Origin: Crocinitomicaceae bacterium
GTDB taxonomy: Bacteria; Bacteroidota; Bacteroidia; Flavobacteriales_D; Crocinitomicaceae
Assembly: GCA_030833845.1 (NCBI GenBank)
Contig: JAURGK010000010.1
Location: forward strand, 1 to 64,000
Direction of reading: 5' to 3'
Length of the DNA: 64,000 nucleotides
Shown: piece by piece, positions 1 to 64,000 of the stretch
Position numbering within the stretch: the stretch's first letter is position 1
Layout: each line of letters starts with the position of its first letter
Made by a program: the position numbers and the translations under genes
Notes under the pieces: model-generated
Told to the model about the DNA's origin: nothing
What the model saw: the letters and a program-made list of their open reading frames with translations, nothing else
Databases searched by the model: none

Positions 1-130
1 AATTAAGCAGCAAGTGCGTATGACGTGTTGTCATTTATTGTTCGTAGCACGAGATTTAAGAGGAGCACTACAAGCCTCTGCATGCTGACACCTGACTACC
101 GCTATCGCTGTCAAATCCAATGTCGACCCC
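1..130 (-). ncRNA. ssrA: tmRNA (ssrA), 5' part, cut by window edge
   Basis: Transfer-messenger RNA rescues stalled ribosomes and adds a proteolysis tag. Read on the minus strand, the sequence opens at 130 with GGGGTCGACATTGGATTTG, which matches the conserved start of tmRNA. It then reaches a tag frame at 32..3: GAC AAC ACG TCA TAC GCA CTT GCT GCT TAA, or DNTSYALAA and stop. The YALAA end is the usual degradation tag, and AATAAAT just before GAC sits where the resume codon is set. The pseudoknots and the 3' half of the tRNA-like domain lie beyond base 1, so the gene is partial. The 5' end is judged by similarity to known tmRNAs. Confidence is high because start and tag agree. Confidence 0.9.
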
Positions 131-144
131 AAAGAACGTTTGAA

Positions 145-152
145 CAAAGTTA
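145..152 (-). promoter_or_regulatory. -7 promoter element of ssrA
   Basis: On the minus strand this reads TAACTTTG, a perfect match to the Bacteroidota -7 consensus TAnnTTTG, 14 bases before the tmRNA start. I see no TTG at the usual 19-21 base distance upstream, so the -33 element is weak or absent. Confidence 0.5.
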
Positions 153-172
153 CAAAGAATGCGGCCTTGTTG

Positions 173-1573
173 CTAATTCAATTTAAATACTTGAGGTAAC
201 AAACCAGGATTTTCATTTAGATAGATGTGGACCGTTTGCCCTTTAATCGTTATTCGATTCTCTTTATTTAAGGCTTTTACCTTACTTTTCTGAAAAAGAT
301 TAAGTTCCAAGGTTTGCATTGAAGGGGCTGGATTTTGTGGTATCCAAATGGCATAGACACTTTTTTCAACTTGAGTGAAAACCCACAGGCCAGCCTCACC
401 TCGTTGGATTTCATAAGGGGCAATGGGTTTGGATGCATAGATGGCTTGGTCGTTAGTATGCATCCAGGCGCCAATTTCCGCCAAGCGTTGGTAGGCAGTG
501 CTGTCAAAGCGGCCTTGAGGATCGGGGGCAATATTCAATAAAAAGTTACCGCCTCTTGAAACAACCAAGCAAAGATTTTTGAGCAAGGTAGCGGTGCTTT
601 TGTAGGTGTCGTTGGGTACATAACTCCAACTGTTGGCCATAGTCATGCAGGTTTCCCAGGGATAGGGAAGAGGCTGAGTTGGAATGCTTTGCTCTGGGGT
701 AAGGTAATTTTGATTGGGACCTTCAACAGCCCGGTCTACGACTATGAGCCCAGGTTGTAATTGGCGCGCTTTGGCTGCAAGTTCGTCCATTTGGATGTCT
801 TGATTCACTGGTTTGTAGCCCCATTTTGGTGAGGTTTCGGTATAGGGCTGCACCCAGCCACCATCAAGCCAAAGAATGTCTATGGGACCATAGTTTTGCA
901 TCAGCTCCAAAATTTGATGGTGTGTGAATTGTACAAATGATTCCCATTTTTCTGGTTTTTTCAGTAAATCATAGTTGGGGTTGCGGTCATAGGGAGGGAA
1001 GCTTGGGTCCCAGTAATCGGGGTGGTGCCAATCGGGTTTGGAAAAGTAGGCGCCAGTCCAAAGGCCTTCCTTTCGGAACGCTTCAAAAATGCTTTTGCAC
1101 AGGTCAGGATGTGTGCTTTGGCTATTTGGGCAAAGGGGGTTAGCCACCGTATAGGTAGTTTCTTTTGAATCAAACATGCAAAAACCATCGTGATGTTTGG
1201 TGGTGAATACCATGTATTTCATGCCTGCATTTTTTGCTACCTCTGCCCATAATGTGGGATTGAATAGAGTGGGGTTAAATGTTGTCTGGAGTGCCTCATA
1301 GGCCTGGGCATAAGTAAAATAATTTGAGGCATAGGGCCCACGGCGCTTGCACCAATCTTCGTTTTCGGGGCAAATACTCCAGCTTTCAACTACACCCCAT
1401 TGGCTGTATGCACCCCAATGCATGAGTAGTCCGAATTTGTAGTCTTGCCAGGTGGCTAATTTTTGTTTTACCAAGCTATCGGTTGGAATAAAGTATTGTT
1501 GCTCATGGTGCTGGGCTCTAAGCGCAAAAACCCAAATTACAAGTGCGAAACTGAGAAATCTCTTATTACTCAT
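173..1573 (-). CDS. Alpha-L-fucosidase, GH29, exported
   Basis: This 466-residue protein removes alpha-linked L-fucose from glycans, a GH29 retaining reaction. It begins with a signal peptide (hydrophobic to about residue 20, ending near ALRAQ). The (beta/alpha)8 barrel shows the GH29 marks GLLMHWGAYS and TTKHHDGFCMFDS, and DILWLDGGW, where Asp at about 237 is the expected nucleophile. The short C-terminal beta domain has no sorting tail, so a periplasmic place is likely. It is the last gene of a minus-strand operon, and its start overlaps the stop of the DUF4838 gene by 8 bases. The second GH29 enzyme of the operon is only distantly similar, so the two probably differ in linkage preference. 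The family is sure; the exact substrate is not. Confidence 0.93.
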   Translation of the reverse strand: MSNKRFLSFALVIWVFALRAQHHEQQYFIPTDSLVKQKLATWQDYKFGLLMHWGAYSQWGVVESWSICPENEDWCKRRGPYASNYFTYAQAYEALQTTFNPTLFNPTLWAEVAKNAGMKYMVFTTKHHDGFCMFDSKETTYTVANPLCPNSQSTHPDLCKSIFEAFRKEGLWTGAYFSKPDWHHPDYWDPSFPPYDRNPNYDLLKKPEKWESFVQFTHHQILELMQNYGPIDILWLDGGWVQPYTETSPKWGYKPVNQDIQMDELAAKARQLQPGLIVVDRAVEGPNQNYLTPEQSIPTQPLPYPWETCMTMANSWSYVPNDTYKSTATLLKNLCLVVSRGGNFLLNIAPDPQGRFDSTAYQRLAEIGAWMHTNDQAIYASKPIAPYEIQRGEAGLWVFTQVEKSVYAIWIPQNPAPSMQTLELNLFQKSKVKALNKENRITIKGQTVHIYLNENPGLLPQVFKLN

Positions 1574-3731
1574 GACCGTAGATTTCTATTTCGTCTATAA
1601 ACAACCAACCCTTGCCATCAACTCCTCTCCATTGAGGTAAATTGCCAGGGTTTCCAACTGTAAGGCTTAAAGTTTGAATGGGTTCTTTTGCAAAGTTTAC
1701 TAAGATCAAGGGGTAGGTGCCATTTGCCTGAGGTTGATTTACCTGTACATTCGATACAGAAGTTTCAAAGTGGTTTGAAAGGGAGGTAAGTCCTTTAGCT
1801 TCTAAAATGGAGGGGCCCATGATCCAAGATTGATTGTTGGCCAAGTAGGTGATTTTTATAGAATCGATAAGGTATGCTGTATCTAGTGTAATTTCAAACT
1901 TGGCATCCTCGCCTTGCCAAGCTTGCCAACCCTTTTGATATACCTCAGTTGAATGCAAGCCATCTATCAAAGACGAATTTTGAGTCCAAGAGGTTGTATC
2001 GTTGAGCTGTAGTCCGTCGTTGTAGCTAGGCGCTGGAAGATTGATGTATCTGATTTTTTGATTTTTAGCAAGATGGTTTGTACTTGCTGTTTTCCAAAAT
2101 TGGAGGGTGGCTAAGTAATACTCTTGGGGGCTCAATTTTGTTTCGTGGAGTAATTTTGGTCCGTATTGGGTAGCGCACCAAACAAAATCCTTGAGCATCT
2201 TTTGATAATGTTCTTGATTGTCGTTGAAATACCAGGCCTTGCCGGAAAGTGGAGATTTGCAAATTTCAAGTAGGGCATAGCGAATTGATTGCTCACACAT
2301 TTCTATGCGCCTTATTTGCTCCGATGACATGCCTTCCAAACCTTTGGCTTTTTCATACATGAGCAAGGCCCAATTTAAATCTGAAGGGTTGAGGTATCCA
2401 CCCAAATGAGTAATTGGGGGTTCATAGAGGGTCAATGACTTGCCACTTAGCTGCAAACCTTGCACTTGTGCTTCTAGAATTTCTCGGACTATCCCTGCTG
2501 CTGGACCGTAATATGCGTCAAGAAAATTTCTAATGAGTAAATTGGCATCAATGGTGGGGTCCCAGGACCATTTGGACAATAAAAATGCTCTGAGGGGCTG
2601 CATTTCGGAGGAAGGTGAGTTATAGCCCTGTTCAAATAACATTTGAACGCCATATTCTTTAAAGAGCAATAAGTTTTCTTGTAAGGTTGGCCAGTTGGGA
2701 AAAGGCATCACCAGATGCGAAAAATTGATTACATAATCCCAAATTAAAATCTGCTGCGTTAGAGCGGACCACGCTTTCAAATCCTTTTCAAAACTAGTGC
2801 CTCTTAAGCTTTTGGCTCTGTCTTCTTCAATGGTGCAGAGCATGATATTTACATTCGGCTCAGCCTTAGTGAGTATCGGTGCTGTCCTTGTATACTGGTA
2901 GGCCAAGGTTGAAATGACTTGATTTGGAAATCTCTTTGCTACCTCGTTGACAAACCGAAGCATCGTACCTGCATGGCTGTGTTCAATAGAATCTGTGTGC
3001 GTGCATTGCATGCACTGACAATAATTATAATTGTCCATTTGACTCACTGACCAATACTTTGCTTTAGGATTTTTGGAAATTTCTTTGGCCAAATTGTTGC
3101 ATACGATTTCCAAAACTTCAGGTTTAGACAAGCATACTTGATCTGCAAGCCGTATGCCGTTTCTTAGGGCATAATATTCTGGATGGGATTCAAAATATTC
3201 TGAGGGTGGTAAAAGTCGATGTAGGGTATGGACCCATAAGCCCCACCCAGGATGATTTTCAAAAGTATAAGTAGATTCGCCACTTGTGAGTTTGTGCCAA
3301 TTTGCAAATCCTGAGCGCCGAGTTTCACCGTAAAAAATTTCTCTATAAGCAAACGCAGGTTTGGAATCGTAGCAATCTGATTGGATTTTTTTTGGAATAC
3401 TCGTCGGGTAGTGGACTACATCAGCTTGGTAATATTCAAATCCAAATTTACGCTGAAGCAAATCATAGAGTGCGTTTTGGAATCCTTGATCACTTGTGGC
3501 ATAGAGTTCTATTGTTCTATTATGACAACGCACGCCAAATCCATCTTCTCCCCAACTTTCACTCTGGGGAAAAAGATAAGTGTTGGGCCTGTAAAAATGA
3601 AGCTCAAATAAATGATGTTGGGCGCCTGCATCTTGAAGGTAAAATTCGAATGTACGTTGAAGCTTTGGATAGTACACCTCATATTGTCCAAAGGAATTGA
3701 ATGCCAAAAAGAAAAAGATAAAAACTTTCAT
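1566..3731 (-). CDS. DUF4838-domain putative glycoside hydrolase with C-terminal discoidin-like domain
   Basis: The protein is 721 residues from the ATG at 3731, chosen because it gives a clean signal peptide (MKVFIFFFLAFNSFG) and lies 7 bases after the upstream stop. A longer frame to 3839 would lie inside the neighbour. The N-terminal part resembles the alpha-glucuronidase-type N-domain. The middle matches the DUF4838 family, with SVSQMDNYNYCQCMQC near residues 225-240, a Cys-rich motif typical of it. Residues of about 570-720 look like an F5/8 type C (discoidin) sugar-binding fold (YQKGWQAWQGEDAKFEI). It sits between two fucosidases, so it probably acts on another bond of the same fucosylated glycan. 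The reaction is not known to me, and the family assignment is from memory of its motifs. Confidence 0.8.
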   Translation of the reverse strand: MKVFIFFFLAFNSFGQYEVYYPKLQRTFEFYLQDAGAQHHLFELHFYRPNTYLFPQSESWGEDGFGVRCHNRTIELYATSDQGFQNALYDLLQRKFGFEYYQADVVHYPTSIPKKIQSDCYDSKPAFAYREIFYGETRRSGFANWHKLTSGESTYTFENHPGWGLWVHTLHRLLPPSEYFESHPEYYALRNGIRLADQVCLSKPEVLEIVCNNLAKEISKNPKAKYWSVSQMDNYNYCQCMQCTHTDSIEHSHAGTMLRFVNEVAKRFPNQVISTLAYQYTRTAPILTKAEPNVNIMLCTIEEDRAKSLRGTSFEKDLKAWSALTQQILIWDYVINFSHLVMPFPNWPTLQENLLLFKEYGVQMLFEQGYNSPSSEMQPLRAFLLSKWSWDPTIDANLLIRNFLDAYYGPAAGIVREILEAQVQGLQLSGKSLTLYEPPITHLGGYLNPSDLNWALLMYEKAKGLEGMSSEQIRRIEMCEQSIRYALLEICKSPLSGKAWYFNDNQEHYQKMLKDFVWCATQYGPKLLHETKLSPQEYYLATLQFWKTASTNHLAKNQKIRYINLPAPSYNDGLQLNDTTSWTQNSSLIDGLHSTEVYQKGWQAWQGEDAKFEITLDTAYLIDSIKITYLANNQSWIMGPSILEAKGLTSLSNHFETSVSNVQVNQPQANGTYPLILVNFAKEPIQTLSLTVGNPGNLPQWRGVDGKGWLFIDEIEIYGHE

Positions 3732-3738
3732 AATCTTA

Positions 3739-5100
3739 TTAATGAAACCCACCTCTTCCTCTGTAAAGTTGAATAGGTTGATCAAATTGAACTTTAATAA
3801 CGCTGATCTGAGGGTCCATTTCGTTGATTGGAATTTCAATAAACAAAGTTCCGGGTACGGTACTCCAAGATATCTTTCCTACTTCGGTAAATTGGATAGG
3901 TTCGATGGAACCAATTAAATCAATCTGCTTGGGTTGGCTCGAAATGCCTTTTAGATAGATGGGTAAGGTCAATTTACCTCCAGGCTCTAGTTTTCCTTTT
4001 GGACTAGCAACAAATAAAAAAAGAGTTGAGGAATCTTTAGAAAGGGTGGAGTTGCCGTGGTAATGCCCTGGCGGGAGGCCAGCAGTTGTTTGATAGATGG
4101 CTTCTGCATGTTTGCTGGTCCAACGTCCGAATTCGTTTAAAATAGCCAATTGTTCTTCAGGTATAGTGCCATCAGCTTTAGGGCCGATATCAAGTAGGAG
4201 ATTTCCACCCATGCCTAAGCATTCACTAAATATACTGAGCAATTCAAAATGACTCTTGTAATGGTTATCAGTAGGTCGGTAACCCCAATTGTCGTTGGTA
4301 GTAAGACACAGTTCCCATAACTTGCGCTCAGGATGAACAATTGGCATATTTTGCTCTGGCGTATCATAGTCGCCAAAAGATTTCAATCTGCCGTTGAGAA
4401 TGGCATTAGGGTTATTGGCATGAATAATAGAGTCTATTACAATAGATTGCCACTGCTCTTCTGTGTGTTCCCAATCTCCATCAAACCAATACAAATCTGG
4501 GTTGTAATTAGTGGCAAGCTCAGTAATTTGGCCGTGCATGAATTCTAAAAAGTGCTGCCATCTGATGGTATCATTATCAATAAGATAACGGCTTGAATCT
4601 TTGAGAAATCCAGGGTAATCATCAGAACTCCAGTCCAATAAGGAGTAGTAGGCTCCTTTTTTGATGCCAACTTTTTCTAACTCCTCAAATAAGGGAGCAA
4701 TAAGATCTCTTCTAGCAGGCGTTTGAAAAGTGACACTCAGAGGTTTATTGCTTTGCCAATTTTTGTTTTTGAGCGGGGCTGCCGTTTTGATTTTCGTATT
4801 ATATAATGCCAATCCATCGTGGTGTTTGGTGGTGATTACACAATATTTGGCTCCGCTTTCTTTGATGATACCTGCCCAAAGTTTGGGATCGTAATTGGAG
4901 GCATCAAAGCTTGTCATTTGTGCCATATACTCATCATAGGGAACCGTTTTATTGTGAAAGGCCCAGCTCTCCGAAGTGCCATCTACGGCGTACATTCCCC
5001 AATGAATAAAAATTCCAAGTTTGGCTTGAGAAAACCATTCGGTATTTTGGGCTAGAAACACACCGGGGAACAGTAAGCTAAAAAAGAGCGCAATCTTCAT
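3739..5100 (-). CDS. Alpha-L-fucosidase, GH29, exported
   Basis: This is a 453-residue GH29 enzyme and the first gene of the operon. It has a signal peptide (to about residue 17, FLAQ), then GIFIHWGMYAVDG and ITTKHHDGLALYN, both GH29 substrate-pocket motifs. DLYWFDGDW follows, with the presumed nucleophile Asp at about 207. The C-terminal beta-sandwich ends in an Arg/Gly-rich tail with no T9SS signal. The start at 5100 is supported by a promoter just upstream. The two GH29 proteins of the operon share only core motifs, so this looks like two specificities on one glycan rather than a recent duplication. No SusC/SusD pair lies beside it, unlike classic polysaccharide utilisation loci. Confidence 0.93.
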   Translation of the reverse strand: MKIALFFSLLFPGVFLAQNTEWFSQAKLGIFIHWGMYAVDGTSESWAFHNKTVPYDEYMAQMTSFDASNYDPKLWAGIIKESGAKYCVITTKHHDGLALYNTKIKTAAPLKNKNWQSNKPLSVTFQTPARRDLIAPLFEELEKVGIKKGAYYSLLDWSSDDYPGFLKDSSRYLIDNDTIRWQHFLEFMHGQITELATNYNPDLYWFDGDWEHTEEQWQSIVIDSIIHANNPNAILNGRLKSFGDYDTPEQNMPIVHPERKLWELCLTTNDNWGYRPTDNHYKSHFELLSIFSECLGMGGNLLLDIGPKADGTIPEEQLAILNEFGRWTSKHAEAIYQTTAGLPPGHYHGNSTLSKDSSTLFLFVASPKGKLEPGGKLTLPIYLKGISSQPKQIDLIGSIEPIQFTEVGKISWSTVPGTLFIEIPINEMDPQISVIKVQFDQPIQLYRGRGGFH

Positions 5101-5104
5101 CTTT

Positions 5105-5135
5105 CAAAGTAACGAAAAGGCACCGATTTGTCCAA
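5105..5135 (-). promoter_or_regulatory. Promoter of the fucosidase operon
   Basis: On the minus strand there is TTG (5135-5133), 20 bases, then TTACTTTG (5112-5105), one mismatch from TAnnTTTG. Four bases separate it from the ATG at 5100, so the transcript would begin at or next to the start codon. The putative TetR operator at 5140-5155 lies just upstream, so that regulator could also touch this promoter. Confidence 0.5.
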
Positions 5136-5139
5136 AAAA

Positions 5140-5155
5140 TTGAACACTTGTTTAA
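5140..5155. promoter_or_regulatory. Putative TetR operator, copy 1
   Basis: The sequence TTGAACA-CT-TGTTTAA is an inverted repeat of 7+2+7 with one mismatch. It is the same motif as the perfect copy at 5170-5185, with centres exactly 30 bases apart, about three helix turns. It lies between the fucosidase promoter and the TetR promoter. Confidence 0.55.
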
Positions 5156-5169
5156 TTTTTTTAGAATTA

Positions 5170-5185
5170 TTAAACATTTGTTTAA
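5170..5185. promoter_or_regulatory. Putative TetR operator, copy 2
   Basis: The sequence TTAAACA-TT-TGTTTAA is a perfect inverted repeat of 7+2+7, placed 10 bases before the -7 element of the TetR gene. TetR proteins usually bind such short palindromes as dimers and repress their own operon. A further half-site, TGTTTAA, occurs at 5192-5198 overlapping the -7 element. Confidence 0.65.
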
Positions 5186-5195
5186 AAAGAGTGTT

Positions 5196-5203
5196 TAATT
5201 TTG
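5196..5203 (+). promoter_or_regulatory. -7 promoter element of the efflux operon
   Basis: TAATTTTG matches TAnnTTTG. The nearest upstream TTG (5178-5180) is 15 bases away, shorter than usual, and lies inside the operator. The ATG at 5227 follows 23 bases later. Confidence 0.45.
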
Positions 5204-5226
5204 CAGCGCGTTTTACGAATTATAAA

Positions 5227-5838
5227 ATGAAAAGAGACCTCTCCACTGAAGAAAAAATCAAAGCAGCTGCTAAAAAAGTCTTTATGACCAAAGGTTTTGA
5301 TGGCTGTTCAGTCCGTGATATTGCCAAAGAGGTGGGCAGCAATGTGTCATTACTCAACTACTACTTCAGATCCAAAGAGAAACTATTTGAGCTCATCTTT
5401 GAAGGTGCTATGTCTGATTTTCTACAATCGATGATAGCCGTCTTTAGTTCAAATCTTTCACTCAAGGAAAAGACAAGTTTATTGATTGAAAAAGAATTTG
5501 AATTCTTCATGGAGCATCCAGAATTGCCCATGTTTATTTTGCAGGCCATCCATCAGTCTAAAGGTGATCAACCTATGCCGAGTCATTTTTTTGAACCTAT
5601 TGCAAAAACAGGAATTTTTGAGCAATTGGTCTTAGCTCAGTCCAAGGGAGAAATGCGCCAAATCAGTATTAGAAATATTACCATTTTATTGATGTCAAAC
5701 GTGCATTACCCGTTTATGTCCAAAAAACTAACCCAACAATTTCATGGGATAGACGAAGCTACATTGCAACAAGATTTGCTTGCTCACCAAGCTTTTGTAA
5801 AAGAGATGATCATAGAATATTTATTCCCAAACAGTTAA
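5227..5838 (+). CDS. TetR/AcrR-family transcriptional regulator
   Basis: This is a 203-residue one-component repressor. I place the start at the ATG at 5227 (MKRDLSTEEKIK); the frame stays open upstream to 5128, but that stretch contains the operators and promoter. Residues 7-55 form the TetR helix-turn-helix (VFMTKGFDGCSVRDIAKEVG, then NVSLLNYYFRSKEKLF). The remaining helical domain binds an unknown ligand. It is the first gene of a tight operon with TolC, adaptor and RND pump genes (gaps of 5, 6 and 5 bases), so it very likely represses the pump and itself and is relieved by a pump substrate. The two palindromes upstream are its probable operators. Confidence 0.93.
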   Translation: MKRDLSTEEKIKAAAKKVFMTKGFDGCSVRDIAKEVGSNVSLLNYYFRSKEKLFELIFEGAMSDFLQSMIAVFSSNLSLKEKTSLLIEKEFEFFMEHPELPMFILQAIHQSKGDQPMPSHFFEPIAKTGIFEQLVLAQSKGEMRQISIRNITILLMSNVHYPFMSKKLTQQFHGIDEATLQQDLLAHQAFVKEMIIEYLFPNS

Positions 5839-5843
5839 CAAAA

Positions 5844-7151
5844 ATGAAAATGAAACACAAGCTCTCCCTTGGTTTATTTGTCCTATTAATTGTACCCAGA
5901 TCATGGGCCCAACAATATGACCTTGCCACTTGTCTGCGTATGGCTGATTCTGCCAATGCTCAAATAAGAAGTGCACAACTTGATGTGGCCATTAATGAGC
6001 GCCAACGCTCGGCTTATTTATCAAGTCGCCTGCCTTCTTTGAACTTTGTTGCAGACTATAAATACAATGCCGTTATTCCTGGGCAGGTAGTCCCTGCACA
6101 GTTTTTTGGTGGTGCCCCAGGTACCTTTGCTGAAGTTAAATTTGGTGTGCCATATGTGCTAGGCAATACAGTCCAGTTGAACCAAATTCTTTTTAATTCA
6201 CAAGTTAATTATGGCTTGGCTGCCCTTCAAATCAATAATGAAATTGTTGAGATACAAAAAGATATGACCATTCAAGAGGTCAAATATCAGGTGGCCAATA
6301 CCTTTTTTATATTGCAAGGCATCAATGCTCAACTTCAATTCATTGAAAGCAATTTAGGCTACACCGATCAAATGCTTAAAAACATGAACTTATTGGTTGG
6401 GGAAGGGATGCTCGTGCAAACCGAAGCAGATAAGCTCGCAATCAATCGCCTCAATTTGAAGAATACGCAAATAAGTTTACTTGCCACCCAGCAACAACTT
6501 GAAGAGTTATTTAAAATACTTATCGGACTTGATGCGGGTGTTCAACTTACCTTGAAGGAAGATCAAATGGTGCAACAAACCTTATTAGTGGACCAAAATG
6601 CCGCAAACCTTTTTGCCCTTCAATTATTAGAACAACAAAAGAAAATGGCCCAAGAAGAAGCCAAAGGCATTCGTATGGGTTACCTACCGAATGTCAATCT
6701 TTATGGGATTTATCAGTATAACTATAATTTGAACCCCGAAACTAATTTCAAGACAGGTATTGATGGCGCATTTGTAGGGCTACGCGTTGATTGGAATTTG
6801 TTTGACGGTTTGGATAAGCATTACAGAGCAGCTGTCAATGCACTCAAACAAGAACAAATTGAATTACAAACTACCCTGGTTAGTCAACAATTGCAGCAAC
6901 AAATCAATCAAAATAAGCGCCTCATTGAAATAAAGGCAGATGCACTCCAATTAGCCAAAGAACAACTTGAGCTCGCAACGGCAGTACATCAGAATGCAAG
7001 CCTTAAATTCACTGAAGGCTTAATAGGAACTAATGATCTATTACAGGCGCAATCTGCCCTTGAGCAAGCTCAAACAGGCGTAGTAGCTGCCTATGTAGCC
7101 CTCAGACAGGCTGAATTAGACTATTTAAAATCAAACGGAACAATTAAATAA
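5844..7151 (+). CDS. TolC-family outer-membrane efflux protein
   Basis: This 435-residue protein is the outer-membrane channel of a tripartite efflux pump. It has a signal peptide to about residue 22 (VPRSWAQ), then the paired OEP repeats, beginning with YDLATCLRMADSANAQIRSA and again around residues 240-430, each with long coiled-coil helices rich in Gln, Leu and Ala. LRVDWNLFDG is the usual beta-strand motif of the family. An internal ATG two codons on is an equally possible start. It lies 5 bases after the TetR gene and 6 bases before the adaptor gene. Confidence 0.93.
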   Translation: MKMKHKLSLGLFVLLIVPRSWAQQYDLATCLRMADSANAQIRSAQLDVAINERQRSAYLSSRLPSLNFVADYKYNAVIPGQVVPAQFFGGAPGTFAEVKFGVPYVLGNTVQLNQILFNSQVNYGLAALQINNEIVEIQKDMTIQEVKYQVANTFFILQGINAQLQFIESNLGYTDQMLKNMNLLVGEGMLVQTEADKLAINRLNLKNTQISLLATQQQLEELFKILIGLDAGVQLTLKEDQMVQQTLLVDQNAANLFALQLLEQQKKMAQEEAKGIRMGYLPNVNLYGIYQYNYNLNPETNFKTGIDGAFVGLRVDWNLFDGLDKHYRAAVNALKQEQIELQTTLVSQQLQQQINQNKRLIEIKADALQLAKEQLELATAVHQNASLKFTEGLIGTNDLLQAQSALEQAQTGVVAAYVALRQAELDYLKSNGTIK

Positions 7152-7157
7152 ACAAAA

Positions 7158-8210
7158 ATGAAAAGAATCATCCTTATTTCCCTTGCTGTGTTGGTCCTCT
7201 TAGTTCTAACAATTGGCAAACTTTTCTCCAATGCCTCCGCCGCCAAAAAGAAAATTTATATCCACGATATGAATGCAAAAGTTTTGGTGCAAACGGCAAA
7301 TCCTCAAATTCATACTTTTGAAAGCGCCTTTTCTTATTTGGGAACTTTTGAAGCCATGCACCAAAATAATGTGGCTGCCGAAGGATCCGGTAAGCTTGTT
7401 GATTTATATGTAAAAGAAGGTGATCGCGTTGCCAAAGGTCAAGTATTAGCCAAGTTAGATGATGAGCTTATACTCCTTCAAATCGAGACAGCAAAGCTCA
7501 ATATTGCGCAATTGAAAAATGACAATGCGCGTTTTACAAACTTGCGCAAAGAGCAAGCTGTATCTTCTGTCGATGCTGAGAAAATTGAATTGGCACTCAA
7601 GACAGCTGAGGTGCAACTCAAGCAGCTTCAAAAACAACTGCGCTCTACCCAAGTATTGGCTCCATTTTCAGGGGTTGTAACAAAGAAAATTTCAGATTTA
7701 GGGTCGATGGTTATGCCCGGCACACCCATTGTAGAGCTCACTGATATTTCTCAACTCAAGCTCAACATATCGGTACCGGAGCGAGATGTTTTCAAATTGA
7801 AAAAAGGTCAAGATGTTGCTGTTGATATCGATGCTCAAGGGCAGCGTGTAAGTGGAACGATCTATAGTATTTCTGTTCAAGCGGATGCTTTACATAACTT
7901 TAAAGTGCAGGTGCTCGTCAAAAACAATACCTCAGCACCCATTTTCTCCGGAATGTACGGAACGGTAATTCTCGATAACAGCCAAAAGTTGAGTGCTTTG
8001 TCTGTTCCACGCAAGGCACTTATTGGTTCAACTAAAAAACCTCAAATCTATGTAGTTCGCAATGGCAAGGCCTATTTGACAGCTTTCAGCCCCGGAACTT
8101 CGGATGGCAATTACATTGAGGTGGTTTCAGGACTTTCTAAAAACGATGAAATTGTTGTGAAGGGTCAGGTGAATCTCGAAGACAAAATGAATATCAAACG
8201 AAATAAATAA
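7158..8210 (+). CDS. RND efflux periplasmic adaptor (HlyD/AcrA family)
   Basis: This 350-residue membrane-fusion protein joins the RND pump to TolC. It has an N-terminal membrane anchor (residues 4-24). A biotinyl-lipoyl half-motif follows at about 70-100 (GSGKLVDLYVKEGDRVAKGQ), then a helical hairpin at about 105-165. The second lipoyl half is near 170-195 (VLAPFSGVVTKKISDLGSMV), and beta-barrel and membrane-proximal domains come last. Length and order fit the family. It shares the operon with TolC and RND genes, so the three should work as one pump. Confidence 0.93.
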   Translation: MKRIILISLAVLVLLVLTIGKLFSNASAAKKKIYIHDMNAKVLVQTANPQIHTFESAFSYLGTFEAMHQNNVAAEGSGKLVDLYVKEGDRVAKGQVLAKLDDELILLQIETAKLNIAQLKNDNARFTNLRKEQAVSSVDAEKIELALKTAEVQLKQLQKQLRSTQVLAPFSGVVTKKISDLGSMVMPGTPIVELTDISQLKLNISVPERDVFKLKKGQDVAVDIDAQGQRVSGTIYSISVQADALHNFKVQVLVKNNTSAPIFSGMYGTVILDNSQKLSALSVPRKALIGSTKKPQIYVVRNGKAYLTAFSPGTSDGNYIEVVSGLSKNDEIVVKGQVNLEDKMNIKRNK

Positions 8211-8215
8211 GCCCT

Positions 8216-11200
8216 ATGACACTCACAGAATTGGCGATCAAGCGACCTTCGTTTATCATTGTCATATTTACAATTTTAGTTGGTGGAGGATTGATCAGTT
8301 ACAAGGAGCTCTCCTATGAGCTCATGCCAGACTTTTCAGCACCGCTACTTACCATTACCACGGCATATCCGGGTGCTTCTCCCTCTACGGTAGAAAGTCA
8401 AGTCTCAAAGCCACTTGAAGATGTGCTCAGTGGAATGGAAAACGTAGATGAAGTCACTTCGTTTTCTTTTGATAATGCTTCATTTGTACTCTTAGAATTT
8501 AAGGCATCCGCCAACATTGACGATGCACTTCAAGATGCACAGCGCAAAATAAATAACAATCTCAATAAATTACCTGAAGATGCACAAAATCCGATGGTAG
8601 CGAAAATCGAGCCTAATGCAACGCCGGTTCTCCAACTCAGTGCGGTAGCCAAAAATCTTTCAGATGCAGAACTCATGCGGCTGATGGATGATCATTTGTT
8701 GCCAGCGATCAAGCAGGTCAAAGGGGTGGCTGAAGTACAGGTTATTGGTGGAGAACGCCGCGCTTTTAGAGTCAATGTTGATAAGGAAAAATTACGAAAA
8801 TTGGGCCTTTCTATGGCGCAAGTCAACCAAGCAATTGCACTCTCTAACCTTGATTTTCCGACAGGAAAATTAAAAAGTGATCAAGAACAAATCACCGTTA
8901 GGCTTACTGGTAAGTATTCCGATATCAATGACTTGCAAAACCTTGTGCTTTTTGCAAAAGGAACGAGTACTATCAGGTTGCAGGATGTGGCTGAAGTGGT
9001 GGACGCCAGTGAGGACCAGATTACGATTTCTCGACTCAATGGAGTTAATGGTATTGGTTTGCGAATCAAAAAACAAAGCGATGCCAATGCTGTGGATGTA
9101 GCCAACTTAACTAAAGATAAATTCAAAGAACTTGAAGAGAAATACAGCAAAGAAGGCCTCACCTTTACCATTGCCACCGATACATCCATTCCCACGATTG
9201 AATCGGTAGACGCAGTGATTCATGACCTTGAACTTGCTGTATTTTTGGTTGCACTGGTGATGTTGTTGTTCTTACATACCATACGCAACGCTTTTATTGT
9301 ATTGGTATCCATTCCAGCTTCATTGATATCCACATTTGTCGCCATGTATTTATTGGGCTATACTTTGAATCTCATGACGCTTTTGGCGATGTCATTGGTC
9401 ATTGGGATTTTGGTTGACGATTCAATAGTTGTACTCGAAAATATTTATCGCCATTTACAAATGGGTAAAAAGCGACGACAAGCAGCCTTAGACGGAAGAA
9501 ATGAAATAGGATTCACTGCACTAGCCATTACTCTTGTTGATGTAGTGGTATTCTCTCCGGTGGTCTTTATTGAAGGTACGATATCCGATATTTTACATCA
9601 ATTCTCCATTGTGGTGGTTATTTCTACCTTAATGTCTTTGTTTGTTTGTTTTACACTTACTCCATGGTTGGCCTCTCGTTTTGCCAAAGAAGTAAAGTTG
9701 AATCCAAAAAAACCTATTCAAGCAGTTCTATTGTGGTTTGAAAGACGCATTACCATTTTTACAGAATCGTATGTAAAAATAGTAGGCTGGGCACTCAGAC
9801 ATAAAATTTCGATGGGCCTTATTGTCATTTTTATTTTTATTGCCTCATTTGCTACTATGGGCTTGGGTATTGTTGGGCAAGAATTTGTTTCTCAAGGAGA
9901 TCAGGGTAAGTTCATGATCAAGCTCAAGTATGAAAAGAGCGCAACTTTTGCTGAAAACAACCTGACCACCTTAAAGATTGAACAACTTTTATTGGCTCAA
10001 AAAGACATGGTCGACATCGTTTTCTCAAACGTTGGCGGGCCAAGCGCAGGTTTGGGTGCTGCAGCGTTTGGGGCAGAGAATAGATCGGAAATAACGGTCA
10101 TGTTGCACAAGGGCAAGCAAAAAGAGGTGCCAACCGTGCAATATATGAATGCCATCCGTACGAAAATTGAAAATGAATTTCCTGGAGTTGAAGTAAAAGC
10201 ACTCAATATGGGGCTCATCGATTCAGAGCAAGCACCCATTGAAATTTTTATTTCGAGCAATGATAAAGAGCTCATGAATAAAGAGGCCCGCCGCTTGAAA
10301 AATGCAATCAAGGCAATGAACGGAGCTAAAGATCCATACCTGAGCACCGAAGATGTGACGCCTGAGGTAAAAATTGCTTTGGATCGTCAAAAAATGGGAC
10401 AATTAGGCGTTAATGTTGCTGCTGTCGGCATGCAATTACAGGGTGCGCTCTCAGGTAATAAAGATAGTCAATTGGATATTGACGGTTCGCAATACGATAT
10501 CCGAGTAATGCTCGATGCAGCAAATCGGAAGGATGTTGAAGATATCGAAAACATGACCTTTTCAAACAATGAGGGCAAGCAAGTGTTGTTGAGTGAGTTT
10601 GCTGACATTAATGTTGATAATGCTGCAGGCACCCTTGAACGCAAGAATCGTATTGGCAACACAACCTTGCGTTGCTATGTGCTTGGAGCTGCTCCTGGAA
10701 CCGTTGCTGCCGATATTGAGAAATACCTCAAAAAACATCCTTTAGATCCAAATGTCAGACTGACATGGGGGGGAGAAATCAAACGACAAAAAGAATCTTT
10801 CGGTGCACTAGGTACGGCTATGGGGATTGGAGTCATATTAGTATACTTGATTATGGTTGCGCTCTATGACAACTTTGTCTATCCATTTGTCGTATTGTTT
10901 TCAATTTTGGTTTCCTTAGTTGGAGCTATCCTAGCCTTGGCCTTAAGTTCCTCTAACATGGGGATTTTTACCATGCTTGGAATGCTCATGCTCCTGGGCT
11001 TGGTAGCTAAGAATGCCATATTAATTGTAGATTTTACCAATCATTTGAAGCAAAAAGGAATGAGCACCTACAGTGCACTTCTTGAATCTGTGCGCGAACG
11101 AATGCGGCCAATTTTAATGACAACCATAGCCATGGTTATAGGAATGGTTCCAATTGCCACGGCAACAGGATCTGGTGCTGAATGGAAAAATGGCTTGGCC

Positions 11201-11344
11201 TGGGTGCTTATAGGGGGCTTGACAAGTTCAATGTTCTTAACTATCATCGTTGTACCTATGATGTATTACGTAGTCGATCGCATTCAAGCTAAAATCCAAT
11301 TTAAAAAATTGGCAAAGCTTGCAGATATAGAAGTCAATGAATAG
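8216..11344 (+). CDS. RND-family multidrug efflux pump (AcrB/HAE1 type)
   Basis: This 1042-residue proton-driven inner-membrane pump has the full RND length, with 12 membrane helices and two large periplasmic loops. The first helix follows IKRPSFIIVIFTILVGG. Helix 4 carries GILVDDSIVVLENIY with the paired Asp of the proton relay, and helix 10 carries GLVAKNAILIVDF with the relay Lys. The porter motif PGASPSTVESQVSKPLED is that of drug (HAE1) rather than metal pumps. The substrate cannot be read from sequence. It is the last gene of the TetR-led operon and is followed by a strong terminator. Confidence 0.95.
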   Translation: MTLTELAIKRPSFIIVIFTILVGGGLISYKELSYELMPDFSAPLLTITTAYPGASPSTVESQVSKPLEDVLSGMENVDEVTSFSFDNASFVLLEFKASANIDDALQDAQRKINNNLNKLPEDAQNPMVAKIEPNATPVLQLSAVAKNLSDAELMRLMDDHLLPAIKQVKGVAEVQVIGGERRAFRVNVDKEKLRKLGLSMAQVNQAIALSNLDFPTGKLKSDQEQITVRLTGKYSDINDLQNLVLFAKGTSTIRLQDVAEVVDASEDQITISRLNGVNGIGLRIKKQSDANAVDVANLTKDKFKELEEKYSKEGLTFTIATDTSIPTIESVDAVIHDLELAVFLVALVMLLFLHTIRNAFIVLVSIPASLISTFVAMYLLGYTLNLMTLLAMSLVIGILVDDSIVVLENIYRHLQMGKKRRQAALDGRNEIGFTALAITLVDVVVFSPVVFIEGTISDILHQFSIVVVISTLMSLFVCFTLTPWLASRFAKEVKLNPKKPIQAVLLWFERRITIFTESYVKIVGWALRHKISMGLIVIFIFIASFATMGLGIVGQEFVSQGDQGKFMIKLKYEKSATFAENNLTTLKIEQLLLAQKDMVDIVFSNVGGPSAGLGAAAFGAENRSEITVMLHKGKQKEVPTVQYMNAIRTKIENEFPGVEVKALNMGLIDSEQAPIEIFISSNDKELMNKEARRLKNAIKAMNGAKDPYLSTEDVTPEVKIALDRQKMGQLGVNVAAVGMQLQGALSGNKDSQLDIDGSQYDIRVMLDAANRKDVEDIENMTFSNNEGKQVLLSEFADINVDNAAGTLERKNRIGNTTLRCYVLGAAPGTVAADIEKYLKKHPLDPNVRLTWGGEIKRQKESFGALGTAMGIGVILVYLIMVALYDNFVYPFVVLFSILVSLVGAILALALSSSNMGIFTMLGMLMLLGLVAKNAILIVDFTNHLKQKGMSTYSALLESVRERMRPILMTTIAMVIGMVPIATATGSGAEWKNGLAWVLIGGLTSSMFLTIIVVPMMYYVVDRIQAKIQFKKLAKLADIEVNE

Positions 11345-11373
11345 TTTATTTTTAGTTTGAAAAAAAACAGGAG

Positions 11374-11407
11374 AAGAGGCGGTAATGAACCGCCTCTTTT
11401 ATTTTTT
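11374..11407. terminator. Bidirectional terminator between RND pump and MFS gene
   Basis: A 10-base stem (AAGAGGCGGT pairing with ACCGCCTCTT, 11374-11383 and 11389-11398) with a 5-base loop is followed by a T-rich run for the plus strand. On the minus strand the stem is followed by a T-run at 11368-11361. It serves the RND operon and the converging MFS gene, whose stop codon begins at 11401. Confidence 0.85.
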
Positions 11408-12631
11408 ACTCACATAATTATAGACTCGTTTAGTCAAAAGTATGTTGACTAAGATCACAGCAACAACAACCCAGCCCAATAATTCAAAATTCATCAAAGG
11501 GCTATTGGGATTGATTTGCCAAACGATTTTACCGCCAATTATAGCTGCAACTCCTCCTGCAATTTGTTGCAGCGATGAATTGATACTCATAAATGCACCT
11601 CGGTCATGAAGCTCCGGTACGGCACTTGTGAGCGCTTGCGAAGGTACCATCCGTGCCATAATTCCACTCATCATGAGCATATTGACAATTGTTAATAATA
11701 AAAAACCTGATTGTTCAAGTCGGACGTAAATGAGCACCGCAATTGTCATGATCAATGAAGCACCCATAAACAATTGAAATTTATTGATTTTATCTGCAAG
11801 CATGCCAATAAGCGGCATGATCATAAAAGTAGAGATACCAACAAGCATGAATAACAAAGGCAGTTCTGCCTGACTAATCCCTACGTTGTTTATAGCAAAG
11901 GCACTGCCCCAAGGCATCATCAAATATCCGCCCAAAGACATAAATGCCGTGGCTAAAAATCCAATTCTGTAATTCCTGTTTTGTACTGTCTTAAATAGGT
12001 GTTTTAAAGCAGAATGATTCACTTTTTCATTGAGATGATTGCTTATAGAAGGCAAACTAAAAATGATTGCGATGAGCATTATTATTGACAAAGCCACAAT
12101 CATAAAGAATGGCATTTGCCAATCAGACCTTGCGGCAATAAAAAGTGCAATTGGAATACCAAGTATTTGACTCAAGCCAAAGCCCATTTGCATCATGCCC
12201 ATCACGCGCCCACGTTGAGCCAAACTGAACAAATCAGCAACTATAGCCATAGAAATAGAAGACATGACCCCACCGAAAATGCCTGTAAATATTCTTGCCA
12301 AAACTAATTGCTCATAAGTATGGGCCAAACCACAAAATAAGGTACCAATGATAAATCCAGAGTAAAAGAATAAGAGTAATTTTTTTCGATCGAAACGATC
12401 TGCAAATCCAGCAGTTAAAAAACCTGAGATACCAGCGGCAAGTGCATAACTAGAAACCACCACACCAAACTGTGAGGTCTGAACACCCATGTCTTTCATA
12501 AGTAAGTCGCCCAATGGCGACATGACCATAAAGTCTAAAACAACAGTAAATTGAGTAAGGGCAAGTATTGCAACAATTAGCCATTGCTGCCTACTTAAAG
12601 GGCTTTTGTTTTTCACGTTGCGAAAATACAT
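11399..12631 (-). CDS. MFS transporter (DHA1-like)
   Basis: This 410-residue protein has about 12 membrane segments. The first is WLIVAILALTQFTVVLDFMV, and motif A of the major facilitator superfamily appears between helices 2 and 3 as GFADRFDRKKLLL. GMMQMGFGLSQILGIPIA fits the helix-5 motif C of drug:H+ antiporters. It lies 20 bases downstream of the T9SS protein gene on the same strand, so it may be co-transcribed, though no functional link is evident. The transported compound is unknown; sugar or drug efflux is possible. Confidence 0.88.
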   Translation of the reverse strand: MYFRNVKNKSPLSRQQWLIVAILALTQFTVVLDFMVMSPLGDLLMKDMGVQTSQFGVVVSSYALAAGISGFLTAGFADRFDRKKLLLFFYSGFIIGTLFCGLAHTYEQLVLARIFTGIFGGVMSSISMAIVADLFSLAQRGRVMGMMQMGFGLSQILGIPIALFIAARSDWQMPFFMIVALSIIMLIAIIFSLPSISNHLNEKVNHSALKHLFKTVQNRNYRIGFLATAFMSLGGYLMMPWGSAFAINNVGISQAELPLLFMLVGISTFMIMPLIGMLADKINKFQLFMGASLIMTIAVLIYVRLEQSGFLLLTIVNMLMMSGIMARMVPSQALTSAVPELHDRGAFMSINSSLQQIAGGVAAIIGGKIVWQINPNSPLMNFELLGWVVVAVILVNILLTKRVYNYVSKK

Positions 12632-12651
12632 TAAATATGGGGTCGCTTAGG

Positions 12652-14169
12652 TTAAGAAATTTTTATGATTCTTAACGTTTGTAATTGCGTACCTTTTTCT
12701 AAGCGAAGAAAAAATACCCCAGCATCTAAACTGTTCAAATGAAAGCTCGTTTTCAATTCTGAAATGGTACCATTCAAAATTAATCTTCCATCCATTGTGG
12801 TTAAGATCATCTTGGCGTCGAGCCAAAAGGAATCTGTAATAAGGTCAAAATCGCCATTGGTCGGATTTGGATTTATCTGAGTCAGACCTTTTATTATCGA
12901 GGGTTCATCCAGCGTTGATTGAATAAAAATAATCTCAGAACTTGAAGAGCAAAGATTGCTATCAGTTACATTTAAATAATAATAGCCAGTTGCATCTATT
13001 TGCAAGAGGGGTTCAGTGGCTCCATTAATAACTAGATTGTTATAATACCATTGATATGTCTGACTTTGAGTGGCAGCAATAAGTTCTTGAGTTAGGGTGT
13101 CTAGATATACAATTACTGCAGCAGGAGGAGGAAAAATAAATATTGTGTCGGTAGAATAATAAGTAGGCGTTGGTGCAACTATAGTATTGACAACATTGTA
13201 ATTGATAATGGCATTTCCAAGGCTGCAAGAATAGCAATTAGAAAAATTTAGTGTTTGACTACCTATAAAATCATCGGGCCCGAAAATGGCTTCACCAATA
13301 CTTTGGTCTGCCTCCCATATTTCGATCACATAGTCATTTAATGGTGATAAATTCAATTGCGTAGACCATTGAACAGGTGGGTTTTGATCCATTAAAACAC
13401 TAGATTGATAAAACAAGGTGCCATTCTCATAGATTTTAAAATAAGCATCGGCCAATTCAAAAGACGGGAAACCTCCACCAAAATTTCCCATACTCATTAT
13501 GGAGACTTCTGTTAAAGAATAGAATTCAAGAGAATCAAGATTGTCATATGCGGTGTAGGAAAGAACAAAGTTTCCCGGAGTTTCATAATATTGGGCTGAA
13601 GGTTGCTCTTCATTGGAAAAATTGCCATTTCCAAAATCCCAAATGTAATGTACCAAACCTAAATGATCATTTGTGAAGTTTAGTATTGCCGGTGCACATG
13701 CTGAGTTTTGTGAATAGGAAAAATGCAACCCGGAATTATTAATTTGAAAAGGAAGAATATCAAGAGGTATTTGAAATTGAATAGGGTAGTCATTCACAAC
13801 ACTTAAATCTGCATACACCAAGACATCTATTGTAAAGCTCCCCGCGACTAATGGAGTTCCGCTGATCTGTATGCATCCATAGGGGGATAATTGTGGATTA
13901 TAATTGCAATTATTAAAGTTATTGCTACAAATCCAATCCAACCCAGGTGGCAAACTAAGAGATATGATTTGAAAATTTAAAAATGGATAACCCAGTGTAT
14001 CAATAGGCATTTTAAAGGTCAGGTCCTGATCATAATATTGGCCAACCTGAGCATTGGGTAAAGAGTCAGGATAAATTCCTACTTGAGTTTGGCTATAATC
14101 AATGGTACAGACTTGAGAATATAGTTGGGATAAGATGAAGAAATGGAAGGTGGTAATGAGTGCTTTCAT
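12652..14169 (-). CDS. Secreted PKD-domain protein with T9SS sorting tail
   Basis: This is a 505-residue exported protein of unknown role. It has a signal peptide to about residue 18 (LYSQ). A putative-Ig-like region follows at about 35-130 (NAQVGQYYDQDLTFKMP and ISGTPLVAGSFTIDV, resembling He_PIG-type domains). Next comes a PKD domain at about 160-220 with the diagnostic HYIWDFGNGNFSNEEQPSAQ, then a Ser/Thr/Tyr-rich stretch. The type A T9SS sorting domain at about 430-505 contains INPNPTNGDFDL, MDGRLILNG and DAGVFFLRLEKG. It should therefore be exported through T9SS and anchored on or released from the surface. Adhesion or binding is a guess from the domain types. Confidence 0.85.
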   Translation of the reverse strand: MKALITTFHFFILSQLYSQVCTIDYSQTQVGIYPDSLPNAQVGQYYDQDLTFKMPIDTLGYPFLNFQIISLSLPPGLDWICSNNFNNCNYNPQLSPYGCIQISGTPLVAGSFTIDVLVYADLSVVNDYPIQFQIPLDILPFQINNSGLHFSYSQNSACAPAILNFTNDHLGLVHYIWDFGNGNFSNEEQPSAQYYETPGNFVLSYTAYDNLDSLEFYSLTEVSIMSMGNFGGGFPSFELADAYFKIYENGTLFYQSSVLMDQNPPVQWSTQLNLSPLNDYVIEIWEADQSIGEAIFGPDDFIGSQTLNFSNCYSCSLGNAIINYNVVNTIVAPTPTYYSTDTIFIFPPPAAVIVYLDTLTQELIAATQSQTYQWYYNNLVINGATEPLLQIDATGYYYLNVTDSNLCSSSSEIIFIQSTLDEPSIIKGLTQINPNPTNGDFDLITDSFWLDAKMILTTMDGRLILNGTISELKTSFHLNSLDAGVFFLRLEKGTQLQTLRIIKIS

Positions 14170-14185
14170 ATAAGTGATTAGAAAG

Positions 14186-14193
14186 CAAATTTA
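14186..14193 (-). promoter_or_regulatory. -7 promoter element for the PKD T9SS gene
   Basis: On the minus strand this reads TAAATTTG, matching TAnnTTTG, 16 bases upstream of the ATG at 14169. No TTG is seen at the expected distance. Confidence 0.4.
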
Positions 14194-14251
14194 GCTTGAG
14201 TTCTAAGGGTTGAATACCGTATAATTACCTCAAATTCATTTTTTGTGTATC

Positions 14252-14767
14252 TCAATCCGTTGATTTACTTACCCTAGCCCCAAGCTCAATGCATTCAAGA
14301 TTTTCAACTTGCGAACCATTGATTTGGAATCTAAAAATTGTTTTTATCTGATGAAAGCCTTTGTATCCGCAAGCTCCTGGGTTTAACCATAGCATTTTAA
14401 ACCTCTTATCATATTGGGCCAAGGCGATGTGCGAATGTCCGCAAATAAAAAGTTGGGGTGCACCATTTAATTTTATTTCTTCAAGAGCAGGTTTGGCGTA
14501 TTTCCCCGGGCGCCCGCCGATGTGCATCATAAGTACTTCGACCTCTTCAACTTTAAAACGCAATATTTCTTTGCAACTTGCTCTAAGTAGGTGATTATCT
14601 ATGTTTCCATAAACAATGCGAAGTGGTTTGAACTGCTCAAGTGCCTCAAGGGTGGCCATATCACCAATATCTCCAGCATGCCAAATTTCATCGACTTCTG
14701 CGAAGTATTTTTTGATTTTGGGATCAATAAATCCATGAGTATCTGACAGCAAACCAATTCGTTTCAT
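14252..14767 (-). CDS. YfcE/MJ0936-family metallophosphoesterase
   Basis: This 171-residue cytoplasmic phosphodiesterase carries the full calcineurin-like metal-site series in order. These are LLSDTHG (residues 6-12), WHAGDIGD (about 29-36), VYGNIDNH (about 53-60), MMHIGGRPGK (about 80-90) and CGHSH (about 110-114). Length fits the YfcE group, which hydrolyses phosphodiesters in vitro; the natural substrate is unknown. It stands alone on the minus strand, 209 bases from the divergent giant gene. Confidence 0.9.
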   Translation of the reverse strand: MKRIGLLSDTHGFIDPKIKKYFAEVDEIWHAGDIGDMATLEALEQFKPLRIVYGNIDNHLLRASCKEILRFKVEEVEVLMMHIGGRPGKYAKPALEEIKLNGAPQLFICGHSHIALAQYDKRFKMLWLNPGACGYKGFHQIKTIFRFQINGSQVENLECIELGARVSKSTD

Positions 14768-14789
14768 ACTTAAGACGAAAATAATAATT

Positions 14790-14841
14790 TATTCGAGCAT
14801 AAAATATTTTAAATATTCGATAACAAATATTTAATATTCGA
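14790..14841. repeat. Three TATTCGA repeats in an AT-rich divergent intergenic region
   Basis: TATTCGA occurs at 14790-14796, 14814-14820 and 14835-14841, spaced 24 and 21 bases apart in the same direction, near two helix turns each. The surroundings are nearly pure A/T (AAATATT repeats). It lies between the YfcE-like gene and the giant surface protein gene. This may be a binding cluster or curved DNA upstream of either gene. The rest of 14768-14976 shows a weak inverted repeat GAACG/CGTTC (14933-14949) and no clear promoter. Confidence 0.4.
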
Positions 14842-14976
14842 GAAAAACGCGTTTTTATTCATTCAAACAACTTATTTGTTCAACCTTCAATGGAATCCAA
14901 AAGTTTGTAAATACATTTAGTCACCTAGTAGAGAACGACTTGTACGTTCGTTTAAAAATTGTAACCAACCTAAACT

Positions 14977-17900
14977 ATGAAAACACTATTATTTTATTTA
15001 GCTAAATGCAAGGCAAATCTTATACGCTTTAGTTTTCTTTCAGCATTGATAATTACAGTGATGATGCAAACTCAAATCCTAGCGCAGACAACTGTGCAAG
15101 TAGGGTCTGGTACGACAACAAATACTTATTTTCCAATTTATACTTGTTATGGATATAATTATTCACAACAAATTTATACCTCCGCAGAAATTTCGGCAGC
15201 TGGAGGTTTTGCAGGAACTATTTCTCAGATCAGGTTTTTTTGGGCCTCAGGGGGTACTACAACAGCTAACTGGAATAACTGGACTGTCTATCTTGGTAAT
15301 ACTGCTTTATCTAATTTCACAGGTGCTGCAGGTTGGGTGCCAACCGCATCTATGACTCAGGTATTTTCGGGAAACATTTCACCTACTGCTGGAGGCTGGG
15401 TGACCGTTAATTTAACAACTCCATTCAATTACACTGGAGGAAATTTAGTTGTGGGTATAGATGAAAATTCTGCGAGCTGGAGTTGTACAGCTGCATGGCG
15501 TAACTTTACAGCCACTGCAGCAGCTGGCCCAAGAGCAATACTTTACTACAGCGATGGCACGAATCCAAATCCGGCTTCACCACCAAGTGCCAATTATACT
15601 AGTACTACTAGTCGAGCACAGATTCAATTAGATATAACTCCAAGTACAGTTTGCTCTGGTGTGCCAAATGCTGGCGCTGCAACTATTAGTGCAGGATCAG
15701 GCTGCGTTGGTGCATCTCTGACTTTAGGTGCCTCAGGTTTGACGACAGGCACAGGAATTTCATATCAATGGCAGAGTGGGCCTACGTCTTCAGGTCCGTG
15801 GACAAATATTTCAGGTGCAACTACTGCATCCACAACCGTAAGTTCTGTAAGTGGTTTGACCTACTATAGATTGGTAACAACTTGTGCTAACTCTGCATCG
15901 AGTAATAATACCAATACCGTGAGTTACAATGGTAATGTTGTGAACGGTTGTACATGTTTGAATTATGGTTCTTCTGGAGCAACCTCAATCTACGATGATG
16001 AAATCTTTAATGTAACATTTGGTGGGATCAACAATACATCTACTTGTGCCAGTACTGCACCTGGGGCAGGTTCACTAAACAGACAATATAGTAATTACAC
16101 TGGTTCTGTTCCCGCTGCAAATGTAATGCAAGGAGTAACTTATCCACTCTCTGTTACCGCTGGGCAATGTGATGGTTGGGCTTACGGTGGCGGAATCACG
16201 GTCTACATTGATTACAATCAGAATGGAAGCTTTGCGGATGCTGGTGAAATGGTGTATGCCTCTCCATATTCAACTTTTGCAGTTGCTGGAACTGTTTTTA
16301 CAGCTAATATCACTGTGCCGTTGACTGCTACTGTAGGCATGACACGTATGCGCGTAATTTGTGCCGAAGGAACTACGAATATTGGTTCAACCACTAGTTA
16401 TGGATATGGAGAAACCGAGGATTATTGTATTGACATTGCCCAAACGAATCAGTGTTCTGGTACCCCAAATAGTGCAACGGCCACCATTTCTTCTACAAGT
16501 GGTTGTCCTAATGCAAGCTTTAACTTAGGTGCAACAGGAATTTCTACTGGACTTGGTTTGATCTACCAATGGCAAAGTGCGCCATCTGCTACAGGGCCTT
16601 GGACAAACATTGCAGGGGCAACTTCTACATCTTATTCAACGTCAGTTACCTCTTTGGGGTCCGTTTATTACAGATTAGTTACCACTTGTATCAATAGTGT
16701 AATTTCCAGTTATTCATCCGCTGTAAGTTATACGGCTACAGGTGGGCAATGTGATTGCGGAACTTATCCGGCCATCTATTCTTACTACACTGGTGATGAA
16801 GAAATTAGTAGTGTAACTGTTGGCACGATGACCAACACTTCAAACTGTGCTACACTTGCACCGGGGCCAGGATCAATGGTTGAAAAATACGGTAATTATA
16901 CTGGGTCTGTTACTGGCCCATCTGTGAATCAAGGTGATGTAGTAAACTTCAGTTTAACCCAAACAACCTGTGGCTGGTATTACAACAATATCTTCCAAAT
17001 TTTTGTAGACTTCAACCAAGATGGAGATTTCTTGGATGCTGGTGAATTTGTTTACAATCAGCCTGCTGCAGCAAACGGAAATCAGACGGTAACGGGTTCT
17101 TTCTTAGTGCCTGCCAATGCAACCTTGGGTACAACCAGAATGCGTATCGTCAATGCCGAATCTGGACCAACCGCCACCAACTATGCACACAATCAGTACT
17201 ATTGGGGAGAAACCGAAGACTACTGCTTTACAGTTACCCTTCCTCCACCTTGTGCAGGAACACCAACCCCAGGAAATACGTTGGCTTCGGCAAGTTCGGT
17301 TTTTGCAGGCCAATCTGTCACACTCTCCTTACAAAACAATACTTCAGGTACTGGGATAACTTACCAATGGCAAAGTGCATCAAGTGCTGCAGGTCCATGG
17401 ACTGATATTACAGGTGCAAATGCATATAACCTTACCATTACACCTACTGCCATGACATGGTATCAATGCATTGTAACATGTACGAACTCTGCAAGTAGTG
17501 CCATTTCAACCCCGGTTCAGGTATTGTACAATCCTTATTGTGATCCGCAATATTATTACGGTACGCAATACGGTGATTTGATTTCAAACGTTGCAATTAC
17601 GGGTACCTCATTAAATAACAATTCGGGCACAGCTGCAGGTGGGCCATCATATACTTATTACAATAACCTGCCACCTGCAATTATGGCCGCAGCGTCAAGC
17701 TATCAAGTTCAAGTAACATGCGGTTCTTATGCTTATCAGGCATTCTCGGTATGGATTGACTACAATGATAACAACGTATTTGAGGCCTCAGAAAACGTAG
17801 GTTATTCTCCGGCTTACACCACTTCTTCATTCCAAACGGTTTCATTTAATATCAATTTGGCATGTACTCCTCCTCTTGGTATACACCGTATGAGGGTGCG

Positions 17901-20900
17901 AGGGGTATACTACACACCGGGTGCCTCTATTGACCCATGTGCCACGTATTACTACGGTGAGACTGAAGATTACGATGTGCAAATCATTGCTGCTGTTCCA
18001 TTTGCTCCGAGCTTCACAGCAGTGCCATCAAACCAAGCATGTACCTATACCGATTACACCTATACAACCCAGTCTGGCATGCAAACCTATTACTGGACCT
18101 TCCCAGGTACTGCTGGTGTAGATTATAACATCATTTCAGGTGGGACAACAACCTCTAATACCGCAACGGTTCAGTACCTCGCAGGGGGTAACCAAACGGT
18201 GGTGCTCGACTACTTAAATGCCTCTGGATGTGTTTCGACTGGTGCTGTGAATAATACTATAACTGTGCAAAGTACAGCAGCTATTGCTCCGCTTGCAGGA
18301 ACTCAAACGGTTTGTGCGGGCGCTAGTGTTAATTTCTCAACAGCTTCTGCTGGTGGTACTTGGAGTTCAAGTAACCCGGCGATTGCAACAATCAACCCTA
18401 GTACAGGTGAGGTGATGGGTGTAAGTGCAGGAACTGCTACAATGACCTACACCATACTTAATCCAACTACTTGGTGCCCACCGAGTACAGCAACGCGCAC
18501 GGTAACGGTTTTACCTTCACCAATTGTGGATGCTGGTGCGGATGTAACCATATGTAGTGGTCAATCTAATACGATGAATTCATCCGTGAATTTCAACACT
18601 TCATGTACTCATACCATTTTACTATATGATTCTTATGGCGATGGTTGGAATGGTTGTACCGCAACAGTTTATGTGGCTGGTGTACCTGTACTTTCTAATA
18701 TAGGAATTGTAGGTTGGGGATCTGGTCCTGTGCCATTTACATTCACAGCTTCTAACGGCGATGCCATACAAGTGACATTCTCACCAGGTTCTTGGGCGAG
18801 TGAGCCTTACTATACTATTCAAGATGGAGCAGGCAACAACCTTGTAACCAACTGGGTGCCTTATTGGAATGGAACCTGGAATGGTACGGCTGCCGGTTGC
18901 CCTTCCATTACTCCAACCTGGACACCAAGTGCATCCTTATCTAATGCCAATATTTTGAATCCTGTTGCTACACCTGCTACTACCACTACCTATACGGTGA
19001 GTGCCACAGGTACCAATGGTTGTGTGGGTACAGATATGGTAACAATCAACGTGAATCAGTCTCCTGCAAATGCGCCAATTGTTGCCCCTACGGCTTTGTG
19101 CGTAGGTAGCAATGCCATGGTATCGAATCCGGTGCCGAATGGCGTTTGGGGAATGACGGTTCAGGGCAATGTTTCTATGAATACAGCCTCTGGTTCAATT
19201 GTAGGTCTCAGCCCAGGTACTGCGACAATTACCTATACTACTACTGCTCCAAATGGTTGTACTACGGTTTCAAGTTCCAATATTGATGTACAAGCCCTTC
19301 CGGTGGCTTCAATTAGCTCTTCAAATGGTAATTCTGTTTGTCAGGGATCATCTACTACTTTGAGTGCCCCAGCTGCTGCGGCCTACCTTTGGAATAATGG
19401 TGCCACAACTCAAGATATCACTTTAACTGCTGGTGGGTCATATAGTGTAACTATTACCAGTGCTGCTGGTTGTGTATCTGCACCTTCAGCAATGATGAGT
19501 CTTACTGTTAATCAGCCTCCAGTTGCTACCGTTGCCTTGAGTGGCCCAACCACTTTCTGTGATGGTGGATCAGTAGACCTTACGGCAAACGGAGGGGTTT
19601 CATATGTTTGGAATAATAACGTTCCTACAGCTACAAATTCAATTACTACTGCGGGTACCTATACAGCAACTGTTACCGATGCGAATGGTTGTTCTGCTAC
19701 GACTGCACCGATTACCGTAACCGTGATGCCTGCTCCAAGTGCAACAATTACAGCTAGTGGCCCGTTAGATTTCTGTGCAGGTGGATCTGTGCTTCTTTCT
19801 GCTAACGGCGCGGGAACCTATGCATGGACTAATGGATCAACGGCTTCGTCTGTTTTAGTTAGCAGCAGTGGCTCACATGAGCTCACGATTACAGGTTCAA
19901 ATGGTTGTTCTACTACCTCGGCACCAGCAGTTGTCACTGTGACACCAATGCCAGTTGTAGATGCAATATCAGGTTCCAACACAGTTTGTGAAGGCGCAAC
20001 AACTACCATGACGAATTTAACACCAAGTGGGGTATGGTCTTCTTCAAATACTGCGGTGGCAACCATTGATGCGGCTGGAGATGTTACAGGTGTGAGTAGT
20101 GGTACAGTGGTTGTATCTTATGCCGTAACTACCAATGGCTGTTCGACAACTGTAAACAAAAACCTTTCGGTACAAGCGGCCCCAACTACTGCAATAACGG
20201 CTTCGGGACCAACAACTTTCTGTGATGGAGGTTCTGTAGTGTTAACTGCTGCTAATGGTACTGCCTTCGCTTGGTCTAATGCTAGTTCATCTCAAACTAT
20301 TGCCGTCACACAATCAGGAACCTATTCTGTTGCTGTAACCAATGGTCTTGGTTGTGTATCGAACTCAGCGCCGATCACAGTAAACGTTCTTTCTGCTGCC
20401 GCACCTGTAGTTACCGCAAATAACACGGCGATTTGTCAAGGTGCTTCTGCAACCTTGACTTCAACAAGTGCTGCTGCCTACCTTTGGAGCAATGGTGCAA
20501 CAACACCTACAATCAATGTATCCACTGCGGGTAACTATACGGTGAGTATTATTGATGCCAACGGTTGTTCAGCAACTTCAACACCAATCGCCATTACAAG
20601 TGTTGCAGCACCAAGTATTTCTATTGCTGCGGCCGGTCCTGTGACATTCTGTCAAGGTCAGAGTGTGGTATTGAATTCAAATACAAATGGTTCAACCTTT
20701 GCTTGGAATACCGGTGCTACCACACCAAGTATTACCGCAACAAGTTCTGGACTTTATTACGTAACTGTTACAAATGCCCAAGGATGTACAGCAGTGTCTA
20801 ACGAGATCACTGTAACAACCCAGGCGAATTTTACTCCTGTAATTACAGCAGCATCTCCTACGATTATTTGTGATGGTGCCTTTGCCACTTTGGTTGCTAC

Positions 20901-21867
20901 ACCTGGTGCGTCTTACCTTTGGTCAAACAATGCAACAACACAAGGGGTCAATGTAGGTGTGAGTGGACCAATAACAGTTACGGTAACTACCAGCCAAGGA
21001 TGTGTAGGAACTTCTGCGCCGATCAATATTACTGTATTGCCGGTACCGACAACTACTATCACAGCCTCTGGACCAACTACATTCTGTGAAGGTGGTTCGG
21101 TAACCCTTACTGCAGGAGGTGCCAATAGCTATATGTGGGCCAATAATAGTACTGCTACCACTCAAACAGTTACAACGTCCGGAACTTATGTAGTAACGGG
21201 GTATTCTGTAAATGGTTGTCCAAATATAGCAGAGCTTGTGATTACTGTAAATGAAGCACCTTCTTTTGGACTTATTTTGGACGGCAACACTGGTCTTTGC
21301 CCAGGAGAGTCTCTTACATTGACAGCTCAGTCTGGCAATACTTATAACTGGACGCCAACAGGTGCCACCTCACAATCTTTAAGTGTGGCAGCTCCGGGTA
21401 CTTACAGTTGTAATGTTACCAATGCAAGTGGTTGTACAACTGTATCAGAACAAATTGTAGTAACTGCTGCGCAGCCTACTTCTTCAACACTGAATATCAC
21501 CTCTTATGATAACTACGTATTGAATGAAATTACTTACACACAATCTGGTACCTATACCCAAACACTTACTAACGCGGCTGGTTGTGATTCTACAATCACA
21601 CTTAACCTTACACTTACAGTTGGTCTAGATGAAAATGGATTTGTAAGTATTGCAGTGCAGCCTAACCCAACAGATGCGGTCTTCACCTTGATGGCTTCCG
21701 AAGCACTTCATAGCATTTATACTGTTCAAGATGCTCAAGGAAAAATTGTTGCAACTGGTCAGTTAACCGGTACGGCGACCTCTATCAATATTGAAAACGT
21801 AGCTAGAGGAATTTATTTCTTAAAAGTTGCAGAAGCATCAGAAGCACTGCGCATCGTTAAGAATTAG
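14977..21867 (+). CDS. Giant modular surface protein: GEVED and Ig-like domains, T9SS tail (2296 residues)
   Basis: The protein has an N-terminal export signal to about residue 37 (MQTQILAQ, preceded by a long basic n-region). A beta-rich domain covers about 38-220. Three modules follow, starting at Cys226, Cys493 and Cys759. Each has an Ig-like part (YQWQSGPTSSGPWTNISGAT type) and a GEVED domain (YIDYNQNGSFADAGE to GYGETEDYCIDI). Big_2-like domains are near 1105-1180 and 1365-1442, and a segment with YDSYGDGWNGC lies near 1205-1310. Ten Ig-like repeats of about 72 residues span 1443-2167. The C-terminal sorting domain has VQPNPTDAVFTL and ARGIYFLKVAE. It is likely a surface adhesin or filament secreted by T9SS; the ligand is unknown. 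No frameshift is seen, and a terminator follows 23 bases after the stop. Confidence 0.9.
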   Translation: MKTLLFYLAKCKANLIRFSFLSALIITVMMQTQILAQTTVQVGSGTTTNTYFPIYTCYGYNYSQQIYTSAEISAAGGFAGTISQIRFFWASGGTTTANWNNWTVYLGNTALSNFTGAAGWVPTASMTQVFSGNISPTAGGWVTVNLTTPFNYTGGNLVVGIDENSASWSCTAAWRNFTATAAAGPRAILYYSDGTNPNPASPPSANYTSTTSRAQIQLDITPSTVCSGVPNAGAATISAGSGCVGASLTLGASGLTTGTGISYQWQSGPTSSGPWTNISGATTASTTVSSVSGLTYYRLVTTCANSASSNNTNTVSYNGNVVNGCTCLNYGSSGATSIYDDEIFNVTFGGINNTSTCASTAPGAGSLNRQYSNYTGSVPAANVMQGVTYPLSVTAGQCDGWAYGGGITVYIDYNQNGSFADAGEMVYASPYSTFAVAGTVFTANITVPLTATVGMTRMRVICAEGTTNIGSTTSYGYGETEDYCIDIAQTNQCSGTPNSATATISSTSGCPNASFNLGATGISTGLGLIYQWQSAPSATGPWTNIAGATSTSYSTSVTSLGSVYYRLVTTCINSVISSYSSAVSYTATGGQCDCGTYPAIYSYYTGDEEISSVTVGTMTNTSNCATLAPGPGSMVEKYGNYTGSVTGPSVNQGDVVNFSLTQTTCGWYYNNIFQIFVDFNQDGDFLDAGEFVYNQPAAANGNQTVTGSFLVPANATLGTTRMRIVNAESGPTATNYAHNQYYWGETEDYCFTVTLPPPCAGTPTPGNTLASASSVFAGQSVTLSLQNNTSGTGITYQWQSASSAAGPWTDITGANAYNLTITPTAMTWYQCIVTCTNSASSAISTPVQVLYNPYCDPQYYYGTQYGDLISNVAITGTSLNNNSGTAAGGPSYTYYNNLPPAIMAAASSYQVQVTCGSYAYQAFSVWIDYNDNNVFEASENVGYSPAYTTSSFQTVSFNINLACTPPLGIHRMRVRGVYYTPGASIDPCATYYYGETEDYDVQIIAAVPFAPSFTAVPSNQACTYTDYTYTTQSGMQTYYWTFPGTAGVDYNIISGGTTTSNTATVQYLAGGNQTVVLDYLNASGCVSTGAVNNTITVQSTAAIAPLAGTQTVCAGASVNFSTASAGGTWSSSNPAIATINPSTGEVMGVSAGTATMTYTILNPTTWCPPSTATRTVTVLPSPIVDAGADVTICSGQSNTMNSSVNFNTSCTHTILLYDSYGDGWNGCTATVYVAGVPVLSNIGIVGWGSGPVPFTFTASNGDAIQVTFSPGSWASEPYYTIQDGAGNNLVTNWVPYWNGTWNGTAAGCPSITPTWTPSASLSNANILNPVATPATTTTYTVSATGTNGCVGTDMVTINVNQSPANAPIVAPTALCVGSNAMVSNPVPNGVWGMTVQGNVSMNTASGSIVGLSPGTATITYTTTAPNGCTTVSSSNIDVQALPVASISSSNGNSVCQGSSTTLSAPAAAAYLWNNGATTQDITLTAGGSYSVTITSAAGCVSAPSAMMSLTVNQPPVATVALSGPTTFCDGGSVDLTANGGVSYVWNNNVPTATNSITTAGTYTATVTDANGCSATTAPITVTVMPAPSATITASGPLDFCAGGSVLLSANGAGTYAWTNGSTASSVLVSSSGSHELTITGSNGCSTTSAPAVVTVTPMPVVDAISGSNTVCEGATTTMTNLTPSGVWSSSNTAVATIDAAGDVTGVSSGTVVVSYAVTTNGCSTTVNKNLSVQAAPTTAITASGPTTFCDGGSVVLTAANGTAFAWSNASSSQTIAVTQSGTYSVAVTNGLGCVSNSAPITVNVLSAAAPVVTANNTAICQGASATLTSTSAAAYLWSNGATTPTINVSTAGNYTVSIIDANGCSATSTPIAITSVAAPSISIAAAGPVTFCQGQSVVLNSNTNGSTFAWNTGATTPSITATSSGLYYVTVTNAQGCTAVSNEITVTTQANFTPVITAASPTIICDGAFATLVATPGASYLWSNNATTQGVNVGVSGPITVTVTTSQGCVGTSAPINITVLPVPTTTITASGPTTFCEGGSVTLTAGGANSYMWANNSTATTQTVTTSGTYVVTGYSVNGCPNIAELVITVNEAPSFGLILDGNTGLCPGESLTLTAQSGNTYNWTPTGATSQSLSVAAPGTYSCNVTNASGCTTVSEQIVVTAAQPTSSTLNITSYDNYVLNEITYTQSGTYTQTLTNAAGCDSTITLNLTLTVGLDENGFVSIAVQPNPTDAVFTLMASEALHSIYTVQDAQGKIVATGQLTGTATSINIENVARGIYFLKVAEASEALRIVKN
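15652..17990 (+). repeat. Three tandem Ig-like + GEVED modules of about 800 bases
   Basis: The modules begin at 15652, 16453 and 17251, so the period is 801 then 798 bases. Each codes for Cys-(S/A)-G-x-P, an Ig-like stretch with YQWQS and GPWT, a Cys-containing hinge, then a GEVED domain ending GETEDY. The copies are diverged at DNA level, which suggests old duplication kept by selection. Confidence 0.75.
19303..21477 (+). repeat. Ten tandem Ig-like repeats of about 72 residues
   Basis: Units start near 19303, 19522, 19738, 19954, 20185, 20398, 20614, 20827, 21046 and 21259. The consensus is: ITASGPTTFCDGGSVxLTA, then YxWSNGATT, then AGTYxVTVTxxxGC, then APITVTV. Each unit holds two Cys (in FCxG and in GC), probably one disulfide per domain. 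The fourth unit is a Big_2-like variant (VWSSSNTAVATIDAAGDVTG). The strings ASGPTTFCDGGSV and ASGPTTFCEGGSV recur nearly unchanged in non-adjacent units. Confidence 0.75.
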
Positions 21868-21890
21868 AAGTATCCTTAAGATGAAATGAA

Positions 21891-21916
21891 AAGCCCCGAG
21901 TTCGGGGCTTTTTTTA
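21891..21916 (+). terminator. Rho-independent terminator after the giant gene
   Basis: AAGCCCCGA (21891-21899) pairs with TCGGGGCTT (21902-21910) and is followed by a T-run. It lies 23 bases after the stop codon at 21867 and before the start of the next gene at 21928. Confidence 0.9.
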
Positions 21917-21927
21917 TACTTTTAAAA

Positions 21928-23667
21928 ATGCATTTTATATATTTATTCTTTTGCATTTTCTTCGGCTTGTACACTTACGGGCAGACTTCATGGCCCAATG
22001 AACGATTTTCGGCTTGGCAAAATTCGGGTTGCCAACACCAATTTGATTCATTGTTTGTGGATATCAACATGGCTGACTACAATATTGATGCTACAGGACA
22101 GGCGGATTGTTCAGCAATCTTACAAAGTGTTCTCAATCAATATGATCATGTACGTATTCAATTCAACGCCGGTACGTTTAAAATTGAGCAGCCAATTGTT
22201 TTGAAATCTCATCAGGTGCTTGCTGGCGCCGGACCAGATCTAACACATTTTATAGTGGATTTAAATGGTGCCGGACATGCTTTTTCTGCCAGCGGCACAA
22301 TAGAGCAGCAGTATTATTCTGTAAATGCACCATTAGTGAAAAATCAGAATTTTGTAGTTTGTACACAGCAAAATTTTGATGTTGGCAATTGGCTATACCT
22401 TCAAAATGCTGATTCTGCTTTGGTTACATCAACTTGGGCGCTTGGTTCAACGGGGCAAATGATTCAAATTGATCACATTTCTGGCGATACCCTTTGGCTT
22501 GAAAAGCCGCTTAGACGCAGCTATAGTGGTGAAACATGGGTGCGAAAAATGAATCCCTTAACAGAAATAGGTTTGAGATGTTTTTCCATAGAGAGGCAAG
22601 ACGATACAGCTCCGATTCAAACAAGTAACATTCGCTTCTTTGGTCTTGTAGAAGCACAGGTTGAATCCATTTATTCATACAAATGCAATTTTGCACATCT
22701 TGAGCTCACGAGTTGCGCGCATGTTACAGTCAGAAAATGCTTTTATAATGAAGGATTTACTTATGGTGGTGGAGGTAGGGCTTATGGTGTAGTGTTGCAA
22801 CAGACGAGTGGTGATAACTTAATTGAAGATAATATTTTTAAGCACCTTAGGCATTCGGTATTGTTTCAGTCTGGAGCCAATGGAAATGTCTGCGCTTTTA
22901 ATTTTTCAACCGATGCGTATTGGGAAGAAAGTCTATTGACTGCAAATGCTGCTGGTGAAATAGTTTTGCATGGTAATTACCCGTATTCAAATTTAATAGA
23001 ACAAAATAGCGTTGGAAATATCGTCATAGACAATTCGCACGGTGCCAATGGCCCAGATAATTTATTCTATAGAAATAGGGCTACGCTCTATGGCATCTTT
23101 TTTAGTGATCAAAGCTCACCAAACCAACTTTTTATCGGTAATCATGTGACCAACACTAATTTTCCTTATAATTTTGTCAATTGGACCATTTCAGGTACAG
23201 GTCACTTTCTTTTTGCCAATAATAACAAAGGAAATATTGTTCCCTCAAATACAAGTTTTGTTTCAGATACTTCCTTTGCTTATACGGAGAAGCCTTCTTT
23301 TGTGAATTTAGGCGTTTGGCTGCACATTGGCGATCAGCCAGCAATTATTTTACCAATCCCGGCAGAAAATCGTTGGTTGAATCAAGCCTATTTTTCCACT
23401 TCCTGCAATCAAACGGATTTGTCATTGTATGATCCAAAACTTACTTTTTTAAGCTATCCAAATCCTGTACAAGGACAACTATCCATAACTTGTTCCAAGC
23501 CTTACTTTGGAAATGTATTTTTATTCAATAGTGCGGGCCAAATTTTGGGCAAATACCTAATGCATGGCAGTGAAATGCATATCAATACAGAGGAATTTAA
23601 AGAAGGTGTTTATCTTTTAAATTTTGAGCAATCCAATGGAGTATTGAAAATGATCAAAATCAATTGA
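21928..23667 (+). CDS. Secreted parallel beta-helix protein with T9SS sorting tail
   Basis: The protein is 579 residues from the ATG at 21928. The frame is open from 21886, but that stretch is the terminator of the previous gene, while 21928 gives a proper signal peptide (MHFIYLFFCIFFGLYTYGQ). Residues of about 40-100 resemble the pectate-lyase-superfamily N-terminus (DYNIDATGQADCSAILQSVL, then IQFNAGTFKIEQPIVL). About 130-440 are rich in Asn ladders and short beta strands (GDNLIEDNIFKHLR, SNLIEQNSVGNIVI, DNLFYRNRATLYG), as in right-handed beta helices. The type A T9SS domain ends the protein (SYPNPVQGQLSI, KEGVYLLNFEQ). It probably binds or cleaves a polysaccharide, but no catalytic set can be named. 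Confidence 0.85.
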   Translation: MHFIYLFFCIFFGLYTYGQTSWPNERFSAWQNSGCQHQFDSLFVDINMADYNIDATGQADCSAILQSVLNQYDHVRIQFNAGTFKIEQPIVLKSHQVLAGAGPDLTHFIVDLNGAGHAFSASGTIEQQYYSVNAPLVKNQNFVVCTQQNFDVGNWLYLQNADSALVTSTWALGSTGQMIQIDHISGDTLWLEKPLRRSYSGETWVRKMNPLTEIGLRCFSIERQDDTAPIQTSNIRFFGLVEAQVESIYSYKCNFAHLELTSCAHVTVRKCFYNEGFTYGGGGRAYGVVLQQTSGDNLIEDNIFKHLRHSVLFQSGANGNVCAFNFSTDAYWEESLLTANAAGEIVLHGNYPYSNLIEQNSVGNIVIDNSHGANGPDNLFYRNRATLYGIFFSDQSSPNQLFIGNHVTNTNFPYNFVNWTISGTGHFLFANNNKGNIVPSNTSFVSDTSFAYTEKPSFVNLGVWLHIGDQPAIILPIPAENRWLNQAYFSTSCNQTDLSLYDPKLTFLSYPNPVQGQLSITCSKPYFGNVFLFNSAGQILGKYLMHGSEMHINTEEFKEGVYLLNFEQSNGVLKMIKIN

Positions 23668-25381
23668 AGACTTGATATACGGGTAAACGCATGAAAGTTT
23701 GTTCAAAATAAGGGCTATGCTTGTAAATGAAAAATAACTGTTCCCATTCACTTTGAGCAAATTGAATGTCGAGCTTTTTGCGCTCTTCATATTGCACATT
23801 CAATAGTGGATTGTTTTCTAAAATTTCAGCAATAGTTTCCTTGAAAACATAATTTGAAAAATACTCCTTTTGTTGTAAATAGCTATCGAAATAATTCCAA
23901 CTCAGGTAGCTGTCTTCAGCCAAAGGTTGCAGGACTGCATGTAAAAATAAAGCCCCATCCTGAGCAGTAGGGATCAGGATATCTCCTGGTTTTAGTTCGA
24001 TTTCTTTTACTGCGTACTCAACTTCAATTTGACTCAATTTGAAATGTCCTTCATAGGGTCGAGGAGGTGCTTTGAAATCCTTTACGTAAGTACAAGACAC
24101 TTTTTGGCGATAGGAGGAATCAATAACTTGAAATGCAATACCATTTAATTTCAAAAATTCAATGATGCGTTTTTCTTGTCCTGCAACAATGTAATATGGG
24201 GGAATTTCAACAGAATCAGCCGCGTAATATTGATTGTAATACGGAATATATTTCTCGTAGGGTTGGGTTCGATCATACTCTAATTGGGCAAGTCCTGTAA
24301 TAGGATGAATTGGATATATGGGGGTATAACCCTTAAAATAAATGCTATCCATGGATTGATCATCAAGCTTAAAATTGAATTTAAAGAAGGTTTGATCTTT
24401 GGCCCATAGTTTGGCTTCTTTGCGTGCGTTTTCAATAGCAGTTGCGTTTTCCATTGCATAAGCAACAGTACTTTCTATGAATTGCAGGGTGGCCCCAACT
24501 CGCTCAGCAAACGCTTTTAACATATGCGTCTCAACAGTGAAGCAAAGACTATTAAATAGACTAGCATAGCCCATTGCATAACGTGGTAGGTCATTAAACG
24601 CAACAATACCCTCCTCAGGGGTCTTACCCTTTAATTCAACGTAGGGAAAGAGTTCATATCCTCCTAAACTATATTCCTTTAAATATGGTATACAGCTTGA
24701 GTAGGTCAACTCTTTGATGGATGGCGAAAGTCTTGCTTTGTTCGAACTAATATAGGTTAGGGTATAAGGGTAGTCGGCGCCATTTGAAACATGATTATCG
24801 ATAAAAATATCGGGATCAAGTGCTTGATAAATCTTTACAAAAGTCTTAGTGTTTTCTGCATCCATTTTTGTAAAATCGCGATTCAAGTCTAGGTTCTTTG
24901 CAGAACCACGAAAACCATATTCTTCTGGCCCGTTTTGATTTGCTCTGCTCGTTGAGGAACGGTTGTACATACCACCAACATTGTAGGCAGGAATAATGGC
25001 AATCAAGGGTAGTGGTCTTCCATGTTTATTTTGGGTTGGTTTACCGTCTTTTATCCAATTTTCAATCCAAATTAAGCACGCATTAATTCCATCTGGCTCT
25101 CCTGGGTGAATGGCATTATTGATGAGAATTGTAGTGCTATTTTGGGCCTTTAAAAATGTTTGAGTTGAATCCTTATCCCCATTGATAACACATAAATAAA
25201 TGGGTTGGCCATAATCCGAAGCACCCATATTAAAAAGACTTATTTCTTTGTTTTGCCGATCTAATTTTTGGAGATGTGCAATGAGCTCGGGGTAGGTAGG
25301 GGTCGAATTCCCTCTCCAATCTTGTTGTCCAAAAATATACGAATGGCCGAATAGAAAAATGAAGATCAATAATCTTGTCAT
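23660..25381 (-). CDS. M14-family zinc carboxypeptidase, exported
   Basis: This is a 573-residue metallopeptidase with a signal peptide (to about residue 18, YIFGQ). The M14 zinc ligands are present: NAIHPGEPDG gives His92 and Glu95, and FIDNHVSNG gives His197. The catalytic Glu284 lies in FTVETHML, and LNRDF is also conserved. The HPGEPDG form is that of the Bacteroidota M14 subgroup often annotated as peptidoglycan or peptide carboxypeptidases. The C-terminal 250 residues are an accessory region of unknown fold. No sorting tail is seen, so a periplasmic place is likely. Its 3' end overlaps the convergent beta-helix gene by 8 bases, with no terminator between them. Confidence 0.88.
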   Translation of the reverse strand: MTRLLIFIFLFGHSYIFGQQDWRGNSTPTYPELIAHLQKLDRQNKEISLFNMGASDYGQPIYLCVINGDKDSTQTFLKAQNSTTILINNAIHPGEPDGINACLIWIENWIKDGKPTQNKHGRPLPLIAIIPAYNVGGMYNRSSTSRANQNGPEEYGFRGSAKNLDLNRDFTKMDAENTKTFVKIYQALDPDIFIDNHVSNGADYPYTLTYISSNKARLSPSIKELTYSSCIPYLKEYSLGGYELFPYVELKGKTPEEGIVAFNDLPRYAMGYASLFNSLCFTVETHMLKAFAERVGATLQFIESTVAYAMENATAIENARKEAKLWAKDQTFFKFNFKLDDQSMDSIYFKGYTPIYPIHPITGLAQLEYDRTQPYEKYIPYYNQYYAADSVEIPPYYIVAGQEKRIIEFLKLNGIAFQVIDSSYRQKVSCTYVKDFKAPPRPYEGHFKLSQIEVEYAVKEIELKPGDILIPTAQDGALFLHAVLQPLAEDSYLSWNYFDSYLQQKEYFSNYVFKETIAEILENNPLLNVQYEERKKLDIQFAQSEWEQLFFIYKHSPYFEQTFMRLPVYQVFN

Positions 25382-25425
25382 TTTGTTCTTAGATTGATGG
25401 CTTTATCTTCAATTAGAGACAGATG

Positions 25426-26388
25426 CTAAAACGAAGGGCAACTTAACTTACGAAAATCTCGTACTGGTTTTTTGCATTTGAGGTTAATTCCTAAGGAAAC
25501 TTCATGAGAACCGCCGCTTACGCCATTGCCCAATGGTGATACTGTTAAATCGTAACTGTAACCAATTCTGTATTTATCGGTAGTTAGCCCTAGTGTCAAA
25601 ATAAATGCATCTTTGTTGCGGTACCAAGCACCAATAGTAAAACTTTCATATTTTAAATAGGCACCAACATTAAGCTGCTGAAAACCATTTTGATATTGAT
25701 AAATAACATTTGGAGATAAGGAGGTTGTACTTGAATAACGACCCCTTTGGCCTAATTTGATATTGGCTCCCATATGGCCGGTGAATTTAACTGGTAAGCG
25801 TGAAACACCAAGAATCAATGACTCATCAGGCCGATTGAGGTGATGGGCAGCCATTCCAAAATAAAAATTCTTACTAAAGCCTACCATGCCCGCGGAAACA
25901 TCAAAAAAGCCTCTACTGCCATTTCCCCTTGGTACATCTCCTGTTTGGTAGATGAATCCACGTCTAGGGTCTATCATGTCTCCAAATGTAAGTTTGCTCC
26001 AATCCAAGAATTTTTGATAATAAGCAGCTTGGGTACCGAACATGAGCCTAAATTTACGATTCACTTTAAGGTAATAGGAGTAGCTTGCCCCAATCATTGA
26101 GGTTTGAATGGTTCCTTGACCTTGCATGTCGTGTGTGGCCACAAGGCCCACACCGCCTGAAATATTTTTAAAATAGCTATCGTAGGCTGCTGCATAGGTG
26201 ATGTAGTTGCCTGTCAGTTGTGGCCATTCATTGCGGTAATTCAATGCAATTCTTGGACATCCGCTAGAACCTGAAAGGGCAGGGTTCAAATAAACAGGAT
26301 TTGAGTAAAATTGTGTGAATGTTGGATCTTGGGCGTAGAAAGCACCAAAGGCCATGAAACAAATGAATGTGAAAAATATACTTTTCAT
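25426..26388 (-). CDS. PorP/SprF-family type IX secretion outer-membrane protein
   Basis: This 320-residue protein has a signal peptide (FMAFGAFYAQ) followed by the hallmark of the family, DPTFTQFYSNPVYLNPALSG, then alternating beta strands of an outer-membrane barrel. PorP/SprF proteins help secrete or anchor particular T9SS substrates. It is the third gene of a minus-strand operon; its ATG lies 2 bases after the stop of the anti-sigma/barrel gene. It may be the surface partner of that signalling protein. Such proteins are often encoded beside their cargo, and the giant T9SS protein and beta-helix protein are within 12 kb, but on the other strand. Confidence 0.92.
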   Translation of the reverse strand: MKSIFFTFICFMAFGAFYAQDPTFTQFYSNPVYLNPALSGSSGCPRIALNYRNEWPQLTGNYITYAAAYDSYFKNISGGVGLVATHDMQGQGTIQTSMIGASYSYYLKVNRKFRLMFGTQAAYYQKFLDWSKLTFGDMIDPRRGFIYQTGDVPRGNGSRGFFDVSAGMVGFSKNFYFGMAAHHLNRPDESLILGVSRLPVKFTGHMGANIKLGQRGRYSSTTSLSPNVIYQYQNGFQQLNVGAYLKYESFTIGAWYRNKDAFILTLGLTTDKYRIGYSYDLTVSPLGNGVSGGSHEVSLGINLKCKKPVRDFRKLSCPSF

Positions 26389-26390
26389 AA

Positions 26391-27998
26391 CTAGAGGTTG
26401 ATATAGCGTCTGGCCTGACGACTTTGTTGAGAATAAAAGCGTAATGTCAATTGATGAAGGTAACTAGGCGTGTTCAAAGTCAAGAGTTGTTGCTGGCAAC
26501 TTTGCACTAAGATCGCTGCATGCCTGCCAAAAAATCCTGCGCTAAGTTGGTATTGTTGATTTTGAGACATTGAAAGACCAAATTGCCAGTGCTGTGTATT
26601 GAATTGCATGCCTGCATTCAATTGATTTTCAAGTCGGTTATTGGTGTAAAGCAGGTAAGGCGAAAAACGAAATTTATTGTTTCTCGATGCATATTGTGTG
26701 CCTAGGGCTAAAGTCAATTGTTGCGGTGCGCGGCTCTTTGTATATTCGATTTGATTGCCCATAGCATAGTCAAAGTGCTCAAAAACATTTTCGAGTTGCG
26801 CACTAAAAAATAGGATGGGCGTTTGTATGGCAAGTCCTATGTCTAAATCTCTGTAGAGCAACCTTCGGCCAATACCTTGCGTAGAATCTATATCGACGGT
26901 TCTCATATCAGCATTTTGAAATTCAATAAAATCAATCGTGCTAAGTTTTTGGGCGTCTACGGATCGAGCACCCATGCGCAGGCGCACAGCTGGCTCAATG
27001 ACCAAATAACGGTTGAGCATCACTTTTGGAGAGGCGATCATTCCAATTTCGTAATCCGTGATGGCTCCATTGGCATATTGCATGTAACTGGCTTGCATGC
27101 CTAGTCCGGAACGCAGGTTTCTGGCATAGCCGTCAAGACTAACTTGTTGGCCCACGAGCGCTTGTTCATCAGAAATATGGCTTCGACCAAGGCTCATGCT
27201 CTGAAATCGTGTCTGGGATTGCGACCCAACACTACTGATGTTGGCATCGATATTATTTTGACCTGGCAGGAGCAAGTCATAAGATTGATTATTAGATAGT
27301 CCCAACTCTTTTTGTGCAAATTGATTGATGCGCTGCAACTTTGAAAAATGCCTTGAAGAATTGCTTTTAAATTCTACATCTATACCAGCCAAAAACTCCG
27401 TATGATGATCGGTCCGATAACCACCAATCAATTCTGGAAAGCGATAGTTTATTTTAGTAGCCCATTTGCCTTCTTCGAGACTCAACTGCGTTGGATAGAG
27501 CCCAGCGGACGACATAGTTTGTGGATTACTTGCCACATTTAAATTGGGCGCGAGGCCCTTTTCTATTGAAGCAATTATAATATGATTTGAAAGACGCTTG
27601 TTTGGATTTTTATATAGATTGAATTGCTTGAACTGCTTGAATTGCTTCGGTAATGGTTTGTTTATTTTGAGTGTGGATGCTTTGTCATTTGAGCTATTGC
27701 TTTTATTTTGACCTTGTTCAGAGTAGGTCATGAAATTGACAATCCCCAATAATAAGAGCAGCAAGGCTGCCGCATGATAATATTTAAAAGCAAATTGTTT
27801 TTTGCGATACAGTGCTGTTTTTGGTTCAAAGGTGATGGGTCCTGAGCTAAAATTAGCTTCTTTCCACATTTCCTGTTCTAGTAAGAGTTCCGGTTGAGAT
27901 GCAAGAAAGTTATCGAGCAATTGTTGTTGCTCGGCACTAAGATTTCCTTCAACAGAATCAAAAAGCCACTGATCTAAATTTTCTAATGTAGGTTTCAT
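26391..27998 (-). CDS. Anti-sigma-like domain joined by one membrane helix to a putative PorP/SprF-like beta-barrel
   Basis: This 535-residue protein appears to span the envelope. Residues 1-72 look like a cytoplasmic anti-sigma or zf-HC2-like segment without Cys (NLDQWLFDSVEGNLSAEQQQ, then FLASQPELLLEQEMWKEA). Residues 74-91 are one membrane helix (HAAALLLLLLGIVNFM). Residues 93-165 are a polar linker with KQF repeated three times. From about 170 to the end there are alternating strands like those of outer-membrane barrels (WQFGLSMSQNQQYQLSAGFF, LHQLTLRFYSQQ). The start overlaps the sigma-factor stop as ATGA, so the two are translationally coupled. I infer an anti-sigma factor whose sensor is the C-terminal barrel. 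The barrel and its PorP kinship are judged by eye. Confidence 0.65.
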   Translation of the reverse strand: MKPTLENLDQWLFDSVEGNLSAEQQQLLDNFLASQPELLLEQEMWKEANFSSGPITFEPKTALYRKKQFAFKYYHAAALLLLLLGIVNFMTYSEQGQNKSNSSNDKASTLKINKPLPKQFKQFKQFNLYKNPNKRLSNHIIIASIEKGLAPNLNVASNPQTMSSAGLYPTQLSLEEGKWATKINYRFPELIGGYRTDHHTEFLAGIDVEFKSNSSRHFSKLQRINQFAQKELGLSNNQSYDLLLPGQNNIDANISSVGSQSQTRFQSMSLGRSHISDEQALVGQQVSLDGYARNLRSGLGMQASYMQYANGAITDYEIGMIASPKVMLNRYLVIEPAVRLRMGARSVDAQKLSTIDFIEFQNADMRTVDIDSTQGIGRRLLYRDLDIGLAIQTPILFFSAQLENVFEHFDYAMGNQIEYTKSRAPQQLTLALGTQYASRNNKFRFSPYLLYTNNRLENQLNAGMQFNTQHWQFGLSMSQNQQYQLSAGFFGRHAAILVQSCQQQLLTLNTPSYLHQLTLRFYSQQSRQARRYINL

Positions 27999-28486
27999 GA
28001 AGCCAATACAAATTGTCCTTTAATGCGTTTTTTGACTTTGAGACGCGCTCTAAAAAGATATACTTTCACTTGGGCCTCGGTTAAGGATAAGAAAGTCCCG
28101 ATTTCTTGATAAGTATAGCCTTCTAAGTCTCTGAGCAACAGGATGCTTTTTTGCAATGGTGGTAGTCCTTCAACCAATAACTGTACGAGTTGTTGGTTTT
28201 CAAAATTTGTGTCACAATTGCTTTTTTGATTCCAATAGAGCGATTCCAAATGTTGTTGTTTCACTTTTTCGCGCTTGACATGATTGAGCATCAGGTTGTT
28301 GGCGCAAGTAAAAAGCCAAGATTTGGATTTATCCAAAGGAATTTGCTTCCTGTTTACCCACAATTTTTCAAAGCAATCTTGTACAACATCACGCGCATAG
28401 TCTACATCTCTTGAGAAATGAAGGCAAAACCTATACAGCGCATCGCTGTGATGGTCCACGCAGATATTGTAGTCGGTGCGATTCAA
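27995..28486 (-). CDS. ECF-type RNA polymerase sigma factor
   Basis: This is a 163-residue sigma-70 family factor of the extracytoplasmic-function type. Region 2 spans about 8-75 (DALYRFCLHFSRDVDYARDV, then CFEKLWVNRKQIP and SWLFTCANNLMLNHVKRE). Region 4 spans about 105-155 (LPPLQKSILLLRDLEGYTYQ, then EIGTFLSLTEAQVKVYLFRA). It is the first gene of an operon with an anti-sigma-like barrel protein and PorP/SprF, so it is probably held inactive by that membrane protein. A perfect palindrome lies 40 bases upstream of its start. The closest known parallel is SigP of Porphyromonas gingivalis, which controls T9SS genes, but orthology is not shown. Confidence 0.9.
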   Translation of the reverse strand: MNRTDYNICVDHHSDALYRFCLHFSRDVDYARDVVQDCFEKLWVNRKQIPLDKSKSWLFTCANNLMLNHVKREKVKQQHLESLYWNQKSNCDTNFENQQLVQLLVEGLPPLQKSILLLRDLEGYTYQEIGTFLSLTEAQVKVYLFRARLKVKKRIKGQFVLAS

Positions 28487-28525
28487 AATTGTGTCTGACA
28501 GTAGAACAATTTGTTGGTTGTGAAA

Positions 28526-28540
28526 GTTACACTGTGTAAC
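28526..28540. promoter_or_regulatory. Perfect 15-base palindrome upstream of the sigma-factor operon
   Basis: GTTACAC-T-GTGTAAC is a perfect inverted repeat of 7+1+7, 40 bases before the sigma start codon at 28486. No TAnnTTTG element is seen in 28487-28589. It may be an operator for an unknown regulator. Confidence 0.5.
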
Positions 28541-28589
28541 ATTTCAATGAAGAAAATTATGAAAAAATGATCACAAATACAAGAGATGC

Positions 28590-29345
28590 TTAAAACCCAA
28601 AATTGTCAAAACCAGTTTGAGTCAATTCTTGGTACTTTTCTTCATTGAATTCGTAGAGTAAAGAGGGTTTGTGTGGAACGCCTCGTTGTTTTTCTCGAAG
28701 ACTCGTTAAAATGTTCAATTTTTGAATTTTACGTCTGAAGTTCCTTTTGTCTAAAGGTTTATCGAGAATAGATTCGTACAAGCGATGCAATTGACTTAGG
28801 GTAAACTTCGCAGGCAAAAGATTGAAGCCAATGGGTTGAATTTTGATTTTTTGCTTGAGTTTATCTTTGGCTGCTTGTAATATTTCAAAGTGATCGAAGG
28901 CCAATTCATTGATTTGACTCACAGGAATCCAATCTGCATTTTTGGCAAATGAAGCTGCTTGAGGTTTGTATTTAGAGATGGGTACCAATGAATAATAGGC
29001 AACAGTAATTACCCTTGCTTCAGGTTCAGCACGAATACTTTTGAGCCATTCGCGGTCCGATTCTTTATGTATGCGGTCCGGGTCGCCGAAGGCGCCAACT
29101 TGCTCAAGATAGATGTTGTTTAGACCCGTCAATTCATCTAGTATTCGGTTGGCAGCCATGTCTAAATTTTCATTGTCGTAAATGAGGTTGCCGGGCAGAG
29201 CCATTCTTGGTCCAAATCCAGATGGAATCTCTCCTCTGTCAATGAGAAGCACAGTAAGTTGTTCAAGATCAAAACCGAAAATGACGCAGTCTACCGATAC
29301 GTTTGGATTGAGTTCTAAATTGAATTTAATGGGATTGTGCTGCAC
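28590..29345 (-). CDS. Nudix-domain transcriptional regulator (NrtR/AraR-like)
   Basis: This 251-residue protein has a Nudix fold at about 15-150 and a winged helix-turn-helix at about 165-240 (FTLSQLHRLYESILDKPLDK, then RNFRRKIQKLNIL). The Nudix box is degraded: where a hydrolase needs G-x5-E-x7-REUxEExGU, this has GNLIYDNENL and RILDELTGL, lacking the REU Glu. It should therefore bind a ligand rather than hydrolyse it, as in the AraR/NrtR groups. It starts with GTG at 29345; no ATG is in frame upstream before a stop. It diverges from the sugar operon at 29417 and probably controls it, with a sugar or sugar phosphate as likely effector. Confidence 0.85.
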   Translation of the reverse strand: MQHNPIKFNLELNPNVSVDCVIFGFDLEQLTVLLIDRGEIPSGFGPRMALPGNLIYDNENLDMAANRILDELTGLNNIYLEQVGAFGDPDRIHKESDREWLKSIRAEPEARVITVAYYSLVPISKYKPQAASFAKNADWIPVSQINELAFDHFEILQAAKDKLKQKIKIQPIGFNLLPAKFTLSQLHRLYESILDKPLDKRNFRRKIQKLNILTSLREKQRGVPHKPSLLYEFNEEKYQELTQTGFDNFGF

Positions 29346-29362
29346 GAATAAAGTATTATCTA

Positions 29363-29396
29363 TATATTTGGAAAGTGTAAATTTGACACAAAGCTA
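29363..29396. promoter_or_regulatory. Divergent promoters and putative operator of the starch/maltose cluster
   Basis: Two plus-strand -7 elements (TATATTTG at 29363-29370 and TAAATTTG at 29378-29385) face one minus-strand element (TAGCTTTG on the minus strand, 29396-29389). The second plus element is inside a near-palindrome, GTGTAAATTTGACAC (29375-29389, 6 of 7 pairs), a good candidate operator for the Nudix regulator since binding would block both directions. Confidence 0.55.
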
Positions 29397-29416
29397 TTAT
29401 TTACTATTTTTAACAT

Positions 29417-30280
29417 ATGTATTTCATTATAGAAAGTGGCTCTACAAAGAGCGATTGGGTGCTTGTTGATAACAAAAGTAACCAAAGTTTTTTTTCGACA
29501 ATGGGCTTCAATCCATATTTTCATTCTGCAGACATTATTGAAGCAGAACTTAAGAATAACGCCGAGATCATGCAAGTGGCTCCCGAAATTAAGGGGATTT
29601 ATTTTTATGGTGCTGGTTGTTCTAGTCCTGAACTGAATGCCATCGTCGAAGAGGGTCTCGGAAGAATATTCGTTAATGCCTCGATCCTTGTGGAGCACGA
29701 TTTATTGGCCTGTGCCTATGCTACTTACAATGGGCAGCCTGGAATTTCTTGTATCATCGGTACAGGTAGTAATTCTTGTTACTTTGACGGTCAGAATTTA
29801 TTAGAAGAAGTACCCGCCTTGGGTTATGTCCTTGGCGACGAAGGAAGTGGAAGTTATTTTGGAAAGCAATTGTTATCGGCATTTTTATATCATCATTTAC
29901 CTCAAGATATCGAGGCCGATTTTATTGCTACCTACCAGTTGGACAAAGATCTTATCGTGGATCGAGTATATAGAGAGCCGAATGCCAACGTATTTATCGC
30001 CTCTTTTATGCCCTTTATTGCCAAACACAAGGAGAATACTTTCTTCTCAGAAATGGTCTATAAAGGTTTCAAGCATTTCATGCAGGTGCATGTATGTTGT
30101 TACGACAATTACAAAGAAACAGAAGTACATTTCGTTGGTTCACTTTCCAAGATTTTTGAAAAAGAATTGCAACGTGCTGCAGATGATTTAAGCATACAAA
30201 TCACATCAATTATTCAAAAGCCTGTAATTGGATTAGTCAATTACCATTTACAATACATACTCAAATCAGAAATCGTTTAA
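29417..30280 (+). CDS. BadF/BadG/BcrA-family sugar kinase (annotated class: N-acetylglucosamine kinase)
   Basis: This 287-residue member of the ASKHA fold has phosphate-1 motif ESGSTKSDWVLVD (residues 6-18), an acidic HDLLACAYA segment and phosphate-2 IIGTGSNSCYF, then GDEGSGSYFGKQLL. Relatives are mostly called N-acetylglucosamine kinases. Here it heads a starch/maltose operon in which maltose phosphorylase releases free glucose, so phosphorylating glucose is the more economical guess. It starts at ATG 29417, and the next gene begins 2 bases after its stop. Family call is firm; the substrate is inferred from context. Confidence 0.85.
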   Translation: MYFIIESGSTKSDWVLVDNKSNQSFFSTMGFNPYFHSADIIEAELKNNAEIMQVAPEIKGIYFYGAGCSSPELNAIVEEGLGRIFVNASILVEHDLLACAYATYNGQPGISCIIGTGSNSCYFDGQNLLEEVPALGYVLGDEGSGSYFGKQLLSAFLYHHLPQDIEADFIATYQLDKDLIVDRVYREPNANVFIASFMPFIAKHKENTFFSEMVYKGFKHFMQVHVCCYDNYKETEVHFVGSLSKIFEKELQRAADDLSIQITSIIQKPVIGLVNYHLQYILKSEIV

Positions 30281-30282
30281 TT

Positions 30283-31602
30283 ATGAATAGGCTCGCTTTA
30301 CTTTTTTGCGCCAATTTGGTTGCGGCATTTTCTTTTGCTCAATTAAAAACACCAGACTGGGTGAACCATGCCAATATATATGAAATCAATGTAAGACAAT
30401 TTTCCAATGAGGGAACTTTTGCCAAAGTTGAAGAACAATTACCGAGGCTAAAAAAAATGGGAGTAGATATCATTTGGTTGATGCCTATTCATCCGATTGG
30501 TGAATTGAACCGCAAAGGAAGCCTAGGGAGCTATTATGCAGTGCGCGACTATCGTGACATCAATCCTGAATTTGGTTCACATGAAGATTTTGAGCGTTTA
30601 GTACAAACTGCTCATCATTTGGGTATGAGAGTCATCATCGATTGGGTTGCTAATCATACTTCTCCAGATAATATTTGGGTGCAGGAAGGCAAGTTAGATT
30701 GGTATACTTTAGATTCTTTAGGCAAGATTCAACCAACGATTGGTACGGATTGGTGGGATGTAGCCGATTTGAATTACGACAATCAAGATTTGCGCAATGA
30801 GATGATTGAATGCATGTCTTATTGGGTCAAGGAATTTGACATCGATGGTTATCGTTGTGATGTTGCGGGATGGGTACCAATGGATTTTTGGAACGATGCC
30901 CGTGCTGCACTGGATCAAATCAAACCGGTATTCATGTTAGCCGAAGCTGAAGGGAAGGAATTACACTCCGCCTTTGAGATGACTTACGGTTGGGAATTTC
31001 ACCATATCATGAATGAAGTATCTCAAGGTAAAAAGTCAGCAGCTGACATTATAGAATTTTACGGCCGTAATCAATTACCCAATGATGGCTTTCATATGAA
31101 CTTTACCTCCAACCACGACGAAAATTCTTGGAATGGTACAGAAATGGAGCGCATGGGCGAGGCACGTTTTGCAATGGCCGTAATGGCAGCAACCATCGAA
31201 GGCATGCCACTCGTTTATAACGGACAAGAAACATCCCTTGACCGCAGGTTGAAATTCTTTGACAAGGATTCAATCAATTGGGAAAAGATGGATTTGGTGG
31301 ATTTTTACACCAAATTACTGCAGCTGCACCAGTCTCATCCGGCATTGATTGTTGGGCAAGGTCAGCAGCCCCCCATTTTTCTGACTACAAAAGATCAAAA
31401 AGAACAACTTGTTTATGTGCGTCAAGCCGGTGAACAACGCGTATTGGTAATGTTGAATTTAAGCGCTAAGTCAAAGAAAATCAGCATAGATAACAATATG
31501 TCTGGAGCGTATACTAATCTTTTTTCTGGTAAAAAAGAAGAGCTTAAAAATAAGCAAAGCATTACACTTGGCCCATGGGGCTATGCAGTTTACTTTCGTT
31601 AA
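30283..31602 (+). CDS. Alpha-amylase-family enzyme, GH13, exported (periplasmic)
   Basis: This 439-residue enzyme cleaves alpha-1,4-glucans. It has a signal peptide (to residue 19, FSFAQ) and no sorting tail, so a periplasmic place is likely. The GH13 regions are in order: DWVANH (about 120-125), DGYRCDVAG with nucleophile Asp193, LAEAEG with acid/base Glu221, and SNHDEN with Asp279. Its short C-terminal beta domain is that of small maltodextrin-acting members. In the operon it would trim oligosaccharides to maltose ahead of the MFS carrier, whose start is 17 bases after this stop. Confidence 0.93.
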   Translation: MNRLALLFCANLVAAFSFAQLKTPDWVNHANIYEINVRQFSNEGTFAKVEEQLPRLKKMGVDIIWLMPIHPIGELNRKGSLGSYYAVRDYRDINPEFGSHEDFERLVQTAHHLGMRVIIDWVANHTSPDNIWVQEGKLDWYTLDSLGKIQPTIGTDWWDVADLNYDNQDLRNEMIECMSYWVKEFDIDGYRCDVAGWVPMDFWNDARAALDQIKPVFMLAEAEGKELHSAFEMTYGWEFHHIMNEVSQGKKSAADIIEFYGRNQLPNDGFHMNFTSNHDENSWNGTEMERMGEARFAMAVMAATIEGMPLVYNGQETSLDRRLKFFDKDSINWEKMDLVDFYTKLLQLHQSHPALIVGQGQQPPIFLTTKDQKEQLVYVRQAGEQRVLVMLNLSAKSKKISIDNNMSGAYTNLFSGKKEELKNKQSITLGPWGYAVYFR

Positions 31603-31619
31603 AGATTAACTCCAGAGCC

Positions 31620-32969
31620 ATGAAATCAAAACCTACACTATCGTTTTGGCAAATTTGGAATATGAGCTTTGGCTTTTTGGGCATCCAATTTGGCTTTGCA
31701 CTGCAAGGTGGTTACATGTCCAGAATTTTTCAAACCCTGGGGGCGTCTGCTGAGGAAATTCCCGGGCTTTGGATTGCCGCACCACTCACAGGACTGATTG
31801 TCCAACCTATCATCGGATTTCTTTCTGATCGCACTTGGTCTGTGCGCTTTGGCAGACGCAAACCTTATTTTTTAATAGGTGCGATTTTGAGTTCTTTAGC
31901 GCTGTTTTTTGTGCCTTATTCACCGACCTTGTGGGTGGCTGCAGGGTTTTTATGGATCTTGGATGCCTCCATTAATATAAGCATGGAACCTTTTCGCGCC
32001 TTGGTTGCAGACAAACTACCTGAATCTCAGCGCTCTTATGGTTTTGTTTTACAAACCTTAATTATCGGTATTGGCACGTGGGTTGCGTCAAACTTACCCT
32101 GGATGGTTACTAAGTTGGGCTTCCATGACGATGCGAATAGCAAAGGAATTCCAATAAATGTCAAAGTTGCTTTTGCCATTGGCGCAGCTGTATTTTTACT
32201 CAGTATTCTTTATACCATATTTACTACCAAGGAGTATCCTCCGACAGATGAAGACCGTTTTGAATCTGAAAAAAACAACTCCAATTTTTTCAGAGATTTT
32301 TGGTCCTCAGTAAGCACAATGTCGCCAACGATGCTCAAATTGGGTCTGATTCAATTTTTTAGTTGGTTTTCATTCTTTACCATGTGGAGTATGGCGACAC
32401 CTGCTTTGACATCCTTTGTTTATCGCGCGCCAGCGCCAACAGAGGCCATGTATAAAATAGATCAAGCAAACTATGATATGATGAATCAAACCTATCAAGC
32501 AGCTGCAGATTCAGTAGGTGCGAATATGGGTGTTTATGGTTTGACATCCATGCTTTTCGCCTTGGCATTGACTTTCTATGCTGCTAAGTTTTCGGTAAAC
32601 CGTAAGTGGGTCCATTTGGTTTCATTAGTTGCCGGTGGAATAGGATTTGTATTAATGCGATTCATTCCAGGACCTGAATATCTTTGGTTATGTTTTGCGC
32701 TAATAGGTTTTTCTTGGGGAAGTATTTTATCGATGCCTTATGCCATGTTATCGAGTACTGTTGACGAGCGTAAAATGGGGCTAATGATGGGTCTGTTCAA
32801 TATGTTTATTGTCATTCCACAAATTATTGCAGCCTTAGGTGGTGTCAATGTATTGTCAAGACTATTTGGCCAAACACCAATTGCTCCAATGTTATTGGCC
32901 GGAACCTCATTGGTATTAGCAGGCTTGTTGAATCTTATTATTACTGACAAGAATATTACCCGTGGCTAA
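31620..32969 (+). CDS. MFS sugar transporter (SLC45/maltose-carrier type)
   Basis: This 449-residue inner-membrane carrier has about 12 helices. I use the ATG at 31620 (MKSKPTLSFWQIWNMS); the frame extends upstream into the previous gene. The loop between helices 2 and 3, LSDRTWSVRFGRRKPYFLIG, is the RxGRRRP motif of sucrose/maltose carriers of the SLC45/GPH-like group. Its place between a periplasmic amylase and maltose phosphorylase points to maltose or short maltodextrins. It overlaps the next gene by 8 bases. Confidence 0.88.
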   Translation: MKSKPTLSFWQIWNMSFGFLGIQFGFALQGGYMSRIFQTLGASAEEIPGLWIAAPLTGLIVQPIIGFLSDRTWSVRFGRRKPYFLIGAILSSLALFFVPYSPTLWVAAGFLWILDASINISMEPFRALVADKLPESQRSYGFVLQTLIIGIGTWVASNLPWMVTKLGFHDDANSKGIPINVKVAFAIGAAVFLLSILYTIFTTKEYPPTDEDRFESEKNNSNFFRDFWSSVSTMSPTMLKLGLIQFFSWFSFFTMWSMATPALTSFVYRAPAPTEAMYKIDQANYDMMNQTYQAAADSVGANMGVYGLTSMLFALALTFYAAKFSVNRKWVHLVSLVAGGIGFVLMRFIPGPEYLWLCFALIGFSWGSILSMPYAMLSSTVDERKMGLMMGLFNMFIVIPQIIAALGGVNVLSRLFGQTPIAPMLLAGTSLVLAGLLNLIITDKNITRG

Positions 32970-33606
32970 AATCAAGGCTTTTTTATTCGACCTAGACGGC
33001 GTCTTGGTGAGTACAGAACACAATCATTTTATCGCATGGCAACGTTGTGCACATTCACTAGGAATTGCATTTACTGAAAAAGAAAATGAACTACTCAAAG
33101 GAGTGAGTAGGGTAGATTCCCTGCGAAAAATTTTAGCCTTAGGATCAAAAGAGATAGACCAAGCAACTTTTGAATCTCTTTTAGTAAGTAAAAATGAATT
33201 TTACTTAGAGTCCATCCAAAATCTTAGTCAAAGTAATCTTTTGCCTGGCGTTTTAGATTTGCTCAATGAAGCCAAACGCCGTGGGATTCTTCTCGGGGTG
33301 GGTTCATCGAGTAAGAATGCACTTTTTATTCTAGAAAAGCTACAAATTCTAAGCTACTTTTCTGTTGTTATTGATGGTAATGGAGTCACTGACCCTAAGC
33401 CACATCCCGAGGTATTTCTCAACGGTGCCGAGGCATTAAAGGTAGATCCTAGTGAGTGCTTTGTTTTCGAAGACGCTGCCTCTGGAATAGCTGCTGCCAA
33501 GGCAGGAGGATTTATGGCCGTGGGGGTGGGTAATCCAAATATTTCATCCGCTGCAGATATTTATTTTAACGATTTGACAGAATTCAGACTAGACATTTAT
33601 GCGTAA
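32962..33606 (+). CDS. pgmB: Beta-phosphoglucomutase (HAD family)
   Basis: This 214-residue HAD phosphatase-fold enzyme turns beta-glucose 1-phosphate into glucose 6-phosphate. It shows AFLFDLDGVLVST with nucleophile Asp10 and Asp12, VGSSSKNA as the second motif, DPKPHPEVF with the conserved Lys, and FEDAASGIAAAKAG as the metal-binding motif. It starts with GTG at 32962, inside the stop of the MFS gene (8-base overlap), and overlaps the maltose phosphorylase gene by 8 bases. This pairing with a GH65 phosphorylase is the standard arrangement and makes the assignment firm. Confidence 0.93.
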   Translation: MAKIKAFLFDLDGVLVSTEHNHFIAWQRCAHSLGIAFTEKENELLKGVSRVDSLRKILALGSKEIDQATFESLLVSKNEFYLESIQNLSQSNLLPGVLDLLNEAKRRGILLGVGSSSKNALFILEKLQILSYFSVVIDGNGVTDPKPHPEVFLNGAEALKVDPSECFVFEDAASGIAAAKAGGFMAVGVGNPNISSAADIYFNDLTEFRLDIYA

Positions 33607-35881
33607 TTTATTTGACATTGATCCTTGGAAAATTATAGAAAGCAAATTTGATCCAAGTAAACAAAAGCAGGCTGAAAGTATTTTTAGTATCGGCAATGGC
33701 TCCTTTGGTCAGCGTGCTAATTTTGAAGAGAATTATAGTGGGCCATCTCTACAAGGAAGTTATATCGGGGGGGTGTACTATCCAGATAAAACCCGAGTTG
33801 GGTGGTGGAAAAATGGCTATCCAGAATACTTTGCTAAGGTATTAAATTCTACCAATTGGATTGGTATACAAATTAGTATAGATGGTGAGCAGCTGGATTT
33901 ACACAATCAACAAATCAAGCATTTCCATCGCGAACTCGACATGAAAACCGGCATCCTTAAACGTATGGTGCGCGTAGTATTTGCAAATGGAAAAGAATTG
34001 GCCATTGAGAGTACACGGTTTTGTTCAATGGCCCGAGAAGAAATTGGTGCTATTGCATACACTGTCACACCTTTAAACTTTAGTGGTAACGTAAAATTTA
34101 CTACCTATCTTGATGGTAATGTAACTAATCACGATGCCAATTATGATGAGTTTTTCTGGTTGGAAGATTCAAGAAAAGTTGATCTTCAAAAAGGTATCAT
34201 TTGTACGCGTACCAAAAAAACTGATTTCTGCGTAGCCACTGCTATGCGTTTTAGTTTTTGGAAAGAAAAGGAGCTACTGACGATACATCCAAATAGTTTT
34301 CAAAGAGAACTTTATGTTGAAAATAATTTTGAACATTATTTAGAACAAGGCATTGCTTATACGCTTAAGAAGTATGTGGCCATTACCTCAACAATCAACC
34401 ATTCTGAATTTGAACTAGCGGCCAAGGCTATCAAGCGAGTGCGAGATGCTTATACAACTGGCTTTGATATCTTGCGTCAAGAGCATGAAGCAGCTTGGGC
34501 TGAAATTTGGCAAAGTGCAGACATTGTTATAGATGGTGATGTGGCTTCTCAGCAAGGTATTCGTTTTAATATATTTCATTTGTATCAAACCTATACTGGT
34601 AAAAATGCCAAATTGAATATTGGGCCTAAAGGATTTACCGGCGAGAAGTATGGAGGCGCAACCTATTGGGATACAGAGGCTTATTGCTTACCTTTTTATT
34701 TAAAAACAGCAGATCCTAAGGTCGCTCGCCAATTATTGGTATACCGCTACAATCATTTGGATCGCGCTATCGAAAATGCTGAAAAATTGGGTTTCAAGGA
34801 TGGAGCTGCATTATATCCAATGGTAACCATGAACGGTGAGGAATGCCACAATGAATGGGAAATCACCTTTGAGGAAATTCATCGCAATGGAGCCATAGCA
34901 TTTGGAATATACAATTACGTTCGCCATACTGGTGATGTTGAGTACCTAGAAACCTTTGGTTTGCCAGTTTTGGCTGGAATTGCGAGATTTTGGGCGCAGC
35001 GTTTTAACTGGTCCGAAGCAAAGCAAGCTTACGTAATGCTTGGAGTCACAGGTCCAAATGAATACGAGAACAATGTCAATAACAATTGGTACACCAATTA
35101 CATTGCCCGCTGGTGTATATCTTATTGTTTGCAAGTCAATGCGAAAATTCAACGTTCCTTACCAGAAAAATTAACCACTCGTGAAGTTGAGCAATTCAAT
35201 CACATAGTTGATCATGTCTATTTTCCTGTTTTAGAGGGCACAGAGGTGTTTTTGCAGCAAGATGGTTTTATGGATAAAGAACAATTATCAGCATCCGACA
35301 TTCCAAGTGCACAAAGACCGATCAACCAACATTGGTCCTGGGACAGAATTTTGCGTTCCATATTTATCAAGCAGGCCGATGTGCTTCAAGGAATCTATTT
35401 ATTTGAGGATCATTTTTCTTTGGAACAAATCAAAGAAAATTTCGATTTTTACGAACCAAAAACAGTCCATGAATCTTCTTTGTCACCCTGTGTGCATGTG
35501 ATTCTTGCAGCCAAAATAGGGCGTCTTGATAAAGCGCTTGAATTGTATTTGCGCACTAGCCGCCTTGATCTAGACGATTATAACCACGAGGCTGACGAAG
35601 GTCTGCACATCACTTCAATGGCGGGAACTTGGATGTCTGTCGTAGAAGGCTTGGCTGGAGTTCGGGTCTATGAAGATGGTTTGGCGATAACACCGCAAAT
35701 TCCGTCCGCCTGGCAGCGATATTCCTTTCAAATACGATATCAAAATGAGCCTCTCATCATTGATGTGAGTCAAAAAGAAATAAAGATTACTAATTTAGGT
35801 TCAAAATTGCTTAGTTGTGAATTGGCCGGAGTTAATATTGAAATTGAGGCCAATGCCACGTACCAAGCAGCTTTGAAGTAA
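33599..35881 (+). CDS. Maltose phosphorylase-type GH65 enzyme
   Basis: This 760-residue cytoplasmic phosphorylase splits maltose with phosphate into glucose and beta-glucose 1-phosphate. It has an N-terminal beta-sandwich (SIGNGSFGQRANFEENYSG), an (alpha/alpha)6 barrel, and catalytic acid Glu488 in GVTGPNEYENN. The segment NGEECHNEWEITFEEIHRNG, ahead of the catalytic site, is that of maltose phosphorylases rather than trehalose or kojibiose phosphorylases. YNHEADEGLHITSMAGTW near the end carries the phosphate-binding residues. It is tightly linked to pgmB, which consumes its product. Other GH65 specificities cannot be wholly excluded. Confidence 0.92.
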   Translation: MRNLFDIDPWKIIESKFDPSKQKQAESIFSIGNGSFGQRANFEENYSGPSLQGSYIGGVYYPDKTRVGWWKNGYPEYFAKVLNSTNWIGIQISIDGEQLDLHNQQIKHFHRELDMKTGILKRMVRVVFANGKELAIESTRFCSMAREEIGAIAYTVTPLNFSGNVKFTTYLDGNVTNHDANYDEFFWLEDSRKVDLQKGIICTRTKKTDFCVATAMRFSFWKEKELLTIHPNSFQRELYVENNFEHYLEQGIAYTLKKYVAITSTINHSEFELAAKAIKRVRDAYTTGFDILRQEHEAAWAEIWQSADIVIDGDVASQQGIRFNIFHLYQTYTGKNAKLNIGPKGFTGEKYGGATYWDTEAYCLPFYLKTADPKVARQLLVYRYNHLDRAIENAEKLGFKDGAALYPMVTMNGEECHNEWEITFEEIHRNGAIAFGIYNYVRHTGDVEYLETFGLPVLAGIARFWAQRFNWSEAKQAYVMLGVTGPNEYENNVNNNWYTNYIARWCISYCLQVNAKIQRSLPEKLTTREVEQFNHIVDHVYFPVLEGTEVFLQQDGFMDKEQLSASDIPSAQRPINQHWSWDRILRSIFIKQADVLQGIYLFEDHFSLEQIKENFDFYEPKTVHESSLSPCVHVILAAKIGRLDKALELYLRTSRLDLDDYNHEADEGLHITSMAGTWMSVVEGLAGVRVYEDGLAITPQIPSAWQRYSFQIRYQNEPLIIDVSQKEIKITNLGSKLLSCELAGVNIEIEANATYQAALK

Positions 35882-35892
35882 TTGGAGCTGAG

Positions 35893-38238
35893 ATGAAGAA
35901 ATTTTTATTGTTTGTTTTTACCATTCTTGTTGGTCAAGCGCTATGGAGCCAAACCAACCCGACCAATCGACAAGTGGTTTTACAAGCATTTTGGTGGGAT
36001 TATTGGAATGCTAATTATCCAAATGGATGGGCCAATTACCTGACAGAGTTAGCACCCCGCTTATCTCAAATGGGCGTAGATGCCATTTGGATTCCGCCTT
36101 CAATAAAAAATTCCGGGACCAATAGCGTAGGATATTCACCTTTTGACCACTATGATCTTGGCGATAAATTCCAGAAAAATAGCACCAAAACCCGTTTGGG
36201 AGATAAAGATGAATTACTGCGCCTCGTCGCGGTCATGCATGCCAACGGAATAGATGTGATTCAGGACGTGGTGCTCAATCATGTGAGTAATGCCGGTAGT
36301 GCCAACGGTTCTGGAGGGCAAGATCCTGCGGCACTTGATGATGGCCAGACCAATCGTTATAAGAATTTTAGATACGTTAGCTATAAAACTCCTGCAAGTT
36401 CAGAGAATGCAACCAACTACCTCTCAAGAGAAGGGCGATTTTCTAAAAATTGGCAGAATTTTTATCCAAATAATAACAATTCGTGTTGCACCAATGACCT
36501 CAATTCGCCCTACTGGGGCCCTGATATTTCTTATGAAAGCAATGCCTTTGGTACTTCATCAAATGCCATCTATAACCCATCTCAAGGGGCAGATTACATG
36601 CGCAACGGAATGCGCAACTGGATGATTTGGTACAAAAAACAAGTAGGATTTGATGGATTGCGTCTTGATGCGGTGAAGCATTTTCCAACTTATGTATCGG
36701 AAGATTTTTTGTGGAATTTACAATATGGCTCCTTGTGGGCGAGTGGGGGTGAGCAAATGTTTGCTGTAGGCGAATGGGTTGGAGGCTCCGCTCAATTAGA
36801 TGGCTGGGCAAATGCCGTTCAAAACCGTGCTGGAACTTTCGATTTTAATTTGCGTTTTGCACTATCTGCAATGGTTAGTGGCAATGGTAATTATGATTTA
36901 GGCTTGATCCCATCTCAACAGCAGCAAAACCGTCAGCGCACCGTTCCATTTGTAAATAACCATGATACTTTTCGTCCGCAACTTTCTGCACAAGGGAATT
37001 ATACTGGTTGGAACAGTTCATCTGAGTTGAGCCCTCATATCGAACCCAACGATGGGCGCAACAGTGCCGCACATGCGATTGTGTTGGCTGTTGATGGTGC
37101 TCCACAACTTTTTTTTGAAGATGTTTTCAATCTAGGATATAATTCAAATCGTTTTGTTCACTCCCCCACGGATTCCATTGGGCTGCCTCTTGATAGCGAT
37201 ATTGCAAATCTTATTTGGTGTCATCAAAATCTTCATTTTAAAGATGGCGACTATTTTGTTAGGTGGCAAGCCCCAGATGCGCTAGTGATAGAACGAGGTG
37301 CAAAGGCCTTAATTGGCATCACGGATCACTGGTCTCAATGGCAGCATTTAGTTGGTGTACAAACCAATTGGAATGATGGAACAGTTCTAGTTGATTACTC
37401 TGGTGCAAATAGCAATGTTGTTACGGTTTATGGAGGTGGCAAGGTAGATATTTCAATACCACCTTGTGATGGAAGTGCAAATTTGGGCCGAAGGGGGTAT
37501 TGTGTTTGGGCTCCTCAAGGAATAGCAACCAACTATGTGCGTCCGGCTAAAAATGTGATTCAAGAATGGGAAATGAATGATGATCTTGGTGATAAACATG
37601 CAAATTCTCTTCAGCAAGGTGGTAAGTTACCATCGAACAGTTTAGAGTGCAGGGTCGTGGGTAGAATTTATGCCAAAGTAGGACAAACAGTGCAGCTAGA
37701 ATGGTATCCTAGTATTGCCAATTCTTCAATCACACTAAGTATTCTCGATAATAATTGCACTGCGATTGATTCAACAACACAAAATGGAAATGGGTTCTTT
37801 GAATTTATCCCTACCTATAGTGGTTGGCATACCATACGCATTCGAAATGCAACCTTAACACAAGTGGGGCAACATTGTTGGGTCAAAGCCATCTATCAAG
37901 CGCCTGCAGTAGTTCAAACAAATGAAGTTAAAAATAAATGTGCTTGTTCTATTTCAGACCCAAATGCCGCTTTAGAGCAACAAAACTTTAATTCTGATGT
38001 AGTCTTATATCCTAATCCGAATCATGGTGATTTTAAAGTAGAATTGGCAGAGGGATTAATCGTCGAATCAGCGTCAATAACTGATGTTTACGGTAAAAAG
38101 GTAGCATTTGAATTTGAAATGGAGGCTGCAAATACCTTTCACTTTTACCTAGAAAAAAGTGAGTCTGGTGTATATTGGATAAGGCTTCTCACCAATAAAG
38201 GGCCCATGGTTAAGCTCCTTGAAGTAACTTTAGATTAA
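35893..38238 (+). CDS. Extracellular alpha-amylase, GH13, with T9SS sorting tail
   Basis: This 781-residue secreted amylase begins with a signal peptide (to about residue 19, LWSQ). The catalytic barrel has GIDVIQDVVLNHV, GLRLDAVKHF (nucleophile Asp259), AVGEWVGG (acid/base Glu294) and VNNHDTF (Asp358). Domain C follows to about 545, then a beta-sandwich of unknown type at about 550-680. The type A sorting domain at about 695-781 has LYPNPNHGDFKV and SGVYWIRLLTN. It is the last gene of the operon, 11 bases after the phosphorylase, and should act on the cell surface or outside on starch. Its stop is interlocked with the convergent gene. Confidence 0.93.
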   Translation: MKKFLLFVFTILVGQALWSQTNPTNRQVVLQAFWWDYWNANYPNGWANYLTELAPRLSQMGVDAIWIPPSIKNSGTNSVGYSPFDHYDLGDKFQKNSTKTRLGDKDELLRLVAVMHANGIDVIQDVVLNHVSNAGSANGSGGQDPAALDDGQTNRYKNFRYVSYKTPASSENATNYLSREGRFSKNWQNFYPNNNNSCCTNDLNSPYWGPDISYESNAFGTSSNAIYNPSQGADYMRNGMRNWMIWYKKQVGFDGLRLDAVKHFPTYVSEDFLWNLQYGSLWASGGEQMFAVGEWVGGSAQLDGWANAVQNRAGTFDFNLRFALSAMVSGNGNYDLGLIPSQQQQNRQRTVPFVNNHDTFRPQLSAQGNYTGWNSSSELSPHIEPNDGRNSAAHAIVLAVDGAPQLFFEDVFNLGYNSNRFVHSPTDSIGLPLDSDIANLIWCHQNLHFKDGDYFVRWQAPDALVIERGAKALIGITDHWSQWQHLVGVQTNWNDGTVLVDYSGANSNVVTVYGGGKVDISIPPCDGSANLGRRGYCVWAPQGIATNYVRPAKNVIQEWEMNDDLGDKHANSLQQGGKLPSNSLECRVVGRIYAKVGQTVQLEWYPSIANSSITLSILDNNCTAIDSTTQNGNGFFEFIPTYSGWHTIRIRNATLTQVGQHCWVKAIYQAPAVVQTNEVKNKCACSISDPNAALEQQNFNSDVVLYPNPNHGDFKVELAEGLIVESASITDVYGKKVAFEFEMEAANTFHFYLEKSESGVYWIRLLTNKGPMVKLLEVTLD

Positions 38239-38603
38239 TCAACACTTAAGTGCCCTTTTGCATAGGCGTAAAGCCGATTGCGTTCTGCGACCTCTTTTCG
38301 AAAATATGATTCTTGAACTTTTGGCAAGTAGCGCTTTTTATGTTGTCCTAATAAAAAAACGTTGATTACTTTTTTCCAAAAACCATAGGAAGGAAGATAG
38401 TCTTCTTGGATAGGATCAAGATGGTCCAAACTTTGATGTAAGTCTTCATGTAGGCCCATTTGAAGTAATTGTGTGCGAATTTCTTCAGAGCGTACATTGA
38501 ATTTATGCAAATGCTCAGGGTCAATTTTTTTGAGTTTTGCAATTCTATTGGCCTGGAAGTCGATATCTAAAAAGGCACGTTCAAGTTCTTCAATTCCCAT
38601 CAT
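38235..38603 (-). CDS. Small hypothetical protein
   Basis: This 122-residue soluble protein is rich in charged residues and predicted helices (MGIEELERAFLDIDFQANRI), with a basic segment near residues 75-95 (WKKVINVFLLGQHKKRYLP). I recognise no family. Either of two adjacent ATGs (38603, 38600) may be used. It lies 17 bases downstream of tlyA but has its own -7 element in that gap. Its stop shares the four bases TTAA with the stop of the amylase gene on the other strand. It is probably real, since it fills the gap exactly. Confidence 0.65.
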   Translation of the reverse strand: MMGIEELERAFLDIDFQANRIAKLKKIDPEHLHKFNVRSEEIRTQLLQMGLHEDLHQSLDHLDPIQEDYLPSYGFWKKVINVFLLGQHKKRYLPKVQESYFRKEVAERNRLYAYAKGHLSVD

Positions 38604-38610
38604 GGTGGCT

Positions 38611-38618
38611 CAAATTTA
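38611..38618 (-). promoter_or_regulatory. -7 promoter element for the small hypothetical gene
   Basis: On the minus strand this reads TAAATTTG, matching TAnnTTTG, 7 bases upstream of the ATG at 38603, inside the 17-base gap after tlyA. Read-through from tlyA is also possible. Confidence 0.35.
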
Positions 38619-38620
38619 AA

Positions 38621-39352
38621 TTAAATCTTTAAAAAATAACCTAAAAATTCTTTATTGCCATCTCCTCCCAAAATAGGTGAATCAAGGAACCCTTTCCATT
38701 CAAGCTGATTTTTCGCTGCCATTGCCTTGGTTTGCTCGAGCAGATTTGGATATTGGCTTGAATCTTTGACAATTCCAGCTTTGTTTAGTGCCCCAGGACC
38801 TAACTCAAATTGTGGTTTGATGAGCAAAACAACTCGAGCTCCGGGTTTCAGAAAAGGAATGGTAAATGGCAATACCTTTTCTAGCGAAATAAATGACACA
38901 TCGACGACCAAACCATCTAGCTCCTCAGGGATTAATTTTTCTGTAAGATCCCGAGCATGGGTTTTTTCTAAATTGATGATCCTGTTGTCCTGTTCCAATT
39001 TCTCATGCAATTGCTTTTGACCTACATCTACACAATAACACCGCTTGAGTCCTCTACTGAGCAGTACTTCAGTAAAACCTCCTGTACTTGCTCCCAAATC
39101 CATATATGTTTGTTCTTCAACTATAATATTCCAGTGATCAAGGGCAGCAATGAGTTTGTATGCCGCACGGGAAACCCACGGAATTTCTTCTGCCAATAAT
39201 TCAATTTGTGCATCAGTAGGTACTTTTTTTCCTGGCTTAGAAATGAGTTTCCCATTGACCTTCACCCCATACTTTTTTATGAGCTCTTCTGCACGTACTC
39301 GTGTACTGACTAAATTGCGCTCAAGTAATATTTTATCGATGCGTTCTTCCAT
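38621..39352 (-). CDS. tlyA: TlyA-family rRNA 2'-O-methyltransferase
   Basis: This 243-residue enzyme has an N-terminal S4 RNA-binding domain (RIDKILLERNLVSTRVRAEE, then IKKYGVKVNG) and an FtsJ-type methyltransferase domain. That domain has the SAM motif YMDLGASTGGFTEVLL at about 83-98, and also VVDVSFISLEKVLP and LIKPQFELGPG. TlyA proteins methylate 16S and 23S rRNA and are also annotated as hemolysins. Its ATG overlaps the stop of the upstream lipoprotein gene (TAATG), so the two are coupled. Confidence 0.93.
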   Translation of the reverse strand: MEERIDKILLERNLVSTRVRAEELIKKYGVKVNGKLISKPGKKVPTDAQIELLAEEIPWVSRAAYKLIAALDHWNIIVEEQTYMDLGASTGGFTEVLLSRGLKRCYCVDVGQKQLHEKLEQDNRIINLEKTHARDLTEKLIPEELDGLVVDVSFISLEKVLPFTIPFLKPGARVVLLIKPQFELGPGALNKAGIVKDSSQYPNLLEQTKAMAAKNQLEWKGFLDSPILGGDGNKEFLGYFLKI

Positions 39353-39801
39353 TAGTCGGTGTATAGGTATAAGATTTTTTCACTCCATCCTTCTATTTCT
39401 AAATAAGTAGGTGCGTCGATGGATCTTTTCGTACTTAAAATTTGAATGTTACATTGCAGTTGATGCGGGAAGTTTAGTATGGATTGTCCTTTGTTATTGG
39501 TTGCTTTCGTTTCAATCAGCTTGCATCTTCTAATTGGAGGAAATGATTTAGCAATTGCCGTACTGCCAATAAGTTGAATTTCAGTATTTGGATTGCATGA
39601 GCGGTAATTGATTGTTAAAACGTTTCCTACAAGTGCTATAGAATCAATTTCGATGGCCGCTTGTGGTTTTTGGTAAAGTGCATCGTCTAGAATAGCAATC
39701 GAATTTTGAATCATGTTTTCATTGGAATTGGAAAAGGTTTGCTTGGTGTTGGCGCAGGCCACTAAAAAAAGAGAATAAAAGAAAAGATTGATAAATTTCA
39801 T
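39352..39801 (-). CDS. Putative lipoprotein
   Basis: This 149-residue protein starts at the ATG at 39801 (MKFINLFFYSLFLVACANTK), where LVAC at residues 13-16 is a lipobox with Cys16 as the lipid-bearing residue. The frame extends to 39840, but that start would spoil the signal. The rest is beta-rich (IEIDSIALVGNVLTINYRSC and IQLIGSTAIAKSF). I do not recognise a family. It is translationally coupled to tlyA downstream and diverges from rimO. Confidence 0.75.
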   Translation of the reverse strand: MKFINLFFYSLFLVACANTKQTFSNSNENMIQNSIAILDDALYQKPQAAIEIDSIALVGNVLTINYRSCNPNTEIQLIGSTAIAKSFPPIRRCKLIETKATNNKGQSILNFPHQLQCNIQILSTKRSIDAPTYLEIEGWSEKILYLYTD

Positions 39802-39825
39802 AGCTACTTTTTTGCATACAGTAAT

Positions 39826-39863
39826 CAAAAGTAATACCAATTGGTCAAAGTGTCCTATTTTTG
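39826..39863. promoter_or_regulatory. Divergent -7 elements between the lipoprotein gene and rimO
   Basis: On the plus strand TATTTTTG (39856-39863) lies 7 bases before the rimO ATG at 39871. On the minus strand TACTTTTG (39833-39826) lies 24 bases before the lipoprotein ATG at 39801. No good TTG element is present for either. Confidence 0.4.
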
Positions 39864-39870
39864 TAGCCGA

Positions 39871-41184
39871 ATGAAGACCAAAACACTCAAAAAGAACAAG
39901 GTGAATGTAGTCACGCTAGGTTGTTCAAAAAACACTTTTGATTCAGAAGTGCTCATGGCCCAACTCAGGGCAAATCAATTTGAAGTTGAGCATGAAGCCA
40001 AGCAAGACGACTCCGAAATTGTAATTATCAATACTTGTGGATTTATTGACAATGCCAAACAAGAATCCATCGATACCATTTTGCGCTATGCCGAAGCCAA
40101 GCAAGAAGGTTTGGTAGAGAAGGTTTATGTGACTGGCTGTTTGTCAGAACGATATAAGGATGATCTTGAAAAAGAAATTCCAGAAGTTGACGCTTATTTT
40201 GGTACCCGAGACTTACCTCGTTTGTTAAAAACACTGAAGGCAGATTACAAGCATGAACTCATAGGTGAGCGCATTCTAACCACGCCTAGTCATTATGCTT
40301 ACTTCAAAATTGCAGAAGGATGTGATAGGCCTTGTTCATTTTGTGCCATTCCGCTCATGAGAGGCAAACACCAATCCACGCCTATTGAAGATCTCGTTTT
40401 TCAAGCCAAAGGTTTGGTTGCAAATGGGGTGAAGGAATTGATTTTAATTGCCCAAGATTTAACCTATTACGGACTTGATTTATATAAAAAACGCGCTCTA
40501 CCGGATTTACTCAAAAGACTCTCCGATATAGAAGGTTTAGAGTGGATACGTTTGCATTATGCTTATCCGTCCGGGTTTCCAATAGATGTGCTTGATGTAA
40601 TGGCAGAGCGAGAGAATATTTGTAAGTACTTAGATATGCCATTGCAGCATGGATCAACCAAAATATTAACGGCCATGCGTCGTGGTATTACCAGAGAAAA
40701 AACCGAGGATTTAGTAGCCGCCATAAGAGCGAAAGTGCCAAATTTGGCGCTAAGAACAACCTTAATTGCAGGTTATCCAGGTGAAACTGAAGCTGATTTT
40801 CAAGAGATGTATGACTTTGTACAAAGAACACGTTTTGAGCGTCTTGGCATTTTTACCTATTCTCACGAAGAAAATACCCATGCTTATCAGTTCAATGACG
40901 ATGTATCGGAGGCACTAAAAAAAGAACGAGCAGATGCCATCATGGACTTGCAAAGCGGGATTTCCTATGAATTGAACCAATTGAAAATCGGCAAAGAATT
41001 CAAGGTGCTCATTGATAAAGCAGAGGGTGAATACTTCATTGGTCGTACTGAATTTGATTCCCCTGAAGTAGACAATGAAGTACTGATAAAAAAGTCGGAA
41101 GCTTATGTTCGAATCGGAGATTTTTCGCGTATTTATATCAATAACGCTGATCATTACGATTTATACGGATCTATCGTTTTATGA
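39871..41184 (+). CDS. rimO: Ribosomal protein S12 methylthiotransferase RimO
   Basis: This 437-residue radical-SAM enzyme adds a methylthio group to an Asp of ribosomal protein S12. I start it at the ATG at 39871 (MKTKTLKKNKVNVVTLGCSK); the frame runs back to a TTG at 39841. The N-terminal UPF0004 domain holds the auxiliary-cluster Cys (TLGCSKN, IINTCGFIDNAK, VTGCLSER). The radical-SAM motif CDRPCSFC gives Cys151, Cys155 and Cys158. A TRAM domain ends the protein. FIDNAKQESI and LPLLMRG-like spacing favour RimO over MiaB. Its stop overlaps the next ATG (ATGA). Confidence 0.95.
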   Translation: MKTKTLKKNKVNVVTLGCSKNTFDSEVLMAQLRANQFEVEHEAKQDDSEIVIINTCGFIDNAKQESIDTILRYAEAKQEGLVEKVYVTGCLSERYKDDLEKEIPEVDAYFGTRDLPRLLKTLKADYKHELIGERILTTPSHYAYFKIAEGCDRPCSFCAIPLMRGKHQSTPIEDLVFQAKGLVANGVKELILIAQDLTYYGLDLYKKRALPDLLKRLSDIEGLEWIRLHYAYPSGFPIDVLDVMAERENICKYLDMPLQHGSTKILTAMRRGITREKTEDLVAAIRAKVPNLALRTTLIAGYPGETEADFQEMYDFVQRTRFERLGIFTYSHEENTHAYQFNDDVSEALKKERADAIMDLQSGISYELNQLKIGKEFKVLIDKAEGEYFIGRTEFDSPEVDNEVLIKKSEAYVRIGDFSRIYINNADHYDLYGSIVL

Positions 41185-41828
41185 TGAATAAATGCTTTTT
41201 GCTTTTTACTATTTTGTTTTTACTTGTCGCTTGTGGCCATGAGAATCTCAATCGCTCTTCTCAATTTGATTTATTAGAAGAGTGTGCCACTAAAGCGCAG
41301 CTCAAATATCAAGATCAAGAGCTGAATGATTCAGCTATGACTATTTTATATCCTAATTTCAATGATCATCCGTTTGCAAAATTGATGGCTCACCTTATTA
41401 GGCTAGATACCACGGGAGTATTTTGTATCGACCAGCGGCAAGTCAAGATCAATTATAAAGTGTTGTGGGCTACTGATCAAGTTTTGAGCTTAAGGCAAGA
41501 AATTTGGATGGATTGTCCAATGGCTGAAATGCCTAGAACTACCGTCCAAAATTGGTTGTTTACCCGTAAGGGTAAGCGTATCTCAAGGTTGCTTTTAGAG
41601 GGATCTCCTGGACTTCTGCAAGAATTGAATACAGCTTTGCGCAAACGCAAGGCGCCTTATTGCAGTGCGCCAAAAATTGAGGAGGTATTTCCAATCGTTC
41701 ACAAAGGAAGAATTGAAGTGACGCCGCACTATGCGAGCTCACTTTGCGACACGACCTTTGTTAGGGCTTCGATCAGTAGAACTGACCTTCGAATTACGCG
41801 CAACCAAAGCTTTTTGCTCTTGCCTTAA
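41181..41828 (+). CDS. Putative lipoprotein
   Basis: This 215-residue protein has a lipoprotein signal (FTILFLLVACGHEN, Cys18 as the lipid-bearing residue). The mature part contains four further Cys, including ECATKAQ and MDCPMAEMPR, and a basic TRKGKRISRLLLE stretch. I recognise no family. Its ATG overlaps the rimO stop by 4 bases, so it is co-translated with rimO. This linkage is probably chance operon membership. Confidence 0.75.
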   Translation: MMNKCFLLFTILFLLVACGHENLNRSSQFDLLEECATKAQLKYQDQELNDSAMTILYPNFNDHPFAKLMAHLIRLDTTGVFCIDQRQVKINYKVLWATDQVLSLRQEIWMDCPMAEMPRTTVQNWLFTRKGKRISRLLLEGSPGLLQELNTALRKRKAPYCSAPKIEEVFPIVHKGRIEVTPHYASSLCDTTFVRASISRTDLRITRNQSFLLLP

Positions 41829-41863
41829 TACTTGATAAATAAGCTAAAATTGAGATAAAATCT

Positions 41864-41871
41864 TATCTTTG
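41864..41871 (+). promoter_or_regulatory. -7 promoter element of the fabG-hemB-hutH operon
   Basis: TATCTTTG matches TAnnTTTG and lies 24 bases before the fabG ATG at 41896. No TTG is seen at 19-21 bases upstream. Confidence 0.5.
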
Positions 41872-41895
41872 ATTTCTAATTCAATTCAAACAAAT

Positions 41896-42642
41896 ATGGG
41901 ATTACTAGACAACAAAGTTGTACTCATTACTGGTGCCTCTAGAGGTATTGGAAAATCAATTGCAGAAATTTGTGTTCAACAAGGTGCTACTGTGGCATTT
42001 ACCTATTTATCATCAGAACAAAAGGCTAGAGACCTCGAAGCTGAACTTACAGCAAATGGTGGGGTTGCAAAAGGATTCCGCTCTGATGCTTCTAAATTTG
42101 AGGATGCTCAAGCGTTGGTTGATGCTGTAGTAGAAGCATTTGGCACAGTTGATGTTCTGGTGAACAATGCCGGAATTACACGAGATACACTTTTAATGCG
42201 CATGACAGAAGAGCAATGGGATGAAGTAATCAACACCAATTTGAAGTCTGCTTTTAATTTGACAAAGGCGGTTCAAAAACCTATGTTAAAGGCACGATCT
42301 GGTTCAATCATTAATATGAGTTCAGTAGTCGGAGTAAAAGGAAATGCAGGGCAGTCTAATTATGCAGCCTCTAAAGCAGGTCTTATTGGATTTACAAAAT
42401 CTGTTGCTGCAGAATTGGGATCTAGAAACATTCGTTGCAATGCCATTGCTCCTGGTTTTATTGAAACAGAAATGACCGAAGTACTTGATCAAGATGTTGT
42501 AGCCTCTTGGCGCAACAGCATTCCGCTCAAAAGAGGTGGTAAACCGGAAGATGTAGCCAATGCTACTGTATTTTTGGCTTCAGACCTTTCGGCATACATT
42601 ACTGGTCAAACTCTCCATGTTTGTGGAGGCATGCTGATGTAA
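41896..42642 (+). CDS. fabG: 3-oxoacyl-[acyl-carrier-protein] reductase FabG
   Basis: This 248-residue short-chain dehydrogenase catalyses the NADPH-linked reduction step of fatty-acid elongation. I start at the ATG at 41896 (MGLLDNKVVLITGASRGIG). The set is complete: TGASRGIG cofactor loop, NNAGITRD, active-site Ser in INMSSVVGVKG, YAASKAG with the Tyr and Lys, and PGFIETEM. Length and C-terminus (ITGQTLHVCGGMLM) fit FabG closely. hemB starts one base after its stop. Confidence 0.92.
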   Translation: MGLLDNKVVLITGASRGIGKSIAEICVQQGATVAFTYLSSEQKARDLEAELTANGGVAKGFRSDASKFEDAQALVDAVVEAFGTVDVLVNNAGITRDTLLMRMTEEQWDEVINTNLKSAFNLTKAVQKPMLKARSGSIINMSSVVGVKGNAGQSNYAASKAGLIGFTKSVAAELGSRNIRCNAIAPGFIETEMTEVLDQDVVASWRNSIPLKRGGKPEDVANATVFLASDLSAYITGQTLHVCGGMLM

Positions 42643-42643
42643 T

Positions 42644-43618
42644 ATGAATTTGATTCGCCCAAGACGTAATCGTAAAAGTAGTGCAATCCGCCAAATGGTT
42701 GAAGAAACGCATTTGGGCGTTCAACACTTGATTTATCCATTGTTTATTAAAGACGGGGTAAAAATCAAGGAGGAGGTTTCCTCCTTGCCTAATAATTTCC
42801 GGTGGTCTTTGGATATGCTTTTGCCCGAAATCGAAGCGTGCTTAAAACTCGGTCTAACAACTTTTGATATTTTTCCTGCCGTAGACGAAGCGCTTAAAGA
42901 TCATGTAGCCAGCTACAGCTATGCTTCCGATAATTTTTATCTAAAGGCTATTGGGAAAATAAAAGAAGAATTTCCAGAAGCTGTCGTCATGACTGATGTT
43001 GCCATGGACCCGTATTCTTCGGATGGACATGATGGCCTAGTTGAGAACGGCCAAATTCTCAACGATGAAACCCTGCCGATTTTGGCAAACATGACACTGG
43101 CTCAAGCCCAGGCTGGAGCCGATATCATTGGGCCGTCAGACATGATGGATGGCCGTGTGGCTTACCTCAGGGAGTCTCTAGATAAAGAGGGTTACACTGA
43201 TGTTTCGATTATGTCATACACGGCAAAATATGCCAGTGCCTTTTATGGTCCGTTTCGCGACGCGCTCAATTCTGCCCCTAAAATGGGGGATAAGAAGACT
43301 TATCAAATGAATCCGGCCAATAAGAGAGAAGCACTCTTAGAAGCACAGCTCGATTTTCAAGAGGGAGCAGATATGCTGATGGTCAAGCCTGCACTTTGCT
43401 ATTTGGACGTAATAGCGCTTCTTAAAGATAATTTTCCTTTGCCAATTACAGCCTATAATGTGAGTGGGGAGTGTGCTATGGTATACGCGGCTGCTCAAAA
43501 AGGTTGGATTGATTATGAGCGCGCTGTAAGCGAAATGCTGCTTAGTATGCGAAGGGCGGGTGCGGACGGCATACTGACATACTTCGCTAAAGATTTTGCG
43601 CAATTTTTGCGCCGTTAA
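42644..43618 (+). CDS. hemB: Delta-aminolevulinic acid dehydratase (porphobilinogen synthase)
   Basis: This 324-residue enzyme joins two 5-aminolevulinate molecules to porphobilinogen in haem synthesis. The two Schiff-base lysines are visible in SYTAKYASAFYGPFRDA and MLMVKPAL. The metal loop reads TDVAMDPYSSDGHDG, with Asp in place of the Cys triad of zinc enzymes. This is the Asp-rich, magnesium-using type. It is co-transcribed with fabG upstream and hutH downstream (10-base gap). Confidence 0.95.
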   Translation: MNLIRPRRNRKSSAIRQMVEETHLGVQHLIYPLFIKDGVKIKEEVSSLPNNFRWSLDMLLPEIEACLKLGLTTFDIFPAVDEALKDHVASYSYASDNFYLKAIGKIKEEFPEAVVMTDVAMDPYSSDGHDGLVENGQILNDETLPILANMTLAQAQAGADIIGPSDMMDGRVAYLRESLDKEGYTDVSIMSYTAKYASAFYGPFRDALNSAPKMGDKKTYQMNPANKREALLEAQLDFQEGADMLMVKPALCYLDVIALLKDNFPLPITAYNVSGECAMVYAAAQKGWIDYERAVSEMLLSMRRAGADGILTYFAKDFAQFLRR

Positions 43619-43628
43619 TTTGATCAAC

Positions 43629-45119
43629 ATGTCCTTAGAACTTACCTCAGCATACCTGAGCTTAGAAGATTTTGAAAATTTATTGCGTAGCACGGAGCCA
43701 CTCGTGTTGTCCGATGAACTTAAGGAGCGTATTTTAACTTGTCGAGCCTATCTCGACTCAAAAGTCGCGCAATCCTCGCAGTTGATATATGGCGTCAATA
43801 CTGGTTTTGGGTCCTTGTGCGATACCGCAATCAGTCCTGAAGATTTAGAGCAGTTGCAAAGAAATTTGGTCTGCTCTCATGCCTGTGGCATGGGAGAAGA
43901 GGTGCCAAGTTCTGTAGTGCGAAGAATGCTTTTGCTTAAAATTTTAGGTTTATCCAAAGGGGCTTCGGGAGTACAATTGGCCACCATCGAGCGACTGCTG
44001 TTTTTTTACAATAATCAAATTTACCCTGTAGTATACCAACAAGGTAGTTTGGGCGCCTCTGGTGACTTGGCTCCATTGGCCCACCTCAGTTTACCTCTAC
44101 TTGGAGAGGGAGAAGTATATGTTGATAATGAGAAAATTAGTGGAATTGAATTAAACAAAAGATTTAAATTAGATCCTATTGTATTACAATCCAAAGAAGG
44201 ACTCGCACTACTCAATGGTACGCAGTTCATGTCTGCTTACGCCACCTATGCTTTGGATTTTTCTTATCGTTTATTTGAAGGTTTCAATCAGGTGGCTGCC
44301 CTTTCAATGGAAGCCTATGACGCCCGTACTGAGCCCTTTGGAGCAAACGTGAATGAAATTCGTAATCAGGTCGGTCAAATTCGAGTGGCTGCTTGGTTTA
44401 GAGCACAACTCAATGGCAGTGAAATTATGTCTCAACATAAAGCACATGTGCAAGATCCTTATTCTTTCCGTTGTATTCCTCAAGTACATGGAGCGACCTT
44501 AGACACCCTTGATCATGCGCAGCAGATTGTAACAAGAGAACTCAATGCGGTAACGGATAATCCGACTGTTTTTTCTGAAGATGATCAAGTGGTTTCTGCA
44601 GGGAATTTTCATGGACAGCCTTTAGCGCTTATTCTTGACTTTTTAGCCATTGCTATGGCTGAATTGGGAAGCATCTCCGAAAGGAGAACCTATAAACTCA
44701 TTTCGGGCACCCGTGGTTTACCAGCATTTTTAGTTCAAAACCCCGGACTAAATTCAGGACTGATGATCAGTCATTACACATGTGCATCAATTGTGAGTCA
44801 AAACAAGCAATTGTGCACCCCCGCATCCGTAGACACCATAGATAGTAGTAATGGTCAAGAAGATCATGTGAGTATGGGTGCCAATGCAGCAACTAAGTTA
44901 TTTAGAGTCTTAGATAACTGTCAAAAAATTCTGGCAATAGAATTGATGCATGCAGCACAAGGGCTTGAATTCAGAAGACCACTCAAAGCGGCGGTTTGGT
45001 CAGAGGCACTTTATGATGCCTATCGGGAGGTGGTACCCAGCCTTGATACCGACCGTGTACTTGCTAATGATTTGACCCAAAGCATGTCCTTCATCAAAGA
45101 ATACCTACAACATGACTGA
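43629..45119 (+). CDS. hutH: Histidine ammonia-lyase
   Basis: This 496-residue enzyme turns histidine into urocanate and ammonia. It is started at the ATG at 43629 (MSLELTSAYLSLEDFENLLR); the frame runs back into hemB. The MIO cofactor is formed from Ala143-Ser144-Gly145 in GSLGASGDLAPLAHLS. Also present are IYGVNTGFGSL with the catalytic Tyr, and STHYTCAS-like and QEDHVSMGANAA motifs near the end. No hutU, hutI or hutG gene is in the window, so the rest of the pathway must be elsewhere, or the enzyme serves another aromatic amino acid. Confidence 0.92.
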   Translation: MSLELTSAYLSLEDFENLLRSTEPLVLSDELKERILTCRAYLDSKVAQSSQLIYGVNTGFGSLCDTAISPEDLEQLQRNLVCSHACGMGEEVPSSVVRRMLLLKILGLSKGASGVQLATIERLLFFYNNQIYPVVYQQGSLGASGDLAPLAHLSLPLLGEGEVYVDNEKISGIELNKRFKLDPIVLQSKEGLALLNGTQFMSAYATYALDFSYRLFEGFNQVAALSMEAYDARTEPFGANVNEIRNQVGQIRVAAWFRAQLNGSEIMSQHKAHVQDPYSFRCIPQVHGATLDTLDHAQQIVTRELNAVTDNPTVFSEDDQVVSAGNFHGQPLALILDFLAIAMAELGSISERRTYKLISGTRGLPAFLVQNPGLNSGLMISHYTCASIVSQNKQLCTPASVDTIDSSNGQEDHVSMGANAATKLFRVLDNCQKILAIELMHAAQGLEFRRPLKAAVWSEALYDAYREVVPSLDTDRVLANDLTQSMSFIKEYLQHD

Positions 45120-45633
45120 TATACCTATTATCGAAGAAAATCAGAATAAGTCAACCAAAAGACCTGTATTTTTATTGGTCTTGATCATATTATCGGGCAT
45201 CAATATTGGCAGTACCACTTTGGCATCTTTAGGGGGCATATTTGGCATCAAACCTGACCAAGACACCATAAAGGATACAAAACTAGAATTTGCTAGAATG
45301 CGAGAACAACTTCAAGAGGCTGATGCACAAGATTATATGTATTTGGTCGACCAAATGGAGCAAGTAACGCTCAATATGTTTGATAATTTTCAGGCTTATA
45401 ATAGCGTGCAATTTATTTTTTTAATGCTCGGACTTCTAGGGATCTTACTGATGTATCGAGCTAAGAAATTGGGTTTTCATTTGTATATCTTGTATAGTTT
45501 GGGTCTAGTAATGCTGCCTTATTTTTTCAATCCGATGAGTGGAATCCCAAGCATCTTAACCATTTTCGGTGTCATTTATGGTGGTGTGTGGGTTTTGATG
45601 TATGGACGAAATTTGCATTGGTTACAAGACTAA
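45112..45633 (+). CDS. Hypothetical four-helix membrane protein
   Basis: This 173-residue protein has about four membrane segments: RPVFLLVLIILSGINIGSTT near residues 18-40, FIFLMLGLLGILLM near 101-114, FHLYILYSLGLVMLPYFF, and ILTIFGVIYGGVWVLMYG. Between the first two is a charged helical loop (TKLEFARMREQLQEADAQDY). I recognise no family. It overlaps hutH by 8 bases, and its stop interlocks with that of the convergent oxidase gene as CTAA. Confidence 0.75.
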   Translation: MTDIPIIEENQNKSTKRPVFLLVLIILSGINIGSTTLASLGGIFGIKPDQDTIKDTKLEFARMREQLQEADAQDYMYLVDQMEQVTLNMFDNFQAYNSVQFIFLMLGLLGILLMYRAKKLGFHLYILYSLGLVMLPYFFNPMSGIPSILTIFGVIYGGVWVLMYGRNLHWLQD

Positions 45634-47024
45634 CAGACTTTTCCTGGATTGAGTATTCCCTTAGGATCAAAGATACGTTTGATTCCTCTCATTAAATTTA
45701 AACCTTCTGGGCTAAAGGCTAAATCCATATAGGGTTTCTGCACCAATCCAATACCGTGCTCTCCTGAAATGGTACCTCCCATAGCAACAACAGCACTAAA
45801 TAGTTCTCTAATCGCTACAGACAATTGTTCATTCCAAAATTCATCACTCAAGGTCCCTTTGATGATATTTACGTGCAGATTTCCATCGCCTGCATGACCA
45901 TAACAAACAGATTCAAAACCATATTTGGCGCCAATTTCTTTTACAGTTTTTAATAGCTTTGGAAGCTCATAGCGAGGCACTACAGTATCTTCTTCCTTAT
46001 AGATAGACTGAACCTTTACCGCTTCACCAACCTTGCTGCGAAGGCTCCAAAGGGTATTTTTTTGCGCTTCGGATTCAGCAAATAAAATTTCATCGGTTTC
46101 AAACCTTTCTAATACATTTAGGATCGATTCGCATTCACTCATCAATTGTTCTGCATCAAATCCATCTACCTCAATAAGCAAGTGAGCTGCATGAGTCTCC
46201 TTCACTTCAATACTGTAATCACCTGTAAAACTCTGCGACCATTGCAATGCATTCTTTTCCATGAATTCCATACCGCTTGGTGTAATTCCTGCATTAAATA
46301 TTGAAGCAACCGCTTCGCAAGCCATTTGGGCATCGAAAAATGGTGCCAGCATCAGCATCGTTTGGGTTGGGTGAGGTATGAGTTTGAGTACAATTTTAGT
46401 AACAAATGCCAAGGTCCCTTCAGATCCTACTATGAGTTGTGTGAGGTTATAGCCAGTGGCATTTTTTAGCACATTTGCGCCCGTCCACATGATTGTTCCA
46501 TCGGCTAAAACAACTTCTAAATTGAGTACATAATCTTTAGTAACCCCATATTTTACGGCCTTAGGGCCACCAGAGTTTTCGGCAATATTTCCGCCAATAA
46601 AACAAGAGCCCTTGCTCGCCGGATCAGGCGGATAAAACAATCCTTTGGCTCTTACTGCATTTTGCAATTCTTCAGTAATGACGCCTGGTTCAGTAAGCAC
46701 TTGTGCATTTTTTTCATCGATCTCAATGATCCGATTGAGTTTTTCGCTGCTCAAAAGCACTCCACCGTAAATGGGCAAACACCCCCCACTGAGCCCTGTT
46801 CTAGCCCCAGCAGGAGTAACGGCAATATGATTTAAATGACAATACGCTAAAATTTTAGAAACCTCCTCAGTTGTCTCTGGTAACAAAACCACATGGGGTG
46901 TGAAATGCAAATCTTCGGTGTGGTCATGATTATAGGCCTCGCGAGTCTCCAAATCACTTTTGCATCGGTTGCCGAGTAGCGATTCAAAAAATTGTAGATC
47001 TTCAGAATTGGGCTGATGGAACAT
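45630..47024 (-). CDS. FAD-linked oxidase, GlcD/D-lactate dehydrogenase type
   Basis: This 464-residue flavoprotein of the VAO/PCMH family oxidises a 2-hydroxy acid such as glycolate or D-lactate. The FAD domain at about 40-225 has TPAGARTGLSGGCLPIYGG, PPDPASKGSCFIGGNIAENS and IVGSEGTLAFVTKI. The C-terminal cap has CYGHAGDGNLHVNI and MGGTISGEHGIG, both typical of GlcD. There is no fused ferredoxin domain and no GlcE/GlcF neighbour, so it may act alone, as D-lactate enzymes do. It lies 2 bases after the methyltransferase stop. Confidence 0.9.
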   Translation of the reverse strand: MFHQPNSEDLQFFESLLGNRCKSDLETREAYNHDHTEDLHFTPHVVLLPETTEEVSKILAYCHLNHIAVTPAGARTGLSGGCLPIYGGVLLSSEKLNRIIEIDEKNAQVLTEPGVITEELQNAVRAKGLFYPPDPASKGSCFIGGNIAENSGGPKAVKYGVTKDYVLNLEVVLADGTIMWTGANVLKNATGYNLTQLIVGSEGTLAFVTKIVLKLIPHPTQTMLMLAPFFDAQMACEAVASIFNAGITPSGMEFMEKNALQWSQSFTGDYSIEVKETHAAHLLIEVDGFDAEQLMSECESILNVLERFETDEILFAESEAQKNTLWSLRSKVGEAVKVQSIYKEEDTVVPRYELPKLLKTVKEIGAKYGFESVCYGHAGDGNLHVNIIKGTLSDEFWNEQLSVAIRELFSAVVAMGGTISGEHGIGLVQKPYMDLAFSPEGLNLMRGIKRIFDPKGILNPGKVC

Positions 47025-47026
47025 GG

Positions 47027-47878
47027 TTATGAAATTTTTTTTGCACCGACAAAGAATATGTCAAAAGTATTAAATGGAATAGCAGCTGCTCTTGGAATAT
47101 GTCGATATATCCATTGATGAAGTCGGGAAGGTTTCTTATTGAGTATGAATAAGGCATAATAAATCAAGCCCAAGGATCGGTATACGGGAGGGTATTTGAT
47201 AAAAACGGGTTCAAAACCTGCATCTTTAAGAATTTGTCGGATTGATTTTTTTGTGAAATAGTGCAGATGTGTTGGCGGATGAATCATGCGCCATTTTTTA
47301 CCTTGAAGGCGCGGTAATAATGCGCCAAAATCACCAGTGGTCAAATAAATCATGCCACCTGGCTGGCAAACCTCAAAGGCTTTGCGCAAAAAATCAGCAG
47401 GGTCTGAGAGGTGTTCAATGACATCCCACATAAAAATGGCATCAAAGCTTGATTTTTCATTGCTATCCAAGAAATTGCTATCTGAAAAATGTGGGCCAAA
47501 GTTTTCATTGGCATAGGCAATAGCGTCTTTAGATATATCATATCCTTGGTAGTGAATTGCTGGGTACTGTTGTTGTAGGGTTTGATAAAAAAAACCGTAT
47601 GCACAGCCAATTTCTAGTGCCTTGTGCATGCTAGGATGGAAAGCAGCAATTTGCCCAACGCGTTTTTTAAAATTAAGTTGTAAGATTTCTTTGTCTGCAA
47701 TATAGTCAGCGTATTCCTCTCCTTTGAAATAGTTCTCAGCATAGAGGGTTTGTAAAAATCCATGATCTAATTGAAGATTTGCCCACCCATGCTTGCATTC
47801 GGGGCATTTTAATAAGGTGGAGTCAAATATAGGCTTTGTATGCGTTTGTTGGCAAATGGGGCAGTCCGTATTTTCCAT
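47027..47878 (-). CDS. SAM-dependent methyltransferase with N-terminal zinc-ribbon-like motif
   Basis: This is a 283-residue class I methyltransferase. I start at the ATG at 47878 (MENTDCPICQQTHTKP); an upstream ATG at 47890 is possible. Residues Cys6, Cys9, Cys25 and Cys28 form two CxxC pairs that could bind zinc. The SAM site is ALEIGCAYGFF, followed by FDAIFMWDVIEHLSDP. This is the arrangement of the Methyltransf_23 family found in sugar and surface-polymer gene clusters. The substrate is unknown. It is co-transcribed with the GlcD-like oxidase and diverges from the thiolase. Confidence 0.85.
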   Translation of the reverse strand: MENTDCPICQQTHTKPIFDSTLLKCPECKHGWANLQLDHGFLQTLYAENYFKGEEYADYIADKEILQLNFKKRVGQIAAFHPSMHKALEIGCAYGFFYQTLQQQYPAIHYQGYDISKDAIAYANENFGPHFSDSNFLDSNEKSSFDAIFMWDVIEHLSDPADFLRKAFEVCQPGGMIYLTTGDFGALLPRLQGKKWRMIHPPTHLHYFTKKSIRQILKDAGFEPVFIKYPPVYRSLGLIYYALFILNKKPSRLHQWIYRHIPRAAAIPFNTFDIFFVGAKKIS

Positions 47879-47909
47879 GAATGCGAACATAACTAAAATT
47901 GATGAATTC

Positions 47910-47939
47910 TTGTCGACGGCACATTTTATTTTATCTTTG
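47910..47939 (+). promoter_or_regulatory. Promoter of the thiolase operon
   Basis: TTG (47910-47912), exactly 19 bases, then TATCTTTG (47932-47939) is the best full match to the Bacteroidota promoter consensus in the window. The ATG at 47957 follows 17 bases later. Confidence 0.75.
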
Positions 47940-47956
47940 AATAGAAAAAGAAATTG

Positions 47957-49180
47957 ATGCCACAAGAAGTATATTTAATCGACGGAATACGCACTCCAAT
48001 AGGTAATTTTCAAGGGAGTTTAGCCACATTGCGTGCCGATGACCTCGCTGCAAAAGTTTTAACGGCACTACTTGAAAGAAATCCATCCTTGGATCCCAAA
48101 TCAATAGAGGATGTCTTATTGGGTTGTGCCAATCAAGCAGGTGAAGATAACCGAAACATTGCCAGAATGGCATCCTTGCTTGCTGGATACCCACTAGAAG
48201 TTCCCGGCGAAACTGTCAATAGGTTATGCGCCTCAGGATTGGCCGCAGCAATCAATGCCTCTAGAGCCCTACAGGTAGGTGACGGTGATGTTTATGTAGC
48301 TGGGGGTATCGAGCACATGACACGAGGCCCATGGGTTATATCTAAAACATCCACTGCTTTTGGCCGCGATGCTCAAATGCACGATTCAAGTTTTGGTTGG
48401 CGATTTATCAATCCCCAAATGGAGGCCCTTTATGGTGTCGACAGCATGGGTATGACCGCAGAAAATCTAGCCGAGAAATACCAGATTTCAAGAGCAGATC
48501 AAGATGCTTTTGCCTGTTGGAGTCAAGAGAAAACAGCAGCAGCACAAGCGTCAGGTTTTTACAAAGATGAAATTATTCCCATCACCATTGCTCAAAAAAA
48601 AGCTCAGGATATCATTTTTGATAGAGATGAATTTTCAAGAGCAAATACCACCATAGACACACTGAGCAATTTGCGCCCAGCATTTAAAAAAGAGGGCACC
48701 GTTACAGCCGGCAATGCTTCAGGGCTAAATGATGGTGCAGCGGCCTTGTTATTGGCTAACACAAACGGTGTTCGACAGCACGGATTGCAGCCCTTGGCCA
48801 AAATAGTTTCAGCAGCAGTGGCAGGGGTCGAACCCCGTATCATGGGCATAGGGCCGGTTCCAGCAAGTCAAAAGGCCTTGCTTAGAGCAAATTTAACACT
48901 TGATGACATCGATATTATCGAAATTAATGAGGCCTTTGCTGCCCAAGTCTTGGCTTGTACCCGCGCACTTGGTCTCGATGATCGTGACCCGCGTATCAAT
49001 CCCAATGGAGGAGCAATTTCACTTGGTCATCCGCTTGGAATGTCGGGTGCACGCCTTCTTTTAACTGCGGCCAGGCACCTAAAAAATACCGATAAGCGCT
49101 ATGCCTTGGTGACCATGTGTATTGGTGTTGGTCAGGGTTATGCAGCTATTATTGAAAATGTATCACATGCGTCTGCTTAA
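47957..49180 (+). CDS. Thiolase (acetyl-CoA acyltransferase), PcaF/PaaJ-like
   Basis: This 407-residue thiolase cleaves a 3-oxoacyl-CoA. I use the ATG at 47957 rather than the TTG just before it. Catalytic Cys91 is in NRLCASGL, the His is in [12 protein letters not shown] and the second Cys in MCIGVGQG. The stretches [16 protein letters not shown] and [20 protein letters not shown] are very like those of 3-oxoadipyl-CoA thiolases (PcaF/PaaJ), not of general FadA. No other aromatic-degradation gene is near, so the substrate is inferred from motifs only. The start of the next gene overlaps its end by 14 bases. Confidence 0.88.
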
Positions 49181-50744
49181 ACTTTTTATCATTGTTCTGC
49201 TGCTTGCTTCTTGTAAAAAAGAAGGCACCCAATGGCAAACCCAATGGCTCTTGCCTTTGGTAAATGATACCCTGAGTTTAGCAAATTATTACAACGATTC
49301 TACCCTGATTCAAAATGCTGGGCAAATAGAAGTCAACCTGACGCGTCAAGTCTTAGACTTAGGTCTTGCAGACCTTATCAAAATTCCAGATACTACAATT
49401 TCGCAGTCTTTCCAGTCAAATTTTACAGTTAACAACGTTACGCCTGGTTTTGAATTTGTGAATGCCACAAAAACCCACAATTTAGATTTGTCTGATATCC
49501 AACTCAAAAAGGTCAGGATTCAAAATGGTCAAATCCTACTCAAGATAAAAAATCCATTGAATACGGCTGTGCTATTCAAAATAGAGCTGCCAGGCGTGAG
49601 TTTAAACAATCAACCCTTTGTTTATACATATACGCTTGCCCCAGGGACTATTCAACAACCTACAATAAATACCGAAACGATTAGTCTTGCGGGTTATGAA
49701 ATAGATTTGAGTGGTGCACAAAGTTTAGAGTACAATAAACTTCAGTCTAAACTTACATTACAAACCGATCCAAATGGCCCAACGGTTTCATTATTTAACA
49801 ATCAGATATTTGAATTCGAGGCGCTTTTTAAGGAGATTCACTTGGACTATGCTAAGGGATATTTTGGTTCTCAAGCCATGATTGCTAACAAGCAATTTAC
49901 GCTTCCTTTTATGGATAAAATTGTTGGAGGCAGCCTAGCTTTGCCACCAATGCAAATGTCAATAGAAATTTCAAATGGTTTCAAAATGGCACTCCGTGCA
50001 CAGATTGAACAACTCACCAACACCAACGCACAAGGAGTGAGCTATTCGTTAAGCGCCCCGAGTATTGGTCCAAGTATGTATTTGGCACCGGCAATTGGCA
50101 CTTGGAATACCCTTCAACCTAGCACCATGCTCTTGACTTTTGATGGCAATAATTCTAATTTACAGAATTATGTAGAAAATTTGGGCGCGCAACAAGACAT
50201 ACACTATCAAATACAACCTAACCCATGGGGCAACACAAGTGCGGGCAATGACGAAGCCTTTGCTCATAGCAGATTGAAAGTTAAAGTCAATGCCCAAATT
50301 CCCTTAGCTCTTAATGCTGATGGCCTAACGCTTCAAGACACATTTGATTTAAATATAACTCAAGATTTAAATAAATCACATGTCAATGCTGCCAAGTTGA
50401 TCATAGACGCTACCAACGCTTTTCCATTGGCAAGTGACTTGGTGCTTTATTTCTTAAAAAATGGACAGGTGTGGCACACAGTGATTGCCGATGCGCAATT
50501 GGCCTCGGCAGCTTTGGGTCAGATTGATCCAACGGATGGTCTCCTAAAGAAAAAAAGCACCGTGCAAATTTCACTTCCCCAAAGCGTTTTCATTGATTTA
50601 AATGACCTTGATCAGGTAGTAGTTAGTGCCGCATTCTCAACGACCGACCCAAATTCCGGCCTGGCTATTGATCAGGCCATCCAAGCAGGAGCTTTCTTAG
50701 CTTTGCAAATGAAATTGCAGCTGCAAACTCAAATTAAACCTTGA
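49167..50744 (+). CDS. Putative lipoprotein, beta-rich, unknown function
   Basis: This 525-residue protein is started at the ATG at 49167 ([20 protein letters not shown]), which gives a lipobox LLAS-C with Cys16. ATGs at 49158 and further upstream lie inside the thiolase. The mature part is beta-rich and full of Asn, Gln and Thr, with phrases such as LKKVRIQNGQILLKIKNPLN like LEA/immunoglobulin-type strands. I recognise no family. It is coupled to a putative outer-membrane barrel (TGATG overlap), so the pair may form one surface complex. Confidence 0.8.
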   Translation: MRLLKLFIIVLLLASCKKEGTQWQTQWLLPLVNDTLSLANYYNDSTLIQNAGQIEVNLTRQVLDLGLADLIKIPDTTISQSFQSNFTVNNVTPGFEFVNATKTHNLDLSDIQLKKVRIQNGQILLKIKNPLNTAVLFKIELPGVSLNNQPFVYTYTLAPGTIQQPTINTETISLAGYEIDLSGAQSLEYNKLQSKLTLQTDPNGPTVSLFNNQIFEFEALFKEIHLDYAKGYFGSQAMIANKQFTLPFMDKIVGGSLALPPMQMSIEISNGFKMALRAQIEQLTNTNAQGVSYSLSAPSIGPSMYLAPAIGTWNTLQPSTMLLTFDGNNSNLQNYVENLGAQQDIHYQIQPNPWGNTSAGNDEAFAHSRLKVKVNAQIPLALNADGLTLQDTFDLNITQDLNKSHVNAAKLIIDATNAFPLASDLVLYFLKNGQVWHTVIADAQLASAALGQIDPTDGLLKKKSTVQISLPQSVFIDLNDLDQVVVSAAFSTTDPNSGLAIDQAIQAGAFLALQMKLQLQTQIKP

Positions 50745-51910
50745 TGTATCGGATATTTTTCATTTTCTTATTTGTTGGCAATGTTCTTCTTGGGCAGCAG
50801 TCTATTGACCTCCAATTAATGGGTCATTATAATAGCACTGGTATTGTCAGGCAAATACCTGATGCTTTTTTCTATGGCGGTACTATTGACAGTGCAGCCA
50901 TTGATAAATCCTATGAATCACTCAAACAAAGGAATAATTTTGGATTGTTAATGGGTGGCTATGTCATTTGGAAAAGCCCTTGGAAATTACCATTAGCCAA
51001 AGATAAATTGCTAGCTGAATACCAATGGACTTTTTCAATTGGGGCACAGCAATATACGGGCCTGCATTTTTCTAAAGATGCTTTTGGCTTGCTTTTTAAA
51101 GGAGGACTGCCGTATCTGGGAGATACGCTTCAATTGAATCCATTGCTTTTGGAATCTACAAGTTTCTCAAAAGTGGGAATAGGTTTGAGCAACCCATCAA
51201 CGGCTTCATCTATACTCTTAAATTTTGTTCAGGTTCAAAATCATTTTGCTGCACGTTTGAATCAAGCCACTTGGTTTCAAGATGATCAAACTGCACAAAT
51301 AAGTCTTGATCTTGATGGTACATCAAATTTAGGATCACCTTCACTTGGTTTTGGATTGGCCTTAGATATAGATTACCGCTTTGGCACCGATACAGAAGAG
51401 GTGGATGAACAAGAGTTTCAATTATTGGTTCAAAACTTAGGTGCTGCTTACATTCCTAGTCATCAATCATATGCTCTTAACGGAACTATGCAACTTTCGG
51501 CTATGCCCATTTCATGGTGGCAAAATAAGAAGCTCGATGAATTGGGTCAGCAAATATTAGATTCTTTAGGATTCGAAAAAAAAGTACAATCATCATGGAT
51601 CCTCATGCCGGCAAGTATATTACTTGCCAAACGAATTAATGAGGAGCCAATCAAAAAGATTCAAGCTTACTATGGTGCTCAAATGTTACTTCGCCAATCC
51701 TATACGCCTTTTGTTTATGCCGGCGCCCACATCAAAGCAAAACAATTTTGGCAAACAGGAGTAGGTTTGGCCTATGGCGGCTTTGGCGGACTAAGAGCCC
51801 AGGCTTATTCGATATTAAAGTTCAATAATAAACAATTGATATTAAGATCTGATAACATTACGCTTCACAATGGGGCATCATTACTAATTCAATTCAGATG
51901 CGAGTTTTAA
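50744..51910 (+). CDS. Putative outer-membrane beta-barrel protein (DUF5723-like)
   Basis: This 388-residue protein starts with the ATG at 50744, overlapping the lipoprotein stop as TGATG. It has a signal peptide (FLFVGNVLLGQQ) and then many alternating strands with aromatic ends (LLAEYQWTFSIGAQQYTGLH, FWQTGVGLAYGGFGGLRAQA). It ends in an aromatic residue (LIQFRCEF), as outer-membrane barrels usually do. It resembles the DUF5723 family of Bacteroidota; that assignment is tentative. Confidence 0.75.
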   Translation: MYRIFFIFLFVGNVLLGQQSIDLQLMGHYNSTGIVRQIPDAFFYGGTIDSAAIDKSYESLKQRNNFGLLMGGYVIWKSPWKLPLAKDKLLAEYQWTFSIGAQQYTGLHFSKDAFGLLFKGGLPYLGDTLQLNPLLLESTSFSKVGIGLSNPSTASSILLNFVQVQNHFAARLNQATWFQDDQTAQISLDLDGTSNLGSPSLGFGLALDIDYRFGTDTEEVDEQEFQLLVQNLGAAYIPSHQSYALNGTMQLSAMPISWWQNKKLDELGQQILDSLGFEKKVQSSWILMPASILLAKRINEEPIKKIQAYYGAQMLLRQSYTPFVYAGAHIKAKQFWQTGVGLAYGGFGGLRAQAYSILKFNNKQLILRSDNITLHNGASLLIQFRCEF

Positions 51911-53370
51911 TCTTCTTTTTGTTGTTATTGAATGTCGCTCCATGTAGCGCCCAATCACGCTTTTATAAATTATATTCTGGAAACGGCTTTGACAATGGGT
52001 CCGATATAGTTGAGCTGCCAGATAAGTCTTTTTTAGTCGGCGGTAGCAGTGGCAGTTGGGAGCAAAACGCACAGGGTTACTTAATGAAGCTTGACTCACT
52101 TGGATCGTATATCTGGAGCCAGGCCTATGGAGCCCAAGAGAGCGAGGAAATTAAACGTATTTTTTTCCGTCCGGGGCTTGGTTATTACTTAGCTGGAATG
52201 TCCAATTCATGGAGCAATGGCAACTATGATCCAATGCTAATTTTCACAGACCTAGATGGGAACCAACAATGGATTAAAACCTATCAGCATCCGGCATGGG
52301 AAAGAATTCACGATGGGGTGCAAACCCTAGATACCGGATTGGTGTTAGTTGGCCAGCGTCAGGCGGCAGTAGGAGCAGCCTCAGATGTTTTGATTCTGCG
52401 TCTTGATAAAAATGGAGATACCCTCTGGACAAAGACTTTGGGGTCAGAGGGCCCCGATTGTGCCAATAGTATCGTGAGAGTCTCAGATACCACTTATGCC
52501 GTAGCAGGCCAATGGTTTGTTGCCGATTCAAACGCCCTTAAAGGTTTCATTACACTTTTTACCGATAATGGTCAGATGCTCTGGTTTGACACCTTAGGCG
52601 CACTCAGTGGAGAATTTTCTATCTTGGATATAACGATGAATTTATACGGAATTCAGTTTGGCGGATACCACCTTGCTAGCCCTACAGACTATGATAAATT
52701 CAGTGGCTCGGTTGCCTTGGATGGGAATATACTCACCCAAGTGGCCCCCTTGGATCTTATTGTATCAGATGACATCATCCAACAACTTGCATATTTGCCA
52801 CAACAAGACCTAACCATTCTAGGAATCCAAGTGCTCAATTCGAATACCTTTTCAGAGCCGTTTGATCTTTATTTTGGATATGCAGATGCGTTTTACGGAT
52901 ATTGGCTAACGGGTTGGCCATCCACCACCATTCTAAATCAAGGAATGGATGTCATTGGCAATATCAGTCCTACGCAAGATGGTGGTTTTGTTGCAGTAGG
53001 CACCAATTCCATCATTGTTGATGGTCAAAATCAGCTCAATGGTGGCAGCAACATTTTTGTAATTAAAATTGATGCAGATGGCTCTGCTTATATTCAGACC
53101 GATACTGTTTTTACCACCAATCAACTGGTTGGTATTGAGTCCTTAACTCATGAATTAGGCCTGCAAATATTTCCAAATCCATGTGCTGAAAAATTAAATC
53201 TGGCTTGGAATGGAGTTGAGCCTAGAGATGTAAAAATTATTGATATTCAGGGAAATACAATTTATCAAAAAAATCAATCTTTCGACAAAATAATCGATAT
53301 TTCATCCTTAGCTAGCGGAATGTACTTTGTATCTATCGATCAAACAATGCTGCCATTAATAAAGAACTAG
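51898..53370 (+). CDS. Secreted beta-propeller-like protein with T9SS sorting tail
   Basis: This 490-residue protein has a signal peptide (LNVAPCSAQ) and four or five repeats of a propeller-like blade. Examples are DGSDIV-type starts, SFLVGGSSGSW, GYLMKLDSLGSYIWSQAYG and LILRLDKNGDTLWTKTLG; the LxxDxxGxxxW pattern is clear. The type A sorting tail at about 415-490 has LQIFPNPCAEKLNL, DIQGNTIYQK and ASGMYFVSID. It overlaps the barrel gene by 13 bases, so barrel and cargo may be functionally paired. Its stop interlocks with the proline dehydrogenase stop as CTAG. Confidence 0.85.
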   Translation: MRVLIFFLLLLNVAPCSAQSRFYKLYSGNGFDNGSDIVELPDKSFLVGGSSGSWEQNAQGYLMKLDSLGSYIWSQAYGAQESEEIKRIFFRPGLGYYLAGMSNSWSNGNYDPMLIFTDLDGNQQWIKTYQHPAWERIHDGVQTLDTGLVLVGQRQAAVGAASDVLILRLDKNGDTLWTKTLGSEGPDCANSIVRVSDTTYAVAGQWFVADSNALKGFITLFTDNGQMLWFDTLGALSGEFSILDITMNLYGIQFGGYHLASPTDYDKFSGSVALDGNILTQVAPLDLIVSDDIIQQLAYLPQQDLTILGIQVLNSNTFSEPFDLYFGYADAFYGYWLTGWPSTTILNQGMDVIGNISPTQDGGFVAVGTNSIIVDGQNQLNGGSNIFVIKIDADGSAYIQTDTVFTTNQLVGIESLTHELGLQIFPNPCAEKLNLAWNGVEPRDVKIIDIQGNTIYQKNQSFDKIIDISSLASGMYFVSIDQTMLPLIKN

Positions 53371-54563
53371 GCTTGTTTTCTACGCGCCTTTTCCTTGATG
53401 AGTAATCCTAACTCTCGGCTGGTTTGTCCAGCAACTGATGTGTTCTCATCGGCTCTTCTTAGCAGGTAGGGCAAGACTTCATTTACCGGTCCAAAGGGAA
53501 CGTATTTAGCAACTTTATAACCAGCATTTGATAGATTGTATGAAATATGATCTGACATGCCTAAGAGTTGTGCAAAGAAATACGATGGGTTGCTTGGCGC
53601 AATGCCTTCATTTTGAAGTAAAGAAGCAAGATAAAGTGAACTTTTTTCATTATGAGTTCCAGCGCAAACTGAAAAAATATCCTTGTGCTCAACTAAAAAA
53701 TCGAGCGCAGCATTGTAGTCATGATCCGTACTCGCTTTGTCGGCTTGAATAGGAGAGGGGTATCCTAAAGTTAGTGCACGTGCGCGCTCTTTTTCCATGT
53801 AGGCACCCCGTACGAGTTTCACCCCATAGAGAACTCCATTTTCTTTGGCAAGGGCAGCACATTGACGCAGAAAATCCAAGCGATCGTGTCTGTACATTTG
53901 TACGGTATTGTAAACAATACATTTTTCTTTATTGAATTTTAAAATCATTGCAAAAGTCCATTCGTCAATTGCTGTCTGAATCCAGGATTCTTCGGCATCA
54001 ATAAACAACCGAGTTTGATGTAGTGCAGCAGCAGCGCAAATGCGCTCAATGCGCTCCAAAATCGATGCAATGCCCTGTGTTTCTTCTGGGCTAAACTCTC
54101 TAAATGATAAGCCTTTTCTTTGTGCTCTAATTTGATTGGAAGCCAGTTCGATGAGGTGGTGCTGAGCAATGCCTGTAATTTTGAATACAGCAAAGGGAAT
54201 GCGTGCATCTGTGGCAGATTTTTCAATCGTTTGAATAATAATTTGAGTCGTGTGCTCAAAGTCGTCTTCCCGGGTCTGGCCTTCGACGGAATAATCGAGA
54301 ATGGTGCCAATTCCGAATTGATTTAAATTATCAATAACGGTATGGCAATCCTCAATGGATTCGCCGCCACAAAACTGTTTGAATATGGTTCGTTTGATCA
54401 GTCCCTTGATTGGAAGTTTAAGTTTGATCGCTAAGGGCGTGATTATTTTTCCTAATTTAACAAGGCTTGGAGCACCTATTATTTTGAATAAAAGGTAGGC
54501 GCGTTGGAGGTCTTTATTGTTTTTGGAACGAAATGCAATTTCGGTATTGTCAAATGAAATCAT
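53367..54563 (-). CDS. Proline dehydrogenase (monofunctional PRODH)
   Basis: This 398-residue FAD enzyme oxidises proline to pyrroline-5-carboxylate, the first step of proline use. The TIM barrel shows LFIDAEESWIQ, YNTVQMYRHDRLDFL, GVKLVRGAYMEKERARA, FSVCAGTHNEKS and QLLGMSDHISY, and the C-terminus KYVPFGPVNEVLPYLLRRAD carries the substrate-binding YLLRR. No P5C dehydrogenase domain is fused, so that step is encoded elsewhere. It diverges from aroB with only 35 bases between starts. Confidence 0.94.
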   Translation of the reverse strand: MISFDNTEIAFRSKNNKDLQRAYLLFKIIGAPSLVKLGKIITPLAIKLKLPIKGLIKRTIFKQFCGGESIEDCHTVIDNLNQFGIGTILDYSVEGQTREDDFEHTTQIIIQTIEKSATDARIPFAVFKITGIAQHHLIELASNQIRAQRKGLSFREFSPEETQGIASILERIERICAAAALHQTRLFIDAEESWIQTAIDEWTFAMILKFNKEKCIVYNTVQMYRHDRLDFLRQCAALAKENGVLYGVKLVRGAYMEKERARALTLGYPSPIQADKASTDHDYNAALDFLVEHKDIFSVCAGTHNEKSSLYLASLLQNEGIAPSNPSYFFAQLLGMSDHISYNLSNAGYKVAKYVPFGPVNEVLPYLLRRADENTSVAGQTSRELGLLIKEKARRKQA

Positions 54564-54567
54564 GCGT

Positions 54568-54594
54568 CAAAATTAAGTGCTTTTCGTAAATTTG
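54568..54594. promoter_or_regulatory. Divergent -7 elements of proline dehydrogenase and aroB
   Basis: On the minus strand TAATTTTG (54575-54568) and on the plus strand TAAATTTG (54587-54594) both match TAnnTTTG. Each lies exactly 4 bases from its ATG (54563 and 54599). Transcription would then begin at or beside the start codon. Neither has a clear TTG element. Confidence 0.5.
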
Positions 54595-54598
54595 AGCT

Positions 54599-55666
54599 AT
54601 GGATGCCATTTCTTTTTCTGATCAGTCGCCAAGCATAGAAATAGGTCCTATTTCTACTTCGTCGTTTCCTAACTTACTAAAAGGTTATGAACAAGGGAAA
54701 ATTGCCATTCTTGTCGATGAAAATACGCATTACCATTGCTTAGAGTTTTTAATTACCACGTTTGATACTTTGCGCGAAGCTGAAATTATTGAAGTCCCAA
54801 GTGGTGAACAGAGCAAGGATCTAGCAATCTGTACGCAATTATGGCATAGTCTTACGGAGTCTAATTTTGGACGACATGACTTATTGATCAATTTAGGTGG
54901 TGGAGTGGTGAGTGATTTAGGAGGATTTGTAGCCTCCGTATACAAACGAGGTATTCCATTTATCAATGTGCCCACTAGCTTACTAGGGATGCTAGACGCG
55001 GCCATTGGATCTAAAAATGGCATAGATTTTTTAGGATTTAAAAATCAACTTGGTTCATTTACTCCAGCCTTGCGAACTTTCGTTGACGTCAATTGGCTAC
55101 ACACTCTACCTCAAAAGGAGTGGTTGAATGGCTATGCTGAGTTACTCAAACATTCCTTGATTTATGATGCAATTCTTTGGGAGGAGCTGCTTTTGATTGA
55201 TACCATAGAAAAAGAGTTGACTGCTGCACAAATAAAAAGGGGTATTGATATCAAAAATGAAATTGTAGCACAAGACCCATTAGAAAAAGGTTTGCGCAAG
55301 ATTCTCAACTTTGGCCACACCATAGGCCACGCAATCGAGGCCTATTATTTGGAAACTGATAAGCCACTATCTCACGGGCATGCCGTTGCGATTGGTATGC
55401 TACTTGAAGCACACCTGTCGCTGCAATTAAGTGGTTTACAGCTTAGTGATTTTCAGCAAATCAAAGAAGTAGTTTTGAATAAATTCTCACTGCACCTGCC
55501 TTCAGATAAATCGCTGATTTGGCAATTGATGCAACACGATAAAAAAAATAGGGAAGGCCAAATTCGGATGAGCTTATTGGCTGCCGTAGGTGAATGTAAA
55601 TTTGATCAGCACGTTAAATTCGTTGAATTTGAACAGGCCTACGATTCGATAGCTGCCTTAAAATAG
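54599..55666 (+). CDS. aroB: 3-dehydroquinate synthase
   Basis: This 355-residue enzyme makes 3-dehydroquinate, the second step of the shikimate pathway. The NAD site is in INLGGGVVSDLGGFVASVYK, substrate residues are in VPTSLLGMLDAAIGSKNGID, and the zinc ligands are in ILNFGHTIGHAIEA and LSHGHAVAIGM. Length is usual for AroB. Its 3' end overlaps the convergent MarC gene by 9 bases. Confidence 0.95.
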   Translation: MDAISFSDQSPSIEIGPISTSSFPNLLKGYEQGKIAILVDENTHYHCLEFLITTFDTLREAEIIEVPSGEQSKDLAICTQLWHSLTESNFGRHDLLINLGGGVVSDLGGFVASVYKRGIPFINVPTSLLGMLDAAIGSKNGIDFLGFKNQLGSFTPALRTFVDVNWLHTLPQKEWLNGYAELLKHSLIYDAILWEELLLIDTIEKELTAAQIKRGIDIKNEIVAQDPLEKGLRKILNFGHTIGHAIEAYYLETDKPLSHGHAVAIGMLLEAHLSLQLSGLQLSDFQQIKEVVLNKFSLHLPSDKSLIWQLMQHDKKNREGQIRMSLLAAVGECKFDQHVKFVEFEQAYDSIAALK

Positions 55667-56242
55667 GTGTTGGATATTGCCTGTGAATAACTTTACGGCT
55701 ATCGCCATCAAGATGATTCCAAAGACCTTGCGAATGATACCAATTCCACCTTTGCCTAACCACGCACCAATTTTTGCAGACATTTTCAATACGATATATA
55801 CCAATACAATGTTAAGAATAATGGCGATGATGATATTTATATCTGCATAGGCAGCGCGCATAGACATCAGTGTGGTCATGGTGCCGGCCCCAGCGATTAA
55901 AGGAAAAGCAATGGGCACTATCGATGCGGTATGGGCTTCTTCATCCTTGTAGAGTGTAATTCCAAGAATCATTTCAATAGCGATGAAAAAAATCAATATT
56001 GATCCTGCCACGGCAAATGAATAGACATCGATTCCGATTAAATTTAAAATTTGATCCCCAATAAAAAGAAAAATAACCATGATGAGTAAAGCAACTATAC
56101 TTGCTTTTTCAGATTCAATGCGCCCAACTTTTTCTCTAAGGTTGATGATTATTGGAATGTTTCCAATGATGTCAATGACAGCAAAAAGCACCATTGTCGA
56201 AGTCAGGATCTCTTTTAAATTGATGGCTTGAAAAAAGTTCAT
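55658..56242 (-). CDS. MarC-family integral membrane protein
   Basis: This 194-residue protein has six hydrophobic segments. MVLFAVIDIIGNIPIII is the MarC signature near the N-terminus, and AFPLIAGAGTMTTLM is the conserved central motif. The family is called NAAT transporters after an archaeal neutral amino-acid carrier, but its role in bacteria is unsettled. It stands as a single gene with its own -7 element (TAATTTTG on the minus strand, 56263-56256). Confidence 0.9.
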   Translation of the reverse strand: MNFFQAINLKEILTSTMVLFAVIDIIGNIPIIINLREKVGRIESEKASIVALLIMVIFLFIGDQILNLIGIDVYSFAVAGSILIFFIAIEMILGITLYKDEEAHTASIVPIAFPLIAGAGTMTTLMSMRAAYADINIIIAIILNIVLVYIVLKMSAKIGAWLGKGGIGIIRKVFGIILMAIAVKLFTGNIQHLF

Positions 56243-56255
56243 GGCATTATTTTTG

Positions 56256-56263
56256 CAAAATTA
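56256..56263 (-). promoter_or_regulatory. -7 promoter element of the MarC gene
   Basis: On the minus strand this reads TAATTTTG, matching TAnnTTTG, 13 bases upstream of the ATG at 56242. It lies after the terminator of the upstream S46 peptidase gene, so the MarC gene needs its own promoter. Confidence 0.45.
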
Positions 56264-56287
56264 ACTCAAATAGGGTTTGGATTGAAT

Positions 56288-56316
56288 AAAAAAAAAGGCC
56301 CCCGAAGAGGCCTTTT
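56288..56316 (-). terminator. Terminator of the S46 peptidase gene
   Basis: On the minus strand AAAAGGCC and GGCCTTTT pair (56316-56309 and 56300-56293) around an 8-base loop, followed by more T residues. It lies about 37 bases after the stop at 56353. Confidence 0.85.
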
Positions 56317-56352
56317 ATTTACATATGGGTTGGAAGCACCCTTATGAAAATA

Positions 56353-58494
56353 TTAGGGAACGATAGTCATTTCATCAACAATATGCTTTGCACCGGCGTA
56401 TTTGTCGATAATAAACAATACGTAGCGAATGTCAACGTTGATAGTTTTTTGCAATTTATTGTCAAAAATAACATCGCCGGCCATCGCTTCAATATTTCCA
56501 TCAAAAGCTATGCCAATAAGTTCTCCTTTGCCATTGAGTACAGGTGAACCTGAATTACCCCCTGTAATGTCATTGTTGGTCAAGAAATTCACAGGCATGT
56601 ATCCTGCTTTGTCAGCATAGCGACCAAAATCTTTTTGGGCATTCAAGTCAATCAATCTTTGTGGCAAATCAAATTCTTCGTCATTTGGTTTGTACTTGTT
56701 GATTGTTCCTTGCAAAGTAGTGTAGTTGTTAATCTTAGCATCGTTTCGCTTGTCTGCAGGAAGGGCGCTTACCTTTCCATAGGTTAAGCGTAGCGTGCTG
56801 TTGGCATCTGGATACAACACAGTGCTCATACCGGACTCTCTGAGGCCAGCAACTAATAAGCGGTAAGCACGGTTGAAGTCATTGTTAAGTGCCGTAAGCT
56901 CATCTGTACGTTTGATCAATTGTGCCAATATGTTTGAAGATAATTTATACAAAGGATCATTACTTAATTGGTCTTCACTTGGAAATTCTAAAAACGCCAA
57001 CATGCGATTTTGAGATGCTAAAATAGACATCGCGTACATTGCACGTATTTCATTGGCGCAGTTTCCATCGGCATACATTGCCGCAACGCCATCTACCAAT
57101 TCAAAGTTAGCTTTAGCTGCGTACAAGTTCAATCCATTGATCAAAATATCTAATTCTGCTGGGCCATGTGTCGTAGCGAAAAATTCATTGATTGCAGCAA
57201 CCAATTCTGCCTTCATAGCAGTTTGTTTGGTATTGTCGGCCTTGGCATAAGCCATTAGTTGAGCTCCCAAACCTCTTGAAATTGACGCGTATTCTGCGTT
57301 TCTAAATAGAATCGAAAGGTAGTTATCGTGGCGGGCTTTATCGTTGGTTGCAGCGTAGTAATTATTGATAGTACTTACTACAGAACCGTAGGTTGCCTTA
57401 TTTTCAGGCTTGTTTGCCCATGCGTCAAATTTTGCTTCATTTTTTGCTTTTGATGCCGCTGTTTGAAATCCAGTAAGTGCATCAATCATGCCTTGGCGAT
57501 TTTTCCAATAATTTGCCGTTCTCGCATATTTAGAGGCATAATTCAATCTTACATTGGCATCTTGATCCATATACACTTTCATAGCATCCATGGCAGTTTT
57601 TGAGGCTTCTACCCAAGCTGGATAAGCATATTTTACATTTTGGTCAATTCCACCTGCAGGTAACCAACGGTTGGTTCTGCCTGGGTAACCCATAATCATT
57701 GCAAAATCTCCTTCTTTCACCCCATTTAAGTTGATAGGCAGGTGGTGTTTTGGATGGAGCGGCACATTTGAAGTGCTGTAATCTGCAGGATTTCCGTTTG
57801 CGTCCGCATAGACGCGAAACATTGAGAAATCGCCAGTATGGCGCGGCCATTCCCAGTTATCAGTATCTCCTCCAAATTTGCCAATGCTGTTTGGTGGGGT
57901 ACCCACTAATCGTACATCTTTGTAATCTTGGTAAACAAAGTAGTAAAATTCATTGCCTTGAAAAAATGATCTTACTGAAACAACATATTTTCCTTCGTCG
58001 CTGTTTTCTTTTTCGATAAGAGCAATCTCTTGGCGAATAATTTTGTCGCGTTCATTTTCGCTCATGTCATCAGAAACCTTGGCCAATATACGCTTGGTAC
58101 AGTCGTCCATGCGTACAAAGAATCGAACATATAATGATTTTGGCTTAAGTTCTTGGCCTCTATCAGCAGCCCAGTAGCCATTGGTGAGGTAATCATTCTC
58201 TGGGGTCGAAAGTTCAGCAATCGCATCGTAGCCACAGTGGTGGTTTGTCAAAAGTAAACCGTCTTTTGAAATAAGTTCAGCTGTACAACCACCATTGAAT
58301 TGTACTACTGCATCTTTTAATGAAGAATGATTGATGCTGTAGATTTCTTCTGCAGTAAGTTGCAAGCCCATCTTTTGCATATCTCGGTGGTTCAACCGAT
58401 CAATAAACATAAGGAACCACATGCCTTCATCGGCACGTACAAAAAAGCCCACAAAAAGAAATAGGGCAAGCGTGATGCGTTTAAATTGTTTCAT
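56353..58494 (-). CDS. S46-family dipeptidyl-peptidase (DPP7-like)
   Basis: This 713-residue periplasmic serine peptidase frees dipeptides from N-termini. I start at the ATG at 58494 (MKQFKRITLALFLFVGFFVR), which gives a signal peptide. The catalytic set is visible: LLTNHHCGYDAI (His), GDTDNWEWPRHTGDF (Asp) and GGNSGSPVLNGKG (Ser at about 648). Eighteen residues after the Ser stands Gly in AFDGNIE, the place that is Gly in DPP7 (hydrophobic P1) and Arg in DPP11 (acidic P1). It suits an organism that grows on peptides, as do the proline dehydrogenase, histidine lyase and M14 peptidase genes nearby. Confidence 0.95.
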   Translation of the reverse strand: MKQFKRITLALFLFVGFFVRADEGMWFLMFIDRLNHRDMQKMGLQLTAEEIYSINHSSLKDAVVQFNGGCTAELISKDGLLLTNHHCGYDAIAELSTPENDYLTNGYWAADRGQELKPKSLYVRFFVRMDDCTKRILAKVSDDMSENERDKIIRQEIALIEKENSDEGKYVVSVRSFFQGNEFYYFVYQDYKDVRLVGTPPNSIGKFGGDTDNWEWPRHTGDFSMFRVYADANGNPADYSTSNVPLHPKHHLPINLNGVKEGDFAMIMGYPGRTNRWLPAGGIDQNVKYAYPAWVEASKTAMDAMKVYMDQDANVRLNYASKYARTANYWKNRQGMIDALTGFQTAASKAKNEAKFDAWANKPENKATYGSVVSTINNYYAATNDKARHDNYLSILFRNAEYASISRGLGAQLMAYAKADNTKQTAMKAELVAAINEFFATTHGPAELDILINGLNLYAAKANFELVDGVAAMYADGNCANEIRAMYAMSILASQNRMLAFLEFPSEDQLSNDPLYKLSSNILAQLIKRTDELTALNNDFNRAYRLLVAGLRESGMSTVLYPDANSTLRLTYGKVSALPADKRNDAKINNYTTLQGTINKYKPNDEEFDLPQRLIDLNAQKDFGRYADKAGYMPVNFLTNNDITGGNSGSPVLNGKGELIGIAFDGNIEAMAGDVIFDNKLQKTINVDIRYVLFIIDKYAGAKHIVDEMTIVP

Positions 58495-58555
58495 GATTTT
58501 AAAATTGAAATGCGAATATACGATGATTGACATCAATTTGCAACGCTCTAGGCCC

Positions 58556-59152
58556 TTACTTGGCGTTGAGTATCTTTTTTTTCATTCTGCTTAAACTCTC
58601 CGGTAAAATCCCAAGATATGATGCAATTTGATGTTGTGCCACTAGTTGCTCTATTCCAGGATGGCGTTGTAATAGTTCATTGTATCTTTCTTCGGCATGC
58701 GCAGATACAGTCATAAATAAACGCTTTTGCAAAACGGCCAAAGTTCTTTGGGCCATAATTCGAAAAAGGCGCTCAAGGGCAGGAACTTGTTCAAACAGCG
58801 ATTCGAGATCATCTATAGTGATTTCCAACACATAGCTATCCTCGAGTGCTTGTACATTTAAAGTAGCAGCGTCGTTGAAATGAAAGGCCGACAAATCTCC
58901 AACCCACCAATCCGAAAAGGCAAAGTAAAGAACGTGTTCTAGGGCTTTTTGGTCGGTGTAATAAACGCGCAAAGCGCCACCTACGACAAATCCTTGGCTA
59001 AAATTTTTTGACCCCTCCTTCAAAAAGTACTCTTTCTTTTGAATATGCTTTAAATTGAATTTGCTCTTTATCAAATCAAAGTCAGCTTCGGTGATAGCTA
59101 CTTTTTGCAGCATGTATTCAAATAATTGATGATAAGCTTTTGAGGGTTCCAT
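58556..59152 (-). CDS. Crp/Fnr-family transcriptional regulator
   Basis: This 198-residue regulator is started at the ATG at 59152 (MEPSKAYHQLFEYMLQK), 5 bases after the RsmF-like gene's stop; the longer frame overlaps that gene. A cyclic-nucleotide-binding type beta roll spans about 20-115 (KKEYFLKEGSKNFSQGFVVG and LEDSYVLEITIDDLESLF). A shortened winged helix follows at about 150-198 (HQIASYLGILPESLSRMKKK). The effector-binding PxGExxx motif of true cAMP binders is not evident. This short type is common in Bacteroidota; its targets are unknown. Confidence 0.88.
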   Translation of the reverse strand: MEPSKAYHQLFEYMLQKVAITEADFDLIKSKFNLKHIQKKEYFLKEGSKNFSQGFVVGGALRVYYTDQKALEHVLYFAFSDWWVGDLSAFHFNDAATLNVQALEDSYVLEITIDDLESLFEQVPALERLFRIMAQRTLAVLQKRLFMTVSAHAEERYNELLQRHPGIEQLVAQHQIASYLGILPESLSRMKKKILNAK

Positions 59153-59157
59153 ATGAA

Positions 59158-60486
59158 TTATTTTGGTAGGTGTCTGATGCGCCATTCGGTTGGATGTAAG
59201 TTATTGTAGCGCGTTCCAATTTGCTTGATCATGCCAATTGGCTGATTATTATACTTCATGTAATAAAATCCAGCCTCTGCAACCCAATGTTGGCTTTGTC
59301 CATTCAAAAACTCAAGGGCCGTTGCATAATCAAGTTCCTTGACAGGTAATTCCCAATGTAGAGGAAAGCTGTATACCATATCGTAGGCAGGTGTCCAGGC
59401 TTTTTTTCCCCGCTGAGCAACATGTAGTCCGGTTTTTAAAAACGACAAACCTCTCATTCTTTTATAAAATTCATAGGCCATCGGAGTGGTGGCATAGAGT
59501 TGTTCATCTGCTTGCCAAAATTGAAGTGCAATGTCGGTCTTCAGTAGTGATTTCAGCTCTTCTGGAATGCTCAATTTTGGCTCCGATTTGTCAAGTTTTT
59601 TATAGCCATTTGGTTGGGGTACAATTTTTTTAATTGCAGCAATATAAAAGCCTTCACTCTTGACTTGATTTGGAAAGAAATAATAGCCTAGATGAAGGCG
59701 ATCTTCTTGCAAGCCTTCAAAATAAGGAAGATCAATTGCTATGGCCTGTTCTTGCTCAATGAAATCTTTTAATTGTACTTCATTTTCATTTGGATTGAAG
59801 GTACAGGTAGAATAAATCAAATGGCCGCCTTCCTTGAGCAGTGGCCAGACCTCACGCAAAATATCGGTTTGCCTTAAAGCGCAAGTGGTTGCATTTTTAA
59901 TGCTCCACTCATTGCGTGCGTTGTGATCTTTACGAAACATTCCCTCTCCTGAACAAGGCGCATCCACTACTAGTAAATCTATTTGACCATCAAGGACATG
60001 AAGTTCACTGGGTTTGTGATTACACACAAAGGTGTTGGCATAGCCCCATTTAGTAAGATTTTCACTGAGTATGTATGCCCGAGACCGATTAATTTCATTG
60101 GCAAGGAGTATGCCTTTATGGTCAAGCAAACTTGCCAGTAGGGTGCTTTTTCCACCAGGGGCGGCACTCAAATCGAGTACAACAGGGTTAGAGGGAAGTT
60201 TGAGCGTTTTAAAAACCTGTTCGAGATACATAGACCCAGCTTCTTGTGGATAATAGGCCCCAGCATGGAAAAATGGATCGTAAGTAAATGAAGGTCTTTG
60301 GGGAAGGTAAAGGCCTTGTGTGCTCCAGGGTATAGGCTTTGCTCCTGCAAATACTGCCACTCTGTGTGGATGCAAGCGAACAGAAGTGGGGGCTTCTCGG
60401 TCAAGAGCTGCAAGTAAATCATTTGGTGTAAATGGATCATCTTTGCACCTTTGAGCAAATTCAGTAGGCAAGGCAGTCATATTCAA
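59158..60486 (-). CDS. RsmF-like rRNA cytosine-C5 methyltransferase (NOL1/NOP2/sun)
   Basis: This 442-residue enzyme has the SAM motif VLDLSAAPGGKSTLLASLL at about 107-125. The two Cys of m5C RNA methyltransferases are in VVDAPCSGEGMFRKD and IYSTCTFNPNENE. The C-terminal domain, about residues 300-442 with LPVKELDY-type and GMIKQIGTRYNN stretches, is that of RsmF/YebU. It probably methylates 16S rRNA. Gaps of 2 bases to tilS and 5 to the Crp-like gene mark an operon. Confidence 0.92.
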   Translation of the reverse strand: MNMTALPTEFAQRCKDDPFTPNDLLAALDREAPTSVRLHPHRVAVFAGAKPIPWSTQGLYLPQRPSFTYDPFFHAGAYYPQEAGSMYLEQVFKTLKLPSNPVVLDLSAAPGGKSTLLASLLDHKGILLANEINRSRAYILSENLTKWGYANTFVCNHKPSELHVLDGQIDLLVVDAPCSGEGMFRKDHNARNEWSIKNATTCALRQTDILREVWPLLKEGGHLIYSTCTFNPNENEVQLKDFIEQEQAIAIDLPYFEGLQEDRLHLGYYFFPNQVKSEGFYIAAIKKIVPQPNGYKKLDKSEPKLSIPEELKSLLKTDIALQFWQADEQLYATTPMAYEFYKRMRGLSFLKTGLHVAQRGKKAWTPAYDMVYSFPLHWELPVKELDYATALEFLNGQSQHWVAEAGFYYMKYNNQPIGMIKQIGTRYNNLHPTEWRIRHLPK

Positions 60487-60488
60487 AA

Positions 60489-61754
60489 TTAAGACTTTTT
60501 ATACATCTTTAAAGACCATAGCTTGGTATCATCTATCTTGGCCAAAATAAGTTTATTGATCAAGATGCCAGGAATAGCCAAAATTTTCTCCTCATCGCAA
60601 AGTACCAATTGTTGTGTTCGCAACGGTAAAGGAATGCCTTTTTCTTTTAAGATTTGCATGACGCGTTTCGATCCATTCATTCCCTTGACCTTTATTTTAT
60701 CGTCGGCGTTGGCCATTCTGAAAAATGGTAAGCCAATAATTTTAGTTTGATCGATGGCGTTTTTGGTATAAGAGGTTATTGGTTGAATTTCAAAGTCCCA
60801 ATCAAATACTTTGCTATGGAAAAGCTGTATGCTGATTTGGTTTTTAACCAAAAACAATGATAAGTTAGTTGTGGCATCATTCCAGGTAAGGTATTTGCCA
60901 TTTTTTGCTTTAAATAAGTCGCTAACCCTAGTAATTATATGAGGGGGTACTTGCGCGCTTTTAAAAAATTCAACAAACTGATATGCAGATAATTGAGATA
61001 TTTCAATTAAACTAATAGATTTCGTTTTTTCAAACTGTTGCTTGGCCTGCTCTAATTTTAATTGTTGTGCCTCAATTTCTTGTTGAAATTGTTTTTGAAT
61101 TACCTGAACTGAGCTTTTGATTTGTGGTAGTTGTGCTGATAAAAAGGGGATAAGTACATGTCGCCACAAGTTGCGCCGGTATTTGGTGTTTGAATTGCTG
61201 CTATCTTGACGATACGTAATGTGCAAGCTCTTGGCTAGGGAGCTGAGTTGCTCTCTCGAAAGCTGCAATAAGGGCCTAAGCACATACTGGTTGTTGTTGC
61301 GCATCCCTGCAAGACCTTTCATTCCAGCGCCTCTGGCTAACTGTAGCCAAAAAGTTTCAATTTGATCATCTGCATGATGTGCTGTGCAGATGTAGCCTCC
61401 TTCTTTTTGATTTCTGATTTCATCAAAAAATTCATACCTAATGCGTCTTGCCTCAGCTTGTAAATTCCCTCCATGCTCTACTAATTGCTGCTCGAGCATA
61501 CATCTCTTCAGGTGAAGTGGGATTTGATTTTGCTCGCAAAAGGCAAGGACGTGTGCCTGATCAAGCTCGCTTTCTTCACCTCTGAGTCCATAGTTGACAT
61601 GCATGACTTCAATAGGTAGTTGTAATTGAAGCATGAGTTTGCAAAGGAGCATTGAATCCAATCCACCACTCACTGCAACAAGGTATGTTTTTGCAGGATA
61701 CTGCTCAAAAAAAAGCCTCAGATCTTTTAAATGACTAAGCTCAATCGAGTCCAT
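60489..61754 (-). CDS. tilS: tRNA(Ile)-lysidine synthase
   Basis: This 421-residue enzyme changes the wobble C of the CAU-anticodon isoleucine tRNA to lysidine, which lets it read AUA. The ATP pyrophosphatase P-loop SGGLDSM is at residues 29-35. It is followed by VMHVNYGLRGEESELDQAHV, then ICTAHHADDQIETFWLQLAR and RGAGMKGLAGM, and a C-terminal TilS domain (GMNGSKRVMQILKEKGIPLP). It overlaps pabB by 14 bases. Confidence 0.94.
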   Translation of the reverse strand: MDSIELSHLKDLRLFFEQYPAKTYLVAVSGGLDSMLLCKLMLQLQLPIEVMHVNYGLRGEESELDQAHVLAFCEQNQIPLHLKRCMLEQQLVEHGGNLQAEARRIRYEFFDEIRNQKEGGYICTAHHADDQIETFWLQLARGAGMKGLAGMRNNNQYVLRPLLQLSREQLSSLAKSLHITYRQDSSNSNTKYRRNLWRHVLIPFLSAQLPQIKSSVQVIQKQFQQEIEAQQLKLEQAKQQFEKTKSISLIEISQLSAYQFVEFFKSAQVPPHIITRVSDLFKAKNGKYLTWNDATTNLSLFLVKNQISIQLFHSKVFDWDFEIQPITSYTKNAIDQTKIIGLPFFRMANADDKIKVKGMNGSKRVMQILKEKGIPLPLRTQQLVLCDEEKILAIPGILINKLILAKIDDTKLWSLKMYKKS

Positions 61755-62937
61755 AGATCAGTTTTTGAGCTTTTAGCATACATTCATTGAATTCATCTTC
61801 AGGGGTGGCCTTAATGGTGATTGCGCTACCTACCGCACAAGATAAATATTGGTTTTTATAATTGTATAATAAGGAACGGATGACCACATTGAAATCAAAA
61901 TCGCCATTGGGTTCAATGAGCCCAATGCTGCCAGAATAAAGTCCTCGCTTAAAATCTTCGTGTGCTTCAATTTGTTTCAAAGCAGCAATTTTCGGAGCGC
62001 CCGTCATGCTACCCATTGGAAATGTGGCTTTTAAAATATCCCATATAGGCAGAGCATGGTCCACTTTGCAGCTCACTTTGGAAATCATTTGATGTACTGT
62101 TTCGAAGCTATAAATCTCACAGAGTTCGTCCACTCGAACACTATTTTTTTGAGCAATTCTAGACAGGTCATTGCGCACAAGGTCTACAATCATGATATTT
62201 TCTGCCCTTTCTTTTTGGTTGTTTTGAAGTTCCAGTGCAAGGGCTTTATCTAAAGAAGGTACCGGATTTCTTGGTGCTGTACCCTTGATGGGTTCAGTAA
62301 TGAGCGTTGATCCTCTTTTGAGCAAGAATCTTTCGGGGCTTGCGCAGAGTACGCAGTGTTCATTTGTTTGTATGAAGGCAGCGTGGGGTGCTTTTGTTCG
62401 CTCGATCAAACGCCCAAACAAGGGAAGCGGCTCTCTTAATTCATAGGGTTGGGCGAATAGTTCTTGACAATAATTGACTTCATAAATTTCTCCCTCTTGA
62501 AGGGCAGCCTTCAATTGATAAAAGTGCTTGAAATACTTGTCTTTAGCCGTTCGATTTTTGAATTGCGCATTCAATCCAACATCTTTTTTTTCAATTTCGC
62601 AAATGATTTGATGGGCAAATTCATCATTGATCGCGTTGTTTTCTCCCCATATGAATTCAAGTTTCGGTTGGATTTGGTACAGGCTTTCTGGGATCCATAA
62701 ATGGAGCAGGGGAAAGTCAAGTTGATCAGAAAGGTTGGAGCTCAAAACTTCAAAATGATCCTTTAATTCGAAACTAAAAATCCCAAAAATATAGGTGCCA
62801 GTATGCTGGCTTATAAAGTCACTCACTTTTGAATCATTCAGATCGCTGAGTTTCTGGATTTTCAATTCAGCTTTTTTTCCTACACCGAGCAAAGGGCCTT
62901 TGGTATGGTGATTCCAATAAAAACAAGTCGTTTTCAT
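61741..62937 (-). CDS. pabB: Aminodeoxychorismate synthase component I
   Basis: This 398-residue chorismate-binding enzyme works in folate synthesis. It has GEIYEVNYCQELFAQPYELR and CASPERFLLKRG, then ITEPIKGTAPRN with the Lys typical of PabB. IMIVDLVRNDLSR, FPMGSMTGAPKIAAL and GLYSGSIGLIEPNGDFDFNV follow in order. The PIKGTxPR form and the absence of a Trp-binding N-terminal LLES motif favour PabB over TrpE. It lacks a fused amidotransferase or lyase. It heads the operon with tilS, the RsmF-like gene and the Crp-like gene. Confidence 0.9.
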   Translation of the reverse strand: MKTTCFYWNHHTKGPLLGVGKKAELKIQKLSDLNDSKVSDFISQHTGTYIFGIFSFELKDHFEVLSSNLSDQLDFPLLHLWIPESLYQIQPKLEFIWGENNAINDEFAHQIICEIEKKDVGLNAQFKNRTAKDKYFKHFYQLKAALQEGEIYEVNYCQELFAQPYELREPLPLFGRLIERTKAPHAAFIQTNEHCVLCASPERFLLKRGSTLITEPIKGTAPRNPVPSLDKALALELQNNQKERAENIMIVDLVRNDLSRIAQKNSVRVDELCEIYSFETVHQMISKVSCKVDHALPIWDILKATFPMGSMTGAPKIAALKQIEAHEDFKRGLYSGSIGLIEPNGDFDFNVVIRSLLYNYKNQYLSCAVGSAITIKATPEDEFNECMLKAQKLIYGLD

Positions 62938-62941
62938 GGCT

Positions 62942-62949
62942 CAAATCTA
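62942..62949 (-). promoter_or_regulatory. -7 promoter element of pabB
   Basis: On the minus strand this reads TAGATTTG, matching TAnnTTTG, 4 bases upstream of the ATG at 62937, the same spacing as at aroB and proline dehydrogenase. Confidence 0.45.
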
Positions 62950-63029
62950 CAAACAATCGCCTTTTTAGAGTTCTAAAGACCTTAAAAGGCTTATTTTTTT
63001 GTTTTTTACAACTTTTTTGTCGGGTCAAT

Positions 63030-63051
63030 TGTTAGTCTAACACTACCTTTG
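63030..63051 (+). promoter_or_regulatory. Palindrome and -7 element upstream of the TonB-dependent receptor
   Basis: TGTTAGTCTAACA (63030-63042) is a perfect 6+1+6 palindrome. One base later comes TACCTTTG (63044-63051), matching TAnnTTTG, 32 bases before the ATG at 63084. A TTTG at 63016-63019 stands 24 bases upstream, slightly far for a -33 element. A regulator bound at the palindrome would cover the promoter spacer. Confidence 0.5.
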
Positions 63052-63083
63052 TACTCACCATCTGATTTAGGCTTTTTCAAACA

Positions 63084-64000
63084 ATGAAATTTATTCTCTC
63101 CCTTTTATTACTCGCCGTTCCTACACTATTTTTTGCACAAAAGAAAGCCACCATCAGTGGTTACATTACAGATGCTAGAAGCGGAGAAGCACTAAGTACG
63201 GCGCGCATATTCATCACAGAGCTAAAAACGGGTACCTTGGTCAATACTTACGGATTTTATTCACTTACCATACCCGTAGGTAAGTATAGGTTTGAATTCA
63301 GATGCGATGGGTACGAAACTTTAGCGAAAGATATAGATTTACAGGAGCAACTGACCTTGAATTTGGAGTTAGAAATGCTCATTCAAGAGACCAAAGAAGT
63401 GCGCATTTCAGCAAAGAAATCTGACAATGTTACCTCCGCTAAGTTAGGGCAAATGGAGCTTAAAATGGACCAAGTCAAGACGCTTCCAGCCTTCATGGGT
63501 GAGGTGGATGTAGTGAAGACTTTGCAGTTATTGCCCGGTGTATCTTCAGTTTCAGAAGGCGGTCAAGGTTTTTATGTGCGAGGTGGAGGTCCAGACCAAA
63601 ACTTGGTATTGCTAGACGAAGGGGTTGTTTATAACGCCTCACACTTATTTGGTTTCTTTTCCGTTTTCAATGCTGATGCCATCAATAGTGTAAATCTGAT
63701 CAAAGGAGGGATGCCAGCTAACTTTGGTGGTCGCTTGTCTTCAGTGTTGGAGGTCAATATGAATGAAGGAAATCAAAAGCAATTTAAAGTTAAAGGTGGT
63801 ATCGGTGCCATCTCTTCTAGATTAACTCTTGAAGGGCCTATTAAAAAAGATAAAGGATCCTTTATTGTATCGGCTCGGCGAACCTATATTGATTTACTTT
63901 TAAAGGCGGCCATACCAGATACCTCTCCGTTTTCAGGCTCAGGTTATTTTTTTTATGACCTAAACGCCAAACTTAATTACAAACTTTCCGCCAAAGACCG
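63084..64000 (+). CDS. TonB-dependent receptor, N-terminal part, cut by window edge
   Basis: The frame is open from the ATG at 63084 to the window end (305 full codons). It has a signal peptide (MKFILSLLLLAVPTLFFAQ). A carboxypeptidase-regulatory-like domain follows at about 23-100 (ATISGYITDARSGEALSTAR and TLVNTYGFYSLTIPVGKY), then the plug domain at about 125-235 (LLPGVSSVSEGGQGFYVRGG, LVLLDEGVVYNASHLFGFFS, GGMPANFGGRLSSVLEV). The barrel begins after residue 240. The form is that of receptors for siderophores or other nutrients in Bacteroidota that stand apart from SusD. No SusD partner is visible, but the downstream side is outside the window. Confidence 0.92.
   Translation, partial: MKFILSLLLLAVPTLFFAQKKATISGYITDARSGEALSTARIFITELKTGTLVNTYGFYSLTIPVGKYRFEFRCDGYETLAKDIDLQEQLTLNLELEMLIQETKEVRISAKKSDNVTSAKLGQMELKMDQVKTLPAFMGEVDVVKTLQLLPGVSSVSEGGQGFYVRGGGPDQNLVLLDEGVVYNASHLFGFFSVFNADAINSVNLIKGGMPANFGGRLSSVLEVNMNEGNQKQFKVKGGIGAISSRLTLEGPIKKDKGSFIVSARRTYIDLLLKAAIPDTSPFSGSGYFFYDLNAKLNYKLSAKD

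Follow-up and report, generated by a model that had tools for sequence, protein, structure and literature searches.

An operon of three minus-strand genes, encoding an ECF sigma factor, a 535-residue fusion of a predicted anti-sigma factor with an outer-membrane barrel, and a PorP/SprF protein, was found in the 64,000-nucleotide stretch of DNA analysed here (the window). The operon is interpreted, with modest confidence, as a self-regulating surface-to-cytoplasm switch, in which a shuttle barrel that does not travel would sense type-B cargo of the type IX secretion system (T9SS) or the state of a PorP partner. The system bears on the way in which Bacteroidota monitor their type IX secretion surface, and through it a gene switch may be informed directly of conditions at the cell surface. 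Since the anti-sigma factor itself appears to include the shuttle-type barrel, a single protein, a single promoter, and a single partner are enough to test the question. The genes and their parts are as follows.

28502-28531, minus strand: putative ECF-type promoter upstream of the sigma gene, TGTAACTTT-N13-TTGTNNTA
27995-28486, minus strand: ECF sigma factor gene, 163 aa, TTG start (Pfam and NCBIfam)
26391-27998, minus strand: anti-sigma/PorP-type barrel fusion gene, 535 aa (ORF, AlphaFold2 model, and relatives)
27858-27977, minus strand: three-helix predicted anti-sigma domain, fusion residues 8-47 (AlphaFold2 and conservation)
27717-27782, minus strand: predicted inner-membrane helix, fusion residues 73-94 (AlphaFold2 model)
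27279-27716, minus strand: tether, mostly disordered, fusion residues 95-240 (pLDDT)
26433-27278, minus strand: hatch and predicted 14-strand PorP/SprF-type barrel, fusion residues 241-522 (model and profiles)
26394-26432, minus strand: short basic C-tail without cysteine, fusion residues 523-535
25426-26388, minus strand: PorP/SprF gene of the CPSF-tail subfamily, to which a gldJ-linked PorP also belongs
25429-25476, minus strand: PorP C-tail with C305 and C317, ending C-x11-C-P-S-F

The sigma and fusion genes share a four-base ATGA overlap (27995-27998), and two bases separate the fusion from the PorP gene, in agreement, in coordinates, with the three-gene operon proposed in the first-pass annotation. 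The third gene, described there as a classic PorP/SprF protein, matches PF11751 with 200.7 bits and TIGR03519 with 236.7 bits. Complete fusion ORFs (511-662 aa) were present at 64 of 74 named loci; the ten left out comprise eight fusions cut by a contig end, one split form (L132), and one fusion that is too short (L124). The sigma gene lies directly upstream of the fusion in 64 of 64 complete loci (gap -4 to 15 bases), and a PorP gene lies directly downstream in 59 of the 61 loci whose sequence continues for 250 bases or more downstream (gap -11 to 41), L128 and L131 being the two without it. The recurrence of the same gene order in relatives rules out chance or an assembly artefact as the origin of the operon. 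No tRNA gene was found in the window.

The sigma factor contains Sigma70_r2 and Sigma70_r4_2 above the Pfam cut-offs, and its best NCBIfam model is sigma_PG0214 (119.3 bits, below the cut-off of 130). The TTG start was placed by script in 25 of 26 loci, and by eye in the 26th (L089). AlphaFold2 modelled the anti-sigma region of the fusion with pLDDT values above 90 for residues 1-40 and of 83 for residues 41-50, and W11, F13, D14, E17-L20, and W45 are invariant in 55 fusion sequences. Matches to the N-terminal part of the fusion profile include ECF-linked proteins of the same class; six were scanned, and two of them reached the zf-HC2 cut-off. The sigma factor would be held at the inner membrane by this N-terminal domain, the fusion being a proposed Dma-type anti-sigma factor. 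The one membrane helix that had been proposed at residues 74-91 was placed by AlphaFold2 at residues 73-94, and the basic residues that precede it favour a cytoplasmic N-terminus. The tether has pLDDT values below 50 over residues 95-218 and 226-236, and the distance from residue 95 to residue 243 amounts to 149 residues in the window's fusion and to 137-273 in 55 sequences. The fusion would thus cross the inner membrane once and carry, on a disordered periplasmic tether of about 149 residues, a PorP/SprF-type barrel in the outer membrane, as a single modelled chain that appears to extend from the cytoplasm across both membranes. Such a chain could also have a structural role, anchoring a type-B adhesin to the inner membrane, with an N-terminal domain that no longer regulates. 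An anchoring of PorP to the cell wall by way of PorE has been proposed (part of PMC9143113), so a tethered PorP is conceivable; however, residues 1-50 are better conserved than the tether, the membrane helix, or the barrel, the sigma gene adjoins the fusion at every complete locus, and the sigma promoter is conserved (see below), which makes a purely structural role very improbable.

In the C-terminal domain, structure prediction returned the barrel that had been expected from the alternating strands, with 14 major strands between residues 264 and 522 and pLDDT values mostly about 90. The first search had drawn PorP-sized frames through about fusion residues 284-476. Comparison of the fusion and PorP profiles within the genus gave 96.9%, and hhalign with wider alignments gave 99.8% (E 3.7e-28, 290 columns), whereas a PorV control gave 0.6% with a PorV alignment of four rows, three of them cut, and on this comparison PorV was rejected as the source of the barrel. 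PF11751, the sole Pfam family matching at E 0.001, was found in 23 of 55 aligned fusions (102 bits in L108, 84 bits in L179); the window's own fusion has no Pfam match and is among the other 32, so that a Pfam match to PorP/SprF, a kinship that the first-pass annotation had suggested checking by HMM search, is seen in relatives and not in the window's own protein taken alone. On the strength of the 23 matching fusions and the profiles, the fusion barrel is assigned to the PorP/SprF type, and the link to the T9SS is therefore stronger than could be seen at first reading. Sequence kinship and a predicted 14-strand FadL-type fold are shared with the shuttles SprF, Fjoh_1677, and PorP, from which the fusion differs in having an anti-sigma domain, a helix, and a tether in place of a signal peptide, and in lacking the cysteine pair of the C-tail.

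Foldseek searches of the PDB with both models retrieved many barrels of several kinds, and FadL and the TodX/CymD-type hydrocarbon channels were among the best fold matches to the barrel. These matches would suit a ligand receptor, which would report the binding of an extracellular compound, small and hydrophobic or otherwise, to its FadL-fold barrel. However, PorV, also a 14-strand barrel of the FadL family (PMC9143113, in part), is an equally good match, the fold therefore does not point to a ligand, and the sequence kinship is to PorP, whose known partners, as given in the same source, are proteins; a ligand receptor is thus considered quite improbable. Among solved structures searched by sequence, the PorP profile had no match, and three matches to the fusion profile (E 0.005 to 0.66) were judged to be due to chance. 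A quick tree of 64 barrels (short search, several long rows, midpoint root) placed 24 fusion barrels on one side of a branch with an SH-aLRT of 100, and united 20 operon PorPs and six gldJ-linked PorPs in one subfamily (98) with the two kinds interleaved; the unfused PorP of L132 branched first on the PorP side.

Identity to the window's proteins within the genus is 71-92% for the partner PorP, compared with 26-58% for the fusion. The CPSF end was found in 55 of 55 untruncated operon PorPs at the named loci (four more are cut by contig ends), in six of six gldJ-linked PorPs, and in none of the 55 aligned fusions, one of which has a single late cysteine. Both tail cysteines, spaced C-x11-C, occur in all 26 operon and gldJ-linked PorPs of the tree (L132 apart) and in none of its 24 fusions, two of which have one cysteine within the last 25 residues; some other PorPs have one late cysteine near the end, and in one case two. 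A close paralogue of the partner PorP lies directly before gldJ in the own genome, beside porU and porV, and a PorP gene was also seen by eye before a GldJ-like gene in G019, G008, G002, and G001, and in G038, where GldJ was confirmed. In Flavobacterium johnsoniae, SprF is coupled to the gliding track by a disulfide with GldK, for which it has a C-x-C motif in its tail (from part of PMC12635249); the two tail cysteines of the partner PorP are spaced C-x11-C, not C-x-C. In the portions available of PMC12618676 and PMC9143113, PorP/SprF proteins are said to shuttle and anchor type-B cargo, with three orphan cargoes served by a single orphan shuttle. The own genome holds 22 type-B CTD matches at E 0.001 or better and seven PorPs, three of which directly follow a type-B CTD gene.

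The fusion barrel would then be a relative of the type-B cargo shuttles that lacks the cysteine tail coupling SprF to the track, namely a non-travelling shuttle used as a sensor. From its ancestry, its constant PorP partner, and the missing track tail, we infer that the barrel reads the state of shuttle or cargo, the most likely signal being how well type-B cargo shuttles are loaded or supplied. The hatch or the tether would change when the barrel binds type-B cargo or meets a partner PorP, either loaded or unloaded, and the sigma factor could be freed by a conformational change, by tension, or by proteolysis. Freed sigma factor would transcribe its own operon, including the track-type PorP, so that more shuttle would be made, and would also drive a few lineage-specific genes for outer-membrane proteins and lipoproteins. 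In a mechanical variant, which is improbable, the barrel would gauge both mechanics and occupancy at the T9SS and gliding surface: a track-incompetent PorP-type barrel, leashed to the inner membrane, would engage type-B cargo or a track-borne PorP, and lateral movement would stretch the tether and pull the sigma factor free. If so, the activity of the surface motor would itself be read as a transcription signal.

Conservation of the promoter fits the self-regulating switch favoured here. GTAAC-N16-TTGT was found upstream of the sigma gene in 26 of the 26 loci first read, and the full TTGTNNTA (the strict form with TA) in 25 of them. When 89 sigma genes with at least 60 upstream bases were checked (some genomes occur twice), the strict form was present in 69 and GTAACTTT in 87; by eye, 18 of the 20 genes without the strict form keep GTAACTTT, which is absent upstream of sigma in L126 and L132. 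The TTG start of the window's sigma gene lies 15 bases behind the -10 element. This fixed promoter indicates that the sigma factor probably autoregulates its own operon. A stricter form of the promoter, searched in 36 genomes, gave 30 exact matches in 20 genomes, compared with one for the reversed pattern; 17 of the matches lie at the sigma-fusion-PorP operon and 13 elsewhere. Among these 13, eleven directly precede a protein with an export-like N-terminus (by eye), a contig end cuts one more, and the remaining one has no gene. A Pfam scan of ten proteins from nine of the 13 sites identified a PorP (L232, in G046), an OMP_b-brl_2 protein (L237), a borderline DUF481 (L219), and a Big_1 below the cut-off (L239), and gave no match for the other six. 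By motif matches, the promoter thus appears in relatives also to precede outer-membrane and lipoprotein genes, and once a PorP.

The first-pass annotation had pointed to SigP-like control of T9SS genes, which the promoter searches did not bear out. A weight matrix found no comparable motif upstream of gldJ-porP (six genomes), of porP-gldKLMN, porU, and two type-B genes of the own genome, or at the other PorP genes tested and the downstream peptidase; other T9SS genes of the own genome were covered by the exact and one-mismatch searches. The promoter not being found at the T9SS genes tested, the sigma factor appears not to run the T9SS itself. In relatives, the putative regulon sites lie upstream of genes for various outer-membrane proteins and lipoproteins and not of T9SS core genes, as would also be expected of an outer-membrane assembly sensor, whose barrel would probe BAM and the condition of the envelope, failed insertion or folding leading to degradation of tether or barrel that frees the sigma factor, with the T9SS ancestry incidental. 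Deletion of dma1 or dma2 raises vesicle production in Bacteroides thetaiotaomicron (PMC13088901, in part), in line with such a role. However, a strictly kept partner PorP of a special kind (59/61 loci, with the tail in 55/55 untruncated copies) is unexpected for a general stress probe, and an assembly sensor seems rather unlikely.

Several T9SS genes of Flavobacterium psychrophilum have an ECF-type motif upstream that contains a CGT box (part of PMC9723704), and this -10 element differs from that of the operon promoter. The exact promoter form matches once in the own genome, at the operon itself; three further matches with one mismatch were not above the reversed control (14) and were set aside. 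A palindrome, GTTACAC-T-GTGTAAC (28526-28540), was likewise dropped, its GTTAC arm being present at only 22 of 61 sites. In G019, which is 100% complete, the motif precedes a 227-aa protein, yet the fusion is missing, so another sigma factor may read the motif there, or the operon may be missing from the assembly.

In FecIRA-type signalling, an outer-membrane barrel, an inner-membrane anti-sigma factor, and an ECF sigma factor are separate proteins that work with TonB and a signalling domain. The same three parts are predicted in the window's system, in which barrel and anti-sigma factor are joined in one chain. The first-pass annotation was right to propose one chain, which has a predicted anti-sigma domain, helix, tether, and barrel; the fused architecture is, however, not new. 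As described in the accessible text of PMC13088901, Dma proteins consist of an N-terminal sigma-binding domain, a membrane helix, a disordered tether, and a C-terminal barrel, adjoin ECF21 sigma factors, and occur in Bacteroidota only. The fusion is predicted to share these features, and agrees in domain order and adjacent ECF sigma factor with Dma1 and Dma2 of Bacteroides thetaiotaomicron (with Das1, Das2, and ECF21); Dma2, like the fusion, belongs to a three-gene operon. Set beside Dma1 and Dma2, described there with a barrel of unstated type, the window's system has a PorP/SprF-type barrel and a T9SS PorP as third gene. It suggests that Dma-type proteins can recruit their sensor barrel from a family of secretion-system proteins. 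In the literature searched, to which the 2024 Dma1 paper did not belong, no description was found of an anti-sigma factor fused to a PorP/SprF barrel. The nearest T9SS signalling path found was PorA-PorXY-SigP of Porphyromonas gingivalis, in which a cell-surface T9SS element likewise feeds an ECF sigma factor. In the available part of its description (PMC7712824), that path differs in relying on a CTD protein together with a two-component system; the surface CTD protein influences the two-component system by a route left open by the authors, and SigP controls T9SS genes, whereas the operon's promoter was not found at those tested.

The relatives at the named loci are mostly metagenome assemblies titled Crocinitomicaceae or Flavobacteriales; the host of the window is an aquatic bacterium. 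A few titles (Sphingomonadales, Saccharospirillaceae, and Chryseobacterium) probably denote mislabelled bins, because the loci concerned are closely related to the others. By hand count, a single match spanning nearly the whole fusion profile occurs in at least 84 of 299 genomes of an order-level survey, in further genomes of which the matches are in pieces. An even sample of the phylum (395 genomes) contained 30 genomes with a match to the fusion profile at E 0.001 or better, the own genome being the only one in which a match spanned the profile. Four genomes of the same genus, all at least 93% complete (G019, G506, G632, and G660), have no full-length match, and the operon therefore seems dispensable. 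L132 alone shows the unfused state, with a sigma factor, a 220-aa anti-sigma factor, and a separate PorP; its anti-sigma factor matched four of the 395 phylum genomes, the own genome and three others with partial matches (E 1.7e-5 to 6.4e-4). N-terminal matches in G204, G252, and G169 were considered as further split forms and rejected, there being no PorP match in the stretches read. Second ECF/anti-sigma pairs of related genomes (L207-L214 and L259) were not counted as fused barrels because 322-439 aa leaves no room for 14 strands; among the matches listed, several of these pairs are adjoined, as judged by eye, by a separate outer-membrane-looking gene.

The arrangement at locus L132 (5331-7519) possibly represents the unfused state of the sigma/anti-sigma/PorP set. 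There, the ECF sigma gene is followed by a gene for a 220-residue anti-sigma protein, and then by PorP as a gene of its own. The anti-sigma protein contains the membrane helix and the tether, and lacks the barrel; the start of the separate PorP resembles a signal peptide. A full-length fusion was also observed in a genome from a different family, f9 (G694:C137:91-1857; genome completeness 64%), reflecting either transfer or a binning error.

The operon's own genome encodes a further ECF sigma factor with a tethered anti-sigma-like protein (L259:843-3535), which, at 350 residues, is too short to include a large barrel. This pair is followed by a separate gene of outer-membrane appearance, and lies a few kb before porP-gldKLMN; similar pairs were seen in L207-L214.

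Two genes were noted downstream of the operon:

23660-25381 (-), secreted peptidase-like gene, assigned by eye, directly downstream of the operon
21886-23667 (+), gene whose product carries a C-terminal T9SS sorting domain, adjoining the peptidase-like gene on the opposite strand

A Pfam scan of the peptidase-like gene returned no match, and the sorting-domain protein gave a pectate-lyase-like match below the cut-off.

The sigma gene starts with TTG (28484-28486), as in the loci read, and its mRNA leader would comprise just a few bases, if the proposed promoter is correct. Where the gldJ-linked porP begins (about L183:5600-5650), there is an AAACCT...CGTT-like stretch, which recurs at the corresponding place in L198, L189, and L199 and might be an ECF promoter of another type, perhaps SigP-like.
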